DNA from: Streptomyces venezuelae
GTDB lineage: Bacteria > Actinomycetota > Actinomycetes > Streptomycetales > Streptomycetaceae
Direction: 5' to 3'
DNA: 64,000 nucleotides
Assembly: GCF_008642295.1 (NCBI RefSeq)
Contig: NZ_CP029190.1
Location: forward strand, 4,633,501-4,697,500
This document shows positions 1-64,000 of this stretch, in pieces (positions within the stretch are counted from its first letter, which is position 1; the number at the start of each line of letters is the position of its first letter). The translations under genes and the position numbers were made by a program. A model generated the notes under the pieces. That model worked only from the letters and a program-made list of their open reading frames with translations. It made no database searches and was not told the origin of the DNA.

Positions 1-88
1 GGCCCCGCCGGCCGCCCGGACCACCGTCTACGTGGGCCTGCCGGCCGGCCTGCTGATCGAGATCGACGCGCTGGCGGTCCTCGGCTGA
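1..88 (+). CDS. RidA/YjgF-family protein, C-terminal fragment
   Basis: The window opens inside a gene. Reading from base 2, the frame runs to TGA at 86-88 and ends in VYVGLPAGLLIEIDALAVLG, which resembles the last beta-strand of RidA/YjgF (Rid) proteins, enamine/imine deaminases that form trimers. The rest of the gene, including the Arg and Glu of the active site, lies outside the window. The call rests on about 28 residues, so it is a family-level guess. Confidence 0.5.
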   Translation, partial: APPAARTTVYVGLPAGLLIEIDALAVLG

Positions 89-160
89 CACCGCGAAGGG
101 GCGCCCCCCTGGCGGTGGGGCGCCCCGGCCGGTCCGGCTGCCCGGATTCAGACGGCGGAC

Positions 161-1495
161 TCAGACGCAGTACTGCGATTCCTTGCCGATGGACCGGTAC
201 ATACAGTCCGCGTTCTCCAGCAGCTGGAGCACGGCGTCCCGGTTCCGGCTGGTCTCGCGCTCGATCACCTCGTCGGGCGGGTAGAACCCGCCGCCGCCCG
301 AGCTCGCCGGGTACATCTCGAAGGTGTAGCCGAAGATCTTCTGGTTGCCCCACAGCCAGTCGTCGATGGTGCCGTCCGTGATGTAGAGGTCACTGGACTG
401 CTCGGCGGTGTAGCCGTTGCTGGCCGCCATCTTCTGGCCGACGGCCTTGAAGGCGCCCAGGTCGTCGGCCGTCAGGCCGGGGGCGGTGTCGTTGTAGGTG
501 TAGCCGAACGGCCACAGCACCAGCTCGCTGTAGGTGTGGAAGTCGATGGCGGCCTTGATCTGCTGCTTGCCGCCCACCACCCGGCTGCGGACGAAGTCCG
601 AGACGGCCTTCACCTCGGGGGCCGACTCGGCGGCCGGGCCGCGGTAGGTCTCGGAGCTCTTGCTGCCGCTGGAGCCGCCGCAGCAGCCCCACTTGTAGTT
701 CCAGTTCCGGTTCTCGTCGGTGCCGACGTAGGAGGAACCGGAATTGGGCTGCCGGTTCTTGCGCCAGGACCGGTAGGAGCCGGTGGCGATGTCGTACTCG
801 CCGCCGTCCGGGTTGAGGTCCGGGATGATCCAGATCTCCCGCCCGTTGACCATGTTGGTGATCCGGGAGTCGGTGCCGTAGTCCTCGCCGAACTCGCGCA
901 GCAGGTACAGGGCCATCTCGACGGTCAGGTGCTCGCGGGCGTGCTGGTGGTGGGTGAAGAGCACCTCGGGCTCGGCCTCGTCGGTGCCGACGTTGTCACT
1001 GATCTTGATGGCGACCAGATCGCGGCCCTGGTAGGACTTTCCGATCACCCGCTTGCTCATGATGTTCGGGTACTGGGCGATGCGCTGGTCGATCTCCGCG
1101 CTCATCTCGGCGTAGTTGTGGTACCTGGAGTCGGCCGAGGGGAAGTCCATCGGGGTAGCCGCGATCCCGGGCAGCGAGCGGTCCGGCGGGCCGGCGAGGG
1201 CGGTCATCTTGTAGCCGAGGGCGCGCAGCTTCCTGGCCTGGATGGTGTCGGCGCTGACCACCACGGTGTGGTCGTCCACCTCGTCGATCGACACTCCGGT
1301 GCGGGCGAGCGCCGTCCGGTCGGCGGCGGTGGCAGGCCCGTGGATCCGGTACTGGACGATGGCCTCGTCCTGGGTGGCCGTGGACGGGGTCGGCGGCGCC
1401 GATGCGGTGGCGCTCATGCCGTAGGCGGGTGCGCCGAGCGCGAGCGCCAGCAGGGCCGCCGTGACGACGGACCTCCGGCGGGTGTGTAGCCGCAT
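161..1495 (-). CDS. Secreted M14 zinc carboxypeptidase
   Basis: A 444-residue extracellular metallo-carboxypeptidase that should trim C-terminal residues from peptides. Residues 1-30 form a signal peptide with an RRR n-region. Residues 40-110 look like a propeptide. The catalytic domain begins near 125. The zinc ligands of the M14 family are visible: H185 and E188 in HAREH, and H320 in DFHTYSE. E393 in TFEMYP fits the general base. The NPDGGEYD and RNWNYKWG segments match the substrate-binding core of carboxypeptidase T-like enzymes. A Cys pair at 271-272 sits beside the active-site loop. It is transcribed alone, in the same direction as the chitinase upstream. The specificity (A, B or T type) cannot be read from the sequence. 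Confidence 0.93.
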
Positions 1496-1626
1496 GCGAT
1501 CTCCTGGGTCGGGAGTGTGGGGGTAGCCGTGCGGACGCGCACAGCGTGCGCTTCTGACATGGACCGGTCAAGGACCGGAAACCGGCCACCCCCACACATG
1601 CCCGCTATGCGGCCACGGCAGCTCTG

Positions 1627-3321
1627 CTACGGGAGTGAATGCACCTTCGGACCCACCGCGTTGGACCAGGCGTTGCCGGCCTTCGCGTCCCAGTTCGTCG
1701 ACCAGGTCATCGCACCGCGCAGCGCCGGGTAGGTCTTGGACGGCTTGAAGGAACCGCAGCTCGTGCCGCGGGTCAGGCAGTCCAGGGCGTTGTTGACCAC
1801 GGTCGGTGAAACGTATCCGCTACCGGCCCCGCTGGGCGAGGCGGGCAGGCCCAGGCCCACCTGGGAGGGGGCGAGGCCGCCCTCCAATTGGATGCAGGCC
1901 AGCGCGGTGAGGAAGTCCACCGAGCCCTGGGAGTACACCTTGCCGTCGCAGCCCAGCATCGAGCCGCTGTTGTAGTACTGCATGTTGACGACGGTGAGGA
2001 TGTCCTTGATGTTTAGCGCCGTCTGGAAGTACGCGTTCGAGGTCGACTGCATGTCGATGGTCTGCGGGGCCATGGTGATGACCAGCGAGGGCCCGGCCTT
2101 CTGGGAGAGCGAGCGCAGCGCCTGGGTCATGTAGGTGGCGTTGAGGCCGTTCTCCAGGTCGATGTCGATCCCGTTGAAGCCGTACTCCTGCATCAGCGCG
2201 TACGCCGAGTTGGCCAGGTTGTTCGCGGAGGCCGAGTCGTTGACCGTGATGGTCCCCTTCTCGCCGCCGATCGAGAGGATGACCGATTTCCCGGCCGCCT
2301 TCTTCGCGGCGATGTCCGCCTTGAACTGCGCCACGGTGTAGCCGCCGAGGCCCGCCGAGTCGAGGTTGAAGGTGATGGCCCCGGGTGTGGCGGTGGCATC
2401 GGCGAAGGACACCGCGATGATGTCGTACTGCGCCTGGACGTCCGAGAGCCGCTGGACGGTGGCCCCGTTGTTGAAGTTCTGCCAGTAGCCGGTGACCGCG
2501 TGCCGGGGCACGGCCGGATTGCCCGGGTTGCCGGTGTCGGGTGCCGTGGTGCCGTTGACCGGGGCGGACCTCGGTCCTTCACCCGCCTGGTTGTACGCGC
2601 TCACCTGGAGGGAGTAGGTGGTCGACGGGGCCAGACCGGTGAGCTGGGTGGTGGTTCCGCTGACCGTGGCCACCCGGGAGCCGTCCCGGTAGACGTGGTA
2701 GCCGGAGGCGCCGGAGACCGCGTTCCACGAAAGGGTGAGTGCGGTGGAGCTCTGGCCGGAAACCGCGAGTCCGGCGGGTGCGCCGGGGATCGCCGGGCCG
2801 GGGTCGGTGCCCCCGCCGCCGTCCGGGCCGAACACGGAGAACTCGTCCACGTGGTAGGCGGGCTGGCCGTACCAGCCGTGGGTGTAGACGGTGACCTGGG
2901 TGGTGTTGGGTCCGGTGGAGAAGGTGGTCGACAGCTTCTGCCAGCCGCCGCCCGAGCCGGGGGTCCAGGTGGAGACGTCCTGGGTTCCGGTTCCGCTCGC
3001 GCCCAGGTACACGTAACTGCCCTGCACCTGGGTGCTCAGGGTGTAGGTGGAGTTCGGCTTGACCGTGACGGTCTGGCTGCAGCGGGCGTTGTCCTGCCCA
3101 CTCGGGGTGGCCTTGAGGGCGCCCGCCCCCGCGTACGTCGGGGAGCTGACGGCGGTTCCGCTGCCGCCGGTGCAGCTCCAGTTGGCGAGGCCGGACTCGA
3201 AGCCGCCGTTGCGGGCGACGTTGACGTCGGCGGCCTGTGCGGTACCGGTGACGAAGGCGGTGAGACCGGTCGCGGTGAGGGTGGCGGCGCCCAGCAGGGC
3301 GAGGGAGCGTCTGCGGTTCAC
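1627..3321 (-). CDS. Secreted modular GH18 chitinase (CBM - FnIII - GH18)
   Basis: An endo-type chitinase of 564 residues. The frame stays open upstream to about 4,563, but the start is set at the GTG at 3321 because it gives MNRRRSLALL and a normal signal peptide ending near AQA|AD (residue 31). Next come a beta-sandwich carbohydrate-binding module (about 32-165), a glycine-rich linker, a fibronectin type III domain (about 178-262) and a GH18 catalytic barrel (275-564). The GH18 signature DxxDxDxE appears as NGIDIDLE, with catalytic acid E390. The SIGGEKG motif of barrel strand 3 is also present. Streptomyces chitinases of this layout degrade environmental chitin. The DasR box upstream ties the gene to N-acetylglucosamine control. 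Confidence 0.95.
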   Translation of the reverse strand: MNRRRSLALLGAATLTATGLTAFVTGTAQAADVNVARNGGFESGLANWSCTGGSGTAVSSPTYAGAGALKATPSGQDNARCSQTVTVKPNSTYTLSTQVQGSYVYLGASGTGTQDVSTWTPGSGGGWQKLSTTFSTGPNTTQVTVYTHGWYGQPAYHVDEFSVFGPDGGGGTDPGPAIPGAPAGLAVSGQSSTALTLSWNAVSGASGYHVYRDGSRVATVSGTTTQLTGLAPSTTYSLQVSAYNQAGEGPRSAPVNGTTAPDTGNPGNPAVPRHAVTGYWQNFNNGATVQRLSDVQAQYDIIAVSFADATATPGAITFNLDSAGLGGYTVAQFKADIAAKKAAGKSVILSIGGEKGTITVNDSASANNLANSAYALMQEYGFNGIDIDLENGLNATYMTQALRSLSQKAGPSLVITMAPQTIDMQSTSNAYFQTALNIKDILTVVNMQYYNSGSMLGCDGKVYSQGSVDFLTALACIQLEGGLAPSQVGLGLPASPSGAGSGYVSPTVVNNALDCLTRGTSCGSFKPSKTYPALRGAMTWSTNWDAKAGNAWSNAVGPKVHSLP

Positions 3322-3711
3322 GATGGCTCCGTGGGGGGAGTCGGGGTGGGGAGAAGGGTGCGTGGGGATCCCGCAGCCAAGGTGGTCCAGACCAATCTCG
3401 CTGTCAAGAGTCTTTACAAACTGGCTGAAAACGATCGGAGTTCCCTTCCTGCTTGTCCGGGTTTTTCGCCACCTGCGACCTCCGCTCTCCGCATGGGAAT
3501 CGACAAGGCCCTGCCCTGCCGGCGAGGACGCGGATAAAGTGCTGAGGCAGGAGGGGTGGGGGCACCTCCCGGCGGCAGCCGGGGGAGCGTCGATCGTTTG
3601 CGGTCGCGCAGCATGCGCATACGCGGCGACCACAGGGACACGGCAACCACAGGGACCGGTCCCGGCGGTGGCCGGGCAGTACGGGGACGTACGGGGAACA
3701 GGGGGATTCGC
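3322..3711. other. Divergent regulatory region between chitinase and Tad locus
   Basis: About 390 bases without a credible gene. It holds the chitinase promoter and DasR box (3381-3407) and, on the other strand, presumably the promoter of the first Tad-locus gene, for which I see no clear -35/-10 pair. The open frames here have the wrong codon bias and are shadows or N-terminal run-ons of the flanking genes. Confidence 0.6.
3381..3407 (-). promoter_or_regulatory. DasR operator (dre) and -35 element of the chitinase gene
   Basis: Bases 3381-3396 read GGTGGTCCAGACCAAT, a near match to the DasR responsive element whose core is TGGTCTAGACCA. DasR is the GntR-type GlcNAc regulator that represses chitinases in Streptomyces. 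On the minus strand a perfect TTGACA (3402-3407) precedes it, so the operator sits in the spacer and over the -10 position. A bound repressor would block polymerase. The distance to the GTG is about 60 bases. Confidence 0.85.
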
Positions 3712-4545
3712 GTGCCGACCGCCATCGCTGTCACCAGCGCAGACCTGGTACTTCCGGCCCCCGACCGGCACACCCCGTCGGCCGCCGTGCTGCACCCTCC
3801 CGACCGGCTCGACCTGGAGCAGGCGCTCGCCGAAACCGCCGCCCTGCTGGACCTCCACGGCCATCTGCTGGTCGTCGTACCGTCCTGGCTGCCCGCTCCC
3901 GCCGTCCGCCGGCTGCACACCGTACGCGCCATCCTCGAAACCGACCGGATCGCGCTCCTCGGCATCGATCTGCCGCCGCTCGCCACCGCCCTGCTGGTCC
4001 GTCAGCTGCGCCAGCTCACGGTGTGCGACTTCAGCCCCGGAATCATCGCCTCGGCCGCCCGGCTGCTCTCCCACTACATCCACGCCGGCGCACTGCTGAG
4101 CAGTGTGGCCAAACTCGACCGGGTCCCCGTCGACCTCAAGGCCCACGCCCGCTCCTGGGTCTCCGGCGCCCAGTTCGCCGTCCTGGCCAACCCCACACCC
4201 CACCTGGTGAAACTCGGACCGGGAGCCGTCCTCCCGCCCGGTCCCGCCTTCGCCACCCACCTCAGCTTCGCCCGCGGCCAGCTTCCCGGAGACTGGATCG
4301 CCGCCGAACTGGCCCCCGCCTGGCAGGTTCAGGGCGTGCTGGAGAACCCGCTGCCCGCCGACTCGCCCGCCTGGTGGGGCACCCCCAAGCTGATCGAGTT
4401 CGCCGCGGCCATCCCCGACATCGCGGTCCTCTACCAGCTCGTCGCGTCCGTCCGGCGCGAGGACTGCCGATGGTGCGGCCTCGAACTCATCGGCGACCGC
4501 TGCGGCTTCTGCGCCACCCAGATCCCGGCACTCTCCAGAACCTGA
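3712..4545 (+). CDS. Tad-locus protein of unknown function with C-terminal zinc-ribbon-like Cys motif
   Basis: A 277-residue protein, first gene of the Tad/Flp cluster. The GTG at 3712 is chosen as start because the codon bias and protein-like composition begin there. No signal peptide or membrane segment is obvious. The last 35 residues hold CRWCGLELIGDRCGFC, two CxxC pairs that could bind zinc. The body is Leu/Ala-rich and carries no motif I recognise. It is 39 bases upstream of cpaB and in the same direction, so a role tied to pilus expression or assembly is inferred from position only. Confidence 0.75.
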   Translation: MPTAIAVTSADLVLPAPDRHTPSAAVLHPPDRLDLEQALAETAALLDLHGHLLVVVPSWLPAPAVRRLHTVRAILETDRIALLGIDLPPLATALLVRQLRQLTVCDFSPGIIASAARLLSHYIHAGALLSSVAKLDRVPVDLKAHARSWVSGAQFAVLANPTPHLVKLGPGAVLPPGPAFATHLSFARGQLPGDWIAAELAPAWQVQGVLENPLPADSPAWWGTPKLIEFAAAIPDIAVLYQLVASVRREDCRWCGLELIGDRCGFCATQIPALSRT

Positions 4546-4584
4546 CCCACGCTCCTGACCCACGAACGACGAGGTCCCCGGCTC

Positions 4585-5298
4585 ATGAACTCACGCCAGC
4601 GCCGCGGCGTCATCCTGTTGCTCCTCTCGGTCCTGTGCGCCCTCGGCGCCTTCGCCGGGGTGATCTCGGTGATCGGCGAGGTCAACTCGAAGGTCGGGCC
4701 CGAGGTCGTCGCCTACCGCGTCAAGAGCGACATAGCGCCCTACACCCCGCTGGACGCCGGCCGGTTCGAACAGGTGAAGATCCCCGAGCGGTGGCGGCCG
4801 ACCACCGCCGTGACCGATCTGGGCACGGTGCAGGGGAAGATCGCGGTCACCGGCCTCAAGAAGGGCTCCCTGCTCCAGTCCGACATGGTCGTGGACCGCC
4901 CCAAACTCCAGGCGGGCGAACAGGAGATCGCCATCATGATCGACCCGTCCACCGGAGTCGCCGGGAAGATCCGCCCGGGCGACCGGGTCAACATCACCGC
5001 CACCTTCAAGGGCAAGAAGGCCACCGACCCCGACCGGTCCGTGATCATCGTGGTCAACGCCAAGGTCATCGAGGTGGGCCGGCTCACCCCGGTGGAGAAG
5101 AACGGCGACCGCAAGGGCACCGGCACCGGCACCGCCGAAGCCGTGCCGATCACCTTCGCCCTCGGCAACAAGGACGTCAACCGCGTGGCCTACGCCGAAT
5201 CCTTCGCCGAACACGTCCGGCTGGCCCTGCTGCCCCCCGGCACCGAGGGCTCCGTCCCGCCCGCCGACCGCTGGTACACCCTCGACGGGGACAAGTGA
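4585..5298 (+). CDS. cpaB: Flp pilus assembly protein CpaB/RcpC (SAF domain)
   Basis: A 237-residue periplasm-side pilus assembly protein. It starts MNSRQRRGVILLLLSVLCAL, giving a short basic n-region and one membrane segment (about 9-30). A SAF domain follows, with the typical segments VVAYRVKSDIAPYTPLDA (about 45-62), TGLKKGSLLQSDM (about 90-103) and PGDRVNITATF. The RcpC/CpaB C-terminal region then continues to the end. In Gram-negative Tad systems CpaB works with the secretin. Actinobacteria have no outer membrane, so here it may organise the pilus in the cell wall. It is followed after 7 bases by the TadZ gene. Confidence 0.88.
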   Translation: MNSRQRRGVILLLLSVLCALGAFAGVISVIGEVNSKVGPEVVAYRVKSDIAPYTPLDAGRFEQVKIPERWRPTTAVTDLGTVQGKIAVTGLKKGSLLQSDMVVDRPKLQAGEQEIAIMIDPSTGVAGKIRPGDRVNITATFKGKKATDPDRSVIIVVNAKVIEVGRLTPVEKNGDRKGTGTGTAEAVPITFALGNKDVNRVAYAESFAEHVRLALLPPGTEGSVPPADRWYTLDGDK

Positions 5299-5305
5299 GG
5301 CCGGC

Positions 5306-6676
5306 ATGACCACCCGTATCCTTCCGGCCGTCTCCGACCCGGACGCCGCCCGCGTCCTGGTCACCCTGCTCGGGCAGCTCCCGGCCGCCGAGCCGGCCGC
5401 CCCGGTCCCGGACTCCACCACCCTCCTGGACACCCTGGCCCGGCTGGCCGCCGAGTCCGTCGACGCGCTGCCCGAGGTCGTCCTCGTCCACGAGCGGATC
5501 GGGCCGCTGCCCGCCCTCGACCTGATCCGTGAAGTCGCCCTCCGCTTCCCGCCGGTGGGCGTGGTCCTGGTGACCTCCGACGCCGGCCCGGCCCTGTTCT
5601 CCGCGGCCATGGACTCCGGTGCCCGCGGCCTGGTCGGGCTGCCGCTGAGTTACGAGGAACTCTCCGCCCGCGTCCAGGGCGCCGCCCAGTGGGCCGCCGG
5701 CGTACGCCGCCACCTGGGGCGGAGCGCCGGCGGGGACGTCTTCACCGGACCGGGCACCGGCCGGGTGGCCACCGTCACCGGCGCCAAGGGCGGGGTCGGC
5801 ACCACCTTCTGCGCCGTCCAGTTCGCCCTCGCCGCGGTGGCCGCCGGGCGGCGGGTGGCCCTGGTCGACATGGACCTCCAGGCCGGCGACGTCGGCTCCT
5901 ACCTGGACGTGCAGTTCCGGCGGTCGATCGCCGACCTGGCCGGCATCCAGGACATCTCCCCGCGGGTGCTCGGCGACGCCGTGTACGAGCACCCCACCGG
6001 GCTCGCCCTGCTGCTGGCACCCGGCGACGGCGAACGTGGGGAGGAGGTCGACGAACGGGCCGCCCGGCTCATCGTCACCGCCCTGCGGCACCGCTACGAC
6101 CTCGTGGTCGTCGACTGCGGCAGCCAGCTCTCCGCGGCGGGCGCCGCCACCGTGGAACGCGCCGACGTGGCCGTCCTGGTCACCACCCCGGACGTGGTCG
6201 CGGTGCGCGCCGCCAAGCGGACCGTCCGGATGTGGGAGCGGCTCCGGGTCCGCAAGGCCGAGGACACCACCATGGTGGTCAACCGCTGGACCAAGCACAC
6301 CGAGATACAGCCCTCCCTGATCGAGAAGATCACCAAGACCCGGCCCACCCGCACCCCGGTCCCGGCGAACTTCAAGGAACTCCAGTCCGTGGTCGACGCG
6401 GGCCGGGTCCAGGACCTCGACAACCGCTCGGCGGTCAAGCAGGCGCTGTGGACCCTGGCCGGTGAACTCGGCCTGCTGCGCAGCCCGGAGGAATCCGCTC
6501 CGCCGGGCCCGGGCCACCCGGATGCCGGCACCGGCGCCACCCCGGGTGCCCCGGGGGCTCCGGGCGCCACGCTGGCGCTGCGCGCCGGGGGCCCGCCGGC
6601 CCGGACGCGCGGCGGCGACCGGGGCGACCGGGGCGCGCTGGGCTCCTGGCTCCGCCGCCCGACCCGGGAGGGCTGA
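5306..6676 (+). CDS. tadZ: TadZ/CpaE-like MinD/ParA-family ATPase
   Basis: A 456-residue pilus localisation ATPase. The N-terminal 130 residues resemble a degenerate receiver-like domain, as in other TadZ/CpaE proteins. The deviant Walker A of the MinD/ParA fold, GAKGGVGTT, lies near residues 157-165. Further ParA-type motifs follow (VALVDMDLQAGDV, then VVVDCGSQ). The last 70 residues are a Gly/Pro/Ala tail that is probably disordered. In Tad systems TadZ marks the pole or site at which the machine is built. The gene sits between cpaB and the tadE pair, on the same strand with 4-7 base gaps, so it is co-transcribed. Confidence 0.88.
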   Translation: MTTRILPAVSDPDAARVLVTLLGQLPAAEPAAPVPDSTTLLDTLARLAAESVDALPEVVLVHERIGPLPALDLIREVALRFPPVGVVLVTSDAGPALFSAAMDSGARGLVGLPLSYEELSARVQGAAQWAAGVRRHLGRSAGGDVFTGPGTGRVATVTGAKGGVGTTFCAVQFALAAVAAGRRVALVDMDLQAGDVGSYLDVQFRRSIADLAGIQDISPRVLGDAVYEHPTGLALLLAPGDGERGEEVDERAARLIVTALRHRYDLVVVDCGSQLSAAGAATVERADVAVLVTTPDVVAVRAAKRTVRMWERLRVRKAEDTTMVVNRWTKHTEIQPSLIEKITKTRPTRTPVPANFKELQSVVDAGRVQDLDNRSAVKQALWTLAGELGLLRSPEESAPPGPGHPDAGTGATPGAPGAPGATLALRAGGPPARTRGGDRGDRGALGSWLRRPTREG

Positions 6677-6680
6677 CCCC

Positions 6681-7091
6681 GTGCCCAGACCCGCCGGTAC
6701 CAGCCCGACCCACGACCGCGACCGTGACCGCGACCGTGACCGCGGTCAGGTCGCCGTGGAGTTCGCCGGGATGCTGCCGTTCATCCTGCTGCTGGTCGCG
6801 GCGGTCTGGCAGTGCGTGCTGATCGGCTACGCGTTCTCCCTGGCGGGCAACGCGGCCGACGAGGCCGCCCGGGCCGGCGCGGTCACCCGCGATCCCGGTG
6901 CCTGCGCCGCGGCGGCCCAGGAGCACATCCCGGGGTCCTGGGAGACGTCCGCCGACTGCCCGGCCCCGCCCGGCACCGGCCTGTACCGGGTCTCGGTCCG
7001 CCTCCGGATCCCGATCCTGCTGCCGGGCCTGAACCTGGGCCCGCAGATCACCGGCGAAGCGGGCGCGGCGATGGAGAAGGAGACCGACTGA
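6681..7091 (+). CDS. tadE: TadE-like minor pilin (first copy)
   Basis: A 136-residue pseudopilin. The GTG at 6681 follows the tadZ stop by 4 bases. The N-terminus is an unusual run of Asp-Arg repeats (HDRDRDRDRDRG) encoded by alternating gaccgt/gaccgc units. It is followed by GQVAVEFAGMLPFILLL, in which cleavage after Gly would leave Glu at +5, the class III prepilin rule. One hydrophobic helix follows, then a soluble C-terminal region with two Cys (PGACAA and ADCPAP) that could form a disulfide. Its stop overlaps the next start (ATGA), which points to translational coupling with the second tadE. Confidence 0.85.
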   Translation: MPRPAGTSPTHDRDRDRDRDRGQVAVEFAGMLPFILLLVAAVWQCVLIGYAFSLAGNAADEAARAGAVTRDPGACAAAAQEHIPGSWETSADCPAPPGTGLYRVSVRLRIPILLPGLNLGPQITGEAGAAMEKETD

Positions 7092-7678
7092 TGCTCCCCC
7101 AACCCGGCCCGCTGCCCCACCCCGGGGCCCGGCCCACGCCCTCGTCAGCCGCCGCGTCCAGGGGCGCAGGCCGGGCCGCCAGGCCCGTGAGCCCCGCCGC
7201 AGCCGAGGTCGCGCCCGGCAGGGCCCCGGCCGGCGGCGTGCCCGCGCGCACGCCCGGGGCCGGACCCGTGCACCCGCACGGCGGGCTCCAGGCGGGGGCC
7301 GGGGGCCGTAAGGGCCGGCGGGACCGGGGGCAGGTGGCGCTGGAGTACCTCGCCTTTCTGCCGATCCTGCTGCTCATCGGCCTGGCCGGCCTCCAGCTCG
7401 GCTGGATCGCCTACGTCGAGCAGCAGGCCGAGAACGCCGCGCGGGTCGCCGCCCGTACCGCATCCCTGGACGGCATCCCGGCCGGCCAGGCCGCCGGAAT
7501 GGCCGCCATCAAGGAAGGCCTGCGGGGCCGCTCCACCGTCGACGTCGGCGGCGGGGACGCCCTCACCGCCACCGTGACCATCCAGGTCACCTCCGTCGTG
7601 CCCGGCCTCAGCTTCGAGCAACGCACGCGCACCGCCACCATGCCCAACGACGACCCGAACCCGAACCCCAACCCGTAA
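7091..7678 (+). CDS. tadE: TadE-like minor pilin (second copy) with long Pro/Ala leader
   Basis: A 195-residue TadE-family pseudopilin. Unlike the first copy it has about 80 residues of Pro/Ala/Gly-rich sequence before the prepilin motif GQVALEYLAFLPILLL (Glu at +5 after Gly). That is exceptionally long for a prepilin leader. An internal start could shorten it, but none has a convincing ribosome site. The helix is followed by ENAARVAARTASLDG, typical of TadE, and an extracellular beta-rich domain ending in an Asn-Pro repeat (DPNPNPNP). The start ATG overlaps the preceding stop. Confidence 0.82.
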   Translation: MLPQPGPLPHPGARPTPSSAAASRGAGRAARPVSPAAAEVAPGRAPAGGVPARTPGAGPVHPHGGLQAGAGGRKGRRDRGQVALEYLAFLPILLLIGLAGLQLGWIAYVEQQAENAARVAARTASLDGIPAGQAAGMAAIKEGLRGRSTVDVGGGDALTATVTIQVTSVVPGLSFEQRTRTATMPNDDPNPNPNP

Positions 7679-7693
7679 GGGGGCCGACCTGCC

Positions 7694-9031
7694 ATGAGCC
7701 TGCGTTCCAGGGTCAACACCCCCGACGACCGCCACAGCCCCCGCGAGGACGGCCGCCTGGTCTCCTCGTACCGCGCCAAACTCCTCGAGGAGATCGACCT
7801 CGCCGAAATGTCGGCGCTCGCGCCGACCGAGCGCCGCGCCCGCCTCGAACGCGTACTCGGCCACATCATCAGCCGCGAAGGCCCCGTCCTCTCCACCGTC
7901 GAGCGCGCCCAGCTGATCCGCCGTGTCGTCGACGAAGCCCTCGGCCTCGGTGTGCTCGAACCCCTCCTCGAAGACCCCACCATCTCCGAGATCATGGTCA
8001 ACGGACCGGACCACATCTATGTGGAACGAGCCGGACGCGTCGAGCAGCTCCCCCTCCGCTTCGCCTCCCACGAGCAGCTCATGCAGACCATCGAGCGCAT
8101 CGTCTCCGCCGTCAACCGCCGCGTGGACGAGGCCAATCCGATGGTCGACGCCCGCCTCCCCACCGGCGAGCGCGTCAACGTGATCATTCCGCCGCTGTCC
8201 CTGACCGGCGCCACCCTCACCATCCGCCGCTTCCCGCGCGCCTTCACCCTGCCCGAGATGATCGCCCTCGGCTCCCTCGACGAGCAGATGCTGCTGCTCC
8301 TCTCCGGCCTCGTCCAGGCCAAGATGAACGTGATCGTGTCCGGCGCCACCGGCACCGGCAAGACCACCCTCCTCAACGCCCTCTCCGGCCTGATCCCGGA
8401 GGGCGAACGCATCATCACCATCGAGGACTCGGCGGAACTCCAGCTCCAGCAGCCCCATGTGATCCGGCTGGAGTCCCGGCCCCCCAACGTCGAGGGCAAG
8501 GGCCGGATCACCATCCGCGACCTGGTCCGCAACTCCCTCCGGATGCGCCCCGACCGGATCGTCGTCGGCGAGGTCCGCGGCGGCGAGACGCTCGACATGC
8601 TCCAGGCCATGTCCACCGGCCACGACGGCTCCCTCGCCACCGTGCACGCCAACAGCGCCGAGGACGCCCTGATGCGGCTCCAGACCCTCGCCTCGATGTC
8701 CGAGGTCGAGGTCCCCTTCGAAGCCCTCCAGGACCAGATCAACAGCGCCGTCAACGTGGTCGTCCAGCTCACCCGGTTCGCCGACGGCACCCGCCGGATC
8801 ACCGAGATCTCCATCCTCGACTCGCACGGCCGCGAGCCCTTCCGGATCATCACGGTCTGCCGGTTCGCCGCCCGGCCGCTCAGCGCCGACGGACGCGTCC
8901 ACGGCCGTTTCGAGCACTACCCGCTGCCCCGCCGCATCGCCGAACGCCTCTACATGAACAACCAGCCGATCCCGCAGGCCTTCGGGGTCGCCGCCACCGA
9001 GGACCAGCTCACCACCCGGATCGCCCTGTGA
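7694..9031 (+). CDS. tadA: TadA/CpaF secretion ATPase
   Basis: A 445-residue hexameric ATPase that drives pilin polymerisation. The N-terminal domain (about 20-140) includes LEDPTISEIMVNGPD, a hallmark of the CpaF family. The Walker A is SGATGTGKTTLLNALSG at about 215-231. An Asp-box (IEDSAEL), a Walker B region (RPDRIVVGEVRGGE) and a His box (TGHDGSLATVHANS) follow in the GspE/PilT order. No residue of the catalytic set looks missing. It overlaps tadB by four bases (GTGA), so the two are translationally coupled. Confidence 0.95.
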   Translation: MSLRSRVNTPDDRHSPREDGRLVSSYRAKLLEEIDLAEMSALAPTERRARLERVLGHIISREGPVLSTVERAQLIRRVVDEALGLGVLEPLLEDPTISEIMVNGPDHIYVERAGRVEQLPLRFASHEQLMQTIERIVSAVNRRVDEANPMVDARLPTGERVNVIIPPLSLTGATLTIRRFPRAFTLPEMIALGSLDEQMLLLLSGLVQAKMNVIVSGATGTGKTTLLNALSGLIPEGERIITIEDSAELQLQQPHVIRLESRPPNVEGKGRITIRDLVRNSLRMRPDRIVVGEVRGGETLDMLQAMSTGHDGSLATVHANSAEDALMRLQTLASMSEVEVPFEALQDQINSAVNVVVQLTRFADGTRRITEISILDSHGREPFRIITVCRFAARPLSADGRVHGRFEHYPLPRRIAERLYMNNQPIPQAFGVAATEDQLTTRIAL

Positions 9032-9966
9032 CCCAGCCCGTACTCCTCACCCTCCTCGCCACGCTCCTCGCCTGCGTCCTGCTCGTCATGGGCGTCCACG
9101 CCTATGCGAAGGGCCGCGCGCAGCGAGCCGCGCTCATCGAACGCCTCTCCGCGAGCGGCGAACCGGAACCCGCCGGGCGCCGCCGCCGGTTCCGCGCCCT
9201 GGACCGGCGCCTGCGCGGCACCGCCCTCGGCCGCCGGCTCGAACCGAAACTGGCCGCCACCGGCCTGGACCTCACCCCGGGCGAGTTCTTCGCGTACATG
9301 ACCGCAGCGGTGATCGCGGTCTGGGCCGTCGCCTCCTCCCTCCTCGCGCCGTTCTTCGGCCCGGTGGCCGGCCTGATCGGCCTGTGGTCGGCGAATGCCT
9401 TCCTCAACTGGCAGCGGGCCCGCCGTACGGAGCGCTTCATCAACCAGCTCCCCGAACTGGCCCGCATCCTGGCCAACGCCACCCAGGCCGGACTGGCCCT
9501 CCGGACCGCCATCGGAATGGCGGCGGAGGAGCTGGAGGCCCCGGCCGGCGAGGAGCTCGGCCGGGTCGCGAACCGGCTGGCCGTCGGCCACTCCATCGAG
9601 GAGGCGCTCGGCGAACTCACCGACCGGCTGCCCTCCCGCGAGCTGGTCGTCCTGGTCTCCACCCTGGTGCTGTCCGCCCGCGCGGGCGGCGCGATCGTGG
9701 GCAGCCTCCGCAATCTGACCGTCACCCTGGAGCAGCGGAAGGAGACCCGCCGCGAGGTCCGCACCCAGCTGTCCCAGGTCACCGTGACCGCCTACCTGAT
9801 GCCGTTCATCGGCCTCGGCTCCCTGCTGCTGGTCGACACCCTGATGCCGGGCGCCCTGGACCGGATGACCGGCTCGGTCGCCGGCCAGATCGCGGTCCTG
9901 GCCGCCCTCGGGCTGTTCGCCCTCGGCTTCGTCTCCATCCGCCGCCTGTCGAAGATCGAAGTCTGA
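9028..9966 (+). CDS. tadB: TadB inner-membrane platform protein
   Basis: A 312-residue type II secretion F domain protein that forms the membrane platform together with TadC. It starts at the GTG at 9028, overlapping the tadA stop. It has an N-terminal membrane segment (about 3-24), a basic cytoplasmic stretch, a second pair of membrane helices (about 88-125), the T2SSF domain (LPELARILANATQAGLALRTAIG to about 240) and C-terminal membrane helices. Length and order match actinobacterial TadB. Confidence 0.92.
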   Translation: MTQPVLLTLLATLLACVLLVMGVHAYAKGRAQRAALIERLSASGEPEPAGRRRRFRALDRRLRGTALGRRLEPKLAATGLDLTPGEFFAYMTAAVIAVWAVASSLLAPFFGPVAGLIGLWSANAFLNWQRARRTERFINQLPELARILANATQAGLALRTAIGMAAEELEAPAGEELGRVANRLAVGHSIEEALGELTDRLPSRELVVLVSTLVLSARAGGAIVGSLRNLTVTLEQRKETRREVRTQLSQVTVTAYLMPFIGLGSLLLVDTLMPGALDRMTGSVAGQIAVLAALGLFALGFVSIRRLSKIEV

Positions 9967-9980
9967 GGGGCCGACCGCTG

Positions 9981-10886
9981 ATGACCGCGCCGATCGCCGG
10001 CCTGCTGCTGGCCCTCCTGGTGGCCCTCTCCGTCCTCGGAGCCTTCCACGGAATCCGCCTGTACCGCTCGGAGACCAAACTCCCCACCGACCTCGCCCTC
10101 GCCCTGGAGGTCGGAGCCACCCGCACCACGGCCGTGGGCTCGGTCGTCGACCGGATGGGCATCCGGTACGCCCCGCTGGTCCTGGGCCTGATGGGCCCCA
10201 AGCGGGTGGCGCGCAAACGCCGCCAGATCGACATGGCGGGCAACCCGGCCGGCCTGACCCTCGACCGCTACGCCGCCCGCCGTGCCGTGTACGGGGCGCT
10301 GGGCGCGGCCGGAGCCTTCGCCATGCTCCTCAACGGGCAGCTGATCCTGTCCCTGGTGATGGTCGCCTTCGGCCTGTTCTGGATCGAAGCGGGCCTCTGG
10401 TCCGCGATCCGCGTCCGTCGCGACCACATCGACCGCACCCTGCCGGACTTCCTGGACGTGCTGGCGGTGGTCGTCAGTGCGGGGCTGGGCTTCCGGCCGG
10501 CGCTGGAGCGGGTCGCCGACAAGTACGAGGGCCCCTGGTCGGACGAAATCCGTATCACCCTCCAGCAGATGGACATGGGCGTCAGCCGCCGCCAGGCCTT
10601 CGACGAACTGCGCCGGCGCAACGACAGCGAACAGGTCGCCCAGTTCGTGACCGCACTCCAGCAGGGCGAGGAACTCGGCTCGCCGATCGTGGACACGCTG
10701 ATCGCGATCGCCGAGGACATGCGCCGTACGGACGCCCAGAACGCGCGGCGGCGCGCGGCCCGGGCGGTCCCGAAGGCCACCTTCGTGGTGACCACGTTCA
10801 TGCTGCCGGGCACGATGATCCTGCTGATCGGCGGGTTCGTGTACGGGGCGGACATCGACTTCGGCGCGATGCTGGGAGCCCGCTGA
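9981..10886 (+). CDS. tadC: TadC inner-membrane platform protein
   Basis: A 301-residue paralogue of TadB. The ATG at 9981 follows the tadB stop by 14 bases. It has an N-terminal membrane helix (about 5-24), a cytoplasmic region, two helices near 95-130, and the T2SSF domain with DFLDVLAVVVSAGLGFRPALERV. It ends in a helix (FMLPGTMILLIGGFVYG). In Tad systems TadB and TadC form a heteromeric platform under the TadA ATPase. Its stop overlaps the start of the response regulator gene (ATGA). Confidence 0.92.
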   Translation: MTAPIAGLLLALLVALSVLGAFHGIRLYRSETKLPTDLALALEVGATRTTAVGSVVDRMGIRYAPLVLGLMGPKRVARKRRQIDMAGNPAGLTLDRYAARRAVYGALGAAGAFAMLLNGQLILSLVMVAFGLFWIEAGLWSAIRVRRDHIDRTLPDFLDVLAVVVSAGLGFRPALERVADKYEGPWSDEIRITLQQMDMGVSRRQAFDELRRRNDSEQVAQFVTALQQGEELGSPIVDTLIAIAEDMRRTDAQNARRRAARAVPKATFVVTTFMLPGTMILLIGGFVYGADIDFGAMLGAR

Positions 10887-11599
10887 TGCCGCCCCCGACC
10901 CCGGCCCCGACCCCGATCCGCATCCTCATCGCCGACGACGACCCGGTCATCCGGGCGGGTCTGGCCGCGCTGCTGTCCCCGCACCCCGACCTCCGGGTGA
11001 TCGCCCAGGCCACCAACGGCGGCGACGCGCTGGCCCTGACCCGCCGGCACCGCCCGGACGTGGTCCTGCTGGACGTCCGGCTGCCGGGCGTGGACGGCAT
11101 CTCGGCCCTGCCGCACCTGGTTCAGCTGGCGGCGGTCCTGATGCTGACCTCCAGCCGGGAACCGGACGTGGTCCGCGAGACGCTGCTGCTGGGCGCGAAC
11201 GGCTACTTACTGCACGGCGAGTTCACGCCGGACGACCTGACCCGCGCGGTCCGCGACGTCCACGCGGGCCGCCCGCACTTCACCCCGACGGCGGCGAGCG
11301 TGGTGCTGGCGGAGCTGCGGAGGCGGGGGTCTTCGCAGGCGCAACGAATTGTGGCACAGTCTTCGGAGCGAGTCTCCAACCACATGAATTTCGGGCTGAG
11401 TTCGAGGGAGGTGGAGGTGATGGACCTGATCGCGTCCGGAATGACAAACCAGCAGATCGCCGCCACCTGCTTCATCACCGAGAAAACGGTCAAGAACCAC
11501 ATCAACCGCATCTTCGCCAAGCTCCAGAGCGCGAGCCGCAGCGAGGCGATAGCCCGATGGCTGGGAACGATCCGTTCCGAGGTGGCGGGCCATGGGTAG
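10886..11599 (+). CDS. NarL/FixJ-type response regulator with a TTA codon, in the Tad operon
   Basis: A 237-residue regulator. The receiver domain (about 10-130) has the acidic pair in ADDDP and the phospho-acceptor D63 in LLDVRLPG. The position normally held by the conserved lysine of NarL receivers (GYLLK) is histidine here (GYLLH, H110). The C-terminal LuxR-type helix-turn-helix is complete (LSSREVEVMDLIASGMTNQQ and EKTVKNHINRIFAKL). Leu108 is encoded by TTA (11207-11209), so translation should need the bldA tRNA. No histidine kinase is adjacent. Its likely targets are the Tad genes, above all the pilin promoter that follows. Confidence 0.9.
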   Translation: MPPPTPAPTPIRILIADDDPVIRAGLAALLSPHPDLRVIAQATNGGDALALTRRHRPDVVLLDVRLPGVDGISALPHLVQLAAVLMLTSSREPDVVRETLLLGANGYLLHGEFTPDDLTRAVRDVHAGRPHFTPTAASVVLAELRRRGSSQAQRIVAQSSERVSNHMNFGLSSREVEVMDLIASGMTNQQIAATCFITEKTVKNHINRIFAKLQSASRSEAIARWLGTIRSEVAGHG

Positions 11600-11625
11600 A
11601 CGGAGTACGCAGTGGGTCCGTAGAT

Positions 11626-11669
11626 GGGTCCCAGGACCCTTTGCAAGCGCGGGTACGACTGAGTACCGT
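11626..11669 (+). promoter_or_regulatory. Pilin promoter with adjacent palindrome
   Basis: TTGCAA (11641-11646) and TACCGT (11664-11669) are separated by exactly 17 bases, a good HrdB-type promoter ending 40 bases before the Flp pilin start. Just upstream lies the palindrome GGGTCC-CA-GGACCC (11626-11639), placed where an activator or repressor would touch the -35 element. This gives the pilin a separate transcript, as expected for the major structural subunit. The link between palindrome and response regulator is inference. Confidence 0.6.
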
Positions 11670-11709
11670 CCGCGAGTCGACAGCGGGACCGGACCGGGAG
11701 GGGACCCCC

Positions 11710-11883
11710 ATGCGGAACCTCAAGTGGCACCGTTTGAAGGGCAGAGACGAGGGCCAGACGGCTTTCGAGTACCTGGGGATCGTGGTGGTGATCGTCCTGA
11801 TCATCGGGGCGATCCTCGCGTCGGGCGTCGGGGACCGGATTTCCGCGGCCATCGTGCAGGCGGTCGCCGACATCACGGGTTGA
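11710..11883 (+). CDS. flp: Flp-type pilin
   Basis: A 57-residue prepilin, the putative major subunit. The leader is a short basic stretch up to G15. Cleavage there leaves QTAFEYLGIVVVIVLIIG with Glu at +5 and Tyr at +6, the Flp signature. A single long hydrophobic helix follows, and the mature peptide is about 42 residues. A strong ribosome site (GGGAGGGG) lies 6 bases before the ATG. The prepilin peptidase at 23963 is the only candidate processing enzyme in the window. Its stop overlaps the next start in the motif TTGA. Confidence 0.9.
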   Translation: MRNLKWHRLKGRDEGQTAFEYLGIVVVIVLIIGAILASGVGDRISAAIVQAVADITG

Positions 11884-12530
11884 GGCCGCTCGCGGAGGGC
11901 AAGCGGGACCGAGGGCAGACCTTCCCTCTCTACGTCGTCGTGGTGGCCGGTCTGCTCTTCGCCGCGCTTGCCCTGTTCGTCGTCGGGTTTGCAGGAGCAG
12001 CTCGCAGTGACGGCCAAGGCGCCGCCGATGCAGCCGCACTGGCCGCCGCAGGTGAAGTCAGAGACGACGTCTTCACGGGGCTGGTGTTGGACGATCTCAC
12101 TCCGGACGACTGGGGCGATCTCCTCGGCGGTGACTTCTTCGACGTGGGCGCGGCATGCGCGGAGGCAGGCAGCTTCGCTGCGCAGAACGACGCCTCCGTC
12201 ACCGGGTGCGAACCGGCGCTTCCCCGCGTCACCGTTGACGTACGGACGAACCGTGCGGTGGGCGACTCGGTCGTTCCGGGGACGGAGAGCACCTACGCCG
12301 TCGCCTCGGCCACCGCTGTCATCGAGCCGCGCTGCACTCTCGACCCAGCGCCGACGGCCACGGCCACGCCATCGCCCACGCCGAATCCTCCGAATCCGCC
12401 GACTCCACCCGTCCCCGATCCGGTCAACTTCCTGTGCGAGGACGGGAAAGACTTCAAGCTTGATCCTCTGGACCCAGGGGAGCCGGCGGAGCTGGCGCGC
12501 AGACTCTTCAAAGTGAGGCTGGACGGCTGA
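11880..12530 (+). CDS. TadG-like pilus-associated protein
   Basis: A 216-residue membrane-anchored protein starting at TTG 11880, which overlaps the pilin stop by three bases. The N-terminus RDRGQTFPLYVVVVAGLLFA mimics the pilin motif but has Leu instead of Glu at +5, so it may be inserted without cleavage. A segment typical of TadE/TadG follows (GQGAADAAALAAAG). The outer domain has two Cys (GAACAEA and SVTGCEP), then a Pro/Thr/Asn linker (PTPNPPNPPTPP) and two more Cys at about 174 and 194. It is probably a minor pilin or tip protein. The family assignment is moderate. Confidence 0.72.
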   Translation: MRPLAEGKRDRGQTFPLYVVVVAGLLFAALALFVVGFAGAARSDGQGAADAAALAAAGEVRDDVFTGLVLDDLTPDDWGDLLGGDFFDVGAACAEAGSFAAQNDASVTGCEPALPRVTVDVRTNRAVGDSVVPGTESTYAVASATAVIEPRCTLDPAPTATATPSPTPNPPNPPTPPVPDPVNFLCEDGKDFKLDPLDPGEPAELARRLFKVRLDG

Positions 12531-12561
12531 TGGTGCAACGAGAGACAAGGAAGCGGAGCAG

Positions 12562-13149
12562 ATGAGCATTCGGCGGACGGTGCAGGCCGGCAGGGGAGCG
12601 CCCGTGGTTGTCGCGGCGGTCCTGACGCTCACTCTGGCCGGGTGCGGAATCGGCGATGACGAGAAGCCGAAGGCGGCGCAGCCCAGCGCTTCGGCTTCCC
12701 AGGGGTCGGCCGGCACTCGCAGTCCCGTGCCCAACGCGCCGAGTACAGCCGTGGAAGAGGTCATTGCGACGTCGAACGGTCCGGAATCCCTGGTGCTGGA
12801 GATCAACTCGGCCGTCCGGGACCCGGGTGGGTTCGTCACCGTCAACGGAAAGATCAAGAACAACGGTTCCGGCAAGTACGTGCAGACCCAGATCTGGCGC
12901 GGGACCGAGAAGAACGCGAGCCCCAACTCGATCGCAGGAGCCACCCTGGTCGACCGGGCGGGCAAGAAGCGCTACTACGTGCTCAGGGACACGGAGGGGC
13001 GGTGCCTTTGCACGACTTCCATCCTGTCCATTGACGCGGGCGGCTCTGTATCCGTGACGGCGCAGTTCCCCGCGCCGCCATCCGCCACGACAGAGGTCGA
13101 CTTCGGCCTGCCCACATTCGCCACGGTAGCCATCAAGATCTCCGGGTGA
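12562..13149 (+). CDS. Lipoprotein of unknown function, downstream of the pilus genes
   Basis: A 195-residue secreted lipoprotein. The signal peptide ends in the lipobox LAGC at about residues 26-29. A Ser/Ala-rich linker (about 36-55) leads into a beta-rich domain of about 130 residues with a second Cys pair (GRCLCTTS). I do not recognise the domain. It lies 31 bases after the TadG-like gene and 4 bases before the OmpA-domain gene, so it is likely co-transcribed with them and may help anchor the pilus at the cell surface. That role is inferred only from position. Confidence 0.8.
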   Translation: MSIRRTVQAGRGAPVVVAAVLTLTLAGCGIGDDEKPKAAQPSASASQGSAGTRSPVPNAPSTAVEEVIATSNGPESLVLEINSAVRDPGGFVTVNGKIKNNGSGKYVQTQIWRGTEKNASPNSIAGATLVDRAGKKRYYVLRDTEGRCLCTTSILSIDAGGSVSVTAQFPAPPSATTEVDFGLPTFATVAIKISG

Positions 13150-13153
13150 CCCC

Positions 13154-13786
13154 ATGACCACACGCCACCGCGTATCCGCCGCCACCGCCATAGTCGGCCT
13201 GGTCATCGCCGGGGCCCACTTCGTCGGTGCGGCCAGCGCCCACGCCGACGACGATCCGACCGCGCCCCCCGGGACCGAGCCCCTGGCCGCGGCGCCCGTT
13301 GCCATCGACTCCAATTCGCCCGGACTCAAGATGCCCCAAGGCGGAGTGCTCGCCGCGCCCAAGGTGCTCGACATCGCCGAGGTCGTCGAGGACCTCGGGG
13401 GTGAGCAGCGGCGGCAGGAGACCAATCAGACCGTGATGATGGCCCTTCAGGCCGAGGTGCTGTTCCCCGAGGACAGTGATGTCCTCAACGCCCAGGCCTC
13501 GGCCCGCATCCAGGCCATCGGCCAGGAGATCAACCAGCAGAAGGCCACCCGCGTCCGGGTGTTCGGCTTCACCGACGACCAGGGCAGCTACGAACACGGC
13601 AAGGTGCTCTCCAAGAAGCGCGCCGATGCCGTGCAGCGGGAGTTGGCCAAGACGGTGACCAATCCGTCCGTCGTCTTCGACATCCGCGGCTACAGCGAGG
13701 ACTACCCGATCGCCGACAACAAGACCGAAGAGGGCCGCAAGAAGAACCGCCGCGTGGAGATCACGTTCCCCCGCGGGGCCTCGTAA
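13154..13786 (+). CDS. Secreted OmpA-family peptidoglycan-binding protein
   Basis: A 210-residue exported protein: a signal peptide (1-30, ending ASAHA|DD), about 65 residues of linker, then an OmpA C-terminal domain (about 95-210). The peptidoglycan-binding core is visible as VRVFGFTDDQGSYEHG, LSKKRADAVQREL and EEGRKKNRRVEITF, the last holding the Arg that contacts diaminopimelate in OmpA-like proteins. In a Gram-positive cell it would bind the wall, so it could tether the pilus base. It starts 4 bases after the lipoprotein stop. Confidence 0.87.
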   Translation: MTTRHRVSAATAIVGLVIAGAHFVGAASAHADDDPTAPPGTEPLAAAPVAIDSNSPGLKMPQGGVLAAPKVLDIAEVVEDLGGEQRRQETNQTVMMALQAEVLFPEDSDVLNAQASARIQAIGQEINQQKATRVRVFGFTDDQGSYEHGKVLSKKRADAVQRELAKTVTNPSVVFDIRGYSEDYPIADNKTEEGRKKNRRVEITFPRGAS

Positions 13787-13808
13787 CCGCGAGCTTACGA
13801 TCAGGTCC

Positions 13809-14048
13809 ATGGACCGTGACCGTGACCGTGGCGACGAGCCCGTCTTCATACGCAGCAAGTGGGGAACGAACCGGTACGTCTACAACCCGAACAATCCCGT
13901 CGGCCGCGCCCTGATCGTCATCGCCGTGATCGTCTTCATCGTCTTCATGGTGCTGATCCAGACCAGGTCGGGGCCTTTCGCCGTCCCGGAGGACAAGGGG
14001 TGGCAGCCGCAGCCACCGGCCACGGAGCCGTGGCCCCAGGCGAGTTGA
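13809..14048 (+). CDS. Small membrane protein with Asp-Arg repeat start
   Basis: A 79-residue protein starting MDRDRDRGDEPVFIRSKWG. The Asp-Arg run is encoded by gaccgt units like those at the start of the first tadE. A single membrane helix (ALIVIAVIVFIVFMVLI, about 35-52) is followed by a Pro/Gln-rich outer tail. It is 22 bases after the OmpA-domain gene and closes the plus-strand run. Function unknown. Confidence 0.72.
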   Translation: MDRDRDRGDEPVFIRSKWGTNRYVYNPNNPVGRALIVIAVIVFIVFMVLIQTRSGPFAVPEDKGWQPQPPATEPWPQAS

Positions 14049-14090
14049 CGCATTGCGGCCTCAGCGCCGCACCGCCCAGGCGCCGCACCG

Positions 14091-14642
14091 TCACCCCGGG
14101 TGAGCCGGTGCCTGGGTGGTGAGCAGGAGTTCTGCCATTTCCTTGGCCCGGAGGGCCGGCTCGCGGCCCGGGGTCAGGGCGGCGACCACCGTCGCGCCCT
14201 CGACCAGGATCAGCAGCTGGTCGGCCACGGCCGGCGGGGCCTCCGCCAGGTCGGCCAGCAGGGTGCGGAGTTCGGTCTTGTGGGTGTGGACGATCTCCGG
14301 TGCGGCCGGGCCGAGTTCGCCGTACGCGTTGAGGAAGGCGCAGCCGCGGAACTCCGGCTCGGTGAACCAGTCGGCCAGCCAGTCGAACACCGCGCGCACC
14401 CGGTCGAGGGGGGTGGCGGGCGGCATGGCCGCCGCGCGGAGGGAGTCGAGCCAGTGGCGGTCCCGGCGTTCCAGATAGGCCGCGACCAGGGATTCCTTGG
14501 CGGGATAGAGCCGGTAGAGCCGTTTCAGGGGGACGCCCGCCGCCGTGCGGAGGCGGTCCATCCCGACCGCCTGGATGCCATGTGCATAGAACAGTGCCTC
14601 TGCCGTGTCGAGCAGTCGGGTCCTGGCCTCTTCGTCGTCCAT
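14091..14642 (-). CDS. TetR-family transcriptional regulator
   Basis: A 183-residue repressor. The N-terminal helix-turn-helix (about 8-55) is TRLLDTAEALFYAHGIQAVGMDRL followed by PLKRLYRLYPAKESLVAAYLE, typical of TetR. The rest is the ligand-binding domain. No Shine-Dalgarno sequence precedes the ATG, while TACCCT lies seven bases upstream on the minus strand, so the mRNA may be leaderless. It is divergent from a SnoaL-like gene, with two GAACGNTCGTTC operators between them, so it probably represses both. Confidence 0.92.
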   Translation of the reverse strand: MDDEEARTRLLDTAEALFYAHGIQAVGMDRLRTAAGVPLKRLYRLYPAKESLVAAYLERRDRHWLDSLRAAAMPPATPLDRVRAVFDWLADWFTEPEFRGCAFLNAYGELGPAAPEIVHTHKTELRTLLADLAEAPPAVADQLLILVEGATVVAALTPGREPALRAKEMAELLLTTQAPAHPG

Positions 14643-14675
14643 GGAGGGAAGGGTAGCTCGCTCACGGTTGCGGGT

Positions 14676-14724
14676 AGAACGGTCGTTCTCGTAGGCTTTC
14701 CGGTGGGTGAGAACGATCGTTCTC
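14676..14724. promoter_or_regulatory. Two palindromic TetR operators
   Basis: GAGAACGATCGTTCTC (14709-14724) is a perfect 16-base palindrome. AGAACGGTCGTTCT (14676-14689) is the same core with one symmetric mismatch. The two centres are 34 bases apart, about three helical turns, between a TetR gene and its divergent neighbour. One site is closer to the regulator and the other to the target gene, the usual layout for joint control. Confidence 0.85.
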
Positions 14725-14761
14725 CTCTTCCTTCTTCTTCCTCCTCGCGGAAGGCGTTCCC

Positions 14762-15169
14762 ATGACCCGACCTCCCCTGCCGCCCTTCACCGAAGACACC
14801 GCCCGCGCCAAGGTCCAGGCCGCCGAGGACGCCTGGAACAGCCGTGACCCCGAGCGGGTCGCGCTCGCCTACACCGAGGACTCCGAGTGGCGGAACCGCG
14901 ACCGGTTCCTCCGGGGCCGGGAGGAGATCCGGTCCTTCCTCGCCGAGAAGTGGGCGCGCGAACTCGACTACCGGCTCCGGAAGGAGCTGTGGTCCTACAC
15001 CGGCAACCGGATCTCCGTCCGGTTCGAGTACGAGTGGCACGACGCGGCCGGCCAGTGGTGGCGCAGCCACGGCAACGAGCAGTGGGAGTTCGCCGAGGAC
15101 GGTCTGATGCGGCGGCGCGAGGCCAGCATCAACGATGTCCCCATCGAGGAGTCGGAGCGCCGGATCTGA
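14762..15169 (+). CDS. SnoaL-like/DUF1348 protein (NTF2 fold)
   Basis: A 135-residue protein of the DUF1348 group within the NTF2-like superfamily. It has the typical start of the fold ([21 protein letters not shown]), then [18 protein letters not shown], and [23 protein letters not shown] across the pocket. The ATG at 14762 has a good ribosome site (GGAAGG, 7 bases upstream). It is divergent from a TetR gene and shares its operators, so expression is probably induced by whatever ligand that repressor senses. The reaction is unknown. Confidence 0.85.
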
Positions 15170-15178
15170 CGAGCGGGG

Positions 15179-15754
15179 CTACGCCTCGTGGTGGGCCTGG
15201 GTGATCAGGTCGATGGCGACCTCCAGCGTGGCCATCCGCTTCTCCTCCTGCTCGCCCTCCACATGCTGCAGGAACAGCATTCCGGCGTGCATCGTGAACA
15301 GCGCGCTCACGCACCGGACCTGGTCGGTGAGCGGGGCCCCCTCCGTGCGGAGCAGGTCGACCATCGTGAACATCCGCTGCTTGAAGGTTTCGCCGATGCT
15401 CAGTTCCCGCATCGTCGCCTGGTTCTCCTGCATGAAGCGGTACAGCGGGGCCGCCCCGCACAGCGCGCTGCTGTAGCGGCGCAGGATCTCCTGCTTGGTC
15501 TCCAGGGTGCGCGGCTGCGCCTCGGCCCATTCGATCAGCTCGTCGATGGGTCGGGTCAGGTCCTGGAAGAGGCTGATGATGATCTCTTCCTTGGTCTTGA
15601 AGTGGTAGTAGAGCGCGGCCTTGGTGACCTCCAGCCGCTCGGCGATCTCGCGGAGGGACGTCTTCTCGTACCCCTGCTCGGCGAAGAGCTCCAGTGCGAC
15701 GTCCTGGATGCGCTGGCGCGTGTTCCCGCGGCGCGGCTGCGGACTGCTGGACAT
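15179..15754 (-). CDS. TetR-family regulator of the adjacent efflux pump
   Basis: A 191-residue repressor. The ATG at 15754 has GGGGAG just upstream and is preferred. A GTG at 15766 would add four residues. The helix-turn-helix is clear (RQRIQDVALELFAEQGYEKT then IAERLEVTKAALYYHFKTKE). It is divergent from a 14-helix MFS pump, and a long inverted repeat fills the 100 bases between them, so it most likely represses itself and the pump until a drug or metabolite binds its C-terminal domain. Confidence 0.92.
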   Translation of the reverse strand: MSSSPQPRRGNTRQRIQDVALELFAEQGYEKTSLREIAERLEVTKAALYYHFKTKEEIIISLFQDLTRPIDELIEWAEAQPRTLETKQEILRRYSSALCGAAPLYRFMQENQATMRELSIGETFKQRMFTMVDLLRTEGAPLTDQVRCVSALFTMHAGMLFLQHVEGEQEEKRMATLEVAIDLITQAHHEA

Positions 15755-15769
15755 GCCTCTCCCCACTTA

Positions 15770-17471
<1,702 letters not shown>

Positions 17472-17631
17472 CGCCCGTACGGAACCGAACGGCCCGTCAG
17501 GACGCCTTTCACTTGGGACCAAAGTCCCATTATCCGGATTTTATAGGTGATTTGCCGGGAACTTCCCGCCGTGGTCGCGCGTCCTGACGGACAGAAACCC
17601 GGAACTCCAGGCGGTTGGGAGCGGACTCCTC

Positions 17632-18504
17632 ATGGCGCGCACGCTCAAGTCGGTCACGCGGTCGGTCACACAGTCGGTCACACAGTCGGTCACGAGAAGC
17701 ACTCGGGCGCGAATAGCCGTCGCGGCCTCGGCCGCAGTCGTGGCCGCCACCGTCTGGGGGGTGGCGGCGCTCGCCGACGATGACGCGGCTGCCGACGGCC
17801 GCGGCGGCAGCCCGGCCGCCATCACCGGGTCGAAGGCGCCGGGTGCACCGGGGGCGCCGGGCGCACCGGGCGCGCCGGAGCTGCCCCGGGTACCGGAAGG
17901 CATCGCGCACGCCTCGGAGGGCGGCCCGAACGCCGTGAACATCACGATCGACGACGGCCCGGACCCGACCTGGACCCCGAAGGTCCTCGACGTGCTGAAG
18001 CGGCACCAGGCCAAGGCGGTCTTCTGCATGATCGGCCCGGCGGCCGAACGCCACCCGGACCTGGTGAAGAGGGTGGTCGCCGAGGGCCACCGGCTCTGCG
18101 ACCACACCGTCGACCACGACATCCGCATGGACAAGAAGCCGGTGGAGTACCAGGAGCAGCAGATCCTCGCGGCCAAGAAGATGATCGAGGACGCGGCCGG
18201 CGGGGGCGCGAAGGTCGAGTACTACCGGGCGCCCGGCGGGGCCTTCACTCCCGACAGCCGGCGCATCGCCGCGGCCCACGGAATGCGTCCGCTCGGCTGG
18301 AACGTCGACAGCAAGGACTTCCGGACCCCGGGCGTACAGGCCCTGGTCGACACCGTGAAGGCGGAGCTGAAGAACGGTCCGACCGTGCTCTTCCACGACG
18401 GCGGCGGCAACCGCGCGCAGAGCGTCGAGGCCCTCGACCGGGTGCTGGCCTGGCTGCAGGAGCAGGGCCGGCCGACCGGCTTCCCGGTCCACACCGCCCC
18501 GTGA
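17632..18504 (+). CDS. Polysaccharide deacetylase (NodB homology), exported
   Basis: A 290-residue CE4-type deacetylase that removes acetyl groups from chitin-like or peptidoglycan sugars. The N-terminus contains an imperfect four-residue repeat (SVTR, SVTQ, SVTQ, SVTR) before a signal or anchor segment (about 24-48). A collagen-like GAPGAPGAPGAP linker (near 68-82) leads to the NodB domain. Its motifs are visible: ITIDDGPDPTWTP with the catalytic Asp and metal Asp, HTVDHD with the two metal His, and RAPGG. A later part of the domain carries VLFHDGGGN. It is monocistronic with a strong hairpin downstream. Confidence 0.92.
   Translation: MARTLKSVTRSVTQSVTQSVTRSTRARIAVAASAAVVAATVWGVAALADDDAAADGRGGSPAAITGSKAPGAPGAPGAPGAPELPRVPEGIAHASEGGPNAVNITIDDGPDPTWTPKVLDVLKRHQAKAVFCMIGPAAERHPDLVKRVVAEGHRLCDHTVDHDIRMDKKPVEYQEQQILAAKKMIEDAAGGGAKVEYYRAPGGAFTPDSRRIAAAHGMRPLGWNVDSKDFRTPGVQALVDTVKAELKNGPTVLFHDGGGNRAQSVEALDRVLAWLQEQGRPTGFPVHTAP
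17649..17696 (+). repeat. Four tandem 12-base repeats inside the deacetylase gene
   Basis: Four consecutive copies of GTCGGTCACRCR-like units (17649-17660, 17661-17672, 17673-17684, 17685-17696) encode the repeated S-V-T-R/Q at the N-terminus of the deacetylase. The middle two are identical. The unit length is a multiple of three, so copy number can change without breaking the frame. Confidence 0.9.
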
Positions 18505-18542
18505 GCTGCCCTACGCCGGCCCGCCCGCGGGCGGTGAGCGCC

Positions 18543-18574
18543 CGGGCGGCGTGTCCCCGCTGACACGCCGCCCG
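18543..18574 (+). terminator. Hairpin after the deacetylase gene
   Basis: Perfect 13-base stem, CGGGCGGCGTGTC with GACACGCCGCCCG, and a 6-base loop, 39 bases after the stop. There is no T-run, as is common for Streptomyces terminators. Confidence 0.7.
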
Positions 18575-18695
18575 CCCCCGGACGGGTGAGGGTCGGCGCC
18601 ACGGGCCCCCTCACGGTGTTCCCTGGACGGGCATCCGATCCACCGCCCGCACTGCCCGTACTGCCCGCACCGCGCGCACCGAGCCAGGAGTCCCC

Positions 18696-19025
18696 GTGAG
18701 CATCGCCCCCGCCAAACTGTCCGACCCCGTCGTCAGAGCTCTGGTCACCGCCGTCAACAACCACGACCGGGAGGCCTTCCTCGGCCTCCTGACCGCCGAC
18801 GCCACCATGTCCGACGACGGCTCGGACCGGGACCTCCAGCAGTGGATCGACAAGGAGATCTTCGACTCCTCCGGCCATATGGCGGTCGAGTCCGAGTCCG
18901 ACGGGGGCCGCGCCCTGATCGCGAACTTCCGCAACGACACCTGGGGCGAGATGCGCACCGCCTGGCGTTTCACCATCGCCCCGGGCGGCGGGAAGATCAG
19001 CCGCTTCGAGACCGGTCAGGCCTGA
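18696..19025 (+). CDS. SnoaL-like (NTF2-fold) small protein
   Basis: A 109-residue protein with features of the NTF2-like superfamily: VRALVTAVNNHDREAFLGLL, then TMSDDGSDRDLQQWID, then a C-terminal beta sheet. The GTG at 18696 has AGGAG five bases upstream. It lies between the deacetylase terminator and a convergent beta-lactamase-fold gene. No catalytic residues can be assigned. Confidence 0.72.
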   Translation: MSIAPAKLSDPVVRALVTAVNNHDREAFLGLLTADATMSDDGSDRDLQQWIDKEIFDSSGHMAVESESDGGRALIANFRNDTWGEMRTAWRFTIAPGGGKISRFETGQA

Positions 19026-19052
19026 GACGGCCTCCCGCCCTGACTGCCCCGT

Positions 19053-20225
19053 CTACCCCGCCTGCCCCGTCTCCCGCGCCACCCGCAGGGCCGCCGCCGT
19101 GAACCGCAGGTTCTCGGGGGCGTTGTTCTGCACGGGGAAGCAGAACCGGCGGCGGGTGTAGGCGTACGCGATCCCGGTGACCGGGTCCGCGAAGGCCTGT
19201 CCGCCCGCGGCTCCGCTGTGACCGAAGGCCTGCGGGCCCACCGGCGGCTGGGTCTCGAAGCCCAGCCCGAAGTGGTCGGTCTCACCGGTCACCAGATCGG
19301 TGCCCGGGGTGTGCAGCCGCGCCACGTCGGCGAGGGTCTCCGGCTTCAGCAGCCCGTCCAGGGCGGCGGCGTACAGCCCGGCCACGCCGCGGGCGCTGCC
19401 CATCCCGCCCGCCGCGCCCGGGCCCTGCGCGATGACCGCGGGGTGGTTGCCGTACTCGACGATGTCCATCGGCGGGGTGCGGTGCAGGTTGAACGCGATG
19501 GGCAGCAGCTCCGGCGGGGCCGGCCGGGCCGCCATCGCCGCCTCGCCCTCCGGCGTGGGAACCCCCGCCAGCACCGGCTTCCAGCGGTCCCGCAGCCCGT
19601 CCGGCAGGCCCAGGTACAGGTCCAGGCCGTACGGCGCGCGGATCCGCTCCTCGTACACCTCCTGGAGCGACTTCCCGCTCGCCCTCCGGACCACCTCGCC
19701 GGTCAGCGCGCCGATCACGAAGCCGTGGTAGCCGTACCCCGTCCCGGGCGTCCAGTACGGCTGCTGCCCGGCCAGCCGGGCCGCGACCAGCGCGTCGTCC
19801 GCCAGCTCCTCGATCGAGAAGCCCTCCGGGGTGTTGATCAGACCGGAGCCGTGGGCGGTCAGCTGCCGGACGGTCAGCAGCTCCTTGCCGGCACCGGTGA
19901 ACTCCGGCCAGTACTCCACCACCGGACGGTCCAGGTCCAGTACGCCCTCCTGCGCCAGCAGCGCCACGACCAGGTGGGCGGCCCCCTTGGTGATCGAGTA
20001 GACCCCGGACAGGGTGTCCCCGTCGGTGTCCTCGCCGGCCCACAGGTCGACCACGCGCCGGCCCCGGTGGACCACCACGAGCTGGGATTCGGGGGAGTGG
20101 GCCTCGCCCGCGATGAAGGAGGCGAACTCCTCCCGGACCGGCTCCCAGCCGGCCGCCACCGTGCCGTTGACGCCCGTGCCGTCCGCGCCGCCTGCGCTTC
20201 CCGTGGCCCCCGTGTGCATGCTCAT
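19053..20225 (-). CDS. Beta-lactamase-fold serine hydrolase (EstB-like, class C)
   Basis: A 390-residue cytoplasmic hydrolase. The ATG at 20225 has GGAGG seven bases upstream. The catalytic Ser-x-x-Lys is S77-I-T-K80. The second motif around the Tyr reads GYGYHGFVIGALTGEVVRR, the form seen in family VIII esterases rather than the Y-x-N of true class C beta-lactamases. HSGAAGGQAFADP near the C-terminus fits the third motif. There is no signal peptide, so an esterase or D-aminopeptidase role on intracellular substrates is more likely than antibiotic resistance. Confidence 0.88.
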   Translation of the reverse strand: MSMHTGATGSAGGADGTGVNGTVAAGWEPVREEFASFIAGEAHSPESQLVVVHRGRRVVDLWAGEDTDGDTLSGVYSITKGAAHLVVALLAQEGVLDLDRPVVEYWPEFTGAGKELLTVRQLTAHGSGLINTPEGFSIEELADDALVAARLAGQQPYWTPGTGYGYHGFVIGALTGEVVRRASGKSLQEVYEERIRAPYGLDLYLGLPDGLRDRWKPVLAGVPTPEGEAAMAARPAPPELLPIAFNLHRTPPMDIVEYGNHPAVIAQGPGAAGGMGSARGVAGLYAAALDGLLKPETLADVARLHTPGTDLVTGETDHFGLGFETQPPVGPQAFGHSGAAGGQAFADPVTGIAYAYTRRRFCFPVQNNAPENLRFTAAALRVARETGQAG

Positions 20226-20359
20226 GTCCGTACCTCCAAGATCATTCGGGTCGGTCACCGGCCCACAACGACGGTTCGTACGGCCATATTCCGGCTCCCG
20301 TACGGGTGAATGCGCGACCGGCGTCGTTCCGGGCCGCCGGAGTGTCCCGTTCTCCCGGT

Positions 20360-20971
20360 GTGAAACGCACCCGGATCGCCGCACTCGCCCTCGCCACGGC
20401 CGCCGCTGCGCTGGCCCCCGCCCTCGTCGAGGCCTCCGCCGCCGACGGCACCTCGTTCCTGCAGGACCCGGCGGGCGGCGAGCAGGAGATGCGCTCGGCC
20501 AAGGACGGGAAGTACAAGGTGGAGGGGCAGCTGCGGTTCCATCCCGGGGTGGTCTACTCGATGGTGCCGCGTCCCGCCGCCAAGGGGCAGCAGGACTGGG
20601 GCGGGGGCACGGACCGGAAGGTGCCCGATCCCAAGTCCCTCGCCTGGGAGCCGAAGTTCGAGTTCGCCTGGGGGGTCTCCGAGGTGGCGCTGCTGAAGAA
20701 GGCGCTCGCGTCGAAGGGCCGGCATCCCGTCGTCCTGCACGCCACCCTGTGGACGGCGGACCGCACCAAGGCGGCCGAGGTGCACAGCAGTGTCAAGGAG
20801 CGCCCGGCCACCGGCCGCACCACGCTGCCCGGCGGAAAGCGGATCGCCTGCGACACGGGCGGGTACACGGTCGACTGGTCGGTCACCCGGACCGGTCACG
20901 GGTCCGTCGGCGGCACGCTGAAGTGGAACGCGGACTGTGCGCAGTACCGGACGGCATTCAGCCAGAACTGA
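20360..20971 (+). CDS. Secreted protein of unknown function
   Basis: A 203-residue exported protein starting at GTG 20360 (MKRTRIAALALATAAAALA), with signal cleavage near ASA|ADG. An upstream GTG at 20306 would add 18 residues, and neither start has a strong ribosome site. The mature part is Lys/Trp-rich (EFAWGVSEVALLKKALASKG, ATLWTADRTKA) with two Cys (RIACDTG and NADCAQY) likely bonded. I recognise no family. It is divergent from the EstB-like gene and convergent with the sugar-binding lipoprotein. Confidence 0.75.
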   Translation: MKRTRIAALALATAAAALAPALVEASAADGTSFLQDPAGGEQEMRSAKDGKYKVEGQLRFHPGVVYSMVPRPAAKGQQDWGGGTDRKVPDPKSLAWEPKFEFAWGVSEVALLKKALASKGRHPVVLHATLWTADRTKAAEVHSSVKERPATGRTTLPGGKRIACDTGGYTVDWSVTRTGHGSVGGTLKWNADCAQYRTAFSQN

Positions 20972-21130
20972 GAAGACCGGAACTGGGAAAACCGAGAAAG
21001 AGGGGCCGCGCCCGAGCACCTTGTGGGCGCTGTGCGGGCGAAGGGGCTGCGGACTCGGATCGCGTGCCGGATCAGCCAGGGAAGAGGGCCCGGAGGTTCG
21101 GGGTGGAGCGTTCTGGTTCGAGCGTTCGGC

Positions 21131-22411
21131 TCAGGGCTTCTTGGACTGCTCGCGGGACTGGTTCGCGATGTCCTCGAGGACGGCCTTGGCATCGGCGCCC
21201 GGCTCCACCGCCCGGCCGATGTTGCGCTTGATGGTGTCGCTGACCGTCACCCAGTTCGGGTTGTTCACCGGGTACAGCTGGGCGCTGCGCAGTGCGGCCA
21301 TGAACTGCTCCTCGTCCTTGTCGATGCCGCCGCCCGCGGGGGTGCGCGAGGCGCTGACCGTGGACGGGAGCAGGTGGTAGCGGCCGGCGAAGTCGGTGAG
21401 GTTCTTGTCCTGGTAGAGGAAGTCCAGGAACGTGCCGATCTGCTTCCGGTGGTCGTTCTGGTTGAAGGCCACCATCCAGTCGGCCACGCCGACCGCCGGA
21501 GGCCGCTCCGAGGCGGTCAGCCCGTCGTTGACGGGCATGTCCACGGTGCGCACGGTGATCCCCTTGGCCTCGGCCGCGTGGGCCAGGGAGGGGTAGCCGT
21601 TCAGCATGCCGACCTCGCCGCGCAGGAAGGCGTCGAAAGCGTCCTGGCGGTTGAACTTGGCGGGCGAGACCGGGCCGACCAGACCGGGGCCGACCAGCTC
21701 CTCCTTGAGCCACTTGAAGGCCTGGACGTTCTGCTCGGAGGCCAGGCTGTAATTGCCGCTGTTGTCGACATAACCGCCGCCGTTGCTGAGTTCCCAGATC
21801 AGCGCCTCCGCATGTGCTTCCTCGGGGCCGAGCGGCAGGGCGTACGGGAATTTCACACCCTTCTGCTTCAGCGCCTCGGCGGCGGTCTTCAGCTCCTTCC
21901 AGGTCTTCGGGGGCCCGATCTTGGCCTTGGTGAACAGGTTCTCGTTGTAGAAGAGCAGTCGGCTGCTCGCCACGAAGGGCAGGCCGTAGAGGGTGTTTCC
22001 GATGGAGCCGGCCTCGGCGAGGGGCTGCAGGAAGTTCGCCTCCGCCCGGACCGAGAGCAGTTCCTCCGCCGGGTAGAGCTTGCCCTGGGCCGCGAAGTCC
22101 GAGTACGAGCCCATGAGGGCCATGTCGGGGGCCTTGCCCGCCTTGACCAGGCGGCCGACCTCGCGGTCGATGTCGGCCCACGGCAGCAGCTTCACCTCGA
22201 CCTTGATGCCGGGGTGCTGGGCGGTGAAATCGGCGGTGACCTTGTCCCAGAAGGCCTTGGAACTGGTCTCCGGAGTGGTGCCGTACTCGGCGGCCACCAG
22301 CTTGAGGGTGGCGTCGCCGCCGTCGCCGGAGATGCTGCCGCAGCCGGAGAGAGTGATCAGGAGGCCGAACGCGGTCGTGCTCGCTGCCGCCCCGAAGATT
22401 CTTCGTCGCAC
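21131..22411 (-). CDS. ABC sugar-transporter substrate-binding lipoprotein (orphan)
   Basis: A 426-residue extracellular solute-binding protein of the family 1 (MalE/UgpB) type. The signal peptide ends with lipobox LSGC at about residues 21-24. The body shows the usual pattern: WADIDREVGRLVKAGKAPDMALMG, LYGLPFVASSRLLFYNENLF, FNRQDAFDAFLRGEVGMLNGYPSL. It probably delivers an oligosaccharide or polyol to an ABC permease. No permease or ATPase gene is near, so the partner must be encoded elsewhere. A 300-base non-coding leader region lies upstream. Confidence 0.9.
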   Translation of the reverse strand: MRRRIFGAAASTTAFGLLITLSGCGSISGDGGDATLKLVAAEYGTTPETSSKAFWDKVTADFTAQHPGIKVEVKLLPWADIDREVGRLVKAGKAPDMALMGSYSDFAAQGKLYPAEELLSVRAEANFLQPLAEAGSIGNTLYGLPFVASSRLLFYNENLFTKAKIGPPKTWKELKTAAEALKQKGVKFPYALPLGPEEAHAEALIWELSNGGGYVDNSGNYSLASEQNVQAFKWLKEELVGPGLVGPVSPAKFNRQDAFDAFLRGEVGMLNGYPSLAHAAEAKGITVRTVDMPVNDGLTASERPPAVGVADWMVAFNQNDHRKQIGTFLDFLYQDKNLTDFAGRYHLLPSTVSASRTPAGGGIDKDEEQFMAALRSAQLYPVNNPNWVTVSDTIKRNIGRAVEPGADAKAVLEDIANQSREQSKKP

Positions 22412-22713
22412 GGGTGAATTCCCCTGGTTTTCTTTTGGTTACTTACGAGTTGTTTCGGGGTCCGGTGTCCGGAGGTGGCCCGATGGCCGGAATTCTCTCC
22501 TGAAGGCGGCATGGTTGATTCCATTGGGGCGGCACTTGTGGGCAATGCTCCAAGTGGGGCTTTTCCGGCTGGTGTTTTCCGATATGAGATCCAGAAAGCG
22601 GACGCGCGTAGAAATGCCGAATGCCCGTTTCCGTCGGACGGAACGGGAGTTGAGGGAGTTGCGGGGGGAGGCGAGGTTGAGCCGGGGCGGCGAGGCCGAG
22701 CCCGGAGGCAGGG
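22412..22713. other. Non-coding region upstream of the sugar-binding lipoprotein gene
   Basis: About 300 bases that are AT-richer than the surroundings in the half next to the lipoprotein gene. Short open frames on both strands have poor codon bias. It probably holds the promoter and 5' leader of the lipoprotein gene. I could not pick out a convincing -35/-10 pair or a known operator. Confidence 0.5.
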
Positions 22714-23331
22714 TTAAGCCGGGAACTCGCCGGCGTAGGGGTCCGGGTCGCCCGTCTCCGGGTTGCGGCCCTCCTGCCAGCGGCGCTGCGCCTTCCGCCA
22801 GTGCACGAAGCCGAGCTGGCCGCCGTCCCAGAAGGTGATGCTCACCGGGCTCACGTCGAACTCGTCCGAGAAGAGCCGGTACAGGAATTCCGCCATGCCG
22901 TACGGATAGACGGCGAAGGTGTCCGCGGTGTGCCGGCCGCAGACCAGGACCGGCCAGCGGTCCGGGTCGGGATCCGTGGTGAGCCAGCACAGGATGTCGG
23001 ACCCGCCGGTCACCCCCCAGGCGAGGATCGACTCGGGGTCGATGTCGAAGGCGGCGCGACCGCCCTCGGCCATCCAGGCCTGGCGGGCGTTCTCGGTCTC
23101 CTCGGCCATCTCGGCCGGGTCCCACTGCAGACCGGGCTTGGGCAGCGGGAGCAGGATGCTCGCCTCGCCGTTGATGGTGCCGGCGCCGAAGCGGCCCATG
23201 AAGGCGACGAAGTCGGCGGGGAAGCGGGTGCGCCAGACGGCCTCGGCGGCGGGCCAGTCGATGTCCTCGTCGGCGCCGTGCGTGGCGGGCATGAGCTGCT
23301 CCAGCGCCTTCAGCTGCGCGTTCTCCGTCAT
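22714..23331 (-). CDS. SMI1/KNR4-family protein
   Basis: A 205-residue cytoplasmic protein. The ATG at 23331 gives MTENAQLKALEQLMPATHGADEDID. The fold signature of SMI1/KNR4 appears as DWPAAEAVWRTRFPADFVAFMGRFGAG (about 24-50) and later IDPESILAWGVTGGSDILCW. These proteins often act as immunity proteins to contact-dependent toxins, but no toxin gene is adjacent. The DUF192 gene lies 40 bases upstream on the same strand. Confidence 0.8.
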   Translation of the reverse strand: MTENAQLKALEQLMPATHGADEDIDWPAAEAVWRTRFPADFVAFMGRFGAGTINGEASILLPLPKPGLQWDPAEMAEETENARQAWMAEGGRAAFDIDPESILAWGVTGGSDILCWLTTDPDPDRWPVLVCGRHTADTFAVYPYGMAEFLYRLFSDEFDVSPVSITFWDGGQLGFVHWRKAQRRWQEGRNPETGDPDPYAGEFPA

Positions 23332-23371
23332 CGCCGCTCCCCGAACCCGCCCGTTGCCCAACCGTCCCAAC

Positions 23372-23836
23372 TTACCGTGGCCGCGCCGGGGCTTGGCCAG
23401 GGCCCTGCCGGGTGCCGTCGTCCCCCGGCTCCGGGGCGGTCCTGTCCGCCCGGACAGGGCTGCGGACCGGGCCGGGCTCGATGGACAGCCGGACGCCCCG
23501 CCGGATCCCCCAGCCGGCCATGGCGCCCGCCTCCGCCTCCAGCACCCGGCGGGCCCGCAGCCGGGGCAGCCCCAGCCGGCCCGGCCGCATGGTGGTGACG
23601 GCCAGGACCGTGCCGGCCCGGTCCAGGTACGCCACGTCGATCGCGAAGCGCATCCGGAAGGTGTGCACGCTCGCCGCCGGGGTCAGCAACAGGGCGCCCT
23701 CGATCCCGTCCCGGCCGAGCAGGCCGCGGGTCCGGGCCCGGTAGGAGGCGGCGATCTCCAGCGGGACCGCCACGACGGCTGCGTCCGCTCCGATGCGGAG
23801 CAGGGCCGGGCCGTCCCGGAAGTGCGGGTGGCGCAT
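23372..23836 (-). CDS. DUF192 family protein
   Basis: A 154-residue protein with the DUF192 core (about 20-120): RTRGLLGRDGIEGALLLTPAASVHTFRMRFAIDVAYLD, where the His-Thr-Phe-x-Met motif is typical. It ends in a charged tail with several Pro and Arg. It lacks a signal peptide. It is divergent from the prepilin peptidase gene. Function unknown. Confidence 0.87.
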   Translation of the reverse strand: MRHPHFRDGPALLRIGADAAVVAVPLEIAASYRARTRGLLGRDGIEGALLLTPAASVHTFRMRFAIDVAYLDRAGTVLAVTTMRPGRLGLPRLRARRVLEAEAGAMAGWGIRRGVRLSIEPGPVRSPVRADRTAPEPGDDGTRQGPGQAPARPR

Positions 23837-23962
23837 GGGGTGCTGCTCCTTCCCGAGATGCCGGCAGGCCGGGCGAGGTCACCGGTCGGCCGCTCCAGGT
23901 TAGGGGGAATGGGGCCCCCGGGCCCATGGCCCTTCCGGCCGCACATCCCTAGGGTCGGCGGG

Positions 23963-24709
23963 ATGGGCGTGCTCGTGATCGTTCTTGCCGGGGCCTATGG
24001 CGTGGCCGCCGGGCTGCTGCTGCCTCGGGTCGCGTACCGGCTCTCGGTGGACCCCGGGGAGCCCTGGCAGAGCAGCTGTCCCGGCGGGCACCCGCTCGGC
24101 GGCCGGTTCGGCGGCTGGATCGGGCTCGCCCGCTGCCGGGTGTCCGGCCCGGCCCGCCCGGACGGGTACGGCCCGCACACCGGACGGGTCACCGCGGTGT
24201 CCGCGGCGGTGTGTGCCGCGGTCGGGGCCGCCGTCGGGGCGCGCCCCGAGGCCGCCGTCTACGTCGGGCTGGCCCCCGTGCTCCTCCTGCTCGCCCTGGT
24301 GGACCTCGCAGTCCACCGGCTCCCCGATCTGCTGACCCTGCCGCTGGCGGCGACCGCAGCCGCCGGACTCGGGGCGGTCGCCCCGCTGCCCGGCGCGGGC
24401 GGGTCCTGGCCGGGTGCGGTGGCCGGCGGGGCCGGACTCGGCGCGGGGTACCTGCTGCTGTTTCTGATCAACCCGGCCGGGATCGGTTTCGGCGACGTCA
24501 AGCTCGCGCTCGCGCTGGGCGTCGCTCTTGGGTGGTACGGGTGGGGGGTATGGGCCGCCGGGGCCTTCCTGGGGTTCCTGTACGGGGCCCTGTACGGCCT
24601 GGGCCTGCTCCTCGCCGGGCGGGCGGGGCGGCGTACGGCCTTCCCGTTCGGTCCGTTCATGGCCGGCGGAGCCCTCACCGGAGTGCTCCTGGGTGGCTTC
24701 GGAGCGTAA
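23963..24709 (+). CDS. A24 prepilin peptidase with degenerate zinc motif
   Basis: A 248-residue membrane aspartyl protease that should cleave class III prepilins of the Tad system. Both catalytic aspartates are visible: D114 in LALVDLAVHRLPD and D168 in GFGDVK. The cytoplasmic loop that in classical PilD binds zinc with two CxxC pairs keeps only the first Cys of each: SCPGGHPLG (C39) and ARCRVSG (C58). About seven membrane helices are predicted. It is the only peptidase in the window able to process the Flp pilin and the TadE-like proteins, 9-17 kb away. A strong terminator follows. Confidence 0.9.
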   Translation: MGVLVIVLAGAYGVAAGLLLPRVAYRLSVDPGEPWQSSCPGGHPLGGRFGGWIGLARCRVSGPARPDGYGPHTGRVTAVSAAVCAAVGAAVGARPEAAVYVGLAPVLLLLALVDLAVHRLPDLLTLPLAATAAAGLGAVAPLPGAGGSWPGAVAGGAGLGAGYLLLFLINPAGIGFGDVKLALALGVALGWYGWGVWAAGAFLGFLYGALYGLGLLLAGRAGRRTAFPFGPFMAGGALTGVLLGGFGA

Positions 24710-24768
24710 TCGTCTTGCGCCAATGCACGCAGGACGCTTTACGAAGGGTTATGGTGGAACCCCCCCCT

Positions 24769-24809
24769 CGGGCCGGTCCGTATCCCCCCCACGGACCGGC
24801 CCGTTTTTT
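24769..24809 (+). terminator. Rho-independent terminator of the prepilin peptidase gene
   Basis: Perfect 12-base stem, CGGGCCGGTCCG (24769-24780) with CGGACCGGCCCG (24792-24803), then six T (24804-24809). This is a textbook intrinsic terminator, unusually complete for this genome. Confidence 0.93.
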
Positions 24810-24840
24810 GTTCTCACCGGATTTCGCGCAAAAGCGCAGG

Positions 24841-25878
24841 TCAGCCCCGCTGGGCCCAGATGTTGGTGCCCGGGGTGGACACCGCGAAGGAGTCGATCTC
24901 CTTCAGTTCGGCGTCCGACAGGGGGGCTCCGGCCAGCGCCGCCACGTTCTCCTCCAGCTGCGACACGCTCGACGCGCCGATCAGGGCCGAGGTCATCCGC
25001 TCGTCCCGCAGCACCCAGTTCAGTGCCAGCTGGGCCAGCGACTGGCCGCGGCGGGCCGCGATGTCGTTGAGCCCGTTCAGGCGGCGGACCACCTCGTCCG
25101 AGAGCAGCGCCGGGTTCAGGGACTTGCCCTGGGTGGCCCGCGAGCCCTCCGGGATGCCCTTCAGGTACTTGCCGGTGAGCAGCCCCTGGGCGAGCGGCAC
25201 GAAGGAGATGCAGCCCATGCCCGCCTCCTCCAGGGTGTCCAGCAGGGCGTCCTCCTCCGTCCAACGGTTGATCATGGAGTAGGAGGGCTGGTGGATCAGC
25301 GGGCGCACGCCCATCTCGCGCAGCAGCCGGGCGGCCTCCGCCGTCTGCTCGGCGGTGTAGGAGGAGACGCCGACGTAGAGCGCCTTGCCCTGCTGGACCG
25401 CGGACGCGAGCGCGCCCATGGTCTCCTCCAGCGGGGTCTCCGGGTCGAACCGATGCGAGTAGAAGATGTCGACGTAGTCCAGGCCCATCCGCTTCAGCGA
25501 GGCGTCGAGCGAGCCCATCAGATACTTCCGGCTGCCCCACTCGCCGTACGGGCCGGGGTGCATCAGATAGCCGGCCTTGGTGGAGATCACCAGTTCCTCG
25601 CGGTGGGCCGCGAAGTCCTGTGCAAAGATCTTGCCGAAGTTGAGCTCGGCCGAGCCGGGCGGCGGCCCGTAGTTGTTGGCCAGGTCGAAGTGGGTCACGC
25701 CGAGGTCGAAGGCCCGGCGCAGGATCGCCCGCTGGGACTCCAGGGACGTGTCGTCGCCGAAGTTGTGCCAGAGGCCGAGGGAGATCGCGGGAAGCTTGAG
25801 GCCGCTGTGCCCGGTGCGCCGGTACTCCATGGAGTCGTACCGCGAGGCCGCTGCCCGATAGGGATTGGTATCAGTCAC
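24841..25878 (-). CDS. Aldo/keto reductase, L-glyceraldehyde 3-phosphate reductase type
   Basis: A 345-residue NADPH-dependent reductase. The GTG at 25878 has GGAGG five bases upstream. It resembles the YghZ/GpR branch (AKR14), which reduces L-glyceraldehyde 3-phosphate and methylglyoxal. The catalytic tetrad is visible: Asp in HFDLANNYG, Tyr in NNYGPPPG, Lys in VISTKAGY and His in DIFYSHRFD. The C-terminal cofactor region has MTSALIGASSVSQLEENVAAL. It is divergent from the isoprenyl transferase gene. Confidence 0.9.
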   Translation of the reverse strand: MTDTNPYRAAASRYDSMEYRRTGHSGLKLPAISLGLWHNFGDDTSLESQRAILRRAFDLGVTHFDLANNYGPPPGSAELNFGKIFAQDFAAHREELVISTKAGYLMHPGPYGEWGSRKYLMGSLDASLKRMGLDYVDIFYSHRFDPETPLEETMGALASAVQQGKALYVGVSSYTAEQTAEAARLLREMGVRPLIHQPSYSMINRWTEEDALLDTLEEAGMGCISFVPLAQGLLTGKYLKGIPEGSRATQGKSLNPALLSDEVVRRLNGLNDIAARRGQSLAQLALNWVLRDERMTSALIGASSVSQLEENVAALAGAPLSDAELKEIDSFAVSTPGTNIWAQRG

Positions 25879-26002
25879 GATGTCCTCCCTATCACGGACT
25901 TGTGACAGACCGAGTTGGGCCAGTCCTGTCGGTGCGCAGTAATGTGGCGCACTCGGGGGACCGCAATCGCACGGGGGCATTGCACGGAGGGGCAGAAGGA
26001 TC

Positions 26003-26764
26003 GTGAAGCTGCGCGACCTGGTGTACAGGCTGTACGCACGCCGGGTGGAAGGCCGCCTCGACCATGCCGCGGTGCCCAAGCACATCGGCGTCATCCTGGA
26101 CGGCAACCGGCGCTGGGCCAAGGCGTCCGGCGGTACCACCGAGCAGGGCCATCAGGCCGGAGCCGACAAGATCTCCGAGCTCCTGGGCTGGTGTGACGAA
26201 ACCGACGTGGAAGTCGTCACCCTGTGGATGCTGTCCACCGACAACCTGGACCGGCCGGAGGTCGAGCTCCGCCCCCTGCTGGCGATCATCGAGAACACCG
26301 TACGGAACCTCGCGGCGGACGGACGCCGGCGCGTCCACCACGTCGGCAACCTGGACATCCTGCCCGCGCAGACCCAGGCCGTACTGAAGGAGGCCGAGCA
26401 GGCCACCGCCGACGTCAAGGGGATACTCGTCAACGTCGCCGTGGGCTACGGCGGCCGGCAGGAGATCGCCGACGCGGTCCGCTCGCTGCTGCTCGAGCAC
26501 CACGAGAAGGGCACCTCGATCGAGGAGCTCGCCGAGATCCTGGACATCGACCACATCTCGGAGCACCTCTACACCCGCGGCCAGCCCGACCCGGACCTGG
26601 TGATCCGTACCAGCGGCGAGCAGCGGCTGTCCGGATTCATGCTCTGGCAGAGCGCCCACTCCGAGTACTACTTCTGCGAGGTCTTCTGGCCGGCCTTCCG
26701 CAAGGTCGACTTCCTCCGGGCGCTGCGCGACTACGCCGCCCGGCACCGGCGCTACGGCACCTGA
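26003..26764 (+). CDS. uppS: Isoprenyl transferase (cis-prenyl, UppS family)
   Basis: A 253-residue cis-prenyltransferase that adds isopentenyl units to an allylic diphosphate to make the C50/C55 lipid carrier for wall synthesis. Family motifs are complete: ILDGNRRWAKASG (catalytic Asp near residue 32), TLWMLSTDNLDRP, VAVGYGGRQEIADA and DLVIRTSGEQRLSGFMLWQSAHSEYYF with the diphosphate-binding Arg. The GTG at 26003 follows GGAGGGG. Streptomyces usually carries a second homologue elsewhere, so which one makes the essential C55 carrier is unknown. Confidence 0.93.
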   Translation: MKLRDLVYRLYARRVEGRLDHAAVPKHIGVILDGNRRWAKASGGTTEQGHQAGADKISELLGWCDETDVEVVTLWMLSTDNLDRPEVELRPLLAIIENTVRNLAADGRRRVHHVGNLDILPAQTQAVLKEAEQATADVKGILVNVAVGYGGRQEIADAVRSLLLEHHEKGTSIEELAEILDIDHISEHLYTRGQPDPDLVIRTSGEQRLSGFMLWQSAHSEYYFCEVFWPAFRKVDFLRALRDYAARHRRYGT

Positions 26765-27079
26765 CGGCTCCTCGGAAGCCCCTCCCGTCCCTCGGACCCC
26801 CCTTGCAAGGCCTTCACCTGGGATTCACCGAGCGTCCGTCATATGCCATGGCATGGCTGAGCACGTTCGAGGGAATATCAGTGGCAGGTCGATGCCCGAT
26901 CCACGGGCGTCGAGTCTCAGCGGGCGGCATGGGGCCGTCCGCCCGGGAGGCCCTTTGCACCAGGACGCACGTGCGGTGTGCACGGACGGAGTGGAGGGCC
27001 GGAAATCGGCCCTGGCATGGGAGCCGATGACCGGTCCGGTCTTCATGGCCCGACCTCTTCCGAGGGGGTACGTCCTTCC
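26765..27079. other. Intergenic region before the PhoH gene
   Basis: About 315 bases without a gene I can support. It includes the 12-base palindrome ATGCCATGGCAT (26843-26854) in a locally AT-richer patch. Short frames on both strands are not protein-like. It presumably holds the promoter of the PIN-PhoH gene. Confidence 0.5.
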
Positions 27080-28396
27080 GTGGTGACCAGCACAAAGCGC
27101 CGCCTGCCCGACAGGCGGACCTACGTCCTCGACACCAGCGTCCTGCTGGCAGACCCCAACGCCTTCTCCCGGTTCGACGAGCACGAGGTCGTGCTCCCGA
27201 TCGTGGTGATCACCGAGCTGGAGGCCAAGAGGCACCATCCCGAACTCGGCTACTTCGCCCGGCAGGCCCTCCGCCTGCTGGACGACTTCCGGGTCCGGTA
27301 CGGCCGCCTCGACGCCCCCATCCCGTTGGGCGATCTGGGCGGCAGTCTCCGTGTCGAGCTCAACCACTCCGACCCCGGGGTGCTCCCGGCGGGCTTCCGG
27401 CTCGGGGACAACGATTCGCGGATCCTCGCGGTCGCCCGCAACCTGCAGGCCGAGGGGTACGACGTCACGGTCGTGTCGAAGGATCTCCCGCTGCGCATCA
27501 AGGCCTCGTCGGTGGGCCTGCTCGCCGAGGAGTACCGGGCGGAGCTCGCGATCACCGATGCCGGCTGGACCGGCATGGGCGAGCTCTCGCTCTCCGGGGA
27601 ACAGATCGACCTCCTCTACTCCGAGGAGCGGCTGTACGTTCCGGAGGCCGCCGAACTGCCCGTGCACACCGGTCTGGTCCTGCAGTCCGAGCGCGGCAAG
27701 GCGCTGGGCCGGGTGACCGCCGACGGGAACGTCAAGCTCGTCCGCGGCGACCGGGAGGCCTTCGGACTGCACGGCCGCAGCGCCGAGCAGCGCATCGCGC
27801 TCGACCTTCTGATGGATCCGGAGGTCGGGATCGTCTCCATGGGCGGCCGGGCCGGCACCGGAAAATCGGCGCTGGCGCTGTGCGCGGGCCTGGAGGCCGT
27901 GCTGGAGCGGCGGCAGCACCAGAAGGTGATGGTCTTCCGGCCGCTGTACGCGGTGGGCGGGCAGGAGCTCGGCTATCTGCCCGGGGACCAGGGCGAGAAG
28001 ATGAGCCCCTGGGCGCAGGCGGTCTTCGACACCCTCTCCTCGGTGGCCGGCCGTGAGGTGATCGAGGAGGTGCTGGGCCGCGGCATGCTGGAGGTGCTGC
28101 CGCTGACGCACATCCGCGGGCGCTCGCTGCACGATGCGTTCGTCATCGTCGACGAGGCCCAGTCGCTGGAACGGAATGTCCTGCTGACCGTTCTGTCCCG
28201 GATCGGGGCCAACTCCCGGGTCGTTCTGACCCATGACGTGGCCCAGCGGGACAACCTCAGGGTGGGCCGGTACGACGGAGTGGTCGCCGTGGTCGAGAAG
28301 CTGAAGGGCCATCCGCTCTTCGCGCACGTCACGCTGACCCGTTCGGAGCGCTCGCCCATCGCCGCCCTGGTCACCGAGATGCTCGAATCGATCTGA
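27080..28396 (+). CDS. phoH: PIN-PhoH fusion (PhoH2-like RNase/helicase)
   Basis: A 438-residue protein starting at one of two adjacent GTG codons (27080 or 27083). The N-terminal PIN domain (about 12-140) has the acidic residues of the RNase centre: [22 protein letters not shown] and [15 protein letters not shown]. The C-terminal PhoH ATPase (about 225-438) has Walker [13 protein letters not shown] (near residue 256) and Walker [13 protein letters not shown]. Such PhoH2-type fusions unwind and cut RNA. A transglycosylase-like gene follows after a structured 380-base gap. Confidence 0.93.
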
Positions 28397-28454
28397 CCCG
28401 TCTGATCCGGCTGGCCAAACACTCCAAAACACCCCATAGGCGGAAGGGAAGTTA

Positions 28455-28534
28455 ACGCCGCCCGGCAAAGGCCAAGGAGCCTAGCCGGGCGGCGTCCCCT
28501 TGCACAGGTGTTTTCCCAAACCACAGGGGACGCC
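28455..28534 (+). terminator. Overlapping alternative hairpins after phoH
   Basis: Hairpin A pairs ACGCCGCCCGGC (28455-28466) with GCCGGGCGGCGT (28484-28495), a perfect 12-base stem. Hairpin B pairs GGCGTCCCC (28491-28499) with GGGGACGCC (28526-28534). They share 28491-28495, so only one can form at a time. Hairpin A alone is a good terminator for phoH. The competing pair could make termination conditional. Confidence 0.6.
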
Positions 28535-28538
28535 CCAG

Positions 28539-28775
28539 GTGTGAGCTTTCACACGCAACGGAGAATTGCCTTGCGGCGTCGGGGTCCGGCAGAGTCTGTT
28601 CTCCGTCAGGCCCCGCATACGGCACAGCTGTACCCACAATTCAAGAGTCGACCGCCGTATGCCGCCCGCCACGGGCCAGTTGCCTCCAGTGACCGTGCTC
28701 TACCCGGAGGCCAGTGCAAGGGGCGCTCTTGCAACCGCTGCGGTCACGTCGTGGTTGCTGCTGGAAGGACATCGT
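28539..28775 (+). promoter_or_regulatory. Leader with consecutive potential stem-loops before the SLT gene
   Basis: A run of perfect complementary pairs fills the region: GTGTGA/TCACAC (28539-28554); ACGGAGAA/TTCTCCGT (28558-28565 with 28599-28606); GCATACGGC/GCCGTATGC (28615-28623 with 28654-28662); GTGACCG/CGGTCAC (28689-28695 with 28741-28747), which encloses TGCAAG/CTTGCA (28715-28720 with 28728-28733). The ribosome site (GGAAGGA) follows at 28763. It does not show the conserved segments of the c-di-AMP (ydaO) riboswitch that precedes several Streptomyces wall-hydrolase genes. Whether it is one RNA element is unproven. Confidence 0.45.
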
Positions 28776-29465
28776 GTGAGCCGGATCTCGGTCCGGGGAT
28801 TCGCGGTGGCATCTGCCACTGCGGTCACCACCGTCGGAGCTGTCGTGGGCGTTGCCACGGGCGACCCCTCGAACGACCTCGAAACCACCGCATCGGGCAC
28901 CACGCTCCTCGCGGACATTCCGGTGGGCGAGCAGGCGGCAGTCCAGACGGCGTCCCTGACGCAGCAGGCCGACGCCATCGCCCTCTCCGCCGACGCCGAC
29001 GCCAAGAAGTCGGTCGAGGAAGCGGCCCGCCTCCAGGCGGCCAAGGACGCCAAGGAGAAGAAGGCAGCCGCCGAGGCCAAGGCGAAGAAGGAACGCGAGG
29101 AGAAGGACAAGGCGGAGGTCGCCAGCCGGTCCGCCACCCGCGACAGCTCCGACTTCGCCCCCCAGAGCTCCTACACGGTCGCCCAGGTCAAGGCCATCGC
29201 CAAGCAGATGGTCCCGGCCGGCCAGTTCCAGTGCTTCTCCAACATCGTGAACCACGAGTCCACCTGGAACTACCGCGCGCAGAACCCGTCCTCGGGCGCG
29301 TACGGCCTGGTCCAGGCGCTGCCCGGGTCCAAGATGAGCTCGGCCGGAGCCGACTGGCGCACCAACCCCGCCACCCAGATCGAGTGGGGCCTGAACTACA
29401 TGAACAAGCGCTACGGCAGCCCCTGCGGCGCCTGGTCGTTCTGGCAGGCCAACAACTGGTACTAG
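28776..29465 (+). CDS. Secreted lytic transglycosylase-like protein (SLT domain)
   Basis: A 229-residue wall enzyme. The GTG at 28776 has GGAAGGA six bases upstream. A signal segment (about 5-30) is followed by a long charged Ala/Lys/Glu helix (about 65-125, AAKDAKEKKAAAEAKAKKER), probably a coiled coil that spans the wall. The C-terminal goose-lysozyme-like domain has the catalytic Glu in NIVNHESTWNY and the family motif SSGAYGLVQALPGSKM. It ends WQANNWY, as in other actinobacterial SLT proteins. It should cleave peptidoglycan at the cell surface during growth. Confidence 0.9.
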   Translation: MSRISVRGFAVASATAVTTVGAVVGVATGDPSNDLETTASGTTLLADIPVGEQAAVQTASLTQQADAIALSADADAKKSVEEAARLQAAKDAKEKKAAAEAKAKKEREEKDKAEVASRSATRDSSDFAPQSSYTVAQVKAIAKQMVPAGQFQCFSNIVNHESTWNYRAQNPSSGAYGLVQALPGSKMSSAGADWRTNPATQIEWGLNYMNKRYGSPCGAWSFWQANNWY

Positions 29466-29500
29466 CGGACCGCGGCACCGCCGCCCCCCGCTCAACCACG

Positions 29501-29537
29501 AGGAGCCCCGCACCGTCCTACGGTGCGGGGCTCCTCG
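29501..29537 (+). terminator. Strong hairpin after the SLT gene
   Basis: Perfect 17-base stem (29501-29517 with 29521-29537) around a 3-base loop, 35 bases after the stop. No T-run. Confidence 0.85.
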
Positions 29538-29619
29538 CGTGTACCGTCGACGGGGCGCTGCACGGTTCGCGCGGGTGGTGGGGGTCCCCCCGACGGAGTC
29601 AGGGGGAGAGAGGAACGAG

Positions 29620-31068
29620 ATGGCGAAGAGAGCAGGCTGGCTGGGCCGGCTCGGCAACAAGCTGAACCGGATGGAGGCCCGTCTGAACCAACGGCGTGCC
29701 GAAGTCGAGGCCGAGTCCATGGGCGAGCCGGCCCCGGCCGCCACCGGTCAGGCCGCCGGACCGGCACCGGAGGCGGCACCGACCGCTGCCGCGGCGCCGG
29801 CACCGGTCCCCGCACCGGCATTGGCGCCGGTGGCGCCGGTGCCCGCAGCCGCCGGAGTCGCCCCGACCGTCATCGCAGCGGCTCCCGAGGCCCACCCCGG
29901 CCAGGTCCCCGCCCGCCCCGAACCGGCCGCCATGGTCCCCTGGGGCATAAGGGTGGCCGCCGAGGCGAGCTGGCGGCTGCTGCTGCTCGCCGGCATGCTC
30001 TGGGTGCTGATGAAGGTGATCAGCGAGGTGCGGCTGGTGGTCCTGGCCTTCGCCGCCGCCCTGCTCATCACCGCCATGCTCCAGCCCTTCGTGGTCCGGC
30101 TGCGCCGGGCCGGCCTGCCGCGCGGCCTGGCCACCGCGGTCACCGCGGTCCTCGGCTTCGTGATCATCGGTCTGGTCGGCTGGTTCGTGGTCTGGCAGGT
30201 CATGGAGAACCTGGACGACCTCTCCGACCGGGTCAAGGACGGCATCAACGAGCTCAAGCTGTGGGCCCTGGACAGCCCGTTCCACGTCACCGAGAAGCAG
30301 ATCAACGACATCGCGAAGAACCTCACCGAGACGATCGGCTCCAATACGGACCAGATCACCTCCGCCGGTCTGCAGGGCGTCACGGTGATGGTCGAGGTGC
30401 TGACGGGCATCCTGCTCGCCATGTTCTCCACCCTCTTCCTGCTGTACGACGGGAAGCGGATCTGGCAGTGGGTGCTGGGCCTGGTCCCGGCGGTCGCCCG
30501 CCCCGGGGTCGCGGGCGCCGGCCCGCGCGCCTGGCGCACCCTGACCGCGTATGTGCGGGGGACGGTGATCGTCGCCCTGATCGACGCCATCTTCATCGGC
30601 CTCGGCATCTACTTCCTGGACGTGCCGATGGCGGTGCCGCTGGCCGTGTTCATCTTCCTGTTCGCCTTCATCCCGCTGGTCGGTGCCGTCATCTCCGGCG
30701 CGCTCGCCGTGGTGGTGGCCCTGGTGACCCAGGGGGTGTTCACAGCGCTGATGGTGCTCATCGTCGTCCTCGCCGTGCAGCAGATCGAGGGGCATGTGCT
30801 GCAACCGTTCATCCTGGGCCGGGCGGTGCGGGTCCATCCGCTCGCCGTGGTGCTCTCGGTGGCGGCCGGCGGAATGATCGCCGGCATCGGCGGCGCGGTG
30901 GTCGCCGTGCCGCTGGTCGCCGTGACCAACACGGTCGTCGGATACCTGAGGGTGCACTCCCACGAGCGCGAGATGCGCGTCGGTCCGGCACCGCACGGAG
31001 CCACGGCCTACGCCGTGGCCGCCGCCACCGACCAGGGGGAGAGCAGGCCGGGTGATCAGCGAACCTGA
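29620..31068 (+). CDS. AI-2E family (PerM-type) membrane transporter
   Basis: A 482-residue permease of the AI-2 exporter/Na-H antiporter superfamily. The ATG at 29620 has AGAGGA seven bases upstream. Residues 1-35 are basic, and about 40-125 are a Pro/Ala-rich low-complexity stretch. About eight membrane helices follow, with the central soluble insert (VMENLDDLSDRVKDGINELKLW to about 265). The conserved C-terminal segments FIPLVGAVISG and QQIEGHVLQPFILGRAVRVHPL are typical. It overlaps the next gene by 17 bases, so it is coupled to the three paralogues downstream. The substrate is unknown. Confidence 0.88.
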   Translation: MAKRAGWLGRLGNKLNRMEARLNQRRAEVEAESMGEPAPAATGQAAGPAPEAAPTAAAAPAPVPAPALAPVAPVPAAAGVAPTVIAAAPEAHPGQVPARPEPAAMVPWGIRVAAEASWRLLLLAGMLWVLMKVISEVRLVVLAFAAALLITAMLQPFVVRLRRAGLPRGLATAVTAVLGFVIIGLVGWFVVWQVMENLDDLSDRVKDGINELKLWALDSPFHVTEKQINDIAKNLTETIGSNTDQITSAGLQGVTVMVEVLTGILLAMFSTLFLLYDGKRIWQWVLGLVPAVARPGVAGAGPRAWRTLTAYVRGTVIVALIDAIFIGLGIYFLDVPMAVPLAVFIFLFAFIPLVGAVISGALAVVVALVTQGVFTALMVLIVVLAVQQIEGHVLQPFILGRAVRVHPLAVVLSVAAGGMIAGIGGAVVAVPLVAVTNTVVGYLRVHSHEREMRVGPAPHGATAYAVAAATDQGESRPGDQRT

Positions 31069-31792
31069 GCTGGAGGGCAGTTCGGAGTTCCCGGAGCATC
31101 CGGCGGATGCCCCGGACACCATGGCGGCGGGGGAACAGCGCCGGAGCCGCCCGGTCTGGCAACCGGTCCTCGCCGGGGCGCTGGCCGCCTCCGTGCTGTG
31201 GGCGGGCGGGCTGCTCCTCGTACCGGACCGCGACCGGCGGCCACCGATCCGGTACGAGAACCCGGCCGCGCTGTGCGAGAAGGTCCGGGCCGAGGCCCTG
31301 ACCCGGCTGGTGGGCAACCTGCGCCCGCAGGCGCGCGAGGACGAACGGCTGCACGAGACCGTGGACGTGGCCTGGTGTGCGCTGGGTACGCTGCCGACGC
31401 CGGAACAGGAAGCGGGCGGACAGCCGTACCTCTCCTACGAGGTGACGTTCACGCTGGAACTGCACAAGAAGGCCGATCCGGCGGTGGAGTTCGACGCGGG
31501 ACTGGAGGCCGAGCCCTTCGAGCCGGGGGGCGGGGCGGCGGAAGTGGCGGGCCTCGGTGAGCGGGCCCTGATGTACGGGTCCGGGCCCGGCGGCGGTCCC
31601 CGGCTGAAGGTCCTGGACGGCGGTGCCGTGTTCACCCTGGAGACGGACTGGTACGTGTCCGGAAACGACTGGGACGATGGTGCGAAGCTGCCGCCGGATC
31701 CGGAGGAACAGGCCGTCCAGGCGGCGATGATCAACGACATGCGCGCGGCTGTCGCGGCGCTCCGTACCGGGCCCAGGGGGGACGGGACATGA
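31052..31792 (+). CDS. Membrane-anchored protein of unknown function, paralogue 1 of 3
   Basis: A 246-residue protein starting at GTG 31052 inside the end of the AI-2E gene. Layout: cytoplasmic N-terminus MISEPELEGS (about 1-35), one membrane helix (LAGALAASVLWAGGLLLV), then an outer domain. Shared with its two neighbours are an LC motif (AALCEKVRAEALTRLVG), a second Cys about 35-40 residues on (VDVAWCALG), the strand ELHKKADPAVEFD, GLGERALM, LDGGAVFTL and an acidic C-terminal helix (QAAMINDMRAAVAAL). The two Cys probably form a disulfide. Function unknown. Confidence 0.82.
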   Translation: MISEPELEGSSEFPEHPADAPDTMAAGEQRRSRPVWQPVLAGALAASVLWAGGLLLVPDRDRRPPIRYENPAALCEKVRAEALTRLVGNLRPQAREDERLHETVDVAWCALGTLPTPEQEAGGQPYLSYEVTFTLELHKKADPAVEFDAGLEAEPFEPGGGAAEVAGLGERALMYGSGPGGGPRLKVLDGGAVFTLETDWYVSGNDWDDGAKLPPDPEEQAVQAAMINDMRAAVAALRTGPRGDGT

Positions 31793-32493
31793 TCAGCGAG
31801 CCTGAACTCGACGGCGGGTGGGAGGACCCCCGCCCGCCAGACCAGCCGTCCGACGGGCCCGGCCCGGGGCCCGGGGCGGCCCGGCCGCCGGCCCGGCCCT
31901 GGCGGTGGGCGCTGGGCGGCGTCCTGGCGAGCTCGGTGCTGTGGGCGGGCGGGCTGTACGCGGTCGTCACGGACCGGCAGGCCGCGCCCGAGATGGCGTA
32001 CCGGCTCCCGGAGAACCTGTGCCAGACGTTCCAGGCACAGGCCCTGACCCGGATCGCGGGACCGCTGCACCGGAGCACTCCCGAACACCGCGAGGCCACG
32101 CACCCGGTGCTGGACCAGGCCGTCTGCATGCTGTCGGACCGGGCCCGGGAGAGGGCCGGCCTGAGCTACTTCGTGACCGCGCAGGTCGCCCTCCACAAGA
32201 AGACCGACCCCGCGGCCGAGTTCGAGGTCGAGCCGCTGCTGTACGAGGACTCCCCGGAGCCGTCGCGGGTGCCGGACCTGGGCGAGCAGGCGCTGATGCT
32301 GGTCTCGGACGCCGGTGACGTGGTGCAGCTGAAGGTGCGGGACGGCGGGGCGGTGGTCCGGCTGGCGGTCTCGGCCACCGACTTCGGTGACCGGCCACCT
32401 GACGGAGAACCCGAACGGATGGACGCAACGGCCGTACAGGCGGCTTTGATCGAGGACATGCGCGCGCTGCTGGCGGCGCTGAGGAAGCACTGA
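31789..32493 (+). CDS. Membrane-anchored protein of unknown function, paralogue 2 of 3
   Basis: A 234-residue protein whose ATG overlaps the preceding stop (ATGA). It repeats the whole layout of its neighbour: MISEPELDGGW, a Pro/Gly-rich cytoplasmic part, helix VLASSVLWAGGLYAVV, LCQTFQAQALTRIAG, VLDQAVCML, ALHKKTDPAAEFEVE, DLGEQALML, RDGGAVVRLAV and ALIEDMRALLAAL. The outer domain ends without any further anchor. It is likely a partner or duplicate of paralogue 1. Confidence 0.82.
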   Translation: MISEPELDGGWEDPRPPDQPSDGPGPGPGAARPPARPWRWALGGVLASSVLWAGGLYAVVTDRQAAPEMAYRLPENLCQTFQAQALTRIAGPLHRSTPEHREATHPVLDQAVCMLSDRARERAGLSYFVTAQVALHKKTDPAAEFEVEPLLYEDSPEPSRVPDLGEQALMLVSDAGDVVQLKVRDGGAVVRLAVSATDFGDRPPDGEPERMDATAVQAALIEDMRALLAALRKH

Positions 32494-32516
32494 GGCAGTG
32501 AAAACAGGGGGCGGAC

Positions 32517-33233
32517 GTGATCACGGATCCGGAGCTGGACGCGGCATGGGAGCAGGAGCGGGCACCGGAGGCACCGGACGTGGTGGAGCCCGCGGCTCCG
32601 CGTGAGCGGCGTCGGTATCCCGGTTGGCTCTGGGCCCTGGGCGGGGTGCTGGCCGCCTCGACGGTGTGGGCGGGCGGGCTGTACGCGTACGGGGACGAAC
32701 TGGCGGCGCCGGACGTGGCGTACGAGGCGCCGGAGAAGCTGTGCGACAGGTTCAAGGCGTCCGCGCTGACCGCGGCCGTGCCCGGACTGCAGACGGGGCA
32801 GGCCGCGCGGGAGAGCAATGCGGCGCTGGACTGGGCGGTGTGCGTACTTGCCGTCCGCGGCGTGGAGACCGGGGCCGGTGACCGGATCCGCTACCACGGC
32901 GCCGCCGAGATCGAGGTGCACAGGAAGGTCGATCCCGGGGTCGAGTTCGGCCTGGGCGGCCCCGGCTGGAGGTTCGCCGGCTGGGAAGCGGCGACCGTAT
33001 CCGGCCTGGGCGAGCGCGCGGTCATGTACACCGACCAGGCCGGGCGTATGCCTGCTCTGCAGGTGGTGGACGGCGGCGCCGTCCTGACCCTGTGGTTGAG
33101 CGGCGCCGATCGCGTCGACAAGAACGGGGTCCCGACGGGCGAGGTCGTCACCGACACCCTCGACTACGAGGCGGTCAAGTACGCCCTGATCGAGGACATG
33201 CGGAAACTGATGGCCGCCGCCCGCAAGGACTGA
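32517..33233 (+). CDS. Membrane-anchored protein of unknown function, paralogue 3 of 3
   Basis: A 238-residue protein. The GTG at 32517 has AGGGGG close upstream, 23 bases after the previous stop. It has MITDPELDAAW, helix VLAASTVWAGGLYAYG, LCDRFKASALTAAVPG, ALDWAVCVLAV, EVHRKVDPGVEFGLG, GLGERAVMY, VDGGAVLTLWL and ALIEDMRKLMAAARKD. It is the most diverged of the three in the middle of the outer domain. A clean hairpin terminator follows, so it ends the transcription unit that begins with the AI-2E permease. Confidence 0.82.
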   Translation: MITDPELDAAWEQERAPEAPDVVEPAAPRERRRYPGWLWALGGVLAASTVWAGGLYAYGDELAAPDVAYEAPEKLCDRFKASALTAAVPGLQTGQAARESNAALDWAVCVLAVRGVETGAGDRIRYHGAAEIEVHRKVDPGVEFGLGGPGWRFAGWEAATVSGLGERAVMYTDQAGRMPALQVVDGGAVLTLWLSGADRVDKNGVPTGEVVTDTLDYEAVKYALIEDMRKLMAAARKD

Positions 33234-33254
33234 ACGCGAAGGACCGAACGCGAA

Positions 33255-33280
33255 GGGGCCCCGCCGGATGGCGGGGCCCC
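33255..33280. terminator. Bidirectional hairpin between paralogue 3 and ahpD
   Basis: Perfect 11-base stem GGGGCCCCGCC (33255-33265) with GGCGGGGCCCC (33270-33280) and a GGAT loop, between convergent genes. Confidence 0.8.
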
Positions 33281-33307
33281 TGGTGCGCGTGGGCGCGGAC
33301 TGGCGGA

Positions 33308-33844
33308 CTACTCGGCGGCGAGGGCCGCCTCCGCGTCCAGGGTGACCGCGACGGCCTGGATCACCGAGGCGATCTTGAAGGCCTCCTGGATGGTGTCCCG
33401 GTCCACACCGGCCTTGCGGAGCACCTGCTCGTGCGAGTCCAGGCACTGGCCGCAGCCGTTGATCGCGGAGACCGCGAGCGACCACAGCTCGAAGTCGACC
33501 TTCTCCACACCCGGGTTGCCGATGACGTTCATCCGCAGCCCGGCCCGCAGGGTGCCGTACTCCGGGTCGGAGAGCAGGTGGCGGGTGCGGTAGAAGACGT
33601 TGTTCATCGCCATGACCGCGGCGGCGGACTTGGCGGCGGTGTACGCCTCCGGCGACAGGTTCGCCTTCGCCTCCGGCTCCAGCTCACGCAGGACGATCGG
33701 CGAGCGGGCGGCGATCGCGCAGGACAGCACGGTGCCCCAGAGCTGCTGCTGCGGCAGGTCGCTGTTGCCGATGACCGAACCGAGGTTCAGCTTCAGGTCC
33801 TTGGCGAAGTCCGGTATGGCGGACTTGAGGGCGTCGAGGGACAT
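33308..33844 (-). CDS. ahpD: Alkyl hydroperoxide reductase AhpD
   Basis: A 178-residue alkylhydroperoxidase that serves as reductant for AhpC. The active site reads [14 protein letters not shown]: the catalytic CxxC pair followed by the proton-relay His, as in mycobacterial AhpD. The mostly helical composition and length match the family. It starts 3 bases after the ahpC stop and is read with it as a two-gene operon, opposite oxyR. Confidence 0.96.
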
Positions 33845-33847
33845 GCG

Positions 33848-34402
33848 TCACTCACCGGCCAGCAGCGCGCCGGCGTCGAGGGTGTCCTCGCCCTTGGTCC
33901 AGTTGCAGGGGCACAGCTCGTCGGTCTGCAGGGCGTCGAGGACCCGCAGGACCTCCTTGGGGTTACGGCCCACGGAACCGGCGGTCACCATCGAGAACTG
34001 GATCTCGTTGTTCTGGTCGACGATGAAGACGGCGCGCTGCGCGAAGCCGTCCTCGCCCTGCACGCCACAGGCCTGCATGAGCTCGTGCTTGGAGTCGGCC
34101 AGCATCGGGAAGGGCAGGTCGCGCAGGTCGGCGTGGTCCTTGCGCCAGGCGTGGTGGACGAACTCGGAGTCGCCGGAGACGCCGAGGATCTGCGCGTCAC
34201 GGTCGAGGAACTCGTCGTTCAGCTTGCCGAAGGCGGCGATCTCGGTCGGGCAGACGAAGGTGAAGTCCTTCGGCCAGAAGAACACCACGCGCCACTGACC
34301 CTCGTGGGTCTTGTGGTCGATCTGCGCGAACTCCTTGCCGGCCTCCAGCGAGACGCAGGCCGTCAGATCGTAGGTGGGGAACTTGTCACCGACAGTGAGC
34401 AC
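33848..34402 (-). CDS. ahpC: Peroxiredoxin AhpC
   Basis: A 184-residue 2-Cys peroxiredoxin that reduces hydrogen and organic peroxides. The peroxidatic Cys is in FTFVCPTEIAAFG (about residue 49), and the resolving Cys is near the C-terminus in TDELCPCNWTKG. A conserved Arg follows (NPKEVLRVLDALQ). It is the first gene of the ahpCD operon, divergent from oxyR across 135 bases, an arrangement known in Streptomyces where OxyR induces ahpCD under peroxide stress. Confidence 0.97.
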   Translation of the reverse strand: MLTVGDKFPTYDLTACVSLEAGKEFAQIDHKTHEGQWRVVFFWPKDFTFVCPTEIAAFGKLNDEFLDRDAQILGVSGDSEFVHHAWRKDHADLRDLPFPMLADSKHELMQACGVQGEDGFAQRAVFIVDQNNEIQFSMVTAGSVGRNPKEVLRVLDALQTDELCPCNWTKGEDTLDAGALLAGE

Positions 34403-34537
34403 GTGCTCTCCTTGCGGAATGGAAAACTACCCTTTTGGGGGTTTTCCTAGGGGGTTGGACTGATCTCACATGCTGGCACAGCTGCATTGATTACAGAAAT
34501 AGCTACTCTTGTCCCGGTCGATCGGAGGTACCTATCA
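34403..34537. promoter_or_regulatory. ahpC-oxyR divergent promoter region
   Basis: 135 bases, clearly AT-richer than the genes. Just before ahpC an imperfect inverted repeat GGAAAACTACCC ... GGGGTTTTCC (34421-34448) lies in the leader. The stretch ATTGATTACAGAAATAGCTA (34486-34505) is a candidate OxyR-binding patch, as OxyR sites are AT-rich with ATAG elements. The exact site is inferred, not demonstrated. Confidence 0.6.
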
Positions 34538-35485
34538 GTGGTCATCGGTAACAGGGGAGGGAAGCAGCCCACCCTGGCGCAGCTCCGCGCCTTCGCCGCG
34601 GTCGCCGAGCACCTGCACTTCCGGGACGCCGCCGCGGCCATCGGCATGAGCCAGCCCGCCCTCTCCGGGGCGGTCTCCGCCCTGGAGGAGGCCCTCGGGG
34701 TCCAGCTGCTGGAGCGCACCACCCGCAAGGTGCTGCTGTCCCCGGCCGGTGAGCGGATCGCCGCCCGGGCCAGGGTGGTCCTCGATGCGATGGGCGGACT
34801 GCTGGAGGAGGCCGAAGCGGTCCGGGCCCCCTTCACCGGGGTGCTCCGCCTCGGGGTGATCCCCACCGTGGCGCCCTACCTCCTGCCCACCGTCCTGGGG
34901 CTGTTCCACCGGCGCTGGCCGGGCATGGAACTCCAGGTCCACGAGGAGCAGACCGCCTCGCTGCTGGACGGGCTGGCCGGCGGACGCCTCGACCTGCTGC
35001 TGCTCGCCGTCCCGCTGGGGGTGCCCCAGGTGACCGAAATCCCCGTCTTCGACGAGGACTTCGTCCTGCTCGCACCCCGGGAGCACCCGCTCGCCGGCCG
35101 CCGTGACATCCCCCGTGAGGAGCTCCGCGGGCTGCATCTGCTGCTGCTCGACGAGGGGCACTGCCTGCGCGACCAGGCCCTGGACATCTGCCGGGAGGCC
35201 GGCCGCACCGACGGCGCCGCCGTCACCACCACCGCCGCCGGGCTCTCCACCCTGGTCCAACTGGTCGCCGGGGGCCTGGGGGTGACCCTGCTGCCGCGGA
35301 CCGCGCTGCGGCTGGAGACCACCCGTAATGAGTACCTGGCCACCGGGTACTTCGCCGAACCCGCGCCCTCCCGGCGGATCGCCCTGGCCATGCGGACCGG
35401 AACCGCCCGGGCCGAGGAGTTCCGGGCGGTCGCGGCGGCGCTGCGCGAGGCCGTACGGCCGCTTCCGGTGTGGCCCGCGGAGTAG
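34538..35485 (+). CDS. oxyR: Peroxide-sensing LysR-type regulator OxyR
   Basis: A 315-residue regulator. The GTG at 34538 lies 9 bases after GGAGG. The helix-turn-helix occupies about 10-68 (LAQLRAFAAVAEHLHFRDAA, MSQPALSGAVSALEEALG). The sensing domain has the two redox cysteines in the exact OxyR context GHCLRDQALDIC, at C209 and C218, equivalent to C199 and C208 of E. coli. Oxidation to a disulfide should switch it to an activator of ahpCD and of itself. Confidence 0.96.
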   Translation: MVIGNRGGKQPTLAQLRAFAAVAEHLHFRDAAAAIGMSQPALSGAVSALEEALGVQLLERTTRKVLLSPAGERIAARARVVLDAMGGLLEEAEAVRAPFTGVLRLGVIPTVAPYLLPTVLGLFHRRWPGMELQVHEEQTASLLDGLAGGRLDLLLLAVPLGVPQVTEIPVFDEDFVLLAPREHPLAGRRDIPREELRGLHLLLLDEGHCLRDQALDICREAGRTDGAAVTTTAAGLSTLVQLVAGGLGVTLLPRTALRLETTRNEYLATGYFAEPAPSRRIALAMRTGTARAEEFRAVAAALREAVRPLPVWPAE

Positions 35486-35509
35486 GTCCCGCGGGCCGCA
35501 CCGGCCGGC

Positions 35510-37840
35510 TCACTCGGTGCGCAGCCCGTCCGGCCGCATCATCCGCAGCAGCGGCGGCAGGCTGACCAGGGTCACCGCGGTCACCACCCCGGCGCCGATG
35601 CCGGTCATGGTGAGCACCGGAGTCCAGCGCACCCCGATCGGATAGCCGGTCATGCCGAGCAGCAGCAGGCCCAGGCCGATGCCGGCCGCCGCGGCCAGGA
35701 CCAGCCCCACGCCGATCGGCAGGACCGCCTGCCACAGCACCGACAGCGCCAGCGTGGAACGGCGGGTGCCGAAGGCGACCAGCGAGGCCAGCAGCTTCCG
35801 CCGTTCCCGCAGCTGCTCCAGCTGGGAGACCAGCAGGCTGGTGCCGATCAGAGCCAGCACCCCGGCCGCGCCGAAGTAGATGCCGGTCTGCACCGATGCG
35901 TAGCTGCTGTCCGTCCGGGTCTCCCGCAGGCTCAGCGCGTGGGCGAACGGGTCGGCCTTGAACACCGCCGTGCGGACGTGCTCCATCGCGTCCCCGTCGG
36001 AAGTGTCGGTCATGACGCCGATGGAGGCGTGCACAAAGCCCGGGAGCTCCCGCGGGACGGCCGAGGGGGTCACCAGCAGTCCGGAAGAAGAGCCGCCGGT
36101 CGGGTGGGTGCCGCCGTGGACCGTGCGGAGGTTCGCGGGAACGGTCCACTCGACGGGCCGGGGAGCCTGCGGTCCGGCCGTCGTGACCCGGCCGAGGAAC
36201 AGCTTGTCGCCCGCCCGGGCGGTGGGCATGTCGCTTCCGGCGGCCACCTGGAAGACATCGCCCTCCGTGCAGGAGTCGATGGCGGCGAGTTCCTTCAGGG
36301 CGGCACAGCCGCCGATGGTGACGTCCAGCAGATCGCCGCCGCCGGCCGGCTGCCGGGAGGCACTGGTGCTGCGCAGCGGAACGGCCCGGGTGACGCCCGG
36401 GGACTGCTCCAGCTTCCGCGCCAGCTCGTCCGCCAGCTCGCCCTTGTCCGTGAACACCACGGCGGTGGCGCGGGCCGGGTCGTGGCCGGTGTCCTCGATG
36501 AAGTCGCCCCGGGAGCCGATGAACAGCATCTGCAGGGCGATGGCCCCGGCGACCGCGACCGCGACCCCGCTGACCAGCCGGGCCGCCGTACCGCTGTTGA
36601 CCTGGAGCCGGCGTACCGCCAGCTGCCAGGCGACCGGCCCGCCGGACAGCCCGCGTACCAGCCGCTCCAGCAGCCAGGGCAGCAGGGCGGTCATCCCGAC
36701 CAGCAGCAGCACCACACCGGCGGACACCAGCCACTGGTTGAACTCGCCGTTGTCGCTGCCCTGTCCGAGCATCGGGAGGAGCAGACCGACACCGGCGAAC
36801 GGGAGCAGCAGCCGCCACCACACCCGCCGCGCGGACGGCCTGGCGGTGCGTACGACGCCCAGCGGCTCGATGGTCACCCCGCGCAGCGCGAACAGGGTCA
36901 CCAGCACGGCCGCGGCCGGCACCAGCAGCGCGACCAGCGCGGCCAGCGCGGGACTCGGGGTGAGGTCGTGCGGGAAGAAGCTGCGCTGGCGCAGATCCAT
37001 GTTGCCGACGACCTCGCGCCCCAGGAAGAACAGCCCCACGCCCATGGCCAGTCCGGCCAGGGCCCCGGCCAGCGCCTCGCCCGCGGCGATCCGGCGGATC
37101 ATCCGGGCGTCGGCGCCCACCAGGCGCAGCGCGGCCAGCCGGCGGTCGCGCCGCTCGCTGCCGAACCGGACGGCGGCGGCGATGAACACGGCGACCGGCA
37201 GCAGCAGGGCCAGCAGGGTCATCAGGACGAGCAGCAGCAGGACCGGGGAGGTCGCCGGCTGCTCGAGGTCGATGGCGTAGTGGTCGATCCGCTTGATCCG
37301 GTACTGGCCGAACTCGCCGCCGTCGGCCTTCTTCAGGTCGTGGCCGGTGTAGAAGTACAGCTCGTGCGGGCCGATCAGGCCCGCATCGCCGATGATCTGG
37401 GTGACCTTCCCGTCCAGCCGCTCCCGGAGCAGTGCGCCCTCCGCGGACTTCAGCAGCCGGTCCAGGGCGGGGGAGACGGCCAGTTCGCCCGGTGCGGGGA
37501 GCGTCTTCAGGCCCGGCGGGACCGGGGCGTCGGGGCCTTCCGGTTTCACCAGTACGCCGCCGATGTCCCTGCCGTGGTACGTCTGGTTGGCCGTGGCCAC
37601 CATCAGGGTGTCGGGGCCGGGCTGCGGCAGGTCCTGTGCGTTGTACAGGCCGCGTGCGTCGCCCCGGGCGTCGCGGGCCGCGAAGGCGTTGGGCAGCGAG
37701 GTGGTGATCAGCAGCAGCGCGACGCCGATCCCGACGCCCAGGCCGGTGAGCAGGGTGCGGGTCCAGCCCTCGCGGCCCCCGCCGAAGGCGAACCGGGCGC
37801 CCATGGCGAGGTCCCGCCCCCAGGTGCGGAGCGCGCTCAT
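35510..37840 (-). CDS. FtsX-type ABC exporter permease
   Basis: A 776-residue permease of the MacB/FtsX class. The ATG at 37840 overlaps the stop of the ATPase gene (ATGA). It has an N-terminal helix (about 27-50) and a first FtsX domain near 245-360 (LLALLLPVAVFIAAAVRFGSE, then RRLAALRLVGADARMIRRIAAGEA). Further membrane helices lie in the middle, followed by an outer domain and a C-terminal FtsX domain (LRERRKLLASLVAFGTRRSTLALSVLWQ). It works with the ATPase below and probably exports a lipid, peptide or antibiotic under PadR control. Confidence 0.9.
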   Translation of the reverse strand: MSALRTWGRDLAMGARFAFGGGREGWTRTLLTGLGVGIGVALLLITTSLPNAFAARDARGDARGLYNAQDLPQPGPDTLMVATANQTYHGRDIGGVLVKPEGPDAPVPPGLKTLPAPGELAVSPALDRLLKSAEGALLRERLDGKVTQIIGDAGLIGPHELYFYTGHDLKKADGGEFGQYRIKRIDHYAIDLEQPATSPVLLLLVLMTLLALLLPVAVFIAAAVRFGSERRDRRLAALRLVGADARMIRRIAAGEALAGALAGLAMGVGLFFLGREVVGNMDLRQRSFFPHDLTPSPALAALVALLVPAAAVLVTLFALRGVTIEPLGVVRTARPSARRVWWRLLLPFAGVGLLLPMLGQGSDNGEFNQWLVSAGVVLLLVGMTALLPWLLERLVRGLSGGPVAWQLAVRRLQVNSGTAARLVSGVAVAVAGAIALQMLFIGSRGDFIEDTGHDPARATAVVFTDKGELADELARKLEQSPGVTRAVPLRSTSASRQPAGGGDLLDVTIGGCAALKELAAIDSCTEGDVFQVAAGSDMPTARAGDKLFLGRVTTAGPQAPRPVEWTVPANLRTVHGGTHPTGGSSSGLLVTPSAVPRELPGFVHASIGVMTDTSDGDAMEHVRTAVFKADPFAHALSLRETRTDSSYASVQTGIYFGAAGVLALIGTSLLVSQLEQLRERRKLLASLVAFGTRRSTLALSVLWQAVLPIGVGLVLAAAAGIGLGLLLLGMTGYPIGVRWTPVLTMTGIGAGVVTAVTLVSLPPLLRMMRPDGLRTE

Positions 37841-38523
37841 ACGATCCGCTCCATATCGCGGGACCTGCCGTCGCGGACCACGATCTCGCGGTCGGAGTAG
37901 GCGGCCACCCGGGTCTCGTGGGTGACCAGGACCACGGCGGCGTTGGCGGACCGGGCGGCCTCGGTGAGCAGCTGCATCACCAGTTCGCCGTTGAGGGAGT
38001 CCAGGGCCCCGGTGGGCTCGTCGGCGAAGACCACGCGCGGGGCGGTGACCAGGGCGCGGGCCACGGCGACCCGCTGGCCCTGACCGCCGGACACCTCGCC
38101 GGGCCGCTTGTCCTGCACCTCGGCGACCTGGAGGCGGTCCATCCACTCCAGTGCGGTGGCCTCGGCCTGCCGGCGCCGGGTGCCGGCCAGGCGGAGCGGC
38201 AGGGCGACGTTCTCCAGACAGGTCAACTCGGGGACGAGCTGGCCGAACTGGAAGACGAAGCCGAACTCGGTGCGGCGCAGGGCGCTGCGCTCGGCATCGC
38301 TCATGGCGGTCAGCTCGCGGCCGGCGTAGGTGATGGTCCCGGAGTCGGGGGTGACGATGCCGGCGAGGCAGTGCAGCAGGGTCGACTTGCCGGAGCCGGA
38401 GGGGCCCATCACGGCGACGACCTCGCCGGGGTGGATGGAGAACTCGGCGCCGTCGAGCGCGTGCGTGGGTCCGTAGGACTTGCGCAGGGCGGAGGCGGTG
38501 AGCAGGGAACCCGTGGGGGTCAT
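37837..38523 (-). CDS. ABC exporter ATP-binding protein (MacB/LolD type)
   Basis: A 228-residue ATPase. It starts at ATG 38523, overlapping the PadR stop by four bases. It has Walker A (GPSGSGKSTLLHCLAG, about 39-54), Q-loop (FVFQFGQLVPELT), a signature that reads VSGGQGQRVAVARAL (GGQGQR where GGQQQR is usual), Walker B (VVFADEPTGALD) and H-loop (VVLVTHETRVA). It energises the FtsX-type permease encoded next. Confidence 0.93.
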   Translation of the reverse strand: MTPTGSLLTASALRKSYGPTHALDGAEFSIHPGEVVAVMGPSGSGKSTLLHCLAGIVTPDSGTITYAGRELTAMSDAERSALRRTEFGFVFQFGQLVPELTCLENVALPLRLAGTRRRQAEATALEWMDRLQVAEVQDKRPGEVSGGQGQRVAVARALVTAPRVVFADEPTGALDSLNGELVMQLLTEAARSANAAVVLVTHETRVAAYSDREIVVRDGRSRDMERIV

Positions 38524-39044
38524 CGGCGGACCTCCTTCGCGAGCGGTTCGAGGCGCGCGGCGGTGAGTTCCAGCCAGCGCAGGTCGGCCTCGAGGTGGAA
38601 CAGGGCGTGGTCGCAGACGAGCTGGTCGGCGAGGTCGCCCTTGCGCTTGCGGGTGGTGAGGATGCGCATCAGGCGCAGGTGCTCGGCCCGCTGGGTGTCC
38701 AGCAGCTCGGCGGCGCTGCGGCCGGTGAGGAGCGCGAGGACCACCTTGGTGTAGAGGGTGGACTGGAGGTAGGGCTCGGGCTTTTCGGGCTGGGCGAGCC
38801 ACTGCTCGACATCGGTGATGCCGGCGTCGGTGATGGCGTACCGCTTGCGTTCCGGACCGCCGCCGGCCTCGATGCCGTCGACCTCGACGAGGCCGTTCTT
38901 CAGGAGGCGGGACATGGTCGAGTAGACCTGCCCGTAGGCGAGCGGCTTGTCGTGGCCGAACTTCTCGTCGAAGGCGCGCTTGAGGTCGTAGCCGTGGCGG
39001 GGACCGGCCTCGAGGAGGCCCAGGAGGGTGTGACCGATGGACAT
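38520..39044 (-). CDS. PadR-family regulator of the ABC exporter operon
   Basis: A 174-residue repressor and the first gene of a three-gene operon. The ATG at 39044 has no ribosome site, and TATAGT lies exactly six bases upstream, so the mRNA is probably leaderless. The winged helix (about 1-75) is typical of PadR: GHTLLGLLEAGPRHGYDLKRAF, then YGQVYSTMSRLLKNGLVEVD and ERKRYAITDAG. The C-terminal Vir-like helices mediate dimers. Palindromes overlapping its own -10 point to autorepression lifted by a substrate of the pump. Confidence 0.93.
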   Translation of the reverse strand: MSIGHTLLGLLEAGPRHGYDLKRAFDEKFGHDKPLAYGQVYSTMSRLLKNGLVEVDGIEAGGGPERKRYAITDAGITDVEQWLAQPEKPEPYLQSTLYTKVVLALLTGRSAAELLDTQRAEHLRLMRILTTRKRKGDLADQLVCDHALFHLEADLRWLELTAARLEPLAKEVRR

Positions 39045-39096
39045 GGCCCGACTATACACCGCATGTATACGCACGATGTATAGCTGCGGTGTATAG
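39045..39096 (-). promoter_or_regulatory. PadR promoter and overlapping operators
   Basis: On the minus strand TATAGT (39051-39056) is followed by six bases and the padR ATG, a leaderless arrangement. The palindrome TATACA-CCGCA-TGTATA (39053-39069) overlaps the -10. A 12-base perfect inverted repeat, CTATACACCGCA (39052-39063) with TGCGGTGTATAG (39085-39096), spans the promoter. A further TGTATA lies between them. These repeats of TGTATA resemble PadR half-sites. Confidence 0.85.
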
Positions 39097-39154
39097 CCGC
39101 GATGGAGGGCTGCGGTGTACAGCCGGGCTCATGGCCGCGGGGTGAGGGTGGCGG

Positions 39155-39415
39155 TCAGGACTCCGGGCCGGTTTTCGGCGGCCGGCCGCGGCGCGGGATC
39201 GGGCCGGGGGTGGAGGGCAGCCGCCCCGCCTCCGCGAGGGCCCGGCGGAGCAGGAACTCGATCTGGGCGTTGGCGCTGCGCAGTTCCTCGCCCGCCCAGC
39301 GGGCGAGGGCGTCGTACACCTGCGGGTCCAGCCGCAGCAGCACCTGCTTGCGGGCCTGCCGGGCGGCCTGCCGGGCCGGTTTCGGCTCGGGGGGCTCCTG
39401 CGCGGGCGGGGTCAC
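39155..39415 (-). CDS. Ribbon-helix-helix (Arc/CopG-like) DNA-binding protein
   Basis: An 86-residue basic protein. The GTG at 39415 overlaps the SPFH gene stop (GTGA), so translation is coupled. The core KQVLLRLDPQVYDALARWAGEELRSANAQIEFLLRRAL (about 25-62) has the strand and two helices of the Arc/RHH fold, flanked by Arg/Pro-rich tails. RHH proteins bind DNA as dimers, so it may control its own operon through the palindrome upstream of the SPFH gene. That link is inferred from position. Confidence 0.8.
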   Translation of the reverse strand: MTPPAQEPPEPKPARQAARQARKQVLLRLDPQVYDALARWAGEELRSANAQIEFLLRRALAEAGRLPSTPGPIPRRGRPPKTGPES

Positions 39416-40365
39416 TGGTACAGGGTGCCCGTGTTGACGACGGGCTGGGCGGCGCGGTCCCCGCACAGGACCACCATCAGGTTCGAGACCATCGCGGCCT
39501 TGCGCTCCGGGTCCAGGTCCACGATGTCCTCCTCCGACAGGCGGGTCAGGGCCAGCTCGACCATGCCCACCGCGCCCTCGACGATCTGCTTGCGGGCCGC
39601 CACCACGGCGCCGGCCTGCTGGCGCTGGAGCATCGCCGAGGCGATCTCCGGAGCGTACGCGAGATGCGTGAAGCGGGACTCGATGATCTGCACACCGGCC
39701 GCGTCGACCCGGGCGTGCAGCTCCGCCGCCAGCTTCTCGGTGATTTCCTCGGCGTTCTCGCGGAGCGACAGGCCGTCCTCGTCATGCGCGTCGTAGGGGT
39801 ACTCGATGGCGATGTGCCGGACCGCGGCCTCGGTCTGGGTCTCCACGAACTCGGTGAAGTCCTCCACCTCGAACACCGCCCGCGCGGTGTCCTGGACCTT
39901 CCACACCACGACCGCGGCCAGCTCGATCGGGTTGCCGTAGGCGTCGTTGACCTTCAGGACGGCCGTCTCGTGGTTGCGGACCCGGGTCGAGATCTTCTCC
40001 CGCGAGGTCAGCGGGTTCACCCAGCGCAGTCCGTCGGTGCGGATCGTGCCCCGGTAGCGGCCGAACAGCTGGACCACCCGGGCCTGGCCGGGTTCCACCA
40101 TGTTCAGCCCGCTCATCGCGAGGATCGCGCCGAAGAACACCAGGATGCCCAGCGGGATCAGGGTGGCCTTGGCGGCGGTGGCCGAGGCGAGGATGCCGAG
40201 GACCAGCAGGCCCACCCCCGCGAGTACGCCGACCAGTCCGACCAGCAGGGCCAGTCCGCCGCCGACGCTGTGCGCGGGGTACTCCCGTACCTGCGGCTCG
40301 GGCATGGTCGAGGCCGCGTTCGCGGACGCACGGGCTTCGGTCGTGTCGGTCACGTCATCGGTCAT
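39412..40365 (-). CDS. SPFH/Band-7 family membrane protein
   Basis: A 317-residue protein of the stomatin/prohibitin/flotillin type. Two hydrophobic segments (about 38-60 and 66-86) anchor it. The SPFH domain follows (MVEPGQARVVQLFGRYRGTIRTDGLRWVNPL, then YGNPIELAAVVVWKVQDTARAVFEV). The C-terminal half is helical and Ala/Glu-rich with RQQAGAVVAARKQIVEGAVGMVE, the usual oligomerisation region. Bacterial relatives organise membrane microdomains. It is coupled to an RHH protein gene. Confidence 0.9.
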   Translation of the reverse strand: MTDDVTDTTEARASANAASTMPEPQVREYPAHSVGGGLALLVGLVGVLAGVGLLVLGILASATAAKATLIPLGILVFFGAILAMSGLNMVEPGQARVVQLFGRYRGTIRTDGLRWVNPLTSREKISTRVRNHETAVLKVNDAYGNPIELAAVVVWKVQDTARAVFEVEDFTEFVETQTEAAVRHIAIEYPYDAHDEDGLSLRENAEEITEKLAAELHARVDAAGVQIIESRFTHLAYAPEIASAMLQRQQAGAVVAARKQIVEGAVGMVELALTRLSEEDIVDLDPERKAAMVSNLMVVLCGDRAAQPVVNTGTLYQ

Positions 40366-40410
40366 GGTTCGCCCCGTTTCGATCGGTCGGACGGGCTGCG
40401 CAGCCCTAGC

Positions 40411-40426
40411 AAAGTGATATCACTTT
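40411..40426. promoter_or_regulatory. 16-base perfect palindrome upstream of the SPFH operon
   Basis: AAAGTGATATCACTTT, a perfect palindrome 45 bases before the SPFH start, in a short AT-rich patch. On the minus strand TTGCGG lies upstream, so the palindrome falls where the -10 would be. It is a strong operator candidate. The regulator could be the RHH protein of the same operon or a GntR-type repressor encoded elsewhere. Confidence 0.75.
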
Positions 40427-40597
40427 ATCCGAAGACCGCAACCCTGGCCCCCTCCTGTGCGTCGGTTCCATCGGAGTGGGTGCTGATTCTCACGTCCGGA
40501 TTAGGCGGTATCGGTCGATATCCAATGACCTATGTCCATTCCTGCGGTGTTAGTTTTCGGAGCTGACGTCGGGGGGTAATCGAGCGGAGCGGGAGCG

Positions 40598-42865
40598 ATG
40601 GGCCGAGCAGAGGCGCGCAAAGCGCAGAAGCAGCGCGGCGCGCGGCGCGCGGCGAAGGGCGCCGGCAAGGCGGGCAAGAAGAGCGGCATACGACGGCTCT
40701 TCACCTGGAAGAAGATCCTCGGCACGTTCTTCGGGCTGGTCCTGCTCTGCATGGCCGCCCTCGTCGCGCTCTACTACTCGGTGGAAGAGCCCAAGAACGC
40801 CAACGCCGACGCGATCCTCCAGAGCAACGTCTACAAGTACGCCGACGGCAGCGTGATGACGCGCACCGGCGAGAAGAACCGCGAGATCGTGCCGCTCGAC
40901 CGCATCCCGAAGGAAGTCCAGACCGCGTTCATCGCCATCGAGAACAAGTCCTTCTACAAGGACCGCGGCATCGACATCATGGGCGTGGCCCGGGGCGCCT
41001 TCGTCACCGTCACCGGCCAGGGCAAGGCCGGTGGTTCGACGATCACCCAGCAGTACGTCAAGAACTACTATCTGAACCAGGATCAGACGGCGACCCGCAA
41101 GCTCAAGGAACTGGTGATCTCCCTCAAGGTCGACCAGCGGATGGAGAAGGACGACATCCTCGCCGGCTACCTCAACACCAGCTACTTCGGCCGCGGCGCG
41201 TACGGCATCCAGGCCGCCTCCCAGGCCTACTACGGCGTCGACGTCTCCAAGCTGAACCTGGAACAGGGCGCCTACCTCGCCGCCCTCCTCCAGGCACCCA
41301 GCCAGTACGACTGGGCGACCGCCGGTCCGGAGAGCAAGCGGCGGGTCATGATCCGCTTCAACGGCGTGCTCTCCAACATGGTCGAGATGGGCGCCCTCGA
41401 CGAGGCCCGGCGCCAGACGCTGAAGTTCCAGGAGCCGATCAAGCCCAAGCCGGCCCCCGGCACCGAGGGCCAGAAGGGCTACCTGCTCGAAGCCGCCGAC
41501 GCCGAGCTCCGCAAGCAGGGCCTGACCGACGACCAGATCAAGGCCGGCGGCTGGACGATCACCCTCAACATCGACCCCAAGAAGCAGAAGGCGCTGGAGA
41601 AGGCCGTCCAGGACGAGCTGGAGTCCAAGCTCGACCGCAAGGACACCAAGAAGCGCCCGATCGACCAGTACGTCCAGGCCGGCGCCACCTCCGTGGACCC
41701 CAAGACCGGCGCCATCGTCGCCATGTACGGCGGCACCGGCCAGGCCGACAAGTGGTCCAGCAACGCCCTGCGCACCGACTTCCAGCCGGGCTCCACCTTC
41801 AAGCCGGTCGTGCTCGCCTCCGCACTGGAGACCAAGGCCACCACCCAGGACGGCAAGCCGATCACCCCGAACACGATCTACAACGGCGACAGCCGGATTC
41901 CGATCGTCGGCGCCAGCGAGCCCTTCGCCCCGCAGAACCAGGAGAACAAGAGCTACGGCCCGATCACCGTCCAGGAGGCCACGAACTTCTCGGTGAACTC
42001 CGCCTACGCCCAGATGTTCGTGGACGCCCGCCCGGCCGCCGTGAAGAAGACCGCCCTGGAGCTCGGCATGGCCGACCGCGAGGGCTGGCCCACGGAATCG
42101 CCGGCCATGTCGCTCGGCACCATGAGCGCCAACACCGTCGAGATGGCCGGCGTCTACGCCACCTTCGACCGGCACGGCAAGAAGATCACCCCGTCGATCG
42201 TGAAGTCGGCGAAGCACGCGACCCGCGAGTACCGGCCGATGCAGCCCGTCGGCGGCCAGGTGATCAGCAGCGAGACCGCCGACACCGTCACCAAGGTGCT
42301 CACCGGAGTGGTCAAGGACGGATCCGGCAAGACCGTCCGCAGCAGCGCCTACGAGGCCGCCGCCAAGACCGGTACCACCGAGTCCAACGTGGCCGCCTGG
42401 TTCACCGCGTACACCCCGGAACTGGTCACCGTGGTCGCGATGTTCGGCGAGGAGCCGGGCACCGGCAAGCAGAAGACCCTCACCGGTACCGCCGGCGGCG
42501 GCCGGGCCGGCGGCTCCAGCTTCCCCGCGGACATCTGGCGGGCCTACACCCTGGCCGCCCTCGAGGGCGTCGACACGGGCAAGTTCGAGCTGGACGACGC
42601 GGAGATGGGCGAGCCGGCCACCCCGCCGAGCCGCAGCACCTCCCCGTCCAACTCGGCCAGCCGTACGCCGGAGAACAGCCCGAGCACCCGCTCCCCGCAG
42701 ACGGGCAGCCCGGACCCGAGCGGCTCCACGACCCGGCCCGACCCGACGCGCAGCAGCTCCTCCAAGCCGCCGTCGCCGCCGTCGCCGCCCGGGCCGACGA
42801 AGTCCACCCCGACTCCGCCGGACCCCGACCCGACGGACACGGCCATCAAGCCGCCCAACCCGTAA
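40598..42865 (+). CDS. Bifunctional class A penicillin-binding protein
   Basis: A 755-residue peptidoglycan synthase. A very basic N-terminus (1-40) and one membrane helix (about 43-66) lead to the GT51 glycosyltransferase domain, with the catalytic Glu in AIENKSFYKDRGIDI and GGSTITQQYVKN. The transpeptidase domain has S399-T-F-K402 in PGSTFKPV, SVNSAY and KTGTTESN, the three penicillin-binding motifs. The GT51 motif ENKSFY replaces the usual EDRRFY, as in some actinobacteria. The last 120 residues are a Ser/Pro/Thr-rich tail. It is monocistronic. Confidence 0.95.
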   Translation: MGRAEARKAQKQRGARRAAKGAGKAGKKSGIRRLFTWKKILGTFFGLVLLCMAALVALYYSVEEPKNANADAILQSNVYKYADGSVMTRTGEKNREIVPLDRIPKEVQTAFIAIENKSFYKDRGIDIMGVARGAFVTVTGQGKAGGSTITQQYVKNYYLNQDQTATRKLKELVISLKVDQRMEKDDILAGYLNTSYFGRGAYGIQAASQAYYGVDVSKLNLEQGAYLAALLQAPSQYDWATAGPESKRRVMIRFNGVLSNMVEMGALDEARRQTLKFQEPIKPKPAPGTEGQKGYLLEAADAELRKQGLTDDQIKAGGWTITLNIDPKKQKALEKAVQDELESKLDRKDTKKRPIDQYVQAGATSVDPKTGAIVAMYGGTGQADKWSSNALRTDFQPGSTFKPVVLASALETKATTQDGKPITPNTIYNGDSRIPIVGASEPFAPQNQENKSYGPITVQEATNFSVNSAYAQMFVDARPAAVKKTALELGMADREGWPTESPAMSLGTMSANTVEMAGVYATFDRHGKKITPSIVKSAKHATREYRPMQPVGGQVISSETADTVTKVLTGVVKDGSGKTVRSSAYEAAAKTGTTESNVAAWFTAYTPELVTVVAMFGEEPGTGKQKTLTGTAGGGRAGGSSFPADIWRAYTLAALEGVDTGKFELDDAEMGEPATPPSRSTSPSNSASRTPENSPSTRSPQTGSPDPSGSTTRPDPTRSSSSKPPSPPSPPGPTKSTPTPPDPDPTDTAIKPPNP

Positions 42866-42869
42866 ACAC

Positions 42870-42903
42870 CACCGCCCGGCAGCTCTTCAGCTGCCGGGCG
42901 GTG
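42870..42903. terminator. Hairpin between the PBP and phosphatase genes
   Basis: Perfect 15-base stem (42870-42884 with 42889-42903) and a CTTC loop, between convergent genes, 5 bases after the PBP stop. Confidence 0.88.
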
Positions 42904-42942
42904 CCGTTTCTGCCGTTGCTGCTCTCGATATCGACGCCGGGG

Positions 42943-45450
42943 TCAGTGCCGGTCGCGCCCGCCCGGCAGCCCGAGCTCGAACCAGACGACCTTTCCACTG
43001 CTCAGCCGGGTCGCACCCCAGCGCCGGGCCATCCGGTTCACCAGGAACAGGCCGCGCCCGCCCTCGTCGGTGTCCCGGGCCCGCCGCTGCCGGGGCAGCT
43101 GCGGGGAGTCGTCCCCGACCTCGCAGCGCAGTACGTCCGTCCGCAGCAGACGCAGCGTCACCGGCCGCTCCGCGTACCGGACGGCATTGGTCACCACCTC
43201 GCTGACCAGCAGCTCCAGCGAATCGGTCAGCTCCTCCAGACCCCACCGGGACAGCGCCCGGCGGGCGAACCGGCGGGCCCGGCCGGGAGCCGTCTCCTCC
43301 GGGTCGAGGAACCAGTACGCCACATCACTGGGCGCGATCCCGTCGAAGCGGGCGGCGAGCAGCGCGATGTCGTCGTCCCGGTCGCCGGGTCCCAGCATGT
43401 CGAGCACGTCGTCGCAGAGGGCCTCCAGCGGCGGCGGATGGTCCAGGCCGGTCAGCTGGGCGGTGGCCGCCAGCCGTTCCCGCAGCTGCTCGATCCCGGT
43501 CCACACGTCCCGGAGCCGGGACTCCACCAGGCCGTCGGTGTACAGCAGCAGGGTGGCCCCGGCCGGTGCGTCCAGCTCGACGGCCTCGAAGTCGACCCCG
43601 CCGACTCCGATGGGCGCGCCCGGCGGCACCCGGAGCACCTCGGCACGGCCGCCGAGGTGCAGCAGCACCGGCGGCGGGTGTCCCGCGTTGGCGATGGTGA
43701 TCCGGTGCGAGACCGGGTCGTACACGGCGTACAGGCAGGTCGCCATCCGGTCCGAACCCAGCCGCTGGGCCTGCTCGTCGAGGTGGTGCAGGACCTCGCC
43801 GGGCGGCAGGTCCAGCTGGGCCAGGGTCTGGGCGGTGGTCCGCAGCTGGCCCATGATCGCGGCGGAGGTCATGGAATGGCCCATGACGTCGCCGACCACC
43901 AGCGCGACCCGGCTGCCGGGCAGCGGTATGGCGTCGTACCAGTCGCCGCCGACCCGGGCGGTCTCGGCGGCCGGCAGGTACCGGGAGGCCAGCCGCACCC
44001 CGGTCGGCTGCGGCAGCGAGTCCGGCAGCATGGTGCGCTGCAGCTCGTCGGCGATGTAGGCCTCGCGGCCGTACAGCACCGCCTTGTCGATGCCGAGTGC
44101 GGTGTGGGTGGCCAGCTGGGCGGCGACCAGCAGGTCGTTGGGCTCGAACGCGGGCCGCTCCGGGCTGCGCAGGAACACGGCGGCACCGATCACCCGCCGC
44201 CGGCCGCGCAGCGGCGCCAGTACGGCACGCTGGCCGCGCGGCACCGGATGGTCGGCGCCGAGCAGCTCGGGCAGCGCGGCCCGGGCCGCGGCGGAGGACC
44301 CGAACACGGGCCGTACGCCGCGCAGCACCTCGGCGAGCGCCCCGCCGGGCCGGATCTCGCACAGCTCGGCGGCGGGCAGGTCGCCCTGCGGGCCGAGGAG
44401 GGGGAGCTGGCTGAAGTCGAGCTCGCCGGCGGCCCCCGTGGCCGCCGCGGTCCCGGTGGCTTCCAGCCCGCTGCCGAGTTCGTCGATCGGCCGCAGCCGG
44501 TCGGTGCGGCGCAGCCTTAAGACGACGGGGCCGACCGGCCGTTCGTCGCCGACCGGGAGCGGATCGCGCAGGTAGACGAGGATCGCGTCGGAGAAGGTCG
44601 GCACGGTGGCCCGGCACAGGCCGAGCACGATCTCGTCGAGGTCGATGCCGCGGGCGATCCGCCGGGTCGCGGCGCCCACGAAGCGCAGCCGGTCGCCCTC
44701 GCGGCGGGCGGCCGTGACATCGGCAGCGGCCGGTATGGCGCCCCCGGCACCCGAGCCCGTGGCGCCGACCGCCGCCGCGGCACCGGCCGGTGACGGTCCG
44801 TCGGGCAGCTCCGGGCCCGGACCCGGGCGGTCCGGGCCGGCCGCGGGTCCGGCGGCGGAGCCGGCCGCGGAGGCGGCGGCATGCGCGGCTGCCGGGGTAC
44901 GGGCGGCTGCCGTCCCGCCGCGCGGGCCCGGCAGACCGGCCTGGGCGGCCTTCCGGGCGGCTGCGGCGTCACGGGCCTGCCGGGCGGCCTCCGCACGGCC
45001 GCGGTGGCCGCCGCCGGGGGTTCCGCCGGCCGGCCGGGATGCCGGGACCGTCTCGGGGCCGGGCTCCGGGCCGTCGGTGCCGCCGGGAGTCGCCCGGGCC
45101 GCCTCGGGGGCCGCTCCGGAAGCCGCGCCCCGGCCCGGGCCGGGGCCGGCGCCCGCGGCCGGGCCCGCAGCCGCGTCCTGGGCGAGCCCGTCGCGGGCCC
45201 GCGCTCCGGCCGGATCGTCGTCGGCCGGGGCCGGGGCCTTTCCGTGGCCGAGGTCGCCGGGGTCGACCGGGCCGGCCCGGTCGCTGCGGCTGCCCGGCCC
45301 GGTGGTGCCCGGCATGCTCTGCGCGCCCACGGCGGAGCCGGGCGCGGCCTGGCCCCGCGCACCCCGCCGCGCCCGCCGCGGCCCGGGCACGTCGGAGCTG
45401 CCCGCCGCGGCAGGCTGCGGGCCGTCGTGGGACGTGGGGTACTCCGTCAC
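42943..45450 (-). CDS. SpoIIE-type PP2C phosphatase with GAF and anti-sigma kinase domains, TTA codon
   Basis: An 835-residue signalling protein. The GTG at 45450 is taken as start, giving MTEYPTSHDGPQ. Residues 10-240 are Ala/Pro/Gly/Arg-rich and look disordered. A GAF-like domain follows (LRFVGAATRRIARGIDLDEIVLGLC to about 480). The PP2C/SpoIIE domain has ETARVGGDWYDAIPLPG and VVGDVMGHSMTSAAIMGQLR. The C-terminal HATPase_c_2 domain (from about 700) has LLVSEVVTNAVRYA and GGRGLFLVNRMARRWG. Such proteins act on anti-anti-sigma factors. Leu311 is a TTA codon (44518-44520, in frame), so translation should depend on bldA. Confidence 0.93.
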   Translation of the reverse strand: MTEYPTSHDGPQPAAAGSSDVPGPRRARRGARGQAAPGSAVGAQSMPGTTGPGSRSDRAGPVDPGDLGHGKAPAPADDDPAGARARDGLAQDAAAGPAAGAGPGPGRGAASGAAPEAARATPGGTDGPEPGPETVPASRPAGGTPGGGHRGRAEAARQARDAAAARKAAQAGLPGPRGGTAAARTPAAAHAAASAAGSAAGPAAGPDRPGPGPELPDGPSPAGAAAAVGATGSGAGGAIPAAADVTAARREGDRLRFVGAATRRIARGIDLDEIVLGLCRATVPTFSDAILVYLRDPLPVGDERPVGPVVLRLRRTDRLRPIDELGSGLEATGTAAATGAAGELDFSQLPLLGPQGDLPAAELCEIRPGGALAEVLRGVRPVFGSSAAARAALPELLGADHPVPRGQRAVLAPLRGRRRVIGAAVFLRSPERPAFEPNDLLVAAQLATHTALGIDKAVLYGREAYIADELQRTMLPDSLPQPTGVRLASRYLPAAETARVGGDWYDAIPLPGSRVALVVGDVMGHSMTSAAIMGQLRTTAQTLAQLDLPPGEVLHHLDEQAQRLGSDRMATCLYAVYDPVSHRITIANAGHPPPVLLHLGGRAEVLRVPPGAPIGVGGVDFEAVELDAPAGATLLLYTDGLVESRLRDVWTGIEQLRERLAATAQLTGLDHPPPLEALCDDVLDMLGPGDRDDDIALLAARFDGIAPSDVAYWFLDPEETAPGRARRFARRALSRWGLEELTDSLELLVSEVVTNAVRYAERPVTLRLLRTDVLRCEVGDDSPQLPRQRRARDTDEGGRGLFLVNRMARRWGATRLSSGKVVWFELGLPGGRDRH

Positions 45451-45649
45451 GCGTGGAATTCCGTCCGTTTGCGCTCGATGTGCGCTGCACTCAACTCGGT
45501 CAGTCGCGGTATACCCGCTCAGCGGCGAGGGCACCGTCACCCTCGGGTACCGCGTCCCGCTCGTTACCAAGTCCCGCGCGCAGCATGACAATTACGCAGC
45601 CTTGCGGAGGACGATCCTACGTTTGAACCCCGGGGGCGCATCAAGGGTC

Positions 45650-46339
45650 TCATGAGGTCATATGCGCCGGGGTGCGGTCCCAGCCTTCGGGCAGAACCGG
45701 AACGTCCCAGCTCGGATCGGGTCTCCAGTCCTGCCAGCCGGAGGAAAACGGCGGTCCCCAGGCCTTGATCAGGTCCACCGCGGCACGGCCCGCCGCTCGG
45801 ACCCCGGCCGCTTCCTCCGGGCCGATCAGCCCGGACCGCTGGGCCTGCGCGAACTCGTCCTCGTCCCGCCACAGCCAGGTGCGGTCCGGGTAGACGGAGA
45901 TGTCGAGGAAGTGGTCCTCGGAGTCCACCCCGCCGTCCCACCGCACCCGCGGCGACTCGAGGTTCACGTACCAGCTGCGGAACTCCCAGTCGTCACCCCA
46001 GAACAGCCACACCGACCACGGGTCGGCGGGTCTGGCCAGTTTCAGTACCCCGCCCCCGAACCACTGCGAGCGGGCCGTGGTGCGCGGGGCGGTGTACCGG
46101 GTGGCGAGCGGTTCCTCGTGCACCGGAGTGCCGTCGGCCAGGACGGGTTTGACGCATTCGGTCCCCGGGGCCATCCACACGGCCAGCAGCTCGTCCGTGT
46201 CCTGGACCACGGTGACCGGCCGGCAGATGTGCACCCGGCCCCTCAGGCCGGGCGCATGGTCGCGGTAGCGCCAGAGGATGTGCTCCCCGGGCGCCCAGTG
46301 CGTGCCGTGCGTCGCGTCCCGCGCGTCGGTACCTGTCAT
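45650..46339 (-). CDS. DUF402 protein (FomD-like fold)
   Basis: A 229-residue protein of the DUF402 family. The barrel is recognisable: GEHILWRYR, VLKLARPADPWSVWLFWGDDWEFRSWYVNLESP, then DHFLDISVYPDRTWLWRDEDEF, with the acidic cluster (DSEDHFLDISVYPD) that binds a metal in relatives acting on nucleotide diphosphates. It lies upstream of and on the same strand as the phosphatase gene, but 200 bases away. Substrate unknown. Confidence 0.85.
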   Translation of the reverse strand: MTGTDARDATHGTHWAPGEHILWRYRDHAPGLRGRVHICRPVTVVQDTDELLAVWMAPGTECVKPVLADGTPVHEEPLATRYTAPRTTARSQWFGGGVLKLARPADPWSVWLFWGDDWEFRSWYVNLESPRVRWDGGVDSEDHFLDISVYPDRTWLWRDEDEFAQAQRSGLIGPEEAAGVRAAGRAAVDLIKAWGPPFSSGWQDWRPDPSWDVPVLPEGWDRTPAHMTS

Positions 46340-46430
46340 GCGCAGATCTTAGGGCGGGGTTTCGGGGACCCGCTGCGGTGCAGGTCACGGTCGGGTTCGG
46401 GCCGAGAAATGACCGAAATCAGGCCCCCGC

Positions 46431-47831
46431 TCAGGGGTGGGTCATCCGCAGCACGTCAAGGGCCCGGTCGAGCTCCTCCAGGGTGAGGTCGCCGCGCTCG
46501 ATGTAGCCGGATTCGAGCACCACCTCCCGGATCGTCTTCCGTTCCGCGAGCGACCTCTTGGCGACCTTGGCCGCCTCCTCGTATCCGATGTACCGGTTCA
46601 GGGGGGTCACCACGGAGGGCGAGGACTCGGCGTACTCCCTGGCCCGGTCCGCGTTCGCGGTGATTCCGGCGACCGTCCGGTCGGCCAGCAGGCGGCTCGC
46701 CGCGCCGAGCAGGCGTACGGATTCCAGCAGGTTGCGGGCCATCACGGGGAGCATCACATTGAGTTCGAAATTGCCGGACGCGCCCGCCACGGTGAGCGTG
46801 GTGTCGTTCCCGGTCACCTGCGCGGCGACCATGAGGACGGCCTCCGGGACCACCGGATTGACCTTTCCGGGCATGATCGAGGACCCCGGCTGGAGATCCG
46901 GCAGATTGATTTCGGCCAATCCGGTGCGCGGTCCGGAGGCCATCCAGCGGAGGTCGTTGCAGATCTTGGTGAGCGAGACCGCGATGGTCCGGAGCATGCC
47001 GGAGGTCTCCACCAGCGCGTCCCGCGCGCCCTGGGCCTCGAAGTGGTTCCGGGCCTCGGTGAGCGGCAGTCCGGTGGCCGCGGCCACTTCGGCGATCACG
47101 GCCGCGGAGAATCCGGGCGGGGTGTTGATACCGGTGCCGACGGCGGTCCCGCCCAGCGGCAGCTCGGCGAGCCGGGGCAGCACGGCGTGCAGCCGCTCGA
47201 CCCCGTAGCGGATCTGGGCGGCGTACCCGCCGAACTCCTGTCCCAGGGTGACCGGCGTGGCGTCCATCAGATGCGTACGGCCGGCCTTGACCACGTCGGC
47301 GAACTCGGCCGACTTGTCCTCCAGCGCGGTGGCGAGGTGCTCCAGGGCGGGGATCAGCTCACCCGTGACGGCCGCGGTGGCGGCGATGTGGACGGAAGAG
47401 GGAAATACGTCGTTGGAGCTCTGCGAGGCGTTGACGTGGTCGTTGGGATGGACCTCGCGACCGAGCCGCTCGGTCGCCAGGGTCGCGATCACCTCGTTGG
47501 CGTTCATGTTGGAGGAGGTGCCGGAGCCGGTCTGGAAGACGTCCACCGGAAAGTGCTCGTCCCAGCGGCCTTCGGCCACCTCCGCCGCGGCGCCCGCGAC
47601 GGCCTCGCCGGTCTCCGGGTCGAGAACCCCGAGCCGGACGTTGACCCGGGCGGCGGCGGCCTTGATCTCGGCCAGGGCGGCGATGTGGGCGCGCTCCAGG
47701 CGCTGCCCGGAGATCGGGAAGTTCTCCACCGCCCGCTGGGTCTGGGCGCGCCACCGGGCGTGGGCGGGAACCCGTACTTCGCCCATGGAGTCGTGTTCGA
47801 TGCGGAACTGCGGGAGCTGGTCGTCGGTCAT
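46431..47831 (-). CDS. fumC: Class II fumarate hydratase FumC
   Basis: A 466-residue iron-independent fumarase of the TCA cycle. The ATG at 47831 follows AGGAGG. The superfamily signature [11 protein letters not shown] is intact, and the segments [17 protein letters not shown] and [14 protein letters not shown] build the active site. Length and order match FumC rather than aspartase or argininosuccinate lyase. A class I fumarase gene lies 3.5 kb away. It is divergent from the SGNH-lectin gene. Confidence 0.95.
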
Positions 47832-47938
47832 ATGTGGGGCCTCCTCAAAAAGTTGAGCAATTGTCGTGTTCGAAGTGTTCCCAACTCCCCTACCGGCCAG
47901 TAAATACCCGGGGTAACACTGACACCGGGGAGGCGTCC

Positions 47939-49462
47939 ATGGCGCATACGACACCCAGACTCAGATCTACCTTCGCCGCCCTCGCGGCGTTCGCGGCTGC
48001 CCTCGGGGGCATGACCGCCATCACCCCCATGGCCCAGGCGGCACCCGTGCCCGCCGCGGCCGTCACCTCGCTCTCACCGGAACTGGAGGCCATCCGGGCC
48101 GCCGAAGCGGTGAAGATCTACGGTGACTCCGCGATCCGTCCGATGGACCAGCGCAAGACCGGGCTCATCTCGCTCGGCGACAGCGAGATCTCGGGCGAGG
48201 GCGTGGGCAACTACGACCCGCCGACCAACACGCCGGACAACCAGTGCCACCGGTCACCGGAGACCGCGATCCACCGGACCGGAATCCAGGCCGACCTCAC
48301 CTTCAACGTGGCCTGTTCCGGCGCCTACACGGGCAATATCCGGATCGGCGGCCACAAGCAGTGGGCCGACGAGCTGGTGCAGAGCGACAGCCTCGCCATC
48401 AAGGCCCGCAACACGAAGATCAAGATGGTGCTGCTGGTCGCCGGGGCCAACGACGACCTCCAGTTCGGGCCGGTGATGACCGACTGCGTGACCCGCTGGG
48501 TGCTCAGCCAGGGCACCTGCGAACCGAAGTACGCCCCCGGCTGGCAGGCCCGGGTCGACGGCCTCCGGCCCAAGGTCGAGGCGACCGTCGCCGACCTCAG
48601 GACCGTCATGCGCGACGCCGGCTACGCCGACTCCGACTACAAGCTGGTCGTGATGGGCTACCCCAGCCCCATCGGCCCCGACTTCCACGACAACCCCGAC
48701 TTCCCCGGCAAGCTGCCGGGCGGCTGCGCGGGCTACGACTCCGACGCCACCTGGGGCCGCAACCACGCCGTGCCCGCCTTCGAGAAGGGCATGCGGGAGG
48801 CCGCCCGCAACTCCGGCGCGATCTACCTGGACAACTCGCGGCTGTTCCACGGCCACGAGGTGTGCATGGAGAACACCTGGGCCCGCGGCCTCTACCTGGA
48901 CCTCGGGGATCACTTCCCCTGGGACGAGCACACCGCCCGCCAGTCCTTCCACCCCAACGCCCGCGGCCACGCGGCCTTCGCCTCCTGCCTCACCCAGCTC
49001 TACGCCTCCGGGCTGCGCGAGGCCTCCTGCGCCGACCCGGCCTCCACCGGCACCCCGGTGCTCACCGCCGGAGCCTGGGACGACCTCTACAAGCCGCTGA
49101 AGAACCAGGCGACGGGCACCTGCCTGGACGCCAAGGGCGGAGCCAGCGCCAACGGCACCGCGGTCCTGGGCTGGGACTGCCACGGCGGTCGCAACCAGGG
49201 CTGGTGGTACGACGGCACGCAGCAGTCGGTGCACCTCGAACTCACCCACGACCGCTGCCTGGACGCACCGGGCGCCGCCTACGGTGCGGGCACCGCCCTG
49301 ATCATCTGGAACTGCCACGGCGGCGCCAACCAGAACTTCGTCCGCGACGGAGCCACCCTCCGGCCGGCCGCCGCCCCGGGCATGTGCCTCACGCTCGCGG
49401 CGCCGAAGGAACCGCTCCGGCTCCAGCCCTGCAACGGCTCCGCGAACCAGAGCTTCGCGTAA
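47939..49462 (+). CDS. Secreted SGNH hydrolase with C-terminal ricin-type lectin
   Basis: A 507-residue exported esterase/lipase. The ATG at 47939 follows GGGGAGG. A signal peptide (1-35, ending AQA|APV) is followed by the SGNH domain (about 70-365). Its blocks are visible: [12 protein letters not shown] with nucleophile Ser, VAGANDDL (block III), and [12 protein letters not shown] with the catalytic His. The C-terminal ricin B-type beta-trefoil (about 385-507) has three repeats with QGWW, NQNF and NQSF ends. The lectin should hold the enzyme on a polysaccharide. A hairpin terminator follows. Confidence 0.92.
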
Positions 49463-49485
49463 CCGCCCGCCCCCGTACACCCCCC

Positions 49486-49515
49486 ACATCCGGCCGGCGC
49501 ACCCCGGCCGGATGT
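49486..49515. terminator. Bidirectional hairpin after the SGNH-lectin gene
   Basis: Perfect 12-base stem ACATCCGGCCGG with CCGGCCGGATGT and a 6-base loop, between convergent genes. Confidence 0.8.
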
Positions 49516-49532
49516 CCCGTTTCCCGGGGTCC

Positions 49533-50159
49533 CTACCGAGGCTGGGGCGCCAGCGGAGCCGCGGCCACCGAGAACCCGCCCTCGACGACCCGGGCGAAGG
49601 CCGCCGGAGCCATGCAGGTCCCGGTGTCGGGCTGCACGAGCTTGCCCTCCACCACGTGGGCGTTGCCCACGCCCCAGGAGAAGCCCAGCCGGTCCGGCTC
49701 CCGGCCGCGACCGTCCTCGATGCTGATGCCGATCCGCTCGCCCGCCGTCCCGACGTTCGAGGTCTCGACGACGGCGGTCAGGGTGGCCGACCGGTTGCCC
49801 GTGACAAGGCAGTCCACCCGGGCCTCGGACACGGCGGTGAACTCCTTGCCGTCCTCCGTCTCGGAGGCGGGCACCCGGTGATGGATCGTCACCCGGCCGC
49901 GGGCGTCGGTGGGCGAGCCCTTCTCCAGCTTCGTGCCCGGGTACCCCCTGCTCCACGGCGCGCCCTCGGCCTCGACCGTGAACCGGATCTCGTGGGTGGC
50001 GGAGTACGGGTAGAAGATCCGTCCCCCGCCGTGCACCGAGGCGGTACGCGCGGTCGCGTCGGCCGGCGCGCCCGGCGCGCCCGGCGCGGGGGCGGCGGCC
50101 ACCAGCGAGGCGACGGCGGCCAGTGCGGCGACGGGCAGGGCGACGGTACGGATACGCAT
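49533..50159 (-). CDS. Secreted protein of unknown function
   Basis: A 208-residue exported protein starting at ATG 50159. The signal peptide ends near AAAPAPG (residue 27). The mature part contains HGGGRIFYPYSATHEIRFTVEAEG and later DCLVTGNRSATLTAVVETSNVG, a beta-sandwich-like pattern with two Cys (DCLV and GTCMAP). This resembles a group of small secreted actinobacterial proteins without assigned function. It is monocistronic and convergent with the SGNH-lectin gene. Confidence 0.78.
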   Translation of the reverse strand: MRIRTVALPVAALAAVASLVAAAPAPGAPGAPADATARTASVHGGGRIFYPYSATHEIRFTVEAEGAPWSRGYPGTKLEKGSPTDARGRVTIHHRVPASETEDGKEFTAVSEARVDCLVTGNRSATLTAVVETSNVGTAGERIGISIEDGRGREPDRLGFSWGVGNAHVVEGKLVQPDTGTCMAPAAFARVVEGGFSVAAAPLAPQPR

Positions 50160-50302
50160 GTGAACTCCCCTGGTCAGGCACCCCGTTCGGGTGTGCCACC
50201 AGCTTCGTCCCGGAGCCCGGCCGACTCCATCTGCCGATCGGCGGACCTGCACCGGCCGCCCTCCGCCGAACGGCAGAGCCCGTCCCGGCTGCGAGCCGGC
50301 TC

Positions 50303-51079
50303 CTACCGTTCGGCGAGCAGCCCGGAGACCAGCTCCCGGACCTCCCGCGGCCGGTTGGTGATCAGCGTGTCCACGCCGAGCCGCAGGCACAACTCCACAT
50401 CCGCGGGCTCGTCCACCGTCCACACCCGCACCCGCAGCCCCTTCGCGTGCAGCCGCGCCACCAGCCCGGGGTCCCGCCGCACCAGCTCGATGCCGGGCCC
50501 GGCATGCCCGGCGAAGGGCGGCCGGACCGGCCGCAGCCGCCGCTCCATCAGGTACACGGCGGGCAGCCCGGGAGCCAGCCGGTGCAACCGGGTCAGCGCG
50601 TTCCGCGAGAAGCTCATCACCTCGACCAGACCACTCGCCCCGTCGGCGAGCCCGTACGCCCGGAGCATCCGTACGAGCTCGGCCTCCAGCCGGCCGCCGG
50701 CCCGGGTCGGGTGCTTGGTCTCGACGGCCAGCCCGACGGGCCGCCCCGCGCCCAGCGCCTCCTGCAGCAGCTCCTCGAAGAGCAGCACCCGCGCTCCCCG
50801 GTGCGGCTCCCCCTTCCAGCCGCCGAAATCGAGCGCGGCCAGCTCCTCGTACGTCAGGGCGGACACCACGCCCCGCCCGTCGGAGGTCCGCTCCACCCGC
50901 CGGTCGTGCACACAGACCAGCCGCCCGTCGGCACTGAGCCGCACATCGCACTCCAGCGCGTCCGCGCCGTCGGCGATGGCCTGCCGGTAGGCGGCGAGGG
51001 TGTGCTCGGGGTGGTCGTGGGAGGCGCCGCGGTGGGCGATGACGCGGACGCCGTTGCGCCCGAGGGTTGCCTGAGTCAT
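50303..51079 (-). CDS. Glycerophosphodiester phosphodiesterase
   Basis: A 258-residue cytoplasmic GDPD that splits glycerophosphodiesters to glycerol 3-phosphate. The start gives MTQATLGRNGVRVIAHRGAS. The catalytic set is complete: HRGASHDHPEHTLAAY (first His and the Glu/Asn-type position), ECDVRLSADGRLVCVHD (Glu-Asp pair and second His), VETKHP and VWTVDEPADV. The lack of a signal peptide favours the UgpQ-like cytoplasmic form. It lies between two fumarase genes on the same strand but with separate spacing. Confidence 0.93.
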   Translation of the reverse strand: MTQATLGRNGVRVIAHRGASHDHPEHTLAAYRQAIADGADALECDVRLSADGRLVCVHDRRVERTSDGRGVVSALTYEELAALDFGGWKGEPHRGARVLLFEELLQEALGAGRPVGLAVETKHPTRAGGRLEAELVRMLRAYGLADGASGLVEVMSFSRNALTRLHRLAPGLPAVYLMERRLRPVRPPFAGHAGPGIELVRRDPGLVARLHAKGLRVRVWTVDEPADVELCLRLGVDTLITNRPREVRELVSGLLAER

Positions 51080-51167
51080 GAGGCAGACGTTAACCGGACA
51101 CGGTGGCCCGGCCGGTGCGCCCGCCGCACGGATGGCGGAACAGTCCGTGACGTTACGCGGCGCTCCG

Positions 51168-51220
51168 CCCACCCCCGTTCCGGGCGCGCTCTGCCGAGGG
51201 CGCTGCCCGACGGGGGTGGG
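51168..51220 (-). terminator. Inverted repeat after the class I fumarase gene
   Basis: CCCACCCCCGT (51168-51178) pairs with ACGGGGGTGGG (51210-51220) as an 11-base stem. The 31-base interior can extend it through GGGC/GCCC. It lies 70-120 bases past the fumarase stop in an otherwise empty 209-base gap. Confidence 0.6.
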
Positions 51221-51288
51221 GCGAAGCCCCGCGAGCGGCTGCGGGGTCACAGGCCCCCGCACCACCGCCCGACCCCGGGGGCCCGGGA

Positions 51289-52953
<1,665 letters not shown>

Positions 52954-53136
52954 TGTGTGGCCATTCCTCACTCGGCAGACAGCACTGACGACCTATTGGC
53001 AGCGCAGTCATCCAGCGTAGGTCCTCGCCCAGGGGCCATGTCTGTGAGGTAAGGCTCACTCACTCGACCTCGGTCGACACGCACGCGACAACAGGGAGCA
53101 GTATCGCGATCTATCGTGTTTGGCTATGCTGGGCGT

Positions 53137-53802
53137 GTGGACCTGGACAAGCACCCCGCCGCCTCTGCTGCTCCCGCCCAAATCCGCGCCTCGGACGCCG
53201 ATCGTGACCGGATCGCGCAGATCCTCGGCGACGCCCTCGCGGAGGGCCGGCTGACCGCCGAGGAACACTCCGAACGCCTGGACGTGCTGTACGCCGTGAA
53301 GACCGTCGGCGAGCTGGACGCGCTGGTCCGGGACCTCCCGGCCGGGGCCGCCGGGCGCCCCGGGGCGTACGGCCCGGCCGGCGGCCTTCCCGCCGGGCCG
53401 CCTGGCGACGACACCGAGAACGTGATCGCGGTGTGCAGCGGCCAGGCCCGCCGCGGCCGGTGGCGGCCGGGCCCGCGGACCCGCGCCGTGGCCGTCATGG
53501 GCGACATCACCCTCGACCTCACCGAAGCGGTGTTCGAGCAGCAGCTCACCGAGATCAACGTGACCTGCATCCTCGGCTCCGCTGAAATCCTGGTGCCGGA
53601 AAACGTCACGCTGCGCGGATTCGGCAATGGCGTCCTCGGCAATTTCGACATCCGCGGGGAGTCCCGCGGCGAGACCGATCCGCAGGCCCCGGTCGTGGTC
53701 GTCCGCGGATTCGCCCTGCTGGGGAGCATCGAGGCCCGCCCCAAACCGGGCGCCCGGCTGGTCGATCTGGCGCACCGGATGCGCCAACGGCACCAGGACT
53801 AG
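53137..53802 (+). CDS. DUF1707 (SHOCT-like) protein
   Basis: A 221-residue protein with the DUF1707 domain at the N-terminus: IRASDADRDRIAQILGDALAEGRLTAEEHSERLDVLYAVKT (about 15-55). The C-terminal half is a DUF2154/cell-wall-active-antibiotic-response-like beta helix (AVMGDITLDLTEAVFEQQLTEINVTCILGSAEILVPENV). No membrane helix is present. The GTG at 53137 has no ribosome site. TATGCT ends six bases upstream, so a leaderless transcript is likely. Confidence 0.85.
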   Translation: MDLDKHPAASAAPAQIRASDADRDRIAQILGDALAEGRLTAEEHSERLDVLYAVKTVGELDALVRDLPAGAAGRPGAYGPAGGLPAGPPGDDTENVIAVCSGQARRGRWRPGPRTRAVAVMGDITLDLTEAVFEQQLTEINVTCILGSAEILVPENVTLRGFGNGVLGNFDIRGESRGETDPQAPVVVVRGFALLGSIEARPKPGARLVDLAHRMRQRHQD

Positions 53803-53914
53803 TTCCCGGCCACTTCCCGGCCGGTTCGCCGCACGGGGTGCATATGGACGCGGACAGCGGGTAGGGACAGGTGCATCGTCTCTCGGCTCGTGAATACGTC
53901 GTCAGGAGTAGACC

Positions 53915-54289
53915 GTGCAGCAACCGCCGCATCAGTCCCTGCAGGTAGCCGCCATTGCTGTGCCGAAGCCGCGGGTGCCGTCCAGGGAAGAGGACGGCCC
54001 ATGGCATGCGGAGGCGGTGTGCCGCCGGGACGAGGCGGGACTGTTCTTCGCCCCTTCCAAAGAGCCGACCGCGGCCCGGCTGTCGCGCGAGGAGGCCGCC
54101 AAGCGGGTCTGCGCCCGCTGCCCCGTCATGGTCGCCTGCCGCGAGCACGCGCTGCTCCAGCCCGAGCCGTACGGGGTGTGGGGCGGCCTCACCGCCGCCG
54201 AGCGCCGGGTGGTGCTGGCGCGGATGCGGAGGCGGGCCGCCGAGCTGCGCCAGAGCCCGGGCGCCGGCCCCATCGCCGCCGCGGGCTGA
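53915..54289 (+). CDS. WhiB-like (Wbl) iron-sulfur transcription factor
   Basis: A 124-residue Wbl protein. The GTG at 53915 has AGGAG six bases upstream. The four cluster-binding Cys are C36, C66, C69 and C75 (AVCRRDE, RVCARCPVMVAC), followed by the GVWGG turn that contacts the housekeeping sigma factor. A basic C-terminal tail (RMRRRAAELR) can touch DNA. Its place beside glpX and the class I fumarase resembles that of wblI in S. coelicolor, which is why I suspect this orthologue. The regulon is unknown. Confidence 0.93.
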   Translation: MQQPPHQSLQVAAIAVPKPRVPSREEDGPWHAEAVCRRDEAGLFFAPSKEPTAARLSREEAAKRVCARCPVMVACREHALLQPEPYGVWGGLTAAERRVVLARMRRRAAELRQSPGAGPIAAAG

Positions 54290-54330
54290 GCGGCGTACGC
54301 ACCCGCCCCGGATCGAGGCGTCTGAGCACG

Positions 54331-54370
54331 ACGAAAGGGCGGTCCCCCCGCACAGGGGACCGCCCTTCGT
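54331..54370. terminator. Hairpin between wbl and glpX
   Basis: ACGAAAGGGCGGTCCCC (54331-54347) pairs with GGGGACCGCCCTTCGT (54355-54370), one bulged base, between convergent genes. Confidence 0.85.
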
Positions 54371-54399
54371 GCGTCGTCGCGCAGCCCTCGGCCTACGGC

Positions 54400-55431
54400 C
54401 TACTGCGCGCGGTCGAAGTCGATCGCGCTGTACGCGCGCAGCTTCGACAGGCGGTGGGTGGAGTCGATCTGCCGGATGGTGCCCGACTTGGAGCGCATGA
54501 CCAGCGAGGACGTGGACGCGGTCTGGGACCGGTAGTGCACGCCGCGCAGCAGCTCTCCGTCGGTGATGCCGGTGGCGACGAAGAACACGTTCTCGCCGGA
54601 GACCAGGTCGTTGGTGGTCAGGACGCGGTCCAGGTCGTGGCCGGCGTCGATGGCCCGCTGCCGCTCGGCGTCGTCCTTCGGCCACAGCTTGCCCTGGATG
54701 ACACCGCCCAGGCACTTTATGGCGCAGGCGGAGATGATGCCCTCGGGGGTGCCGCCGACGCCGAGGAGCAGGTCCACGCCGGTGCCCTCGCGGACCGCCA
54801 TGATGGAGCCGGCGACATCGCCGTCGGAGATGAACTTGATGCGCGCACCGGTCTCGCGGATCTCCTTGACGATGCCCTCGTGGCGGGGGCGGTCCAGGAT
54901 GACGACCGTGACGTCCTCGGGGTGCATGCCCTTGGCCTTGGCGACCCGGCGGATGTTCACCGAGGCCGGGGCGGTGATGTCGACGAAGTCGGCGGCCTCG
55001 GGGCCGGTGACCAGCTTGTCCATGTAGAAGACCGCGGACGGGTCGAACATGGTGCCGCGGTCGGCGGCGGCCAGGACGGCGATCGCGTTGGGCATGCCCT
55101 TGGCGTTGAGCGTGGTGCCGTCGATCGGGTCGACGGCGATGTCCACCTCGGCGCCGGTGCCGTCGCCGACCCGCTCGCCGTTGTAGAGCATGGGGGCTTC
55201 GTCCTTCTCGCCCTCGCCGATGACGACGACGCCGTTCATCGAGACGGTGGAGATCAGGGTCCGCATCGCGTTGACCGCGGCACCGTCGGCGCCGATCTTG
55301 TCGCCGCGACCGACCCAGCGGCCGGCGGCCATGGCGGCGGCCTCGGTCACCCGGACGAGTTCCAGGGCGAGATTGCGGTCGGGGGCCTCCGGAGAGACTT
55401 CGAGCTGGGGCGGCAGGTTGTGCTCGGTCAT
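54400..55431 (-). CDS. glpX: Class II fructose-1,6-bisphosphatase GlpX
   Basis: A 343-residue gluconeogenic phosphatase. It starts [20 protein letters not shown]. Metal-binding and catalytic segments of class II FBPase are present: [46 protein letters not shown]. Actinobacteria rely on this enzyme for gluconeogenesis, having no class I form in most cases. It is convergent with the wbl gene and divergent from a DUF4245 gene, the arrangement seen in other actinomycetes. Confidence 0.96.
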
Positions 55432-55602
55432 CGGAGCGCACCTTTCTGTACGACGACGGCCGGGAAGTGAGGGTCCTGGAACTCTATCGGTAGGTCGACA
55501 TATTGAGCAGAGGGGGTCACGTATGAGCGGCATATCGGACAGCGGGTTGTCCGGAGCGGACCCCTGTGCTTGATCGTCCCGGCGGTGCGGGACGATAGGG
55601 GC

Positions 55603-56127
55603 GTGGCAGGTATGAAAGGTAAGCAGACGATCTGGGACATGGTCCGGTCGCTGGCGTTGATCGGACTGGTCGTCGGGGGGATCTACATCTTCCTTCCCCA
55701 TGACGACAAGGCCGACCCGACGCGCGTCGTCGACTACCGGGTCGAGACCATCACCGCCCGGCGGGTGGCCCCGTACCCGCTGGCCGCACCGGTGGGCCTG
55801 CCGCAGGAGTGGCGGGCGACCTCGGTGACGTACAAGAAGAAGGACGCCCACGCCTGGCACCTCGGCTTCCTGGACCCGGACAACCAGTACGTGGCGGTGG
55901 AGCAGTCCAGCGACCCCTCCGATGCCTACCTGGCGAAGGTGACCCAGCAGGCGACCGCCACCGGACAGCAGCAGCAGGTCGGCGGGGTGGCCTGGGAGCG
56001 CTGGGACGGCCCGAAGTACGACGCGCTGGTGCGGACGGAGCAGGGGCATGTGACGGTGGTGACCGGCACGGCCTCCTTCGAGCAGCTGGCGAAGATGGCG
56101 GCGGCGCTGGAGTTCAAGAAGGCCTGA
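55603..56127 (+). CDS. DUF4245 membrane-anchored protein
   Basis: A 174-residue protein with a short basic n-region, a membrane helix (about 15-31, [18 protein letters not shown]) and an outer domain containing the DUF4245 pattern ([34 protein letters not shown], then [25 protein letters not shown]). The start could be GTG 55603 or ATG 55612. GACGAT ends six bases before the GTG, matching the leaderless pattern seen nearby. It is divergent from glpX, a conserved neighbour pair. Function unknown. Confidence 0.83.
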
Positions 56128-56139
56128 GCCCGCCCGCTC

Positions 56140-56199
56140 CACACACATACGGCGAAGGCCGCCCCGGGGGTCCGGGGCGGCCTTCGCCGTATGTGTGTG
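56140..56199. terminator. 26-base-pair bidirectional terminator hairpin
   Basis: Bases 56140-56165 pair perfectly with 56174-56199 around an 8-base loop. This is the longest perfect stem in the window, between the convergent DUF4245 and nitroreductase genes. No T-run. Confidence 0.92.
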
Positions 56200-56219
56200 C
56201 GCGGTGTGTGCGGGGTGGC

Positions 56220-56810
56220 TCAGACGGTCGTGATGACCTGGTCGTAGCTCAGGCGCGGGGAGCGGTCGAACCAGGCACCCTCGGCCGGCTTGCCGATGTT
56301 GACGACCATCAGCGGGGTGTGGTCGCCGTCCAGGAACTCCTTCTGGACGCCGGAGAAGTCCAGGCCGGTCATCGGGCCGGCGGCCAGACCGGCGGCGCGC
56401 ACGCCGACGATGAAGTACGCGGCCTGCAGCGCGGCGTTCAGTACGGCGGACTGCTCGCGGACCGGGCGCTCGCTGAAGAACGCGTCCTTGGCCTGCGGGA
56501 AGTGCGGCAGCAGGTGCGGGAGCTCCTCGTGGAACTCGTTGTCCGCGGAGAGGATCGCGACCAGCGGCGCGGCGGCGGTCTTGGCCTGGTTGCCCTCGGC
56601 CATGTGCTTCACCAGGCGCTCGCGGGCCTCGGGGGAGCGGACCAGGGTGATGCGCAGCGGGGTCTGGTTGAAGGCGGTCGGGCCGTACTTCACCAGGTCG
56701 TAGATCGCCTGGACCTGCTCCTCGGTCACCGGCTCGTCGGTGAACGAGTTGGCGGTGCGGGCCTCGCGGAACAGCAGGTCCTGGGCGGCGGCGTCGAGAA
56801 CGAGGGACAT
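56220..56810 (-). CDS. Nitroreductase-family protein, malonic semialdehyde reductase (RutE) type
   Basis: A 196-residue flavoenzyme. ATG 56810 ([14 protein letters not shown]) has GAAGG eight bases upstream. Family features: [44 protein letters not shown] (FMN-binding N-terminus), then [26 protein letters not shown]. This pattern is close to RutE/HadB-type malonic semialdehyde reductases rather than classic nitroreductases. The cofactor should be FMN with NAD(P)H. No pyrimidine-degradation genes are near, so the real substrate is open. Confidence 0.87.
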
Positions 56811-56930
56811 CGGAAAGCCTTCTTCCATTGCAAGCAGGTGGAGGTGAAGCGATGTCCCTGACACTACGCCGAGATAGATGAAAATTCAACTAATGCGCTG
56901 CGAGTGCTGTGGGTCACTTTGGGGGCGGGC

Positions 56931-57164
56931 TCAGTCGTCCTCGGAGCCGCCGGCTTCCGCCGCATCCCGTGCCGCCAGCGCCGAGTCCAGGCGGGCCCGG
57001 GCCCCCTCCAGCCAGTGGCGGCAGACCTGCGCCAGCTCCTCGCCGCGCTCCCAGAGCGCGAGCGAGTCCTCCAGCGAGGTGCCGCCCGCCTCCAGCTTCC
57101 GCACGACCTCGATGAGCTCGTCGCGAGCCTGCTCGTATCCCAGCGCCGTAGTCGGCTCGGCCAT
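56931..57164 (-). CDS. xseB: Exodeoxyribonuclease VII small subunit
   Basis: A 77-residue helical subunit. ATG 57164 gives MAEPTTALGYEQARDELIEVVRKLEAGGTSLEDSLALWERGEEL, which matches the XseB signature (YExA--EL--I---LE-G-LSLEESL--YE-G). It binds XseA to form the ExoVII complex that degrades single-stranded DNA. The acidic tail (AEAGGSEDD) is typical. It follows xseA at 90 bases on the same strand. Confidence 0.95.
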   Translation of the reverse strand: MAEPTTALGYEQARDELIEVVRKLEAGGTSLEDSLALWERGEELAQVCRHWLEGARARLDSALAARDAAEAGGSEDD

Positions 57165-57218
57165 TCCTGCCACCTTATGTGTGTAGTGCAACCAAAATAT
57201 TGCGGGAGTGTGTCGTCA

Positions 57219-57257
57219 CTCGGTGTCGTTGCTCGCTGTCGTTGCTCGGTGCCGTTA
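57219..57257 (-). repeat. Three tandem 13-base repeats over the xseA stop codon
   Basis: CTCGGTGTCGTTG, CTCGCTGTCGTTG and CTCGGTGCCGTTA lie head to tail (57219-57231, 57232-57244, 57245-57257), followed by a partial fourth. The xseA stop codon is inside the third copy. Slippage here would shift or extend the xseA C-terminus. Confidence 0.8.
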
Positions 57258-58484
57258 CTCGGGGGAGGGTTCGGCCGGGTCGGTCACCCGCACCGCCAGC
57301 TCCCCCTCCGCCACCCGCGCGCGCAGCACCTCGCCCACCGGAGCCTCCGCCGGCGACCGCACGACATGCCCGTCCGCCCGCTGGAGCACCGCATAGCCGC
57401 GCTCCAGCGTCGCCGCCGGGGACAGTGCCACCACCCGGGCCAGGGTGTGCGCCAGCTCCGAGTCGGCCCGGTCCAGCAGGTGCCCCAGAGTGCGGCGGCT
57501 GCGCCCGAGCAGCGCCTCCAGCTCCTCCTCGCGGGTCTCCACCATCCGCTGCGGGTGCACGAACACCGGACGGGCCAGCACATGCGCCAGCCCCCGTTCC
57601 TCCCGGTCCAGCAGACCCCGGACGGCGCGCAGCGCGCGGCCCTGGAGCTGCCGCACCCGCTCCAGCTCCTCCCCGACGTCCGGGACCACCTTCTTCGCGG
57701 CATCGGTCGGGGTGGACGCGCGCAGGTCGGCGACCAGGTCCAGGAGCGGGGAGTCCGGCTCGTGCCCGATGGCCGACACCACCGGGGTGCGGGCCGCGGC
57801 CACCGCCCGTACGACCTGCTCGTCGGAGAACGGCAGCAGGTCCTCCACGCTGCCGCCGCCCCGTGCCACGATGATCACGTCGACCTCGTCGAGCGCGTCC
57901 AGCTCCTTGACCGCCTGGACCACCTGGGGCACCGCGTGCACCCCCTGGACGGCGACGTTGCGCACCTCGAAGCGGACCGCCGGCCAGCGCCGGCGGGCGT
58001 TCTCCAGTACGTCCCGCTCGGCCGCCGAGGCCCGCCCCACCACCAGCCCGACCAGCTGCGGCAGGAAGGGCAGCGGCTTCTTCCGATCGAAGTCGAACAG
58101 CCCCTCGGCGGCCAGCGAGCGCTTCAGCCGCTCCAGCCGGGCCAGCAGCTCGCCGATGCCCACCGGCCGTATCTCGGTGGCCCGCAGGGACAGCTGGCCG
58201 CGCGGGGCGTACCACTCCGGCTTGGCCAGGACGACGACCCGCGCGCCCTCCGCCACCGCGTCCGCGACCTCGTCGAACACCTGCCGGTAGCAGGTCACGC
58301 TCACCGAGATGTCGTGCGACGGGTCGCGCAGGGTCAGGAAGACCACCCCCGCACCCGGCCGGCGCGACAGCTGGGTGATCTGCCCCTCCACCCACACCTG
58401 CCCGAGCCGCTCGATCCAGCCCCCGATGAGCCGGGACACCTGGCCGACGGGCAGCGGCGCCTCGGCCGACGTATTCAGACCCAT
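57255..58484 (-). CDS. xseA: Exodeoxyribonuclease VII large subunit
   Basis: A 409-residue catalytic subunit of ExoVII. The N-terminal OB-fold (about 8-105) is clear: [44 protein letters not shown]. The catalytic core has [26 protein letters not shown] and [28 protein letters not shown] long helical region that binds XseB follows. The stop codon is TAA, within a small tandem repeat. Start [14 protein letters not shown]. Confidence 0.96.
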
Positions 58485-58493
58485 ACAGGCAGG

Positions 58494-60014
58494 CTAACCG
58501 GCTCCACCGACAGTCCCCTTGGGTTCCTCTCCGGGAGGAACCCCGCGTCGCCCGGGCGGGGCCGGGGGTCCGGGAGGCGCCGCGAGCCCGGAGGAAGCCG
58601 GGGGTCCGGGCGGGGCCGGGGGGCCGGGAGGCGCCGGGCGCCGCCCGCGCTGGGCGAACAGCACCACCAGCCCCACCGCCAGCCAGACCGCCCCCACCAC
58701 CTGGGCCGTCCACGCGGCCTCGACGATCACCGCGACCGTCACCGCCGCCCCCAGCACCGGCACCACCAGGTGCTTCCACCGGCTGGGCGGCCCCTCGCCG
58801 GCCCGCTCCCCGCCCCGCTTCACCCAGAACCAGCCCACCACCGAGGCGTGCAGCAGGGTGAACGCCACCAGCGCACCGATGTCCACCACCGACACCAGAT
58901 GGTCCAGCCCGTCGTCCCGGCGGGCCGCCCACACCGCGGCGACCAGCGTCACCGTGGCCGCCACCAGCAGCGCCACCCGCGGAGTGCCGCCCGAGGTGCG
59001 GGCCAGCACCTGCGGCAGCCGCCGGTCCCGGGCCATCGCGAACAGCAGCCGCCCGGCCGCCGCCTGCCCGGCCAGCGCCGCGAAGGCCGCCCCGACCGCC
59101 TTGCTGACCGCCACCAGATCGTGCAGCCACGTCCCGACCGAGGCCTCCACCGCGTTGTAGAAGGCGGGCCCCTGCTGCGCCGGATCCGCCGCCAGTTCGG
59201 CCGCGGACACCGGGCTCAGCAGGGCCGCCAGATAGGTCTGCGCAATGAACAGCACACCGGTCAGCGCCAGGCAGAACAGCACCGCCCGGGCCACCCGCCA
59301 CGACCCTCCGGTGACCTCCTCCGCGAACGCGACGATCGCATCGAAGCCCAGATACGACAGCACCGCCACCGAAACCGCACCCAGCACCGCGGCCGTACTG
59401 AACCCCAGCGAGCCGTCCCCGGTCAGCGGGGACAGCCAGCCGCGCTGCGCCCCGTCCCGGACCAGCACCGTCACCGCGGACACCAGGAACACCAGGAGCA
59501 CCAGGATCTCCATGGCCAGCACCGCGAAGCCGACCCGCGCTGCCGCCCGTACGCCCCACAGGTTCAGCAGCGTGGTCACCAGCACCGCCAGCGCCGTCCA
59601 CACCCACCGCGAAACCTCCGGCACCAGCGCGTTCATCGCGATCCCGGAGAACAGGTACGCGACGGCCGGGATGAGCAGGTAGTCCAGCATCGCCATCCAG
59701 CCGGCGATCAGGCCCGGGCCCTCGCCGAGGCCGGTGCGGGCGTACGTGTACACCGACCCGGCCTGCGGAGCCACACGCACCATCTGCGCGTAGCTGAAAG
59801 CGGTGAACCCCATGGCCACGGTCGCGCACAGGTAGACCAGTGCGACGGCGCCGTGCGAGGCGGCGTCCAGGGTGCCGAAGATGCCCACCGGGGCCATCGG
59901 CGCGATGAACAGCAGCCCGTACACCACCAGATCCCGGAATCCCAGGCTCCGCCGCAGCTGCCCGGCCTCGCCGCCCCCGCCCCTACCCCGGACCGTTGCC
60001 CGGACCTGCGCCAT
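58494..60014 (-). CDS. APC-family amino-acid permease
   Basis: A 506-residue transporter with about 12 membrane helices. ATG 60014 has GGAGG five bases upstream. The first helix shows GFRDLVVYGLLFIAPMAPVGIFG, as in APC permeases that carry glutamate, GABA or polyamines. Helix 6 has VLSYLGFDAIVAFAEEV, a substrate-site motif (G-F-[DE]) of the family. The last 50 residues are a repetitive Pro-Gly-Ala cytoplasmic tail (APPGPPAPPG). It is convergent with nothing and precedes ispH divergently. The substrate is not predictable in detail. Confidence 0.9.
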   Translation of the reverse strand: MAQVRATVRGRGGGGEAGQLRRSLGFRDLVVYGLLFIAPMAPVGIFGTLDAASHGAVALVYLCATVAMGFTAFSYAQMVRVAPQAGSVYTYARTGLGEGPGLIAGWMAMLDYLLIPAVAYLFSGIAMNALVPEVSRWVWTALAVLVTTLLNLWGVRAAARVGFAVLAMEILVLLVFLVSAVTVLVRDGAQRGWLSPLTGDGSLGFSTAAVLGAVSVAVLSYLGFDAIVAFAEEVTGGSWRVARAVLFCLALTGVLFIAQTYLAALLSPVSAAELAADPAQQGPAFYNAVEASVGTWLHDLVAVSKAVGAAFAALAGQAAAGRLLFAMARDRRLPQVLARTSGGTPRVALLVAATVTLVAAVWAARRDDGLDHLVSVVDIGALVAFTLLHASVVGWFWVKRGGERAGEGPPSRWKHLVVPVLGAAVTVAVIVEAAWTAQVVGAVWLAVGLVVLFAQRGRRPAPPGPPAPPGPPASSGLAAPPGPPAPPGRRGVPPGEEPKGTVGGAG

Positions 60015-60118
60015 GACTTCCTCCGGGGGACGAGGGGAACAGGGTTGTGCCCGTTGTGCCCCAGTCTCTGTCGGCGGACCGATCTTCGCGCCCTCCGACG
60101 CGGCCGTACGATGTCCGT

Positions 60119-61105
60119 ATGACTGCTCCCGCATCCCGTCGCCGTGTCCTGCTCGCCGCCCCCCGTGGCTACTGCGCGGGCGTGGACCGAGCCGTGATCG
60201 CCGTCGAGAAGGCCCTCGAGCAGTACGGCGCCCCGGTGTACGTCCGGCACGAGATCGTGCACAACAAGTACGTCGTCCAGACGCTGGAGAAGAAGGGCGC
60301 CATCTTCGTCGAGCGCACCGAAGAGGTTCCCCCCGGCAACATCGTGATGTTCTCCGCGCACGGCGTGGCGCCGGTGGTGCACGAGGAGGCCGCCCGCGGC
60401 CGGCTCGCGACCATCGACGCGACCTGCCCGCTGGTCACCAAGGTGCACAAGGAAGCCATCCGGTACGCCAACGAGGACTTCGACATCCTCCTCATCGGCC
60501 ACGAAGGCCACGAAGAGGTCATCGGCACCTCCGGCGAGGCCCCGGACCACATCACGATCGTCGACGGCCCGCACGACGTGGACAAGGTCACCGTCCGCGA
60601 CGAGTCCAAGGTCGTCTGGCTCTCCCAGACCACCCTGTCGGTGGACGAGACCATGGAGACCGTCGACGCGCTGAAGACGAAGTTCCCGCTGCTCGTCTCG
60701 CCGCCGAGCGACGACATCTGCTACGCCACCTCGAACCGCCAGGCCGCGGTCAAGGCGATGGGCGCCGACTCCGACCTGGTCATCGTGGTCGGCTCCAAGA
60801 ACTCCTCGAACTCCATCCGGCTGGTCGAGGTCGCCAAGGACGCCGGTGCGCGCGCCGCCCATCTGGTCGACTTCGCGAGCGAGATCGACGAGGCCTGGCT
60901 GGAGGGCGTCAGCACGGTCGGCCTCACCTCGGGCGCCTCGGTTCCCGAGGTCCTGGTCGAGGAGGTGCTGGCCTGGCTCGCGGAGCGCGGCTACGCGGAC
61001 GTCGAGCTGGTGAAGACCGCCGAGGAGTCGATCACCTTCTCCCTCCCGAAGGAACTGCGCAAGGACCTGCGCGCCGAGGCGGCGGACCTGCTCGCCGGGG
61101 AGTAA
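60119..61105 (+). CDS. ispH: 4-hydroxy-3-methylbut-2-enyl diphosphate reductase IspH
   Basis: A 328-residue last enzyme of the MEP isoprenoid pathway, making IPP and DMAPP. The three Cys that hold its [4Fe-4S] cluster are visible in [18 protein letters not shown] and [11 protein letters not shown]. The E-x-H contexts ([17 protein letters not shown]) line the active site. ATG 60119 has no ribosome site. TACGAT ends six bases upstream, which suggests a leaderless mRNA. The divergent neighbour is the amino-acid permease. Confidence 0.96.
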
Positions 61106-61126
61106 CTCCTTTCGTACGGTATGTCC

Positions 61127-61894
61127 ATGCAGACGACGCAGATCATGGGCGTGGACATCGGCGGCTCCGGCATCAAGGGCGCACCGGTCGACCTGGCGCG
61201 CGGAGAGCTCGCCGCCGAGCGCCACAAGGTACTGACACCGCACCCGGCCACCCCCGAGGGGGTGGCCGGGTGCGTTGCGGAGGTGGTCCGGCACTTCGAG
61301 TGGAGCGGCCCGGTGGGGATCACCTTCCCGGGTGTCGTCACGGGCGGCATCACCCGTTCGGCCGCCAATGTCGACAAGGCCTGGATCGGCCTGGACGCCC
61401 GCGCGCTCCTCTCCGGCCAGCTGGACGGGCTGCCGGTCACGGTCCTCAACGACGCGGACGCGGCGGGCGTCGCGGAGATGACGTACGGGGCGGGGCGCGG
61501 CCGTACCGGTACGGTCATCCTCCTCACCCTGGGCACGGGCATCGGCAGCGCCCTCTTCACCGACGGGCACCTGGTCCCCAACAGCGAGCTGGGACACCTG
61601 GAACTGCACGGCCACGACGCGGAGAAGCGGGCCTCGGTGAAGGCGAAGGAGGACGGGGACCTGACCTGGGAACGGTGGGCCCGCCGCCTGTCGAAGTACC
61701 TGGCGCACGTGGAGATGCTGTTCTCCCCGGACCTGTTCATCCTGGGCGGCGGCGTCAGCCGCAAGCCGGAGAAGTTCCTGCCGCTGATCGAGGGGGTCCG
61801 GGCCGAGATCGTCCCGGCGGTACTCCAGAACAACGCGGGCATCGTGGGCGCGGCGATGGCGGCCCGTCCGCCGGGCACGAGGCCGGGCGACTGA
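61127..61894 (+). CDS. ppgK: Polyphosphate glucokinase PpgK (ROK family)
   Basis: A 255-residue glucokinase that uses polyphosphate or ATP. Two ATGs are close (61121 and 61127). The second, [20 protein letters not shown], is preferred because TACGGT then ends six bases upstream, the leaderless pattern. ROK motifs: [48 protein letters not shown] and [19 protein letters not shown]. The typical ROK zinc cysteines are absent, as in polyphosphate glucokinases. It lies 21 bases after ispH but seems to have its own promoter. Confidence 0.92.
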
Positions 61895-61933
61895 CGGGGG
61901 GCCGGGCCGGGGCGGGCAGACGGGCAGACGGGC

Positions 61934-62497
61934 TCAGGCGGGGAGGCGGCGGGCGGCGGCCATCCGCCGCCGGTTGCTCAGCGCGGCCCGCCGCCCCAGC
62001 GCGATCAGCGCCGCGATCAGCGTCCCGGCGTACAGCCAGCCGGCCTGCAACGACAGGGCGGTGACGACTCCCATCAGCTGCCCGCCGAGCCCGCCCGACC
62101 CGCCGGCGATCGGCCATACGCCGAAGGCGAAGGCGATCGGCACCGAGACCGGCGCGGTGACCAGATCGGCGGGCCGCACCCAGAGGGCCGTCGCCGCGGC
62201 CACCGGCAGGAACAGCACCCCGTACCCGGTGAGCGAGGCATCGAAGAGCAGCCAGACGATCCCGCCCGCCAGCACCATGGCGGCACTGGCGAACAGCCCG
62301 CCGCCGAGACCCGTCAGCCGCGGCCGGGGCAGCCGGCGCGGGACACCGGACGGCCCGGACGGCCCGGACGGCCCGGCCGTCCGCGGGCGGGTCATCCCCG
62401 GGCGCGGGCGGGCCACGGCCCCGGTCGGGCGCCGCTGGGCCGGAGGTCGCTGCTGCTGCGCGGGGTGATGATCTGACTGCACCCTGTATTGCTCCAC
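61934..62497 (-). CDS. DUF6542-like membrane protein
   Basis: A 187-residue protein: a Pro/Arg-rich cytoplasmic N-terminus (about 1-65), then four hydrophobic helices (about 68-90, 92-110, 118-135, 148-166) and a basic end ([12 protein letters not shown]). The N-terminal basic region contains PSGPSGPSG repeats. Small proteins like this sit beside ychF or xseA in many actinomycetes and have no known function. It is convergent with ppgK and divergent from ychF. Confidence 0.8.
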
Positions 62498-62606
62498 CCC
62501 ACGAGGCTAGGTGCCGCACCCCGGATCGGGGGCCCGGGACACGCGTAAACTGTCTGATGGCCCATGCCCGGGCCGTACCCTCCAGCAGCTACGGGAAGTC
62601 GCCAAC

Positions 62607-63695
<1,089 letters not shown>

Positions 63696-63740
63696 TCGAT
63701 TCGTTACTGCATGTTAGCTAGTTTCGTCAAACGTGCAGGT

Positions 63741-63778
63741 CAGAAGGGGTCGGACTCGTCAGAGTCCGACCCCTTCTG
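63741..63778. terminator. Hairpin after ychF
   Basis: Perfect 17-base stem CAGAAGGGGTCGGACTC (63741-63757) with its complement (63762-63778) and a 4-base loop, shared by the convergent genes. Confidence 0.9.
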
Positions 63779-63807
63779 CAGTCCCGTGCTGACTTGGTGC
63801 TGACTTT

Positions 63808-64000
63808 TCAGCCGCTTCGGGGCGGCGTGAGCTTGTCGAGGTCCAGGCTGATCGCGAAGGGCACCGGGCGCTTGAGGGTGCCCCGGAAGATGCCGGCGGG
63901 CGCGTAGACGCCGGTCGGTTCGTCGAGCTCGTAGACGTGGACGACGGGTGCCCCGTCCTCATCCTCGATGCACCAGTAGTGCGGGATGCCGGCCTCCGCG
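63808..64000 (-). CDS. Uma2-family endonuclease-like protein, C-terminal fragment
   Basis: The gene enters from the right edge. On the minus strand the frame reads AEAGIPHYWCIEDEDG and then VYELDEPTGVY, ending with FAISLDLDKLTPPRSG and TGA at 63810-63808. This matches the C-terminal third of Uma2 (DUF820) proteins, restriction-endonuclease-fold proteins that are abundant in Streptomyces. The usual y-W in HYW(C/R)IE and the LDLDKL end are typical. The catalytic residues lie outside the window. Confidence 0.8.
   Translation of the reverse strand, partial: AEAGIPHYWCIEDEDGAPVVHVYELDEPTGVYAPAGIFRGTLKRPVPFAISLDLDKLTPPRSG

Follow-up and report, generated by a model that had tools for sequence, protein, structure and literature searches.

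Does a rare TTA codon in the regulatory gene of a Tad/Flp pilus locus place the pilus of Streptomyces venezuelae under the control of bldA? The question was raised on a stretch of 64 000 nucleotides (the window), in which a NarL-type regulator gene within the Tad operon was seen to carry TTA, and the original prediction was that the pilus would be turned on solely as part of development. Here, we have followed the codon through the regulator gene, its orthologues and the DNA upstream of the pilin gene.

Organisation of the Tad locus

The locus encodes TadA, TadB, TadC, TadE/G, TadZ and a Flp pilin, the assignment of the pilin and TadG being made on weaker evidence, and thus belongs to the Tad/Flp type. 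Its genes are as follows.

4585..5298, plus strand: RcpC/CpaB-like (SAF), by Pfam
5306..6676, plus strand: TadZ/CpaE-like ParA ATPase, by Pfam
6681..7091, plus strand: TadE-like, by Pfam
7334..7678, plus strand: TadE-like, by Pfam
7694..9031, plus strand: TadA/CpaF ATPase (T2SSE 1.8e-77; TIGR03819 below its cut-off)
9028..9966, plus strand: TadB (T2SSF)
9981..10886, plus strand: TadC (T2SSF, DUF5936)
10886..11599, plus strand: NarL/LuxR-type response regulator of the Tad locus, 237 aa (Pfam Response_reg 2.3e-21, GerE 1.9e-19)
11710..11883, plus strand: Flp-type pilin, 57 aa, QTAFEYLGIVVVIV, named by eye from its sequence (no Pfam match)
11880..12530, plus strand: TadG-like gene, start approximate (Pfam Tad weak, below cut-off; core matched in 187 loci)
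12562..13149, plus strand: small lipoprotein-like gene (LAGC read by eye in the DNA; no Pfam match)
13154..13786, plus strand: OmpA-domain protein, by Pfam

The regulator gene lies between tadC and the pilin gene, and its ATG overlaps the stop codon of tadC (TGATG). With a receiver and a LuxR/GerE helix-turn-helix domain, its product is a NarL/FixJ-type response regulator, the best solved relatives of which are DevR and NarL. Just upstream of the tad locus is a chitinase-like gene (GH18, fn3, CBM) at 1627-4563 on the minus strand, the start of which is uncertain; a plus-strand gene call opposite it, at 3712-4545, is probably spurious.

The TTA codon and its chance level in the genome

The codon itself was found as predicted, in frame within the regulator open reading frame.

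11207..11209, plus strand: TTA, codon 108 of 237, followed by C; Leu in 188/189 aligned proteins

Leucine is otherwise encoded in this gene by 23 CTG and 3 CTC codons. The accompanying statement that the genes of the window hold two in-frame TTA codons was likewise correct (exactly 2 of 63 gene calls), the second being codon 311 (44518-44520, minus strand) in the gene for a SpoIIE-type phosphatase (42943-45450, minus strand). A SpoIIE-family gene of S. coelicolor has a conserved TTA at nt 127-129, according to the accessible text of PMC10327506. Leucine codons over the 63 genes are distributed as CTG 1227, CTC 639, CTT 18, TTG 16, TTA 2 and CTA 2. When the same genome (7.5 Mb, one contig) was sampled in 20 segments of 20 kb with similar gene calling, TTA was present in 9/314 gene calls (2.9%), a baseline that agrees with the range of 51 to 505 TTA-bearing ORFs per Streptomyces genome (mean 177) in the same accessible text (PMC10327506). 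About 1.8 TTA genes would be expected among 63 at this baseline, and the two observed are therefore ordinary for the genome, with no excess over chance. The genome also encodes a tRNA-Leu with anticodon TAA (bldA type), so that of the marks of a bldA-dependent gene both the in-frame codon and the gene for its cognate tRNA-Leu(UAA) are present.

Conservation of codon 108 among orthologues

Orthologous loci, 200 in all, were taken from the best 80 of 528 GTDB candidates and from genus-drawn genomes, the latter giving 120 loci among 392 genomes searched (one per non-own genome passing E 1e-60). Removal of 12 duplicates left 188 orthologues, or 189 with the window. But for one, titled Actinobacteria bacterium OV320, the best 80 of the 528 GTDB loci are from Streptomyces, and the organisms named for close regulator proteins in the protein database are all Streptomyces. 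TTA encodes residue 108 in the window alone and in 0/188 orthologues. The 28 orthologues of at least 70% identity (71-75%) use CTG (16), CTC (9) or TTG (3) at this residue, and none of the 28 carries TTA anywhere in the gene.

The original prediction had named a lack of conservation of the TTA codon in Streptomyces orthologues as the result that would speak against it, and for codon 108 this is what was found. Conservation of a TTA site is a sign of function and no strict requirement of bldA dependence; nevertheless, codon 108, taken alone, provides no conserved link between development and the pilus in the sequences compared. The protein database contains nearer relatives of the regulator, of 82-84% protein identity, outside the set of 188; among 395 relatives searched, the nearest DNA was at 75-76% identity. 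Since the DNA compared stops short of these nearer relatives, TTA108 may be common to a few close kin.

Recurrence of TTA elsewhere in the regulator gene

TTA is found somewhere in the regulator gene of 38/188 orthologues, with 42 codons spread over 16 aligned columns, not counting that of the window (the alignment of the linker is rough). The two samples, which overlap, gave 25/120 for the genus-drawn loci and 15/80 for the best GTDB matches (80 of 528); the loci are related by descent, and such counts are not statistically independent. Against this stands a frequency of 0-2% in neighbouring tad genes of the same loci, with TTA in cpaF (1/168), tadB (0/168), tadC (2/168), the two TadE-like genes (2/109 and 0/142), tadZ (0/61), RcpC (0/4), the pilin gene (0/115), the OmpA gene (1/182), the lipoprotein gene (0/186) and the TadG core (0/187). 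An apparently TTA-rich TadG (14/187) was discarded, as the first part of the query covered the pilin gene in a wrong frame and the core alone accounts for none of these codons.

Three sister NarL-type regulators, read by tblastn, carried TTA in 0/49, 0/29 and 0/26 loci. The initial sister loci were best matches and thus skewed to near relatives, where the Tad regulator is also free of TTA; the 29 loci of the first sister were therefore widened by 20, including the 13 genomes still left in which the Tad regulator occurs as well. In the 27 genomes in which both genes were read, TTA is present in the Tad regulator in 7 and in the first sister in 0. The matched comparison is weak for the second and third sisters, since TTA is present in the Tad regulator in 1/12 and 3/17 of the genomes shared with them. 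On a quick protein tree the presence of TTA changes state at least 22 times, a tree-dependent figure in which gain and loss are not separable. Because TTA lies at other positions in 38/188 orthologues and changes state so often, its recurrence at the level of the gene fits a bldA gate set lineage by lineage rather than a fixed one. The TTA codons of the regulator family are followed by C in 35/43 cases, as compared with 131/274 for TTG; in work on ccaR, TTA followed by C is reportedly a leaky context.

Tolerance of TTA as the leading alternative

The close and leading rival is mere tolerance, whereby a weakly expressed, fast-evolving regulator puts up with rare codons and TTA drifts in and out in all lineages. 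We regard this as a plausible account, if somewhat short of an even chance. The genome baseline of 9/314 genes, the lack of TTA in the 28 closest orthologues compared and its absence at residue 108 from every other orthologue all sit well with drift, and low conservation is typical of most TTA codons in the accessible text of PMC10327506. The window protein is moreover unusually divergent at conserved sites, departing at 5/93 near-invariant columns (N19D, M66L, Y89S, A99T and V109L), which places it at rank 3 of 189. These departures suggest relaxed or shifted constraint in its lineage and make adaptation alone a weaker explanation of its TTA. Across the family, TTA-bearing and TTA-free orthologues are alike in departures at near-invariant columns (medians 0 and 0).

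Drift is also favoured by the concentration of the orthologues' TTA codons in a single AT-relaxed segment.

11282..11389, plus strand: linker between the two domains (residues 133-168), in orthologues variable and AT-relaxed; 32/42 of their TTA codons lie here

The linker has a GC3 of 0.64 in orthologues as opposed to 0.90-0.92 for the two domains, A/T-ending codons are common in it, and its TTA/TTG ratio is 0.31; the window's own linker holds no TTA. Over the whole regulator gene, GC3 across loci is 0.86, with 273 TTG codons. What drift explains less readily is that two genes of the same loci with still lower GC3 and more TTG, TadG (0.82, 302 TTG) and the lipoprotein gene (0.83, 305 TTG), have 0 TTA, and that the first sister regulator has none where the Tad regulator has 7 in the shared genomes, albeit that the sister regulators show a tight codon bias (GC3 0.94). 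Expected TTA was judged by these same-locus controls and not by an independence estimate of CTA x TTG / CTG. With stratification by the local GC3 of non-leucine codons, 42 TTA codons were observed against 21.3 expected from TadG and the lipoprotein gene (Mantel-Haenszel chi2 54), a comparison in which the lowest GC3 bins hold few control leucine codons (25 and 129) and the rows are interrelated by kinship. Thus AT-richness appears to account for the excess only in part. The stratified excess is strong, though not conclusive, and would fit either selection for TTA or a greater tolerance of it in the regulator.

A conserved operator-like site and putative -10 upstream of the pilin gene

The DNA between the regulator stop codon and the pilin gene holds the following elements.

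11613..11619, plus strand: upstream half-site TGGGTCC, 12 bp before a second TGGGTCC; TGGGYCC at this offset in 115/177 loci
11626..11639, plus strand: conserved palindrome GGGTCCCAGGACCC, putative operator; GGGYCC-NN-GGRCCC in 178/189 loci
11664..11669, plus strand: putative -10 TACCGT of the pilin promoter, 38 nt past the palindrome start and 46 nt before the pilin ATG

The palindrome was sought within 250 nt of the regulator stop with a centre of 0 to 4 bases allowed, and the centre was always of 2; shuffled DNA gave it in about 1/189. Ten of the other 11 loci have, by eye, a palindrome with one mismatch, and one (L230) is without it. TAnnnT lies exactly 38 nt past the palindrome start in 178/178 loci and no more than twice at each of the other offsets between 20 and 69, its commonest forms being TACGGT (70), TACGTT (52) and TACCGT (27). 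The palindrome would be centred at about -43 from the predicted transcription start, in place of a -35. Composite elements of palindrome and TAnnnT are rare elsewhere, with 4 in 2.08 Mb of loci and window. The palindrome alone is not enriched, occurring 21 times in the genome, under the 40 of a reversed-pattern control; of 15 genomic palindromes examined with their flanks, two have TAnnnT at +38, namely the pilin site and that at 23912 in the window. This second window palindrome (23912-23925) probably has its TAnnnT by chance.

An inverted repeat that directly follows a stop codon and is itself mostly followed by T (124/131 aligned) could also be a terminator or an RNA element parting the regulator and pilin transcripts. 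We consider this very unlikely. The Y/R pair is C-A, which is unable to pair in RNA, in 85/178 palindromes, and the palindrome is thus conserved as DNA and not as an RNA hairpin; the additional direct half-site in 115/177 loci and the invariant 38-nt spacing to TAnnnT would moreover be needless for a terminator. The layout of 11613-11669 is best read as an activator site joined to a -10. That the Tad regulator itself binds the palindrome is our inference, drawn from the adjacency of the site to its gene and their joint conservation. The operator-like site, together with the -10 at a fixed distance from it, is the firmest of the new details at this locus.

An atypical receiver

Receivers of response regulators are phosphorylated by means of a canonical set of residues, comprising an acidic pair, Asp, Thr/Ser and Lys. 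In the Tad regulator and its aligned orthologues Asp63 and Thr88 are each present in 189/189 proteins, and the Lys of NarL and DevR is replaced by His110 in 188/189 aligned orthologues. The canonical set is thus incomplete and the receiver atypical. No kinase was found among the 20 Pfam-scanned proteins covering the tad genes, and this regulator family may work without classical phosphorylation.

A proposed role for the regulator and its TTA codon

We favour, with a probability of roughly 0.55, the view that the regulator is a dedicated activator of the pilin operon and that TTA acts as a bldA brake on the regulator, and hence on the pilin, installed lineage by lineage. Expressed as the last gene of the tad machinery operon, the NarL-type protein would bind the TGGGYCC/palindrome site, which lies near -43 in the pilin promoter, replacing the missing -35, and recruit RNA polymerase to the fixed -10. 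Its gene would often gain and lose TTA, a single such codon having presumably arisen at Leu108 in the lineage of the window. Where TTA is present, full translation of the regulator would await the bldA tRNA, and pilin synthesis would be damped early in growth; the assembly machinery, encoded upstream, would escape direct gating, so that the pilin would be affected more than the machinery. This scheme starts from the codon, its absence in the relatives compared, the family-wide excess of TTA and the conservation of the operator and -10, all of which are observed. What we infer from these is that the regulator binds the site and activates the pilin operon, as well as whatever influence TTA may have on expression.

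A bolder form of the brake would hold that Streptomyces repeatedly install it on the Tad regulator and remove it again, with the adjacent structural genes kept clear of TTA, and that it acts through the one operator upstream of the pilin, so that the machine is built early and the fibre only once the bldA tRNA is ripe. We put this forward tentatively and doubt it more than we believe it; if true, it would give a tunable switch between surface pili and development. The strict version, in which Flp pili are limited to development by bldA under a programme conserved throughout the genus, draws on the recurrence of TTA in the regulator at family level and is highly improbable, since 150/188 orthologues, including all 28 close ones, have no TTA in the gene and the genus as a whole thus does not rely on it.

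The original claim of a pilus made only with development was too strong. Its core, a TTA-bearing regulator, gains from the 38/188 orthologues with TTA and loses by the 0/188 with TTA at codon 108; UUA can also be mistranslated without bldA (accessible parts of PMC4932002 and PMC3814723), and we predict that the regulator acts on the pilin operon, not on the whole locus. The locus offers a compact unit in which a regulator of atypical receiver is combined with a single conserved operator, its -10 at a fixed distance, and the pilin. Because about 20% of orthologues have TTA and 80% are without it, with the operator nearly always present, the family is a natural experiment on selected as against tolerated TTA.

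Comparison with known systems

Among the matches listed, no study of the regulation of Flp/Tad pili in Streptomyces was found in the open literature, nor any title or abstract there joining bldA and Flp pili in Streptomyces (most subscription journals lie outside it). The class of mechanism, a TTA-bearing regulator that places its targets under bldA, is known already: such regulators are established to pass bldA dependence to their targets, and the bldA dependence of SCO4251-4253 is caused by the TTA-bearing LuxR-family regulator SCO4263 (accessible text of PMC2000904). The Tad regulator resembles actII-ORF4, redZ, adpA and SCO4263 in being a TTA-bearing regulatory gene that would pass bldA dependence to targets, and SCO4263 is likewise of the LuxR family and near its targets (same text of PMC2000904). 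It differs from all four in that the predicted target is a Tad/Flp pilus and in that bldA dependence is here predicted from sequence. Whereas the adpA TTA is present in 14/14 streptomycetes tabulated in the accessible part of PMC4255298, the codon position in the Tad regulator is not conserved. Recurrence of TTA at gene level across species is shared with the frequently TTA-bearing Streptomyces genes of Table 2 in that part of PMC4255298, where the Tad regulator is not recognisable from the SCO numbers and functions given and where its frequency of about 20% would fall below most entries.

The nearest counterpart in a pilus locus is PprB of Pseudomonas aeruginosa, a regulator of the same NarL/LuxR class, sited within the tad locus and exerting direct positive control of Flp genes (accessible text of PMC3510237). 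In P. aeruginosa the locus also contains PprA, the kinase that partners PprB, and the control exerted by PprB extends to the machinery genes. In contrast, no kinase is found among the scanned genes of the Streptomyces tad locus, and the sole composite site found near the locus is that at the pilin.
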